A stretch of 21,550 nt of DNA from a virus. The translations under genes and the position numbers were made by a program. The stretch covers positions 1-21,550 of the IMG/VR virus record IMGVR_UViG_3300036819_000157; one strand, 5' to 3'. This document shows, one piece after another, positions 1 through 21,550 of this stretch; position 1 is the stretch's first letter, and the number at the start of each line of letters is the position of its first letter. Under the pieces are notes generated by a model. The model did no database searches. It saw only the letters and a program-made list of their open reading frames with translations, and was not told the DNA's origin.

Positions 1-22
1 TCCTAGGGCCTATGATTTGATC

Positions 23-96
23 AGCGGGATGGAGCAGTTCGGTAGCTCGGCAGGCTCATAACCTGTAGGTCGCGGGTTCGAATCCCGCTCCCGCTA
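23..96 (+). tRNA. tRNA-Met (CAT), initiator-like body
   Basis: A complete cloverleaf can be folded. The 7-bp acceptor is AGCGGGA/TCCCGCT, the D-stem GAGC/GCTC, the anticodon stem GCAGG/CCTGT with loop CTCATAA (anticodon CAT at 57-59), the variable loop 5 nt, and the T-stem GCGGG/CCCGC with loop TTCGAAT. No CCA is encoded. The D-stem has the A11-U24 pair typical of bacterial initiator tRNA. However, position 1:72 is a weak A-U pair rather than the usual initiator mismatch, and the anticodon stem keeps only two of the three consecutive G-C pairs (29:41 is A-U). tRNA-Ile2 with a modified CAT anticodon is a less likely alternative. Confidence 0.92.
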
Positions 97-429
97 CTAC
101 TGGCAGAACCGGGCGCACAGGCCGTCCGCGGTGGCCTGATCGAACTGGTCGCGAGCCACCAGCTCATCGACGATGCGCCGGAACACCACTGGATCGGAGG
201 GTTTCGCATTGGGATTATCGGGCCCGATACGCGCCATTCTGATCAACTCGTAGGCCTCGTAGCGTAGGCACAGCCAGCACGTGATGGGCGACGCCACCGC
301 CCGATATCCAGTGTCGCCGTCGCGGGGCGGACCGAAGCATGATGGCCACGCCAGATGACCCGGTGTAAACATGGCGCGGTGGGTATCCCCGGCGCCCTCG
401 ACGAGCTGGACATTCGCCTCTAGCGGCAT
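97..429 (-). CDS. Hypothetical Cys-containing protein, 110 aa
   Basis: Not recognised. The ATG at 429 is chosen because a strong ribosome site (AAGGGGG) lies about 9 nt upstream; a TTG at 450 would add seven residues without such a site. The protein carries a CWLC motif in the middle and a C-terminal CARFC, so metal binding is possible but unproven. The last third is acidic and helical in appearance (DELVARDQFDQATADGLC). Its stop codon (97-99) directly abuts the 3' end of the oppositely oriented tRNA-Met, so gene and tRNA end tail to tail. It sits just downstream of the 88-aa minus-strand gene, whose stop lies about 18 nt before this start. Confidence 0.65.
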   Translation of the reverse strand: MPLEANVQLVEGAGDTHRAMFTPGHLAWPSCFGPPRDGDTGYRAVASPITCWLCLRYEAYELIRMARIGPDNPNAKPSDPVVFRRIVDELVARDQFDQATADGLCARFCQ

Positions 430-446
430 CCGACTGTTCCCCCTTT

Positions 447-713
447 TCAAACCGGGACGACGATCGCAAGCTCACCTCGACGCCGGGCCTCGTCAAGGTG
501 ATCTTCGGTGAGCTGCCTCATGTGGCAGCGCACACAGTCAACGGCGAGCGCCACCATGCGGTACGTCGGGGTCGACCGCGATGCGTCGATCGGGTAGCTA
601 CGGCATTCCGGCCACGGGAAACCTTGCTGGCCGCCGTCTGACCGGTGGACCTTCCCGCGCGAAGCCGACTGGACGTTGACCGCATCTTTGCTCACAGCTA
701 CACGGTAGCTCAC
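447..713 (-). CDS. Hypothetical protein with C-x2-C motif, 88 aa
   Basis: Not recognised. The frame opens with GTG at 713. A second GTG at 695 is also possible, because the sequence AGCTGTGAGC occurs at both starts 18 nt apart. No clear Shine-Dalgarno sequence is seen for either. The C-terminal half contains CVRCHMRQLTEDHLDEARRR, a single zinc-knuckle-like CxxC followed by a charged helix, with a further lone Cys upstream. It is the first gene of a two-gene leftward unit with the 110-aa gene. The 340-nt region to its right holds hairpins and a rightward promoter but no gene. Coding status rests on the open frame, the context and the plausible composition. Confidence 0.55.
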   Translation of the reverse strand: MSYRVAVSKDAVNVQSASRGKVHRSDGGQQGFPWPECRSYPIDASRSTPTYRMVALAVDCVRCHMRQLTEDHLDEARRRGELAIVVPV

Positions 714-793
714 AGCTAGTGTGCAGTTCCATGAGGCGCTACACTGCGCACGGGTCGCGGCTTTTCTCGTCTGGTGGTTAGACCCACCACCAC

Positions 794-838
794 GCGGCTA
801 CTGGGTCAGCAAGCCGAACTGACTGGTCCAGTAGCCGC
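794..838. repeat. Inverted repeat / long hairpin
   Basis: GCGGCTACTGG (794-804) pairs perfectly with CCAGTAGCCGC (828-838). The helix continues inward through two G-U pairs and CAG/CTG (to 809/823), leaving a 13-nt loop. There is no T-run on either side, so it is not an obvious intrinsic terminator. It could be an operator, a protein-binding RNA element or an end of processing. Confidence 0.7.
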
Positions 839-903
839 ACCCTCGGACGGAGTCTTTGGTGACTGTGGAGATGCTCGCCTTGATCGGCGCGGCGTCGTCC
901 TAG

Positions 904-933
904 TTGACACAGCATGACACAGGCGTCTAAAGT
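904..933 (+). promoter_or_regulatory. Sigma70-like promoter
   Basis: A consensus -35 TTGACA (904-909) is followed after 18 nt by TAAAGT (928-933). A start near 940 is predicted. The leading bases TAGTTGACA are shared with the early promoter at 11396-11403, which hints at common regulation. The transcript would meet the terminator stem at 985-1015 after about 75 nt. Confidence 0.55.
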
Positions 934-939
934 TCCGCC

Positions 940-1020
940 CCTGGCAAGCAAGCGCGTGACCTGGTAGAGCAGCCCAAGCAGTTTCGATGGCCCCGACGTG
1001 CGGTCGGGGCCATCGTTCGT
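940..1020 (+). ncRNA. Candidate small RNA between promoter and terminator
   Basis: A consensus-like promoter ends at 933 and a 13-bp perfect terminator-type hairpin begins at 985. The space between has no ORF with a start and ribosome site. The predicted transcript of about 75-80 nt would include a D-arm-like stretch (CTGGTAGAGCAGC) but does not fold as a tRNA. This is inference from architecture alone; the unit might simply be an attenuated leader for the tRNA-Glu downstream. Confidence 0.35.
985..1015 (+). terminator. Strong terminator-like hairpin
   Basis: CGATGGCCCCGAC (985-997) pairs perfectly with GTCGGGGCCATCG (1003-1015) around a 5-nt loop, GTGCG. The rightward tail TTCGTTCTACT is moderately T-rich, as is usual for high-GC actinobacterial terminators. 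The stem could also act on leftward transcription. Confidence 0.7.
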
Positions 1021-1053
1021 TCTACTACCGACACAACACTGCTAGCGCACCAC

Positions 1054-1129
1054 ATCCCCATCATCTAGCGGCCTAGGATGCCGCCCTTTCACGGCGGTTG
1101 CGCGGGTTCGAATCCCGCTGGGGATACCA
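1054..1129 (+). tRNA. tRNA-Glu (TTC)
   Basis: The acceptor ATCCCCA/TGGGGAT pairs over 7 bp. The anticodon stem is CCGCC/GGCGG with loop CTTTCAC, giving anticodon TTC (1088-1090). The T-loop is GTTCGAATC with stem GCGGG/CCCGC. The 3' end ACCA is encoded (1126-1129), unlike in the tRNA-Met of this window. It resembles actinobacterial tRNA-Glu through most of the body. Confidence 0.95.
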
Positions 1130-1332
1130 GTCGATCTTGCGTTACGGTTCCCCTCGGTGGTGGCGCCTTCGCCCAACATGGAGGGCGATGGGGCAGCGCA
1201 GCGGTCCGGTAAGTACCCGGGGCGGGCTGTTGCGGGCAGAGGTCTTGCGGTGTTTTCGGGCCGATTTCACCAGCGGTATCCCTCACGCATGTCACCAGCT
1301 GCTCTTTAGCGCCACCACCGATCACACCAAGA
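1130..1332. other. Non-coding interval after tRNA-Glu
   Basis: No supported gene is seen here. The open frames that cross this stretch read through the tRNA in sense or antisense, giving the familiar spurious peptide SPAGFEPAQPP. Any leftward readthrough from the minus-strand operon would be antisense to tRNA-Glu. Confidence 0.5.
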
Positions 1333-1437
1333 TCATTTGCGGTTCCGCTTGTCTAGCAGCAGCAACGTCAACGCCACAATGATCGCGATGCACAGCGCGG
1401 CAGCGTTCACTGCCGAAATCCAGTCGATGACCGTCAC
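1333..1437 (-). CDS. Single-span membrane microprotein, 34 aa
   Basis: A GTG start at 1437 overlaps the stop of the 80-aa gene as GTGA, the same coupling used by the two genes before it. The translated product has a short polar start (MTVIDWISAV), a hydrophobic segment NAAALCIAIIVALTLLLL, and a basic tail LDKRNRK. This is a classic small single-TM protein with a positive, probably cytoplasmic, C-terminus. It is the last gene of the leftward HTH operon. The function is unknown; small phage membrane proteins may act in superinfection exclusion or lysis control, but nothing here decides it. Confidence 0.6.
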   Translation of the reverse strand: MTVIDWISAVNAAALCIAIIVALTLLLLDKRNRK

Positions 1438-1676
1438 GGGGCACGCTCCGCGGTCCACCGCGCCAGCTGCTCGCCGGTGGGCTCAACCCAGTGCTCTACG
1501 CCGTGCGGACACACAAACGGTGGCATCGTGAACGGGTTGCGTACCAGCGGGCGCAACGTCGACACGTGGACGTCGAAGTCCAAGCCGGCGAACGCTTCCC
1601 TCAGATCGTTAAGGCAACTCGCGTGGTCGTGCGTTTCACCGCAGGTGCATTCCGGGCTGTCATCCGCGCCGGTCAC
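1434..1676 (-). CDS. Hypothetical Cys/His-containing protein, 80 aa
   Basis: Not recognised. The GTG at 1676 is preferred because it overlaps the upstream stop (GTGA) and is preceded by GGAGGGG about 7 nt away; the longer frame to 1730 ignores this. Residues 9-18 read ECTCGETHDH, and CPHGVEH follows near residue 58, giving a possible CxC...H...C...H metal site. The middle (LNDLREAFAGLDFDVHVSTLRPLV) is amphipathic. It is the third gene of the leftward operon, coupled to the 57-aa gene before it and the 34-aa membrane protein after it. Confidence 0.65.
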   Translation of the reverse strand: MTGADDSPECTCGETHDHASCLNDLREAFAGLDFDVHVSTLRPLVRNPFTMPPFVCPHGVEHWVEPTGEQLARWTAERAP

Positions 1677-1846
1677 CGTGACCCCTCCGGCGCGTCCTCG
1701 GTGAGCGGTTGCCCAGTGTCGGCGTGCCACCGGTAGTCGTCGAGCAAGTCGTCAACGGCTATCCACGCCGGGGAGGTCTTCGAGTGTTCATCGCGACGGC
1801 GCTTGATCCACTGCGCCGTCGCGTCGTCGCGCATGGGCCTGGTCAT
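1673..1846 (-). CDS. Small charged hypothetical protein, 57 aa
   Basis: Not recognised. The ATG at 1846 overlaps the stop of the HTH gene (ATGA). The protein is highly charged with two Trp-containing segments (AQWIKRRRDEH and AWIAVDDLLDDYRWHADTG). The DLLDDYRWHADTG pattern looks like small conserved actinophage proteins, but I cannot assign a role. The frame stays open far upstream, which is expected antisense drift in GC-rich DNA; the coupled start is the sensible one. It is co-transcribed with the HTH protein and two further small genes. Confidence 0.6.
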   Translation of the reverse strand: MTRPMRDDATAQWIKRRRDEHSKTSPAWIAVDDLLDDYRWHADTGQPLTEDAPEGSR

Positions 1847-2052
1847 GCCGACTGGCCAGCGGTGGGAATCGGGCGCATCAGGCTGTCCAAGTCGCGGGTG
1901 TCGACTTTGACTAGACGAGGCCCAATCCGATAGCCCTGGATCCGGCCTTCGGCGATGTAGCGGCGCAGGGTGCGGGTGTGTACTCCCAGCAGCTTCGCGG
2001 CGTCGGTCAAGCTGACCAGGTGTCGGGTGGTGGTAGTTGCTACTGCGGCCAT
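1843..2052 (-). CDS. Excisionase-like HTH DNA-binding protein, 69 aa
   Basis: A small helix-turn-helix protein of the MerR/excisionase-like type. Residues 13-34, VSLTDAAKLLGVHTRTLRRY, give the HTH, followed by the wing-like IAEGRIQGYRIGPRLVKVDTRDLDSLM. Such proteins bend DNA at attachment sites or act as small regulators. It lies about 700 nt from the putative attP and faces away from the integrase, which suits a recombination directionality factor. A second protein of this class is encoded at 11435, so which is Xis is not settled. The ATG at 2052 has GAGGAG 11 nt upstream; an ATG at 2097 would add 15 residues and sits at the edge of a hairpin. Confidence 0.8.
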   Translation of the reverse strand: MAAVATTTTRHLVSLTDAAKLLGVHTRTLRRYIAEGRIQGYRIGPRLVKVDTRDLDSLMRPIPTAGQSA

Positions 2053-2096
2053 CTTCTGGTGCGCTCCTCGCGGACTGAGAGACAGCGAGAGCGTCA

Positions 2097-2115
2097 TGCC
2101 CCAACGCTTGGGGCA
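2097..2115. repeat. Perfect hairpin next to alternative HTH start
   Basis: TGCCCCAA (2097-2104) and TTGGGGCA (2108-2115) form an 8-bp stem with a 3-nt loop. It touches the alternative ATG of the HTH gene (2095-2097), so it could be an operator or could hide that start in RNA. Confidence 0.6.
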
Positions 2116-2181
2116 CTTCGGGCATAGCTGTCCCGTGGTCCGCGGGGCCTCCTCGGGACGTGCCCCGGCGCCGCGGTTTGG

Positions 2182-2268
2182 CGGGGAAGGCCCGGAGCGC
2201 TGCGGTGATGCGCTCTCCCGGCCTGGAAGGTCGGCATCCCGTGAGCGCGAGGGGTCGGGCCTTCCCCG
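2182..2268. repeat. 13-bp inverted repeat with nested hairpin
   Basis: CGGGGAAGGCCCG (2182-2194) matches CGGGCCTTCCCCG (2256-2268) perfectly across about 61 nt. Inside lies a second inverted repeat, GAGCGC near 2195-2200 with GCGCTC near 2210-2215. The nesting suggests either a folded leader RNA or a pair of protein sites that loop DNA. Confidence 0.6.
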
Positions 2269-2350
2269 GCGCGAAGATTAACATCACGTTCCGGCGCGCC
2301 GGCCCGTGGGCACCTGTGTACGCCAGCGTGGCTTTGAATACGATGCTGGG

Positions 2351-2596
2351 ATGGTCATGGTCAGGGACGACGAGAGCAGCGCGACCTTCGCTGACCATCC
2401 CCTGGCTGCCCACCAGCGACCGTTCGTGCTGCGGTGGACATCGCTTTCCGTTGGCTGCGGAGTGAAGCTGGTGGGCACCGCCGGCTTCCACGGTGACCCG
2501 CCATGGTGGGTCACCGTGATCATCAGCACGATCGCGGTCGTGACGGCGATGAGTCTCGTGCTGATCACGGATCTCATATCGCGGCAGTACCGGTAG
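2351..2596 (+). CDS. Single-TM membrane protein, 81 aa
   Basis: Not recognised by family. The N-terminal two thirds are soluble (MVMVRDDESSATFADHPLAA...). Residues about 51-76, PPWWVTVIISTIAVVTAMSLVLITDL, form one transmembrane segment capped by an aromatic belt, and the protein ends ISRQYR. Third codon positions are strongly G/C-rich in this frame, which favours it over the antisense frame. No good ribosome site precedes the ATG at 2351, but TACGAT (2339-2344) places a transcription start at or near that A, so a leaderless message is likely. ATG 2357 is an alternative. It stands alone between the control region and attP, where lysogenic-expression genes often lie. Confidence 0.6.
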   Translation: MVMVRDDESSATFADHPLAAHQRPFVLRWTSLSVGCGVKLVGTAGFHGDPPWWVTVIISTIAVVTAMSLVLITDLISRQYR

Positions 2597-2602
2597 CAAA
2601 CG

Positions 2603-2623
2603 GGTGATCTTATGTCGATCACC
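2603..2623 (+). terminator. Weak hairpin after the TM-protein gene
   Basis: GGTGATC (2603-2609) pairs with GATCACC (2617-2623) around a 7-nt loop just after the stop at 2596. There is no T-run, so this is only a possible terminator. Confidence 0.3.
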
Positions 2624-2740
2624 GCGCCGGCATGCGCACCCCTGAACAGCCCTGGGGCTTTAAGTTGCCTACTGGCACGTGGCTGGCACGGCCCTGCGGC
2701 GGTCAATCCGAAAACGGCCTCTGACCTGCACTAATGCTAG

Positions 2741-2770
2741 TCGGGACGACAGGATTCGAACCTGTCGCGC
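2741..2770 (-). other. tRNA 3'-end fragment (attP core)
   Basis: On the minus strand this reads as a T-arm with loop TTCGAAT in stem ACAGG/CCTGT, followed by acceptor strand CGTCCCG and discriminator A. No D-arm or anticodon arm precedes it, so it is not a tRNA gene. It is the expected piece that would restore the 3' end of a host tRNA on integration. The implied 5' acceptor CGGGACG would suit tRNA-Pro among others, but the identity cannot be fixed here. Confidence 0.8.
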
Positions 2771-2779
2771 TGAGGGCTA

Positions 2780-2797
2780 TGATCATGGCCATGATCA
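2780..2797. repeat. 18-bp perfect palindrome in attP
   Basis: TGATCATGGCCATGATCA equals its own reverse complement. It lies 10 nt from the tRNA-derived core, between the core and the right arm sites. It is a candidate dimer-binding site for an excision factor, repressor or integrase. Confidence 0.65.
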
Positions 2798-2844
2798 GCG
2801 GATATGACGTGTGGCCTGCGAGGACTCGGTCCAGCGATCTTGAC

Positions 2845-2858
2845 GGGAGTTGACTCCC
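2845..2858. promoter_or_regulatory. Small inverted repeat containing TTGACT
   Basis: GGGAGT (2845-2850) and ACTCCC (2853-2858) form 6-bp arms around TG, with a -35-like TTGACT inside. No good -10 box lies at the right distance, so an operator or short hairpin is more likely than a promoter. It shares AGTTGAC with the operator at 11396-11406. Confidence 0.3.
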
Positions 2859-2882
2859 CCGGCCACGGATGTCAACACTTAC

Positions 2883-2911
2883 TGGCACGATCTGGCACGC
2901 GTAAGTACGAT
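2883..2911 (+). promoter_or_regulatory. Possible integrase promoter overlapping arm sites
   Basis: TGGCAC (2883-2888) lies 17 nt before TACGAT (2906-2911). Both boxes are weak matches, but the spacing is right and the unit leads into the 93-aa gene and integrase. The -35 box is the arm-type site itself, so bound integrase would shut off its own promoter. Confidence 0.3.
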
Positions 2912-2950
2912 CATGTCCGCGCGTGTCACAACCTAGGAGAGCCCGATCTG

Positions 2951-3232
2951 ATGAACCGACAAGCCACCGAGCCCCGCGCAGTAGCGGAGTACTTCGGGCC
3001 GGGGACGACCTACCTGCCGTTCAGCAACGCCCCCGGCGATGGTGTCGTGATCCGGCGCGATCACGCCGTGGTCCGGTCCGTGTTCCGCGCCCGATGGACC
3101 CGCTACCCATGGCGTAAACGCGTCTCGGGCAACTGGGCGCGTCAAGCTAAGGCCGAAGGGATCACCCACGTTGCACTACAGGTCGGTCCGCGAATCGCTG
3201 ACTTCCGCATCGAGGAGCTGACCCGGCGATGA
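2951..3232 (+). CDS. Hypothetical basic protein coupled to integrase, 93 aa
   Basis: Not recognised. The ATG at 2951 has AGGAG about 11 nt upstream (near 2935), while the longer open frame to 2804 runs through the att arm. The protein is basic in the middle (VVRSVFRARWTRYPWRKRVSGNWARQAKAEG) and ends IADFRIEELTRR. No HTH is evident. Its TGA overlaps the integrase ATG as ATGA, so the two are translationally coupled and expressed together. That invites a role in integration, immunity or control of integrase, but the sequence does not show which. Confidence 0.7.
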   Translation: MNRQATEPRAVAEYFGPGTTYLPFSNAPGDGVVIRRDHAVVRSVFRARWTRYPWRKRVSGNWARQAKAEGITHVALQVGPRIADFRIEELTRR

Positions 3233-4422
3233 CCGCCAAGGGAAGACGGACCTTCGGCAGCGTCCGCAAGCTGCCCTCGAAGCGGTGGCAAGCCCGGTAC
3301 ACCGGGCCAGATGGCCGTACTTATCCAGCGACCAGGAACGGCCAGCCCCTGACCTTCGACACCCGCCGCGACGCCGAAACGTGGCTCGCGGAGCGGCAAA
3401 CCGAGATCCACCACGACCAGTGGAAGGCGCCCGCGGCCACGAAGCCGGCGGAACTCGAAGCGCCGACGCTCCGCGAGTACTCCACCAGTTGGTTAGCGAT
3501 GCGACCCCTGGCGGTGCGCACCAAAGATCACTACGCGGCGCTGCTGGCCAACCACGTCTACTCGACCTTCGGTGACACCCTGCTGGCCCACATCGACACC
3601 CGCAGTGTCCGCAAGTGGCACGCCGGCCTGGCAACGAAAACCGGCCCTACCGCACAGGCGCACGCCTACGCGCTGCTGCGCACCATCCTCAACACCGCGG
3701 TCGACGACGAGTGGATCACGGTCAACCCGTGTCGGATCCGTGGTGCTGGTCAAGCGAAACGCCAGAGCCCCGAATCTGTGCCGGCGACTCCGGAGCAGCT
3801 GGCCACGCTGGTTGCCGCGATGCCACCACGGCACCACCTGCTGGTCCTGTTCGCCGGTTTCTGTGCACCCCGGTTCGGTGAGTTGACCGAGCTGCGCCGC
3901 AAAGACGTCAACGTCGCCACCGAGGAGTTGAGCATCAGCCGCGCGGTGGTCAAGACCCGTGGCAACGGTCGTCTGGTGAAGAAGACGAAAAGTGAACGGT
4001 CGCGGGTTGTGGTGATCCCGCCGCACCTCATGCCCGCCGTGGAGGCGCACCTGCGGGATTTCGCCGCACCAGGCCCCAACGGGTTGTTGTTCCCCGCGGT
4101 GCTCAGCGGCGGGCACCTCTCAGAGTCGACGGTGCGCAAACAGTTCCGCAAAGCGAAGCTGGTTGCTGGTCGACCGGATTTCCGGTTCCACGATCTACGG
4201 CACACCGCCGGCACGTGGGCATCGCAGCTGGGTGCGTCGTTGAAAGAGGTCATGGCCTACCTCGGGCACACCACGGTGTCGGCCGCGATGCGCTACCAGC
4301 ACGCTGACCCGGAACGCCGGCAGTGGCTCGCCGGCAAGCTGTCCGAAGAAAGAGCTGCGACTGTCACCCCGATCGAAGCGGCCCCCAGCGCCGCTAAGAA
4401 GCCACGGAGGCGGTCCGCATGA
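3229..4422 (+). CDS. int: Tyrosine integrase (site-specific recombinase), 397 aa
   Basis: It would catalyse integration and excision at the adjacent attP by tyrosine-linked strand exchange. Residues about 8-62 form an arm-site-binding N-terminal domain (FGSVRKLPSKRWQARYTGPDG), about 80-170 the core-binding SAM-like domain, and about 190-370 the catalytic domain. Catalytic residues visible are R215 (CAPRFGEL), a Lys near 251-254 (KKTKSE), H321 and R324 (HDLRHT), H347 (LGH) and the nucleophile Y356 (MRYQH). The length is usual for actinophage integrases. A Pro precedes R215 where Leu is common. The C-terminus KKPRRRSA is encoded by a boundary sequence repeated at the end of the next gene. Confidence 0.97.
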   Translation: MTAKGRRTFGSVRKLPSKRWQARYTGPDGRTYPATRNGQPLTFDTRRDAETWLAERQTEIHHDQWKAPAATKPAELEAPTLREYSTSWLAMRPLAVRTKDHYAALLANHVYSTFGDTLLAHIDTRSVRKWHAGLATKTGPTAQAHAYALLRTILNTAVDDEWITVNPCRIRGAGQAKRQSPESVPATPEQLATLVAAMPPRHHLLVLFAGFCAPRFGELTELRRKDVNVATEELSISRAVVKTRGNGRLVKKTKSERSRVVVIPPHLMPAVEAHLRDFAAPGPNGLLFPAVLSGGHLSESTVRKQFRKAKLVAGRPDFRFHDLRHTAGTWASQLGASLKEVMAYLGHTTVSAAMRYQHADPERRQWLAGKLSEERAATVTPIEAAPSAAKKPRRRSA

Positions 4423-4424
4423 AC
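4398..4424 (+). repeat. Gene-boundary repeat, copy 1
   Basis: A 27-nt sequence identical to 4592-4618. It encodes the last residues of integrase (KPRRRSA), contains the ribosome site GGAGG, and ends in the overlapping ATGA plus AC of the next gene. Weaker relatives (GGAGACGATCCGCATGA, GAGGTACTCCGCATGA) occur at about 5286-5303 and 6320-6334. Confidence 0.9.
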
Positions 4425-4616
4425 CACGTCACTGCCAAGAGCGGACGAGGCAAAATCCACCGCGCTGGTCAAGAGACCGGCAAGCTGACTCCCGAATGCC
4501 AGAGCCGCACCAGCTCAACTGAGTACGTGCCTTCGCTGCTGGCCCTCAATTGCCGTAAATGCGTCAACAACCTGGTTCGCCCCAGCGCGCCGAAGCCACG
4601 GAGGCGGTCCGCATGA
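4419..4616 (+). CDS. Putative zinc-binding small protein, 65 aa
   Basis: The ATG overlaps the integrase stop (ATGA). H14, C27, C45 and C48 fall in the pattern KIHRAG...LTPEC...LALNCRKC, which resembles the small phage and actinobacterial zinc proteins with H...C...CxxC; this is a pattern resemblance only. The C-terminus PKPRRRSA copies the integrase C-terminus because both are encoded by the same 27-nt boundary repeat. The gene may therefore have entered, or been duplicated, by recombination between boundary sequences. Function is unknown. Confidence 0.65.
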   Translation: MNHVTAKSGRGKIHRAGQETGKLTPECQSRTSSTEYVPSLLALNCRKCVNNLVRPSAPKPRRRSA

Positions 4617-4618
4617 AC
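4592..4618 (+). repeat. Gene-boundary repeat, copy 2
   Basis: Identical over 27 nt to 4398-4424. A short match CCCCAGCGC lies just upstream of both copies at slightly different distances. Here it joins the 65-aa gene to the 53-aa gene and supplies the ribosome site and ATGA overlap. The two copies bracket the 65-aa gene exactly. Confidence 0.9.
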
Positions 4619-4774
4619 GCCGCCGAGCACGCCAGTGAGATAACGATCACCTGCCCACATTGCGACGTTGCGATCTCCGTCCCCGAGGGTCTGAGGATCC
4701 AACCCGGGGTGTGCCCCCGATTCGCAGCCCGACTAGCGGAGGTCTATGGCCCTCCTCTCGGTGGCGAATCATGA
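4613..4774 (+). CDS. Putative zinc-ribbon remnant protein, 53 aa
   Basis: The ATG at 4613 overlaps the previous stop. Residues 11-20, TITCPHCDVA, give a clear CPxC knuckle (C14, C17). A second half appears at C34 (GVCPRFAAR), but the expected fourth Cys is Phe, so a normal two-knuckle ribbon is incomplete. It may bind zinc with another ligand or as a dimer, or be a decaying copy. It ends GGES and overlaps the next ATG by ATGA. Function is unknown. Confidence 0.65.
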   Translation: MNAAEHASEITITCPHCDVAISVPEGLRIQPGVCPRFAARLAEVYGPPLGGES

Positions 4775-4944
4775 AAGGGAAACTCACAGCCCGGCAACTC
4801 TTTATTAGCGACGCTGCGTTCGTGGCTTTCATATGTTTTCTAGTTCTCGCCCTCGCGCTGCCGGGTTTCATAACAAGATTGTTGTGCGGGCTGGCGGCGA
4901 TGTTTGCCGTGTTGTCCCTGGTTGCTGTGAGGGTCGGATCATGA
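4771..4944 (+). CDS. Small two-TM membrane protein, 57 aa
   Basis: The start is coupled to the previous stop (ATGA). After a basic start MKGKLTARQL there are two hydrophobic segments: about 11-34 (FISDAAFVAFICFLVLALAL) and about 36-54 (ITRLLCGLAAMFAVLSLVAV). The loop between them is only a few residues, so it is a tight hairpin in the membrane. The DNA here is visibly less GC-rich than the flanking integrase gene. The role is unknown; size and topology would suit a holin-like or exclusion protein, but there is no lysis gene near. Confidence 0.68.
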   Translation: MKGKLTARQLFISDAAFVAFICFLVLALALPGFITRLLCGLAAMFAVLSLVAVRVGS

Positions 4945-5303
4945 GCGAGATTAAGAATCCTAGTGCTTGCCTGCTCGACATTCTTGAGGTGTTCATCCAG
5001 GCGCACGGCGAGGGAGTTGAGTTAAGTGGCTATCCCCTCGCGGTGAGGTCGAGACGTGGGTTCGCACAGGTTTACTACAAGGGTCTTATCCCCCTTGAAG
5101 CCGCCGGCTGGCTCACCTCACGGTGGCAGCCGGGGCCGTACCCGCGTCGTCGCCTGTATGAACTTTCGCCGCTGGGCCTGATCGAGGCCAGTGAACTTCT
5201 CGACACCTACAGGCCGCCAGGGACTCCGCCGTCTTTGCACCATCGGGTACTCGACGCCATTGACCGCATTAAGAAGTTCGCACGCCGGAGACGATCCGCA
5301 TGA
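4941..5303 (+). CDS. PadR-like winged-helix protein, 120 aa
   Basis: Residues about 11-20 begin a helix and about 47-90, KGLIPLEAAGWLTSRWQPGPYPRRRLYELSPLGLIEASELLDTY, match the recognition helix and wing of PadR/MarR-type proteins (LEAAGWL...RRRLYELSPLG). It likely binds DNA as a regulator, possibly of phage or host genes. The C-terminus KKFARRRRSA is again the RRRSA ending, encoded by a diverged boundary sequence with an ATGA junction. The start is coupled to the membrane-protein gene. Assignment to PadR is by motif reading only. Confidence 0.7.
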   Translation: MSEIKNPSACLLDILEVFIQAHGEGVELSGYPLAVRSRRGFAQVYYKGLIPLEAAGWLTSRWQPGPYPRRRLYELSPLGLIEASELLDTYRPPGTPPSLHHRVLDAIDRIKKFARRRRSA

Positions 5304-5596
5304 CAACGACGATCATGCTGGATATTTGCACTCCAGAAGGCAAAACCTGGTTGGCGGAAGTAACCGGGACAGGCGGCAAGTTCGGTATCGAGCGGGATTT
5401 CGTGAGCGCTGTCAGTAAGAACACATCGAGATCCGGGATGACGGGCACCGCGACTTACATTGTCGACAACGGGGTTTATGAGAGCAACGAAGGCCGATTG
5501 GGGCGCCGCTATTGGATCGTTGAAAACGATGAGAAACGTGAAGTTGAGCGTGACGACGCGTTGGCCTGGTTGAAACGAGGAGCTGAAAGCAAATGA
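5300..5596 (+). CDS. Hypothetical protein, 98 aa
   Basis: Not recognised. It is coupled by ATGA on both sides. The sequence looks like a small beta-rich fold: IMLDICTPEGKTWLAEVTGTGGKFGIERDFV, then TATYIVDNGVYESNEGRLGRRYWIVEND, ending with an acidic/basic helix REVERDDALAWLKRGAESK. No membrane segment or cysteine cluster is present. It sits in the small-gene chain downstream of integrase. Confidence 0.68.
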   Translation: MTTTIMLDICTPEGKTWLAEVTGTGGKFGIERDFVSAVSKNTSRSGMTGTATYIVDNGVYESNEGRLGRRYWIVENDEKREVERDDALAWLKRGAESK

Positions 5597-5913
5597 CTAC
5601 CGAACAGACACCCCCAACCACCGAACAGACACCCCCAAATTCAGTACCCCTTGATGATGACGACTGGGTCGACGCTCTGGACGACGCGCTCACGGCTGCG
5701 CTCCGCGCGCTGGGCTCAGCCGAGGAACTCTTGGGCCCGGTGGCCGAGCTAGGCGGTGCAGGCGGTGCAGCTGATGTCGCATGTGGATACATCAGAGAAG
5801 CAATCCGGCGTGCTCGTCACGAAGTAACCGGCGCGGCGAATAGCGCGTGGCTTATCCAACTGCTCTTCCCTAAGAACCAAAGCTCAGCTGAGCGGCAAGA
5901 GGTCCCCACATGA
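5593..5913 (+). CDS. Hypothetical acidic helical protein with N-terminal repeat, 106 aa
   Basis: Not recognised. The N-terminus has two tandem copies of TTEQTPP, from a 21-nt duplication at 5599-5639. An acidic stretch DDDDWVDALDDAL follows, then Ala/Gly-rich helices (AALRALGSAEELLGPVAELGGAGGAADVACGYIREAIRRARHEV). The body could be a short amphipathic helical bundle. It is coupled by ATGA to both neighbours. Confidence 0.65.
   Translation: MTTEQTPPTTEQTPPNSVPLDDDDWVDALDDALTAALRALGSAEELLGPVAELGGAGGAADVACGYIREAIRRARHEVTGAANSAWLIQLLFPKNQSSAERQEVPT
5599..5639 (+). repeat. Tandem 21-nt repeat, two units
   Basis: ACCGAACAGACACCCCCAA occurs twice with period 21 nt, in frame, encoding TEQTPP twice. 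A recent slip or duplication is likely because the units are nearly identical. Confidence 0.85.
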
Positions 5914-6137
5914 TCGTCACCATTGTTCATCTACTTTGTGAGGCGCCCGGTTGTACTCGTGTGCGGAGCATGAAAAGCGGCGACGAGGAATCGCTGCGAC
6001 GAGACGCCACTCGGAATGGATGGGATTGTAACGGTCGCGATCTTTGCCGTGAACATTCCCCGCGGTCGTCGTCTTGCGGTGGATCGTGTGAAAGGGGAAT
6101 CGTTTTCGGCCCACCTGAATGGAGTCACCGCGCATGA
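5910..6137 (+). CDS. Putative zinc-binding small protein, 75 aa
   Basis: Cysteines at 10 and 15 (LCEAPGCTRVRSM), C40, and C46 with H49 (DLCREH) give the C...C...GW..C....LC..H layout common in small phage zinc proteins; this is a pattern resemblance only. The stretch ESLRRDATRNGWDC would be the helix between the half-sites. The Ser/Cys-rich tail SPRSSSCGGSCERG adds two more cysteines. Both ends are coupled by ATGA. Role unknown. Confidence 0.68.
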   Translation: MIVTIVHLLCEAPGCTRVRSMKSGDEESLRRDATRNGWDCNGRDLCREHSPRSSSCGGSCERGIVFGPPEWSHRA

Positions 6138-6334
6138 GCGACGACGAGGACTTCGACGCCGAAGGTACCTTAGAACGACTTCAAGATTGGATGACTAGAG
6201 AAGGGTACCGAATCTCAGCGAAGTATTGGCTGAGATGTCCACACTGTGGGGTGTTCCTGCCCGGACGCATTTTCGCCAAAACACCACTAGGAATACCGTG
6301 CCGCAATTGCCGAAAGCTGAGGTACTCCGCATGA
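6134..6334 (+). CDS. Zinc-ribbon-like small protein, 66 aa
   Basis: Residues 35-38, CPHC, and 56-59, CRNC, form a classic two-knuckle ribbon separated by 17 residues (RCPHCGVFLPGRIFAKTPLGIPCRNCRKL). The N-terminal 30 residues are acidic and helical (DDEDFDAEGTLERLQDWMTREGY). The C-terminus LRYSA and the junction GAGGTACTCCGCATGA echo the boundary repeat at the integrase end. Probably binds nucleic acid or protein through zinc; the exact role is unknown. Confidence 0.72.
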   Translation: MSDDEDFDAEGTLERLQDWMTREGYRISAKYWLRCPHCGVFLPGRIFAKTPLGIPCRNCRKLRYSA

Positions 6335-6735
6335 TGGATCCACGAATCACCCTTGAGAAGTTAGATGACCTCTACTACATCGTGTACGAAGTCGCGACGG
6401 GACTAGAGATCGGGGGCGTGATCAAGCGCTACGGGATCCCTCCTCCGGATTTCGAGTGGTGTGCGATGACCCCAGAGAACGCGGCGCACGACGTGTTCAG
6501 TGGGCCCACCGAGGGGGCAGCGGCGACTAAGGAAGAGGCAGCTGCATATCTGCTGCCACTGCTACGCGAGCCGAACATAGAGGGGCGCCCGGGTGACGAA
6601 TACGAAGTTTCCCGCATCGGCGATGAATGTTACGTGTGGAATTCAACCACAAATACAAGCCTTAGCGGAGCGCTAGCTGAGGATGAGGCGAATCGCCGCG
6701 CCGAGGAATTGTCGGTGAACCCCCATGGATCCTGA
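6331..6735 (+). CDS. Hypothetical protein, 134 aa
   Basis: Not recognised. It opens ATGATG, the first ATG overlapping the previous stop. Two similar halves may be present: LEKLDDLYYIVYEVATGLEIGG near the start and YEVSRIGDECYVWNSTTNTSLSG near the end. Each is followed by a helix with EEAAAYLLPLL or EDEANRRAEEL, which suggests an internally duplicated alpha/beta unit. The end overlaps the next gene by 11 nt, a departure from the 4-nt rule in this operon. Confidence 0.66.
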   Translation: MMDPRITLEKLDDLYYIVYEVATGLEIGGVIKRYGIPPPDFEWCAMTPENAAHDVFSGPTEGAAATKEEAAAYLLPLLREPNIEGRPGDEYEVSRIGDECYVWNSTTNTSLSGALAEDEANRRAEELSVNPHGS

Positions 6736-6922
6736 CGAATTCCGCCGTCAGTTGTGCGAGGCACTTCACCTCAAAGACGACGCTAGCGACTACGAAATTC
6801 TGGCGCTGGTCGGAACCGCATACCACTTCTACCTGCTGAACCGACCCGCCGAAGCCGCCCACCCGATCGAAGCCCTCGATATCCCGCTCCCGCAGACAGC
6901 AGAGCTGGGCGACGACGTATGA
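6725..6922 (+). CDS. Hypothetical acidic protein, 65 aa
   Basis: Not recognised. It begins MDPDEFRRQLCEALHLKDDASDYEILALVGTAYHFYLL, a helical N-terminus, and ends with a Pro-rich acidic tail. The start overlaps the previous gene by 11 nt. The end is coupled to the next gene by ATGA. Small size and helical content are all that can be said. Confidence 0.6.
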   Translation: MDPDEFRRQLCEALHLKDDASDYEILALVGTAYHFYLLNRPAEAAHPIEALDIPLPQTAELGDDV

Positions 6923-7176
6923 CCGCGAAGGAACTCAGTGAACCGCAAAGGCGGGCACTACTTGAGATAGCGCGGAACGAAGAGGAGGGTCGTGTCAGCG
7001 TCCCGGATGACCTGCACCTGCGGGTAGTCACTCTGGTCGCGCTGGAGCGACGCGCTTACGTGACGTGCCAGTACGGCGTTACCCGTCCGCGCACTGGCAT
7101 TCCGCAGCGGGTAATTGAGTCAGTGAGCATCCTTCCCGCTGGGCGTTTACAGGCAAACCAACCCAATAAGATGTGA
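6919..7176 (+). CDS. Small winged-helix-like protein, 85 aa
   Basis: It has the look of a short winged helix: ELSEPQRRALLEIARNEEEGRVSVPDDLHLRVVTLVALERRAYVTCQYGVTRPRTGI. The first helix is followed by a recognition-helix-like LVALERRAYV and a wing. This resembles small wHTH proteins seen in actinophages, but the match is by eye. It is coupled by ATGA to the 65-aa gene. The stop is followed by GAGGAGAGG, which serves the next gene. Confidence 0.55.
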   Translation: MTAKELSEPQRRALLEIARNEEEGRVSVPDDLHLRVVTLVALERRAYVTCQYGVTRPRTGIPQRVIESVSILPAGRLQANQPNKM

Positions 7177-7186
7177 GGAGAGGGAC

Positions 7187-7387
7187 ATGACCAGGTTCCA
7201 GGCATTTTTAACCATTCCGGCTTTGGCTGCGGGTGTTGTGACAGCAGTGGCGTGTGTACGAATCGCGCGCCAGACTCAACGGATAGTGGAGGTTCAAGAG
7301 CAAATCTTGATACTCAACGAAAAGCGGGCCGGGGCCCTTCCGCGGGCCGAAGACCTTCCGAGCTGGGCTCGACCGGGGAACGGGTGA
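7187..7387 (+). CDS. Membrane-anchored coiled protein, 66 aa
   Basis: A good ribosome site, GAGGAGAGG, precedes the ATG at 7187. Residues about 4-25, FQAFLTIPALAAGVVTAVACVRI, form one membrane segment with the N-terminus short. The following RQTQRIVEVQEQILILNEKRAG is a short coiled-coil-like helix. The tail LPSWARPGNG is polar. It resembles one-TM spanin- or exclusion-type small proteins in architecture only. It is the only gene in this chain with a free-standing ribosome site rather than a 4-nt overlap. Confidence 0.65.
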   Translation: MTRFQAFLTIPALAAGVVTAVACVRIARQTQRIVEVQEQILILNEKRAGALPRAEDLPSWARPGNG

Positions 7388-7530
7388 GCCAGTGGGAATC
7401 ATTCCCAGATCGGTTTTGCATCGGTGGCGGCGACGGACCCGGTTCAAAAGTCGCCGCCAGCGTGCACTCGACAAAATTTACCCCGCCGGTGGTGGCGGCA
7501 CGGAAGTCTTCCTTAACGAACTGGGGATGA
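7384..7530 (+). CDS. Possible small protein, 48 aa
   Basis: A GTG at 7384 overlaps the previous stop as GTGA and opens a 48-codon frame (MSQWESFPDRFCIGGGDGPG...) ending at 7530. Composition is ordinary and no domain is seen. The coupling pattern is the main argument for it, and the alternative is a 149-nt spacer. Codon usage is less convincing than in its neighbours. Confidence 0.4.
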   Translation: MSQWESFPDRFCIGGGDGPGSKVAASVHSTKFTPPVVAARKSSLTNWG

Positions 7531-7536
7531 AACGGC

Positions 7537-8022
7537 ATGAGCAATGATTATGAGTGGACGAGCGATTATGAGTGGACGGCCGCCGGTGAGTGTGCTCAAG
7601 ACGCGGTGCCTGTCATGGCGTTGTCGGAGGGGGAAAGTGATGACCATGAACCGCGCGTGGTTAGGCGGTTAGGTCCGTACCTGTGGACTAATGTCCTCGG
7701 GAGCATTGTGCCTGCGGCTTTGCATCCGCACAGATATCGACCTTTGACGCCTGCCGAGTGGGATGATTTGGTTCGGCTTTTCCCTGATTCGGTGCCGGTT
7801 ATACCACCGGTTGACCTGCGACTGACGCTGCACGCCGTTTCCGAACACGCAATCGATGGCGCAGGTGAACCATCCCCTGAACACATCGCAGCAGCCATCG
7901 CAGAAGTGGGAACCGCGGGAAGCCCTTTCACCAAAGCCTTAGACCGGCTTTGGTTCGCGTTCGATGATCTTTGTGTCGATGTCTACAACCGTGCACTGGA
8001 CCTAGCCCAGGCCGCCGAATGA
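7537..8022 (+). CDS. Hypothetical protein with repeated N-terminus, 161 aa
   Basis: Not recognised. The N-terminus repeats DYEWT twice from an 18-nt duplication (about 7546-7578). The centre reads VVRRLGPYLWTNVLGSIVPAALHPHRYRPLTPAEWDDLVRLFPDSVPVIPP, and the C-terminal helix is FTKALDRLWFAFDDLCVDVYNRALDLAQ. The acidic tail is coupled to the next gene by ATGA. No signal peptide, membrane segment or known motif is visible. Confidence 0.68.
   Translation: MSNDYEWTSDYEWTAAGECAQDAVPVMALSEGESDDHEPRVVRRLGPYLWTNVLGSIVPAALHPHRYRPLTPAEWDDLVRLFPDSVPVIPPVDLRLTLHAVSEHAIDGAGEPSPEHIAAAIAEVGTAGSPFTKALDRLWFAFDDLCVDVYNRALDLAQAAE
7546..7578 (+). repeat. Short in-frame tandem duplication
   Basis: GATTATGAGTGGACG is repeated after AGC, giving period 18 nt and the peptide DYEWTSDYEWT. 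The two copies are identical, so the duplication looks recent. Confidence 0.85.
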
Positions 8023-8261
8023 TCATGCACCGACCCGCTGATCTTCCAGCCCAGCGACCCCAAGCCGACGCAGACGACGGCCTGAACAAGTTCATGACCA
8101 CGTGCGCTACCACCGTGATCATGGCCGCGTTGCATCGTGTCGGCTTCACCACGGCGCGGGGTGAAGCCGACAACGTCTTCGACCTCGAACTCTTCGATCA
8201 GCCTTTCCGGATCACCGTGGACTGCCACCCGATAGCGACCGAAGCGGAGGTGTCCCCTTGA
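8019..8261 (+). CDS. Hypothetical protein, 80 aa
   Basis: Not recognised. It starts MIMHRPADLPAQ and has a central helix NKFMTTCATTVIMAALHRVGFTTARGEADN followed by VFDLELFDQPFRITVDCHP. It could be a small alpha/beta protein. The start is coupled by ATGA and the end overlaps a TTG start as TTGA. An alternative ATG lies two codons in. Confidence 0.62.
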   Translation: MIMHRPADLPAQRPQADADDGLNKFMTTCATTVIMAALHRVGFTTARGEADNVFDLELFDQPFRITVDCHPIATEAEVSP

Positions 8262-8590
8262 CCTACTACGTTCACTTCCACGATGGTCATTACCACGTAC
8301 TCCGGAAAGACCCAATTATCCGGTTCCTCGACGAGCGGGTCGAAAACCCCTGGATTTACTTCGAAAAGGTCGTCGCCGACAACGTCGCGGCGCTGCTCAA
8401 CGCCGGAGTGGACCCGGAGCGGATCCAAGCGATGGACCACTATCAGATTTGCGTCGCCCACGATGAGCTGCTGCACCGATCCGGCGGCGTGGTCCTCACC
8501 GAGGACGTCATCGCCGAACTCGTGCAGGAAGCGGAACGGGGTTACGACCCCACACAGCTCCGTCCGCGCCCACGCTCAACTGACACATGA
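8258..8590 (+). CDS. Hypothetical protein, TTG start, 110 aa
   Basis: Not recognised. The start is TTG at 8258, overlapping the previous stop (TTGA), with GGAGG about 9 nt upstream. The N-terminus is His/Tyr-rich (MTYYVHFHDGHYHVLRKDPIIRF), then WIYFEKVVADNVAALLNAGVDPERIQAMDHYQICVAHDELL, and an acidic helix. HFHDGHYH could bind metal. A rare TTG start suggests tuned, low or coupled translation. It ends in ATGA with the next gene. Confidence 0.66.
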   Translation: MTYYVHFHDGHYHVLRKDPIIRFLDERVENPWIYFEKVVADNVAALLNAGVDPERIQAMDHYQICVAHDELLHRSGGVVLTEDVIAELVQEAERGYDPTQLRPRPRSTDT

Positions 8591-8799
8591 CCGACGACGT
8601 CCCGTTGATCGACCGAGACACCATCCGCACCTTGCCGGTCACGATCGACATCATGCAGCTGGTCAGGATCTACGGTCTGAGCCCGGAGTTTGTGCTGTGG
8701 GGTTGTGAGTTGTGCGAGTACGCGGACTCACAGCCCGGTGGAGCGTCCGCGTTGCGGTCGATTGAGGAACACATGAAGACAGAACACGGCGCGACGTGA
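8587..8799 (+). CDS. C2H2-type zinc-finger-like protein, 70 aa
   Basis: C40 and C43 (WGCELCEY) with H62 and H67 (EEHMKTEH) give C-x2-C-x18-H-x4-H, a C2H2-like finger with a long centre. The helix SALRSIEEHMKTEH carries the His pair, as in true fingers. The N-terminal 38 residues, LIDRDTIRTLPVTIDIMQLVRIYGLSPEFVLW, look helical and could be a second module. It is coupled to the 110-aa gene by ATGA. A DNA- or protein-binding role is inferred only from the motif. Confidence 0.68.
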   Translation: MTDDVPLIDRDTIRTLPVTIDIMQLVRIYGLSPEFVLWGCELCEYADSQPGGASALRSIEEHMKTEHGAT

Positions 8800-8819
8800 A
8801 CGCGCCGGACCACCCCTAG

Positions 8820-8884
8820 ATAGCGTGCGCTGGTGCACAACAGTTGGGCGCATAGCGTGCGCTTGGTGCACAACAGTTGGGCGC
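8820..8884 (+). repeat. Tandem repeat duplicating -10-like box and GTG start
   Basis: Two copies of a 32/33-nt unit: ATAGCGTGCGCT, then GGTGCAC, then AACAGTTGGGCGC. The second copy has one extra T. Each holds a TANNNT box (TAGCGT at 8821-8826 and 8853-8858) and, 6-7 nt on, a GTG (8833 and 8866). The two GTGs are 33 nt apart and in the same frame. Confidence 0.8.
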
Positions 8885-9129
8885 TGTTGCGGGTCGCGAA
8901 AGCGTTCCTACGGACACCGAATCACGACGTCCACGATCTTGTCCAGGTCGCCAAAGTCGACCCCGGCGACCTGGACAAGATGATCCCCCGGATGGTCACC
9001 GAAGGGTGGTTAACGACCGCCGACGGGTGGATTTTCCAACTGACCCCCACCGGCCGTGCTGCCTTGACCACAATGCTTACCCAAGCCCGAACGTTTAACA
9101 ACAACAGACAAGGCGGCGCGACTCCATGA
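8833..9129 (+). CDS. Winged-helix-like DNA-binding protein, 98 aa (or 87 aa)
   Basis: From residue about 19, LLRVAKAFLRTPNHDVHDLVQVAKVDPGDLDKMIPRMVTEGWLTTADGWIFQLTPTGRAALTTML reads as a MarR/PadR-like winged helix: helix, recognition helix (DLDKMIPRMVTEGWL), and wing (WIFQLTPTGRAAL). Two GTG starts 33 nt apart (8833, 8866) are equally good because the start region is duplicated. Each follows a TANNNT box by 6-7 nt, so both could be leaderless. No Shine-Dalgarno precedes either. It ends coupled (ATGA) to the phosphoesterase gene. Confidence 0.66.
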   Translation: MHNSWAHSVRLVHNSWALLRVAKAFLRTPNHDVHDLVQVAKVDPGDLDKMIPRMVTEGWLTTADGWIFQLTPTGRAALTTMLTQARTFNNNRQGGATP

Positions 9130-9731
9130 GCATCTGCTGGTTCACCGCGGACTGGCATTTCGGTCACACGAAGGTCCTCAAGTTCACGGATCGGCCGTTT
9201 GCCAGCATCGCCGAGCACGACGCCGGGTTGATCGCCCGGCACAACTCGGTCGTTAACCCCGACGACGACGTGTGGGTCTGCGGTGACGTCGCCCTGGGCG
9301 ACATTGAGCGTTCGCTGGCGTGCTGCGCCGAGATGAACGGCAAACTGCATTTGGTCCTCGGCAACCACGACCGGCCCGCGATGGCCCGCACCCCCGAAAA
9401 GCGGGACTACTGGACGCGGCGCTACCTCGACGAAGGCGGGTTCTTTGAGGTGATCGACGACGACAACTCAGTCGATGTTGAGCTGCCCAACGGGGCGATC
9501 GTCTTGGCCAGTCACTACCCCTACTCCGGCGACGGAGACAGCTTCGCGACGGACCGGTTCGCCGACCGCCGGCCCCTCGACACCGGCCAGTGGCTCGTCC
9601 ACGGTCACGTCCACAAGGCCTGGCACGTCCGCGGCCGGCAGATCAACGTCGGGGTCGACGTGTGGGAATTCCAGCCGGCGCCGTGGGAAACCATCGCCGC
9701 CATCGCCGGCCTGACGATGCCCTGCGACTAA
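9126..9731 (+). CDS. Calcineurin-like metallophosphoesterase, 201 aa
   Basis: It carries the full set of motifs for a two-metal phosphoesterase: D9-W-H11 (ADWHFGH), G-D54 (CGDVALGD), G-N80-H81-D82 (LGNHDRP), H130 (ASHYPYSGD) and G-H161-V-H163 (VHGHVHK). Such enzymes cleave phosphodiester or phosphomonoester bonds; the substrate could be a nucleotide, RNA end or signalling nucleotide and cannot be told from sequence. The length is typical of small phage and bacterial members. It is the last gene of the long rightward chain and faces the Nudix gene tail to tail. Confidence 0.92.
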   Translation: MSICWFTADWHFGHTKVLKFTDRPFASIAEHDAGLIARHNSVVNPDDDVWVCGDVALGDIERSLACCAEMNGKLHLVLGNHDRPAMARTPEKRDYWTRRYLDEGGFFEVIDDDNSVDVELPNGAIVLASHYPYSGDGDSFATDRFADRRPLDTGQWLVHGHVHKAWHVRGRQINVGVDVWEFQPAPWETIAAIAGLTMPCD

Positions 9732-9830
9732 ATCATTCGTCTCTACATGCCCACCCGTCTCAGGGTTCCACCAATGAGTCCGACCGGAAACAGACTCGAC
9801 CCGGATCAGATGGCTCATGTCGCTCATCAC
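9732..9830 (-). pseudogene. Possible truncated gene start
   Basis: On the minus strand the boundary repeat at 9828-9847 ends in a GTG (9830), followed by an open frame starting MMSDMSHLIRVESVSGRTHW. About 33 codons lie outside the phosphoesterase gene. The frame then stays open to 9468, but that part is antisense to the phosphoesterase and is probably not real. It may be the 5' remnant of a gene cut off by a rearrangement. It could also be chance. Confidence 0.3.
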
Positions 9831-9874
9831 GAGCCCGCAAGCTACCGCTCATCCGCAGGCTACCGCCCGGCGCT
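9828..9874 (-). repeat. Minus-strand gene-boundary repeat, copy A
   Basis: The 20-nt CGGTAGCTTGCGGGCTCGTG (minus strand, 9847 to 9828) is identical to 10469-10450. A partial second copy, GGCGGTAGCCTGCGG, sits just upstream on the minus strand (within 9853-9874), preceded by AGCGCC as at the other site. It lies 6 nt beyond the Nudix stop. Confidence 0.8.
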
Positions 9875-9880
9875 GTCGGT

Positions 9881-10324
9881 TCATGTGATCGTGATCTGTC
9901 TTCGATAGCGGCCCCACGCTTCCCGCATCTGCGAGTGCAGCGGACTGGGCAGCTCATCGAAGGGAAAGAATTCCACTTCGGACACCTTGTGGGGCTCGCC
10001 GTTGCGCACTGTGGCGGGATCTACGAGGACTTCGAAATCGAGCGCGAGCCAGTGCGTCAGGGCGCCATCGTGGTATCTGCGCACGTTGCGATACCCCAAG
10101 AAACTGTGAGAAACGATCTCGGCGCTGTACTCCTCCGCAACCTCAGCTTTAAGCGTGTCTTCGGGGGTCATGCCGAACTCAAGTTCACCGGCGCCCGGAT
10201 CCCAGCAGCCGTGCTCATCCCGGCACTGATCGGTGCGTTTGCCCATGAGCAGCCGACCGTGGCCATCGTGACAGAAAAAGACGATCGTGACACCGACGCA
10301 GTCGAGGCCGGTCCTGGCACCCAT
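9881..10324 (-). CDS. Nudix hydrolase with atypical box, 147 aa
   Basis: Nudix enzymes hydrolyse nucleoside diphosphates linked to another moiety. The box spans residues 46-68 (GELEFGMTPEDTLKAEVAEE then YSA). The catalytic glutamates E61, E64 and E65 are present. However, the usual Glu after x5 is M52, the usual Arg is A60, and the usual Gly is S67. Upstream VGVTIVFFCHDGHGRLLMGKRT is the expected beta-strand/loop and CWDPGAG leads into the box. Altered box positions suggest changed metal binding or substrate. The ATG overlaps the upstream zinc gene as TGATG. It is the last gene of the repressor operon. Confidence 0.88.
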   Translation of the reverse strand: MGARTGLDCVGVTIVFFCHDGHGRLLMGKRTDQCRDEHGCWDPGAGELEFGMTPEDTLKAEVAEEYSAEIVSHSFLGYRNVRRYHDGALTHWLALDFEVLVDPATVRNGEPHKVSEVEFFPFDELPSPLHSQMREAWGRYRRQITIT

Positions 10325-10452
10325 CAGTGGTGATCCTTTTCGGTTTCCGGCAGTGGCGCCCCATCACAACAGTTCGCTTTGGCTTTACACCACGGGCATA
10401 ACCAGCGGCTCGCGATCGGATCGAACTCGCGTTGGCAGAACTCACAGACCAC
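10324..10452 (-). CDS. Zinc-ribbon microprotein, 42 aa
   Basis: From the GTG at 10452 the protein reads MVCEFCQREFDPIASRWLCP, then WCKAKANCC and a charged tail ending EKDHH. C3, C6, C19 and C22 form a compact two-knuckle zinc ribbon, with CC at 28-29 beyond it. The longer frame to 10557 overlaps the 81-aa gene and is less likely. The start codon is part of the 20-nt boundary repeat shared with 9828-9847, whose TAG is the stop of the gene upstream. It is translated between the 81-aa gene and the Nudix gene in the repressor operon. Confidence 0.6.
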   Translation of the reverse strand: MVCEFCQREFDPIASRWLCPWCKAKANCCDGAPLPETEKDHH

Positions 10453-10469
10453 GAGCCCGCAAGCTACCG
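10450..10469 (-). repeat. Minus-strand gene-boundary repeat, copy B
   Basis: The 20-nt sequence identical to 9828-9847. Here it contains the stop TAG of the 81-aa gene and ends with the GTG start of the zinc-ribbon gene, so it is a complete stop/start junction. Together with copy A it brackets the zinc-ribbon and Nudix genes (about 620 nt). Confidence 0.88.
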
Positions 10470-10709
10470 CCGGGCGCTGACGAGTCCGCGTTGGCGCGGT
10501 ATCGAGGCGCCTTCGCCGGCCGCTAAATCGGCGGTCGCCCACGGGTCCTCGCTGCAATGGACCCTGCGGAGCAGTTCACCTTCCACGGAGTGCTGCACCG
10601 ACACCGGCAGGTCCTCATTGACGTGCACGAGCGTTGTTGGGCCAGCAGCACTGGTCCCCGGTGAGCGAGCAGCGAACCCGTCCACGCCGCTCAATTTGGT
10701 AACACGCAC
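10464..10709 (-). CDS. Hypothetical protein of repressor operon, 81 aa
   Basis: Not recognised. A GTG at 10709 starts one base after the repressor's TAG (10711-10713). The frame MRVTKLSGVDGFAARSPG... runs to a TAG inside the boundary repeat. Codon third positions are G/C-rich, as in neighbouring genes. The middle (TTLVHVNEDLPVSVQHSVEGELLRRVHCSEDPW) is beta-like, and the end (IPRQRGLVSARR) is basic. The placement right behind the repressor suggests co-expression in lysogens. Confidence 0.55.
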   Translation of the reverse strand: MRVTKLSGVDGFAARSPGTSAAGPTTLVHVNEDLPVSVQHSVEGELLRRVHCSEDPWATADLAAGEGASIPRQRGLVSARR

Positions 10710-10710
10710 C

Positions 10711-11280
10711 CTATCTACGGGTGCTTCCGCCCCCACCCATTCCACCATCGGTAGTCCCTTCCCCATCTTCGCCGAAGGAGGTCACCATGGCCCCCATCAG
10801 CTCGACCCGCAGTTGCTGCGGAAGCCCCTCCGCGAACTCGCCGAGGAACCTGTCCCGCTCCGTCCGGTCTTGCAGGCGCCCTACCACGCTAAGTATTAGT
10901 TCGGCAGCAGACGCGCCGTCCTCAACAGTCTCGAACCTATAAGTGGGTTCTTTTACCCTCTTATCGGTGACGTAGCTTTCTTTGATAGTAGCGATCGTGG
11001 TAGGGGGGACGCCAGCCCTGGCCAGCGCCGCGATCACCTTGACGAAAGTGGCTTCGTCGCACAGGTAGCCGCAGCCGTTGCTGTCCAGCGGACCGATCAG
11101 TCGGCCCAAGGTTGCCTTGGAAACCAGTCCGCCGGCTTCGATGGAGTGTTTCTCCAGTTCACGGGTGGACAGCTCGCCGGCCCATCCCCCGTGACGCCCG
11201 GGGGCCCGATCACTTCCAACCCCGGCGTCGCGCAATGCCGCGCGTAAGCGTCTACCAGCGGGAATGATGTCAGGAGTCAT
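10711..11280 (-). CDS. Putative immunity repressor, HTH protein, 189 aa
   Basis: The ATG at 11280 has GGAAGGG about 9 nt upstream. Residues about 36-62 (GELSTRELEKHSIEAGGLVSKATLGRLIG) fit an XRE-type helix-turn-helix, with a following helix TFVKVIAALARAGV. The C-terminal half (VEDGASAAELILSVVGRLQDRTERDRFLGEFAEGLPQQLRVELMGAM) is helical and could be the dimerisation part. It is transcribed away from a strong early promoter and an HTH gene, the arrangement of a phage genetic switch. No autocleavage or peptidase motif is seen. Repressor function is inferred from HTH plus position. Confidence 0.72.
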   Translation of the reverse strand: MTPDIIPAGRRLRAALRDAGVGSDRAPGRHGGWAGELSTRELEKHSIEAGGLVSKATLGRLIGPLDSNGCGYLCDEATFVKVIAALARAGVPPTTIATIKESYVTDKRVKEPTYRFETVEDGASAAELILSVVGRLQDRTERDRFLGEFAEGLPQQLRVELMGAMVTSFGEDGEGTTDGGMGGGGSTRR

Positions 11281-11434
11281 AGTTTTCGGCCCTTCCGGGT
11301 CATCCGGACGTCCGCTAGGGCCGGGCGCCCTGCTGAACCGCCTCGGATGTCGGCAAGTGCACATGGACTGTTACATCCACGCATCGAAGCAGTGTAGTTG
11401 ACAACTCTGTGTGATCAGCGTAGAACTCTGCGTC
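11281..11434. promoter_or_regulatory. Divergent switch region (repressor/early operon)
   Basis: This 154-nt region between the repressor and the HTH gene holds the rightward promoter, the AGTTG-A-CAACT operator and the repressor ribosome site. A minus-strand -10-like TACACT overlaps the operator side. No ORF lies within it. Confidence 0.65.
11396..11426 (+). promoter_or_regulatory. Early rightward promoter with operator over -35
   Basis: TTGACA (11398-11403), a 17-nt spacer and TAGAAC (11421-11426) make a near-consensus promoter. AGTTG-A-CAACT (11396-11406) is a symmetric site centred on the -35 box, a likely repressor operator. The predicted start falls on or next to the ATG at 11435, so the message is probably leaderless. 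Confidence 0.75.
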
Positions 11435-11677
11435 ATGCCCCAGGATCTGAGACAAGACGGCACTTCCCGTCAGTTCGTGGACGGGAAGATGCTCACTCCC
11501 CAGGAGGTGGCGCGGCGGCTGGAAGTCGACCCTGAGACCCTTCGACGGTGGGCACGGGAGGACAAAGGCCCACCGTATGTGCTGGTAGCGCCCGCCACGA
11601 AGCGATACCCGGAAAAAGCGTTGATCGCGTGGTTGCAAGACAACCTCCGGCCGCGCCCGGAGGCTCGCGCATCATGA
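11435..11677 (+). CDS. Cro/excisionase-like HTH protein, 80 aa
   Basis: Residues 20-40, LTPQEVARRLEVDPETLRRW, form a helix-turn-helix of the excisionase/MerR-like class, followed by AREDKGPPYVLVAPATKRYPEKALIAWLQ, the usual wing and last helix. It is the first gene after the early promoter and divergent from the repressor, so a Cro-like or Xis role is likely; a second such protein lies at 1843-2052. The ATG at 11435 has no ribosome site but lies 8 nt from the -10 box, consistent with a leaderless start. ATG 11489 is an alternative. It ends in ATGA with the next gene. Confidence 0.82.
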   Translation: MPQDLRQDGTSRQFVDGKMLTPQEVARRLEVDPETLRRWAREDKGPPYVLVAPATKRYPEKALIAWLQDNLRPRPEARAS

Positions 11678-12069
11678 ACGCCACCTTTGACATGCCTCAA
11701 GTGCCCCAAGCTGTGAGACAAGAACAGGGCCGCGAGCTGCTCGATTGGGTCCGCGCAGCGTTTATGGACCTCGACCGACGTGCTCATGTCCTGGAGCGGC
11801 TCGTCACTTCCACCCGTTCGTGGCCGGCGCAGGAGCCGGAAGCCGACACCGACCGCGTGATCACCATCCGCGTTGACCGCGACGCGTGGTTCGCCGCAGT
11901 GCAAGCCGCTGCGCGCCGCAGCGCAGCTAGAGCCCCATTCACGCCCCCCCACGCGAGGGGGCGAATCCCCACATCACATCCGAGAACAGGCAGGCAGCCG
12001 CATGCCCGAATCACCGCAGACCATGTCCGGAACCACCGCCGGGATCCGCCGGTTGCTGCGTTGGCTTGA
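11674..12069 (+). CDS. Hypothetical protein, 131 aa
   Basis: Not recognised. The N-terminal 95 residues look like a real helical protein (MPQVPQAVRQEQGRELLDWVRAAFMDLDRRAHVLERLV... DRVITIRVDRDAWFAAVQAAARRSA). The last 37 residues are Pro/Arg/His-rich and low in complexity, and they overlap the next gene by 68 nt, which is odd in a chain of 4-nt overlaps. A GC hairpin (11942-11963) with a run of seven Cs lies at the point where composition changes. A frameshift or a recent extension of the C-terminus is possible. Confidence 0.6.
   Translation: MNATFDMPQVPQAVRQEQGRELLDWVRAAFMDLDRRAHVLERLVTSTRSWPAQEPEADTDRVITIRVDRDAWFAAVQAAARRSAARAPFTPPHARGRIPTSHPRTGRQPHARITADHVRNHRRDPPVAALA
11942..11963 (+). 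terminator. GC-rich intragenic hairpin
   Basis: CGCCCCC (11942-11948) pairs with GGGGGCG (11957-11963) around 8 nt. It lies inside the 3' part of the 131-aa gene and 38 nt before the next ATG. It may attenuate the early operon or just be structural; no T-run follows. Confidence 0.35.
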
Positions 12070-12445
12070 CTTCAACGCTCACACCGGCATCCCGTTCGCC
12101 AGCGTCGACTACGTCGGTAACGACAGCGTCGAGATGACCTTGATAAGCGGCGGCTACGACGTGCTCGCCGCCGCGATCACTGTCTCCGAAGCGCTGTCCG
12201 ATTCCGAGATCGCCGTTGCCGCCGATTCGTCGCTAGACGGGCAACGCCACTGGTGCCAGCTCACCATCACCGGCGCCATCGGTGTCGGTGAAGACGCGCT
12301 GGACGTGATCGTCGCCGGGATTTGTTACGACGAGGCCGCCACCGCGCTGCGCAACTCGCTGGGCACCCCGCCGATTCCCGGTGAAAAGACCTGGCCCACC
12401 ACGGTTGATCACCTCGCGAGCCTGTTGCCGCCGGGGGTCCTGTGA
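12002..12445 (+). CDS. Hypothetical protein, 147 aa
   Basis: Not recognised. The ATG at 12002 has AGGCAGG just upstream. The sequence alternates strands and helices: GIRRLLRWLDFNAHTGIPFASVDYVGNDSVEMTLISGGYDVLAAAITVSEAL, then HWCQLTITGAIGVGEDALDVIVAGICYDEAATAL. It is probably a small alpha/beta domain. It overlaps the previous frame by 68 nt and is coupled to the membrane-protein gene (GTGATG). Confidence 0.7.
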   Translation: MPESPQTMSGTTAGIRRLLRWLDFNAHTGIPFASVDYVGNDSVEMTLISGGYDVLAAAITVSEALSDSEIAVAADSSLDGQRHWCQLTITGAIGVGEDALDVIVAGICYDEAATALRNSLGTPPIPGEKTWPTTVDHLASLLPPGVL

Positions 12446-12747
12446 TGGCCACCAAAAACCCCGCGCCTGATGACGACCCCCTTTTCGCGCAGTGGCTACG
12501 CGACACCGGGCGTGTCCAAGAGCTGCCGGAGGTGCCTGACTTCGAGGAAGTGAGCACGCCGCTGGTCGCGGCTTTCGCCTTGTTCGCCGGTGGCGTCGGA
12601 ATAGTTGTCGCGCTCGGGTGGGCTGCGCTGGCGTTCGCCGTCGGCGTCGGCGTGTGGTCAACCACCGCGGTCGTGCTGATGACGGTCGGCACGGTGCTGG
12701 TGATCGCCGGTGCGGTGGTCGCCTACCTCGCGCGGCGGTCGCCGTGA
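12442..12747 (+). CDS. Two-TM membrane protein, 101 aa
   Basis: The start is GTG at 12442 or the ATG directly after it (GTGATG); both overlap the previous stop. About 36 soluble acidic residues (PDDDPLFAQWLRDTGRVQELPEVPDFEEV) precede two hydrophobic segments at about 41-70 and 75-96, ending YLARRSP. The N-terminal acidic part is likely cytoplasmic. It sits directly before the ParB-like genes in the early operon. Function is unknown; a membrane anchor for an early protein complex is one idea. Confidence 0.72.
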   Translation: MMATKNPAPDDDPLFAQWLRDTGRVQELPEVPDFEEVSTPLVAAFALFAGGVGIVVALGWAALAFAVGVGVWSTTAVVLMTVGTVLVIAGAVVAYLARRSP

Positions 12748-13661
12748 CAACGATGATGTCGCTGGATCCGGCTACCGCTCTGGTGGTTCACCCCGCGACT
12801 GAGCTGTTCCCCTCGTTGACCACCGGGCCGCATTTCGAAGCCCTGCTGGCGGACATCGCCGCCAACGGGTTGCAGCGGCCCATCGTGCGGACATTGCGGG
12901 GCGCGATCCTCGACGGCCGGCTACGCGCGCTGGCGTGTCGCCTCACGGGAGTCACCCCTAAATACCGGGTCCACACCGGTGACCCCTGGCGGTTCGTGGT
13001 CACTGCGAACGCCCACCGGCTTACCAGTAACAGCCAGCGCGCGTGCATCGCCGGCACGCTGGCCGCTGACCCCAATTGCCACCTCACCGGTAGGCAACTC
13101 GTCGAGCTGACCGGTGTGTCGTCGATGCAGTCGATGCTGCGGGCTAAGGCGGTTGCCCGCAGCGGGATACCGGCGCTGAAAGAGATCACCGCGGCCGGTC
13201 AGGTACCGCTGACCACCGCGGCGCGCATCGCGGGCCTATCAACCGAAGCCCAAGAAACCTTCGTCGCGCGCACCGCGAACGGCGCGCATCACCGCTTGGT
13301 TGGGCGCCCCGGTTGGACCGGCGAGGAGCCGGCCCCCGAACAGCCCCCACCGAAATTGAGCCAACGCGAAGCGCGGTACCGCTACGTCCAAGAATCCGCT
13401 CTGAAACTAATGGGGAATTCTTTCGACGGCTTAGCCATTGTGTTGGCTTCCGCGCATGGGCTCGATCCCAATATAACGCCAGAACAGGCCGCCCATTGGA
13501 GGAGCGACCTGTCCCGACAATCAAAGAGTTTCCGACGACTGTTGGCGCTGCTCAAGGAACGTGGCGCCGGCTCAAGGAGCATAGCAAATGACCACCTCGA
13601 CCACAACGACCGTCGCTCCGCCGCGAGCGGTCACGGCGAATTACACGGTGACAACGATTAA
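12744..13661 (+). CDS. ParB-like N-terminal domain protein, 305 aa
   Basis: The GTG at 12744 overlaps the previous stop. Residues 16-105 match the ParB/Srx fold: VHPATELFPSL, HFEALLADIAANGLQRPI, the loop AILDGRLRALA (D57, R59, R61), then FVVTANAHRLTSNSQRA. An HTH-like region follows (LTGRQLVELTGVSSMQSMLRAK). ParB-fold proteins use CTP or ATP to bind DNA or act as nucleases; which applies here is unknown. The last 25 residues overlap the next gene by 74 nt. Another frame ends in ATGA exactly at the next start, so a 3' frameshift may have altered the tail. Confidence 0.82.
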   Translation: MTTMMSLDPATALVVHPATELFPSLTTGPHFEALLADIAANGLQRPIVRTLRGAILDGRLRALACRLTGVTPKYRVHTGDPWRFVVTANAHRLTSNSQRACIAGTLAADPNCHLTGRQLVELTGVSSMQSMLRAKAVARSGIPALKEITAAGQVPLTTAARIAGLSTEAQETFVARTANGAHHRLVGRPGWTGEEPAPEQPPPKLSQREARYRYVQESALKLMGNSFDGLAIVLASAHGLDPNITPEQAAHWRSDLSRQSKSFRRLLALLKERGAGSRSIANDHLDHNDRRSAASGHGELHGDND

Positions 13662-14415
13662 CCCGTCGCTGCTCACGGTGGACCAGAGCGTGCAAAGACC
13701 ACTCGACGGCGTGCGTGTCGCGGCAATAGCCGGCGACTTCGAACGCGAAGCCCTCGGCGTGATTCACGTATCGCACCGAGCCGACGGCACCTACCACATC
13801 ATTGACGGCCAGCACCGGATGGCCGCCCTGCGGGTTATGGGTAAAGGCGATACGACTGTTCCGTGTGCGATGTACGAGGGCCTTAGTCGCGCCGAGGAAG
13901 CCGCAATGTTTAGGCGCCTTAACAATACGCGTCAAATTCAGGTGCTCGATCGATTCCGGGTCAGAATCGTTGAAGGCGACCCAGTAGCCTGCGAAATCTC
14001 AGCGATCCTGGGTTCCCACGGTTGGAACGTCACCAAAGGCACCGCCAGAGGATCATTTTTCGCGGTAGCCGCAATGGAAAAGATTTACCGCGCCAAAGAG
14101 GGCGGCGACTCCGCGACCTGTGACGCGCTGGTCCGCATCGCCACCGAAGCGTGGGGACACGACAGCAATGCGCTGCGCGCCGAAATCGTGTCCGGCTTGG
14201 GTGTGCTGCTGCGCCGGCACCCGCACCTGGAGATGGTGAAGCTGGTCACCGAGCTGGCCCGCCACGAAGGCGGACCGCTGGGATTGATCGGCCAAGCGCG
14301 CCAGCTGCACAGCATCCGCAACGGCCGGATTTCCGACGCGATGGCCGAGATTCTGGTCAATCGCTACAACGCGCGCCGCAAGATCAACCGGTTGCCGGAA
14401 TGGAACTCGGCATGA
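13588..14415 (+). CDS. ParB/sulfiredoxin-fold protein, 275 aa
   Basis: The ATG at 13588 has AAGGAG about 9 nt upstream. Residues 30-120 carry the ParB-like motif IIDGQHRMAAL (D73, G74, Q75, H76, R77), preceded by VDQSVQRPLDGVRVAAIAGDFEREALGVIHVSHRADG and followed by SRAEEAAMFRRLNNTRQIQVLDRF. This matches a family of phage proteins with a ParB-like nuclease or nucleotide-binding domain (DUF6551-like, from memory). The C-terminal 130 residues are helical. It is the second of three ParB-fold genes in the window and ends coupled (ATGA) to the next gene. Confidence 0.82.
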   Translation: MTTSTTTTVAPPRAVTANYTVTTINPSLLTVDQSVQRPLDGVRVAAIAGDFEREALGVIHVSHRADGTYHIIDGQHRMAALRVMGKGDTTVPCAMYEGLSRAEEAAMFRRLNNTRQIQVLDRFRVRIVEGDPVACEISAILGSHGWNVTKGTARGSFFAVAAMEKIYRAKEGGDSATCDALVRIATEAWGHDSNALRAEIVSGLGVLLRRHPHLEMVKLVTELARHEGGPLGLIGQARQLHSIRNGRISDAMAEILVNRYNARRKINRLPEWNSA

Positions 14416-14828
14416 CCGGCCGGCACAGCGCACCCGAAACCGTCGCGGATGTGACTTACGACTGGCAGATCATCGGTTTCCTGCCGGCGCCCATGGGCTG
14501 GCTGATTTTGAGCCTCGACCACGAAACCGGAGCGGTCACGTCGAGTCCGCTGCCGGGTTGGCTCGTCCAAGAGATCGTCGCTTACACCGAGTGGGGCGAG
14601 CCGAAACCTAACGCGGAGCAACCTGATCGACCTTCGCTTCGGGTGATCGCTGGCGCGGTGTGCGCAGACGGGGAAGTGATGCCTGCCGCGGAAATCGAGA
14701 AAGGCTTCTGGCGAATCAGCGGACCCGGGCAGATGGGTCCTACCGCCGCCGAAGTACGGGAGGAAATACGGGACCGGAAAGCCCTCGTCTACGCCACCGA
14801 CCTAGTGAGAAACCGAGACAAACAATGA
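14412..14828 (+). CDS. Hypothetical protein, 138 aa
   Basis: Not recognised. The core reads DVTYDWQIIGFLPAPMGWLILSLDHETGAVTSSPLPGWLVQEIVAYTEWGEPKPN, then LRVIAGAVCADGEVMPAAEIEKGFWRISGP and a C-terminal helix EVREEIRDRKALVYATDLVRNRDKQ. It looks like a compact beta-rich domain plus helix. It is coupled by ATGA to the ParB-fold gene before it and to the lipoprotein gene after it. Confidence 0.7.
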   Translation: MTGRHSAPETVADVTYDWQIIGFLPAPMGWLILSLDHETGAVTSSPLPGWLVQEIVAYTEWGEPKPNAEQPDRPSLRVIAGAVCADGEVMPAAEIEKGFWRISGPGQMGPTAAEVREEIRDRKALVYATDLVRNRDKQ

Positions 14829-15226
14829 CACGACGCCTGCCTGCGCTTTTCCTAGCGATCGGCGCGTTTATGGTGATGGCTGGCTGCAACCATGACCAAC
14901 CAACACCTGTGCAGATACACACCTCTACCGTGGCCGCGCCGCCGCCGTTGGCGGTACCCAAACCACACCAGCCGGTGGACCAATTCGGGGACGGTAAGTA
15001 CGAGGTTCTCGTCGACATCCTGCCCGGTCAATACAAAACCAACGGGCCCGGTGACGACGGCGTGACCGATAAATGCTATTGGGCTCGGTTGAAAGATTTC
15101 ACCGGTGCGGTCACCAGCGTCAATGCCATGCAATACGGCGAACGCGGCCCCGATGTGGTGGTCATCGAACCCAGCGACAAAGGATTCGAAACCCGCTCAT
15201 GCGGTATCTGGATGCGAGTGAAGTGA
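14825..15226 (+). CDS. Predicted phage lipoprotein, 133 aa
   Basis: The signal sequence MTRRLPALFLAIGAFMVMAG is followed by C20, making a lipobox (M-A-G-C) after a basic n-region and a hydrophobic core. The mature part is Pro-rich at first (STVAAPPPLAVPKPHQPV), then a folded domain with DGKYEVLVDILPGQYKTNGP and two cysteines (C93 in KCYW, C126 in SCGIW) that could form a disulfide outside the cell. Lipoproteins in temperate phages often act in superinfection exclusion; that is inference here. Placement in the early operon, between an unknown and a zinc protein, gives no further clue. Confidence 0.78.
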   Translation: MTRRLPALFLAIGAFMVMAGCNHDQPTPVQIHTSTVAAPPPLAVPKPHQPVDQFGDGKYEVLVDILPGQYKTNGPGDDGVTDKCYWARLKDFTGAVTSVNAMQYGERGPDVVVIEPSDKGFETRSCGIWMRVK

Positions 15227-15519
15227 GCCAGTGCACCACCTGCGGTGCGCAAATCATTTGGACGCGCACTCAAGCCGGGAAACGGATGCCGCTGGACGCT
15301 AAAGCCAGCGCCGACGGCAACCTGGTCCTGACTAACACCAACGAATTGCTGCCCACAGTGCGCACGGTGGGCAGCGTCGGCCACAAACCTGGTCAATTGC
15401 TGTACCGAAATCACGCGTTCACCTGCAAACAGGCGATGGCTCACCGAGAGAAAACCCCGAAAAAACGCCTGCCGCCACCCGGGCCGGTCCTATTCGAGGG
15501 AGGAGATGGTTTCCCGTGA
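15223..15519 (+). CDS. Zinc-knuckle protein of phage type, 98 aa
   Basis: The GTG at 15223 overlaps the lipoprotein stop. It begins MSQCTTCGAQIIWTRTQAGK, then RMPLDAKASADGNLVL, the C-x2-C-x4-W...GK-x-MPLDA pattern seen in many small actinophage proteins with one zinc knuckle. A third Cys (TCKQAMAH with a His) lies near residue 67 and may complete the site. The basic tail (REKTPKKRLPPPGP) could contact nucleic acid. It is coupled by GTGA to the next gene. Confidence 0.74.
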   Translation: MSQCTTCGAQIIWTRTQAGKRMPLDAKASADGNLVLTNTNELLPTVRTVGSVGHKPGQLLYRNHAFTCKQAMAHREKTPKKRLPPPGPVLFEGGDGFP

Positions 15520-15953
15520 TAAGCCCCGACGAAAAGTACGAAGCGATCATCATGTCCTCAGTGATCCTGGCGCACGCCCGCGCCGGTGCATGGTCCGAAG
15601 CCGGCGCCGGAATCACTGCCCTCGCGGAACGGTTCGACGGGGCCGGCATCCAGATCATGATCACCGGCCTGGCCGACACCATGATCTACCACCAGGGTGG
15701 TCACAGGTCAGACGACGTCCCGGTCCAGCCGGTGTGGTTCGACCTCGACGGCGCCATGGACGACGCCGACGGCGTACCGCGCCCCGAAATCGTGTGGGCC
15801 GGACGGTTCATTGCTGCTCGTGCGGCGCTGGATGAGGACGCGTGCGCTGCGCTGGTCAACTCCTGTGCCCATGACCCGGAGGCCTACTCCCAAAACGTTT
15901 TCGCGGTCGTGGAGGTCGCCGCAACCACACTGAACGCGCTGGATGCGTCGTGA
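15516..15953 (+). CDS. Hypothetical protein, 145 aa
   Basis: Not recognised. The GTG at 15516 overlaps the previous stop. The protein is mostly helical: EKYEAIIMSSVILAHARAGAWSEAGAGITALAERFDGAGIQIMITGLADTMIYH, then VWFDLDGAMDDADGVPRPEIVWAGRFIAARAALDEDACAALVNSCAHDPEAYSQNVFAVVEVAATTLNAL. Two helical halves joined by an acidic linker are plausible. It lies just before the exonuclease gene and is coupled to it (GTGA), so an accessory role in recombination or replication is possible. Confidence 0.72.
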   Translation: MISPDEKYEAIIMSSVILAHARAGAWSEAGAGITALAERFDGAGIQIMITGLADTMIYHQGGHRSDDVPVQPVWFDLDGAMDDADGVPRPEIVWAGRFIAARAALDEDACAALVNSCAHDPEAYSQNVFAVVEVAATTLNALDAS

Positions 15954-16951
15954 CCGCGCCAGCACGGGTCCGACCGGTGAACCCGTGGTCGATGCCCACC
16001 GCGACGCTGGTGTTGCCAGCGGGCGCACCCCGGGAGGAATGGCTAGCCGAGCGCCGCAAAGGCCTCGGGTCCTCCGATGCGGCGCTGCTCATGGGCGTCG
16101 GTTACGCCGAGGACAGCGAATACGGGCTCTGGCTCGACAAAACCGGCCGGGCTGGCCACGGCGAACAAACGGAAGCGATGCGGCGCGGGACGTGGCTAGA
16201 ACCACACGTCGTCGATTTTTTTTCCGAGAGAACACGGCTGACCGTTCGCCGCTGCGGGCTGCTGGCGAATAAAACGAACCCGATCCTGCGGGCCACTCCG
16301 GACCGGCTCACCGGTGACGGCGGGATTGTCGAAGTCAAAACGATAGGAGCGTGGGCGAAAACTGGTCCCGAATGGCGCAATGGCATCGCTCGGCACGCGT
16401 ATGTGCAGGCGCAATGGCAGTTAATGGTGTCCGGTAGAACACACGCCTGGTTCGCTGCTTACGCCCTCGATCAGGAACCGATGATCCGCGGTCCGGTGGA
16501 GCGCGACGAGCCACTCATCGAACGGATGGCCAAACGCGCCGAAGTGTGGTGGGAGTCCTACATCACCAAAGACACCCCGCCGCCGGTGGATCTGGCAACC
16601 ATCACCGACGAGGAGATCTCGCTTCGCTGGCCTATCGAGGCACCAGGCAAAGCTGTGGAAGCGGAGTGGCCGGCGTACCTACGGCAAATGCTCGACGAAC
16701 GCGCCGAAGTAAAAGCCACCGAGAAGGAAGCGAAACGGCGGTCCGACGAGATCGACAAAGCAATCAAGGTGATGGCCGGCGATGCCGAAGCGATCCTGCT
16801 CGGCGAACGGCCAGTTGTCACCCTGAAATCGCAGCGGAACAACCCATCCGTTGACCCCTCGCTCGAAACCGACCACCCCGAGATTTGGGAGACCTACATT
16901 CGTCGCGGCACCAGCCGCCGGATCCGCATCGTGAAGGGCTGGAAAGCATGA
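15950..16951 (+). CDS. YqaJ-like viral recombinase exonuclease, 333 aa
   Basis: It is the likely 5'-3' exonuclease partner of RecT. Motifs of the YqaJ/lambda-exo (PD-(D/E)xK) fold are present: WLAERRKGLGSSDAA (R36, S42, D43), GTWLEP (E84), D118 in RATPDRL, E128-V-K130 (GIVEVKT), and the helix with YVQAQWQ (Q153, Q157). A charged coiled segment (about 245-275) and a C-terminal domain follow. The length is usual for the family. The start overlaps the previous stop (GTGA). The 76-aa gene and RecT follow directly. Confidence 0.9.
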   Translation: MTAPARVRPVNPWSMPTATLVLPAGAPREEWLAERRKGLGSSDAALLMGVGYAEDSEYGLWLDKTGRAGHGEQTEAMRRGTWLEPHVVDFFSERTRLTVRRCGLLANKTNPILRATPDRLTGDGGIVEVKTIGAWAKTGPEWRNGIARHAYVQAQWQLMVSGRTHAWFAAYALDQEPMIRGPVERDEPLIERMAKRAEVWWESYITKDTPPPVDLATITDEEISLRWPIEAPGKAVEAEWPAYLRQMLDERAEVKATEKEAKRRSDEIDKAIKVMAGDAEAILLGERPVVTLKSQRNNPSVDPSLETDHPEIWETYIRRGTSRRIRIVKGWKA

Positions 16952-17178
16952 CCGGCTACGACAAAGACAATCTCCCTTCCGTGGACTGGGCCGAATACCG
17001 CAAGACCGAGACCACCCGCATGTGGGGTCCGGTCCCGGGCCCGTTCACCGTGGAAACCAAGGAAGGCGAATACGAGCTACCCGCTGACTGGCTGGGGTTC
17101 ATCGCGTTAGACGCAGACGGTTACCCATACCCCGTCGACGCCAGCGTGCACGCACAATCATATGAGCGTGTCGCATGA
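16948..17178 (+). CDS. Hypothetical protein between exonuclease and RecT, 76 aa
   Basis: Not recognised. It reads MTGYDKDNLPSVDWAEYRKT, then MWGPVPGPFTVETKEGEYELPADWLGFIALDADGYPYPVDASVHAQSYERVA: a small acidic beta-like domain with many aromatics. Coupled by ATGA to both the exonuclease and RecT genes, it is probably made with them in equal amounts. A role as an adaptor or modulator of the recombination pair is inference. Confidence 0.7.
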   Translation: MTGYDKDNLPSVDWAEYRKTETTRMWGPVPGPFTVETKEGEYELPADWLGFIALDADGYPYPVDASVHAQSYERVA

Positions 17179-18032
17179 GCGGCACCGAAGTGGCCACCGT
17201 GCAGGGTTCGCTCGCGGTACGGCCTGACCAGGTCGATTGGACCGACCAGCAGCGAGCCGGCCTCGCGCAAATCAACATCGAGGAAGCACCCCGCGGCGAC
17301 CAGCTCGTGTTTCTCCACGTCGCCCAAAGAATGGGCTTGGACCCATTTAATAAAGAAATTTATATGATTGGCCGCTGGGATAGTTCATTGCAGCGGAAAA
17401 AGTGGACCATTCAAGTCGGCATCGATGGATTCAGGTCCAAAAGTGAGGAACACCCAGAATTCGGCGGAATCGAAGGACCGGAATGGTGCGGCCCCGATGG
17501 ACAATGGCGTGACGTGTGGACCGCCGACGAACCACCCGTCGCTGCCCGTTTCATCGTCTACCGCAAAGACTGGGAACGGCCCGCCGTTGGTGTCGCCCAC
17601 TACCGCGAATACGTGCAGAAAAAGAGCAACGGCGAGCCCACCGGTATGTGGGTCAACATGCCAGCGAACCAGCTGGGGAAATGCGCCGAAGCATTAGCTC
17701 GTCGCAAAGCATTCCCGCGGCGACTCGGTGGGGTGTACATCGACGAAGAATTGCAGCATTTGAATAACCCAGAACCGTCTCCAATCGTGATCGAATCACA
17801 GCGTGAGGAAGTGATCCGCGAACCCGACTGGGACACGCTGATCCACGACGCGGAATGGGCTGGTAACCGTGAGGAACTAGCCAAAATCTGGACGTTAGCC
17901 AAAGGAGTGAGGCGCAACGACACGGCGCTGCTGAACAAAATCGCCGAAGCCGGCGAACGCATAAAGGCGGCCGCCGAACGCGCACCCACCACCCAGCAAC
18001 CCGACCCCGTCACCGAAGAACCGGGCGAATAA
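17175..18032 (+). CDS. recT: RecT/Bet single-strand annealing protein, 285 aa
   Basis: It anneals complementary single strands produced by the exonuclease. Family features read by eye are DQLVFLHVAQRMGLDPFNKEIYMIGRW, WTIQVGIDGFRSKSEEH, ARFIVYRKDWERPAVGVAHYREY, and MPANQLGKCAEALARRKAFPRRLGGVYIDEEL, in the order typical of RecT/Bet. The C-terminal 75 residues are helical and acidic. The length is close to the family norm. It lies three bases from the third ParB-fold gene, downstream of the exonuclease and the 76-aa gene. Confidence 0.93.
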   Translation: MSGTEVATVQGSLAVRPDQVDWTDQQRAGLAQINIEEAPRGDQLVFLHVAQRMGLDPFNKEIYMIGRWDSSLQRKKWTIQVGIDGFRSKSEEHPEFGGIEGPEWCGPDGQWRDVWTADEPPVAARFIVYRKDWERPAVGVAHYREYVQKKSNGEPTGMWVNMPANQLGKCAEALARRKAFPRRLGGVYIDEELQHLNNPEPSPIVIESQREEVIREPDWDTLIHDAEWAGNREELAKIWTLAKGVRRNDTALLNKIAEAGERIKAAAERAPTTQQPDPVTEEPGE

Positions 18033-18034
18033 TT

Positions 18035-18892
18035 ATGACCGTATCCACCGACAATCCCGCGCCTACCGACAACCAACAGCAGGTAGCTGACTCGGGAGTC
18101 GGCCTACAAACAGTCACGCCGTCGATGGCGGCTGCGTGGCTCGCGAAAGACAACACCCACAACCGCCGGATCCGCCCCACGCTGGTAGCGCAATACGCCC
18201 GCGACATGGCCGACGGGAATTGGATGTTCAACGGCGAAACGGTTAAATTCGCCGCCGACGGCACCCTGCTCGACGGCCAGCACCGCCTGGCCGCCGTCGT
18301 CAAATCCGGGGTCACCGTTCCGCTGTTGCTCGTCCGGGGGCTACCGAACAACACCCAAGCAACAGTGGACCTCGGTGCCCGGCGTACCACCGGCGACGTC
18401 CTGAACCTCGCCGGTGAACGCAACTACCGGACGTTGGGTGCGACGTTGCGCCGGATCTGGCGGTGGCAACGGGCCGTCTACCGGCTCACCCGAGGCGGGG
18501 CTAACGCCCAACCCAGCGCCGCTGAGTGCCTCGAACTGCTCGCCAACAAACCGGAAATCCGGGAAAGCGTTCGGGTGGCGACCCGAGTTGCAGGCGAATT
18601 CCGGTTCATCCCAGCGTCAACACTGGCGTTGGCGCACTGGATGTTCCACCGGATCGACCCCGACGACTGCGCCTGGTTTTTTGAGCGGTTAGCAGACGGC
18701 GCCGATCTAATACCAGGACATCCAGTACTGACGTTGCGCAAGCGCGCGATGGAAGACGCAGCCCGCGTGCAACGCGTTCCCGAAGACCTCATGTTGGCCT
18801 TCGTGATCAAAGCCTGGAACGCGTTTCGGGACGGACGACTTCTAAAGATCATGAAGTTCTATCCGAGCGACCCGTTCCCCATGCCGCACTGA
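18035..18892 (+). CDS. ParB-like (DGQHR) protein, 285 aa
   Basis: Residues 40-115 carry HNRRIRPTLVAQYARDMADGNWMFNGETVKFAADGTLLDGQHRLAAV (D80, G81, Q82, H83, R84) and the following VRGLPNNTQATVDLGARRTTGDVL. This is the phage family related to ParB/Srx nucleases that is often found near recombination genes. The C-terminal half is helical (AAECLELLANKPEIRES... FIPASTLALAHWMFH). The sequence does not show whether it binds a nucleotide, methyl-marked DNA or another partner. The stop codon is built into a hairpin that may end the early operon. Confidence 0.85.
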   Translation: MTVSTDNPAPTDNQQQVADSGVGLQTVTPSMAAAWLAKDNTHNRRIRPTLVAQYARDMADGNWMFNGETVKFAADGTLLDGQHRLAAVVKSGVTVPLLLVRGLPNNTQATVDLGARRTTGDVLNLAGERNYRTLGATLRRIWRWQRAVYRLTRGGANAQPSAAECLELLANKPEIRESVRVATRVAGEFRFIPASTLALAHWMFHRIDPDDCAWFFERLADGADLIPGHPVLTLRKRAMEDAARVQRVPEDLMLAFVIKAWNAFRDGRLLKIMKFYPSDPFPMPH

Positions 18893-18905
18893 AATCCAGT
18901 GCGGC
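18883..18905 (+). terminator. Terminator-like hairpin
   Basis: GCCGCACTG (18883-18891) pairs with CAGTGCGGC (18897-18905) around the 5-nt loop AAATC. The tail is CCTTTCC. It overlaps the stop of the third ParB-fold gene, so the AAA/VWA cassette may be a partly separate transcription unit. Confidence 0.6.
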
Positions 18906-18940
18906 CCTTTCCGAGAGCCGAAATACGAAAGGAACACCCC

Positions 18941-20377
18941 GTGAAGAAGTACGATTCTGATGTGATCACCGGTGACGAAATCGAGTTTCGCACCGACCGC
19001 AAGAAAGTGATCACCCTGCCCCAAGGCATGACCTACTCCGGAATCATGAAGATCTTGGAGCAGAAGAAAGAGGAGCAGGAAACCGTCGCCGACTTCCGGC
19101 GCCAATTCAACTACCGGCCCTATGACGGCGCCGTGGCCTGCGCGATCGTCCTCAAGGCCCGCTATGGGCTCGTGATGGGTCGCGCCATTCAAACCATGTT
19201 CGGCGACCGGCCGCCCGAGGTCCTCGAAGTGCCTATCGGCCCTGGTGGCAAGACCGTCCAAGCGCCGTGGGGTCGGATCCAAATCCCGGTGATTGACGGT
19301 GGGGACGTTTACCTCGACTCGACCGACCACCGTGACTACGGCTCCATTTTCGAAATCACGATCCGCGCGAAGCGGATGTTCGCCCGGGAAATCGAAGAGT
19401 TTTTTGCTGATGTCGCCGAGCAGCTCCGCAACGGCAGTATTTACCGCGGTAAGGCCGTGGCCGGTGCCGATGAGCTCACTTTTATCGAGGACCTAGGCAA
19501 GTTCGACCCCAACCAGATCGTGTTCGCCAACGATGTGCAGATGTCGCTGGACGCCGCGTTGTTCGGGCCGCTTCGCCACCCCCAGGCGTACCGCGACGAG
19601 AAGATTTCGCTCAAGCGCGCGGTACTTCTCGAAGGGCCGTTCGGCACCGGGAAGACATCGATCGGGATGATGCTCGCCCAGGAAGCGGTGCACGCCGGCT
19701 GGACTTTTATTATGGCCAGGCCCGGCCGCGATCGGGTCGAAGACGTCCTGACCACCGCCAGGCTCTACCCACCCGCGGTGGTGTGGGTTGAAGACATTGA
19801 CACCGACACCGGCTCCAGCAACTCGAAAGCCGTTTCGCGGATGCTCGACGCCTTCGATGGCGTGACCTCGAAAACCGGCGAAATCATCGTCGCGATGTCC
19901 ACGAACCACATTGATCGCGTACCCCCCGGAATGTTGCGTCCCGGGCGTCTCGACTACGTCATTCGAATCGGCGAGCTGGACCGACCAGCCACCGAAAAGC
20001 TCATTCGGGTCGCAGTCACACCCGAGAAGCTCGCCCCCGACGTCGACTTCGACGCCGTCTACGCGGAGATGACTGGTTTCCTGCCGGCGTTCATCAGGGC
20101 CACCGCGGACCGCGCCCGGAGCTTTGCGATCCACCGGACCGGAGGCACCGACTTCGTCCTCACCACCGAGGATCTGGTCTACGCCGCGCGCAGCTTGCAC
20201 TCCCAGCTCGCACTGCACCAGGGCGCCGCTGACGCACCGAAGCTGCCCACCCTCGACGCCGTCGTGCGAAAGCTCGTCACCTCCGGCGCCGACGGAATGC
20301 GCCTAGTCGGGCCCGGAATCGTCGATATGCACCTCGCTGCGCCCGCGGAAGCAGGGCGAAACGGAGCCCGAGTCTGA
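18941..20377 (+). CDS. AAA-family ATPase, 478 aa
   Basis: The GTG at 18941 has AAAGGA about 8 nt upstream; a start at 18899 would sit in the hairpin. Residues 1-225 form an uncharacterised N-terminal part with a helix 32-58 (MKILEQKKEEQETVADFRRQF). The AAA module follows: Walker A GPFGTGKT (232-239), Walker B VVWVEDID (280-287, with E-D in place of D-E as in BCS1-like proteins), sensor 1 N322 (MSTNH), and the second-region arginines R333 and R336 (MLRPGRLD). It probably works as a hexamer that remodels a protein or DNA complex. A VWA protein follows two genes on. Confidence 0.92.
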   Translation: MKKYDSDVITGDEIEFRTDRKKVITLPQGMTYSGIMKILEQKKEEQETVADFRRQFNYRPYDGAVACAIVLKARYGLVMGRAIQTMFGDRPPEVLEVPIGPGGKTVQAPWGRIQIPVIDGGDVYLDSTDHRDYGSIFEITIRAKRMFAREIEEFFADVAEQLRNGSIYRGKAVAGADELTFIEDLGKFDPNQIVFANDVQMSLDAALFGPLRHPQAYRDEKISLKRAVLLEGPFGTGKTSIGMMLAQEAVHAGWTFIMARPGRDRVEDVLTTARLYPPAVVWVEDIDTDTGSSNSKAVSRMLDAFDGVTSKTGEIIVAMSTNHIDRVPPGMLRPGRLDYVIRIGELDRPATEKLIRVAVTPEKLAPDVDFDAVYAEMTGFLPAFIRATADRARSFAIHRTGGTDFVLTTEDLVYAARSLHSQLALHQGAADAPKLPTLDAVVRKLVTSGADGMRLVGPGIVDMHLAAPAEAGRNGARV

Positions 20378-20430
20378 CCCTTTCACCACCCGAACACAAA
20401 GCCGAAGAACACGAGAAGGGAAACACCGCC

Positions 20431-20988
20431 ATGGCTTACCTGGTTGACACCGTTGATATCGCTGCCGCCTTCGACCAGATCGTCACACGCATTGCGCTTT
20501 ACACCGCGCCGGTACCGGACCAGCCGGCCGCCGAATCCGCGGCACCGGAGTCCGACGCCCCGGAGGCGTCGACGGAGGTCAACGTCGAATTGTTCCAGCG
20601 CGCCCTGGATTACGTCACCGCTAACCCCCAGGAACACGACCAGAGCATCTGGGCCCGTCGCACCGACAACGGAATAGTTGGATGCCTGGGTTATCACACT
20701 GCCCGGTTAGCGGGTCACACCATGGACTGGAAGCGCAACGGGCACCCGAGCTTTGGCAGTCGATGCTGGTTCTGCGATAGCGATCACAGCAATGAATCGG
20801 TGCACGTCGTCACCGAGGGCGGCCGAGTTCACGTGTTCGACGTGGCCCAGCAAGCGTTGGGCCTAACCGCCCGCCAGGCCAATCTCCTATTCCACCCCAC
20901 CGTCACGTTGGCGCAGCAGTGGAAATACGCCACCGAATACACCAATGGCGCCATCACCGTGCCGGACTCAGTAAAGGAGAATGTGTGA
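20431..20988 (+). CDS. Conserved actinophage-type hypothetical protein, 185 aa
   Basis: GAGAAGGGA precedes the ATG at 20431. The pattern VELFQRALDYVTANPQEHDQSIWARRTDNGIVGCLGYHTARLAGHT resembles the actinobacterial proteins that read roughly L..ALD.I...P..W.Q..W......T..C..G....L.G; the similarity is from memory and by eye. C and H residues in the second half (CLGYH, CWFCDSDH) may bind metal. A Pro/Ala/Glu-rich linker (30-48) follows the first helix. It lies between the AAA ATPase and the VWA protein, so it is a candidate third member of that set. Confidence 0.75.
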   Translation: MAYLVDTVDIAAAFDQIVTRIALYTAPVPDQPAAESAAPESDAPEASTEVNVELFQRALDYVTANPQEHDQSIWARRTDNGIVGCLGYHTARLAGHTMDWKRNGHPSFGSRCWFCDSDHSNESVHVVTEGGRVHVFDVAQQALGLTARQANLLFHPTVTLAQQWKYATEYTNGAITVPDSVKENV

Positions 20989-21550
20989 CCAACCCGAATT
21001 ACACGGCCGTGATGCTGGTGGTCGACCGCTCCGATTCCATGGCGTCCATTCGCGTCGCCGCGGAGGGCGGAATCAATGAGTTCATCAACCGCCAGCGTCA
21101 CACCGCGGGCAAACGCACCATTCGTATCGCTCAATTCGACGACCGATACGAAACGGTGTGCGAGTCCACCGACCCGGACGATATCGCGCCATTCCTCCTA
21201 GTGCCCCGCGGAATGACCGCGTTACTCGACGCTATGGGTCGTTCGATGACCCAATTCGGTGAGGAACTAGCCGCGCTGCCCGAGGAGCAGCGCCCCGCAA
21301 CAGTGATCTATGCGGTAATGACCGACGGCCACGAAAACGACTCCACGGAATACGACTGGGATCAGATCAAAGAACTCGTCAGCCGGCAGCAAAACGAATA
21401 CGGCTGGCAGATCCTGTACCTCGCCGCTAACCAAGATGCTTTCGTCGTAGGTGGCCGACTCGGAGTGCCCCATGGCCAGACCATGACGTATTCCGCGACC
21501 GATCACGGAACCCGTTCCATGTCCGACAGTTTGAGCTCGTACGTCGTTGC
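20985..21550 (+). CDS. VWA-domain protein, 3' end outside window
   Basis: The GTG at 20985 overlaps the previous stop (GTGA), with AAAGGAG about 7 nt upstream. The visible 188 codons carry a metal-ion-dependent adhesion site: D14-R-S16-D-S18 (VVDRSDSM), T78 (RGMTALLDAM) and D114 (VMTDGHEND). The end is cut by the window. VWA proteins next to AAA ATPases commonly form chaperone or metal-insertion pairs (MoxR/CoxE, CbbQ/CbbO). Here the ATPase is of the classical AAA type, so the pairing is a looser analogy. Substrate and membership of a phage complex are unknown. Confidence 0.88.
   Translation, partial: MTNPNYTAVMLVVDRSDSMASIRVAAEGGINEFINRQRHTAGKRTIRIAQFDDRYETVCESTDPDDIAPFLLVPRGMTALLDAMGRSMTQFGEELAALPEEQRPATVIYAVMTDGHENDSTEYDWDQIKELVSRQQNEYGWQILYLAANQDAFVVGGRLGVPHGQTMTYSATDHGTRSMSDSLSSYVV

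Follow-up and report, generated by a model that had tools for sequence, protein, structure and literature searches.

Short conserved boundary sequences between modules have been proposed to contribute to phage mosaicism through general recombination (PMC3029335). Because shared sequence is missing from most phage mosaic joints (PMC3029335), cases in which a boundary sequence can be recognised to either side of a gained gene are informative and offer some of the few views of gene entry into compact operons. Island3 encodes an orphan, gp68, that has no counterpart in Brujita and whose C-terminal 18 residues are a repeat of the gp67 terminus (Pope et al. 2011, PMC3029335); upon re-checking, the ends of gp67 and gp68 share 58 nt at 91% identity, the sequence is present as a single copy in Brujita (gp66) and the flanks are 96–98% identical. 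Equally, in LRRHood, compared with Cali, 29-bp direct repeats flank 1.35 kb containing four genes (PMC3029335). The start-associated sequence of Cluster K mycobacteriophages has a 13-bp consensus, GGGATAGGAGCCC, with 11–19 copies per genome, mostly at genes more than 50 bp apart (PMC3203893).

Here, a 21.5-kb virus record from IMG/VR, in the following called the window, has been analysed, which looks like a provirus of actinobacterial origin. Probably, a boundary of approximately 40 nt at the integrase end was duplicated by recombination when a 65-aa gene was gained, which would have created a unit removable between the two copies. As in Island3, a small orphan gene, unrelated to its neighbour, repeats the terminal codons and nucleotides of the upstream gene, both tails are basic and Arg-rich, the start of the orphan overlaps the upstream stop and a relative possesses a single copy without the gene. 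On the other hand, 27 nt at 100% (approximately 36–42 nt related) are found here as compared to 58 nt at 91%, and the upstream gene is an integrase. Furthermore, while the empty site between Island3 and Brujita is exact, the relative available here is approximately 62–70% identical, lacks a second small gene as well and does not continue after its single copy with the sequence that follows copy 2. Classing the locus as of the Island3 gp68 kind thus appears reasonable, with the empty site being inexact.

The LRRHood/Cali case resembles the window in having a short direct repeat near gene ends around extra DNA and a single copy in relatives, but encompasses 1.35 kb and four genes according to its description in PMC3029335. 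As for the proposed boundary sequences, a short conserved inter-module sequence that could permit gene swaps is present, although its occurrence here is limited to two proviruses, one of which has it in duplicate. The locus is a further example of a known phenomenon and introduces no new principle; it adds a case located at an integrase end, with a repeat that is both coding tail and ribosome site, and the provirus concerned also encodes RecT. The preliminary description had also drawn a parallel to the mycobacteriophage start-associated sequences, with which the repeat has in common a Shine-Dalgarno core that closely precedes the ATG of non-structural genes. This parallel does not hold with respect to consensus, copy number and position, as the Cluster K consensus has no match within 2 mismatches in the window, two exact and two loose copies (in a record that is a fragment) contrast with 11–19, and the copies reside within ATGA gene overlaps including the upstream coding tail and not in gaps above 50 bp.

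Gene content of the window

The tyrosine integrase (397 aa; 3229–4422, + strand; Pfam PF00589, 6e-22; phrog_1, 8e-66) precedes a series of small genes, mostly linked through ATGA overlaps. Its C-terminus extends beyond the conserved domain with a basic tail that ends in VTPIEAAPSAAKKPRRRSA and the stop codon; VTPI and mostly basic integrase tails are also seen in the approximately 53% identical relatives L015, L016 and L018. The 65-aa gene (4419–4616, +), situated between the two repeat copies, encodes a protein with the basic tail PSAPKPRRRSA and with His and Cys residues for possible zinc binding. Homologues of this protein were found neither in Pfam and PHROGs nor in phage records or eight related records, so that no donor was found. 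Downstream follow a 53-aa gene with a CPHC motif (4613–4774, +), a hydrophobic 57-aa gene (4771–4944, +) and a weakly PadR-like gene (4941–5303, +) that terminates in RRRSA.

Single-protein scans of IMG/VR with the integrase, the 65-aa and a 121-aa protein gave no match, and the sole match in a single scan of genome contigs was a Desulfobacteraceae integrase. With the region as blastn query, no match was obtained in phages, and plasmids gave only a 55-bp match near a tRNA-like site. Further downstream, a YqaJ-family exonuclease (15950–16951, +; PF09588, 1.9e-21), the candidate partner of RecT, and a RecT single-strand annealing protein (17175–18032, +; PF03837, 4.5e-25) are encoded; the latter is a candidate for mediating recombination between short repeats.

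An identical boundary at two successive genes

The identical stop/start junction noted in the preliminary description at two successive gene boundaries is confirmed: 27 nt at the integrase end (4398–4424) recur at the end of the 65-aa gene (4592–4618), in direct orientation and 194 nt apart, with 0 such matches expected in shuffles. No third copy with up to 3 mismatches was found elsewhere in the window. The codons for KPRRRSA and the stop, GGAGG (4406–4410 and 4600–4604, eight bases ahead of the ATG at 4419 and 4613, respectively) and the ATGA overlap (4419–4422 and 4613–4616) are all contained within the repeat. Towards the left, the similarity extends to CCCCAGCGC at 4383–4391 and 4580–4588 across a 3-nt in-frame gap, the integrase copy being one codon longer (PSAAKKPRRRSA as compared to PSAPKPRRRSA), so that the extended copies span 4383–4424 and 4580–4618 (both +) and approximately 36–42 nt are related. 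Taken alone, this extension beyond the exact core is weak by shuffle (15/400); it is credited because of its in-frame match to the relative L110 introduced below, not because of the shuffle score.

The direct orientation, the spacing of 194 nt and the MN start common to both small genes could be read as a local tandem duplication by slippage or unequal exchange, in which case the 65-aa gene would descend from a copy of its neighbour by divergence or truncation. However, no alignment is obtained between the 65-aa and 53-aa proteins, and to the right of ATGAAC the two copies have no similarity (anchored extension score 0). As the two genes are not homologous, a tandem gene duplication is improbable, and the simple tandem event that the preliminary description had considered as a counter-explanation is disfavoured.

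Constraint on the junction itself has equally to be considered, as a GGAGG approximately 8 nt before ATGA forces an Arg-rich tail upon the upstream protein, with the remainder of the likeness being fortuitous or selected as a basic RRSA terminus. In fact, Arg-Arg is the commonest final dipeptide at overlapping junctions of the fetched loci (89/2068), which is plausibly the protein shadow of GGAGG ribosome sites within the upstream gene, and a non-homologous gene of L110 possesses an RRSA tail written with other codons and followed by GTGA. Against such convergence, the identity is 27/27 including third positions, with a chance of approximately 6e-8 in the whole window and 2e-11 over junction pairs; SA ends only 29 and RR..SA only 2 of the 2068 junctions, and the likeness runs past the ribosome site. 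Up to the ATGA, the longest junction identity is 25 nt here as compared to at most 17 nt in 1739 pairs from other fetched loci. Convergence is therefore very improbable as an overall explanation, and for the main pair it appears refuted by the extent of identity, while it may be the source of the shorter junctions at 5286–5303 and 6326–6334.

A syntenic relative with a single boundary

Among 103 stretches with a degenerate RRRSA-stop/ATGA junction in IMG/VR (one match per listed contig) surfaced IMGVR_UViG_3300035704_000397 (L110, fetched again as L202), which proved to be a syntenic provirus; it is one metagenome contig and the sole informative relative, and the comparison of boundaries is based on blastn and codon alignments. 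The integrases are 51% identical in amino acids and 62% in nucleotides overall, with 52% at third positions. At the integrase-end boundary, on the other hand, 38/39 nt are identical in addition to one codon gap: L110 reads GCCCCCAGCGCC and, after the gap, AAGAAGCCACGGAGGCGTTCCGCATGA, where the window reads GCCCCCAGCGCCGCTAAGAAGCCACGGAGGCGGTCCGCATGA, with one mismatch and one codon indel. The integrase end is as well conserved as the active-site stretch RPDFRFHDLRH, and the boundary is better conserved than both flanks, namely the integrase (62%) and the 57-aa gene (approximately 70%).

In L110, the boundary is present as a single copy at the integrase end and the 65-aa gene is absent. A 16-codon ORF follows, and synteny resumes with the homologue (62–64% aa identity) of the 57-aa gene at 4771, the third gene downstream of the integrase in the window; beyond it, the genes at 6725, 8833 and 9126 have homologues in the same order. 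A single copy in combination with the absence of the 65-aa gene indicates that the repeat most likely marks the point where a gene was spliced in or could drop out. Furthermore, no gap is needed to align copy 2 to the integrase end of L110 (87.5% over 40 nt), so that the tail of the 65-aa gene derives from an integrase end. The proposal that genes are inserted or removed between homologous junctions is consequently supported for the 65-aa gene by the single copy in L110, but the 53-aa gene is missing there too. Equally, the expectation that a related phage lacks exactly the segment between the copies is borne out for the 65-aa gene and not for its exactness, as a 16-codon ORF takes the place of the 53-aa gene and L110 is thus no allele exactly one repeat unit shorter.

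The distance between integrase and phosphoesterase varies among relatives, with 4.7 kb in the window versus approximately 0.7 kb in L018/L191 (one relative, 53% integrase identity), and this variation points to a gene-exchange region behind the integrase. The compared intervals are 4422–9126 in the window, 973–1682 in L018 and from 8179 in L202; they contain small genes, mostly without known relatives.

Similarity to L110 is also present in the left flank at 22–2085 (tRNA-Met, an HTH gene at 1843–2097 and their neighbours), so that the two proviruses either share sequence beyond the integrase module or occupy comparable host positions while differing in their tRNA fragments. Fragments resembling tRNA 3'-ends, likely attachment sites, are located upstream of the integrase at 2740–2790 (- strand) in the window and near 6765–6895 in L202; the tRNA parts differ between the two, while GCAGGTCAGAGGCC.TTTT follows both.

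Possible course of gene gain and loss

The boundary would serve simultaneously as the last codons of the upstream gene, specifying its basic tail, as Shine-Dalgarno site and as overlapping start, and these three joint roles make translational coupling of the next gene to the integrase likely. In one illegitimate crossover, the 65-aa gene could have been joined to a site immediately ahead of the boundary of another molecule, whereupon the gene would be set between two boundaries with its 3' end fused in frame to the second copy of the integrase end. The product would be a coupled gene unit of 194 nt from start to start, flanked by direct repeats, which copy-to-copy recombination would excise cleanly, with the 53-aa gene then being coupled to the integrase. 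Such a later loss might proceed via annealing at the repeats, for which RecT and the YqaJ exonuclease would be suited given the short repeat length. We infer recombination as the cause of the duplication, RecT-type annealing as the responsible activity and a gain of the 65-aa gene; as the 53-aa gene is absent from L110 too, a loss may also account for the difference. Against the recombination model, homologous exchange would have had a stretch of merely 27 nt to act on, which is short, and a single illegitimate event would give the same result.

A transposon with target-site duplication, as in MPME-like elements, has been considered and rejected, as no terminal inverted repeats are present inside the direct repeats; inverted repeats in the 65-aa unit are restricted to pairs of 8–9 nt at chance level that are not located at the two ends of the unit.

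Looser copies and occurrence at other loci

The looser versions previously reported downstream are present, albeit to a different extent. At 5286–5303 (+), the end of the gene at 4941–5303, RRRSA and the stop are encoded by CGGAGACGATCCGCATGA with 2 mismatches, while at 6326–6334 (+), within the 6320–6334 stretch reported before, YSA and the stop are encoded and only TCCGCATGA is retained. A relationship of the third junction to the first two is suggested by its alignment score, reached by 1–2 of 500 shuffles; the score of the fourth is indistinguishable from chance.

These copies raise the question of a reusable boundary element, with tail, ribosome site and ATGA forming a recurrent joint at which gene bodies were swapped at several places. 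All four occurrences of TCCGCATGA in the window (0.27 expected) are at overlapping stop/start junctions, while of 829 comparable junctions elsewhere, 2 have TCCGC ahead of ATGA, a background that leaves out junctions fetched by the motif itself. Furthermore, the gene after the 57-aa gene ends in RRRSA in the window (5303) and, with other codons and GTGA, in GRRSA in L110 (4695), although the bodies of these genes look unrelated (P approximately 0.001 for two such tails). On the other hand, copies three and four are short and weak, the motif is absent from the AAA-ATPase relatives G001–G004 and its frequency in IMG/VR, with one match per listed contig, corresponds to background. A reusable element is accordingly considered unlikely. 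Likewise unlikely would be an exchange of gene bodies upstream of the joint, at the integrase end, the 65-aa gene and the gene after the 57-aa gene, with the RRSA tail and the coupled start staying in place.

A general occurrence of the motif at gene boundaries of actinophages or other phages, which the preliminary description had suggested to search for, was not observed. The 18-mer CGGAGGCGGTCCGCATGA was found in four IMG/VR contigs, two of which are copies of one sequence with a matching frame that is not gene-like, while the other two contain real RRRSA-stop/ATGA junctions in unrelated genes. The 103 degenerate stretches are estimated to be near the chance background for the size of the collection, and with the junction as blastn query only matches of 17–22 nt, none significant, were obtained in GenBank phages.

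Gene-end repeats of such extent are rare, though not unique: among the ORF-end pairs surveyed across 222 loci, a set that counts the window twice since one locus is a stretch of it, only eight pairs reach 23/27 matching bases, Island3 and the window included. Repeated gene-start boundaries are also seen at other fetched loci: in L026 (- strand, with ends at 4083 and 4297), two copies of ACCGAATGGAAGGAGGT.....ATGTCTGA are separated by 214 nt, and L153 has three copies of GGAAACCCCATGA (6957, 7163 and 7339). In L170 (- strand, 12525 and 13106), two putative ORF ends 581 nt apart are alike in 25/27 nt and encode RRPRPQ tails.
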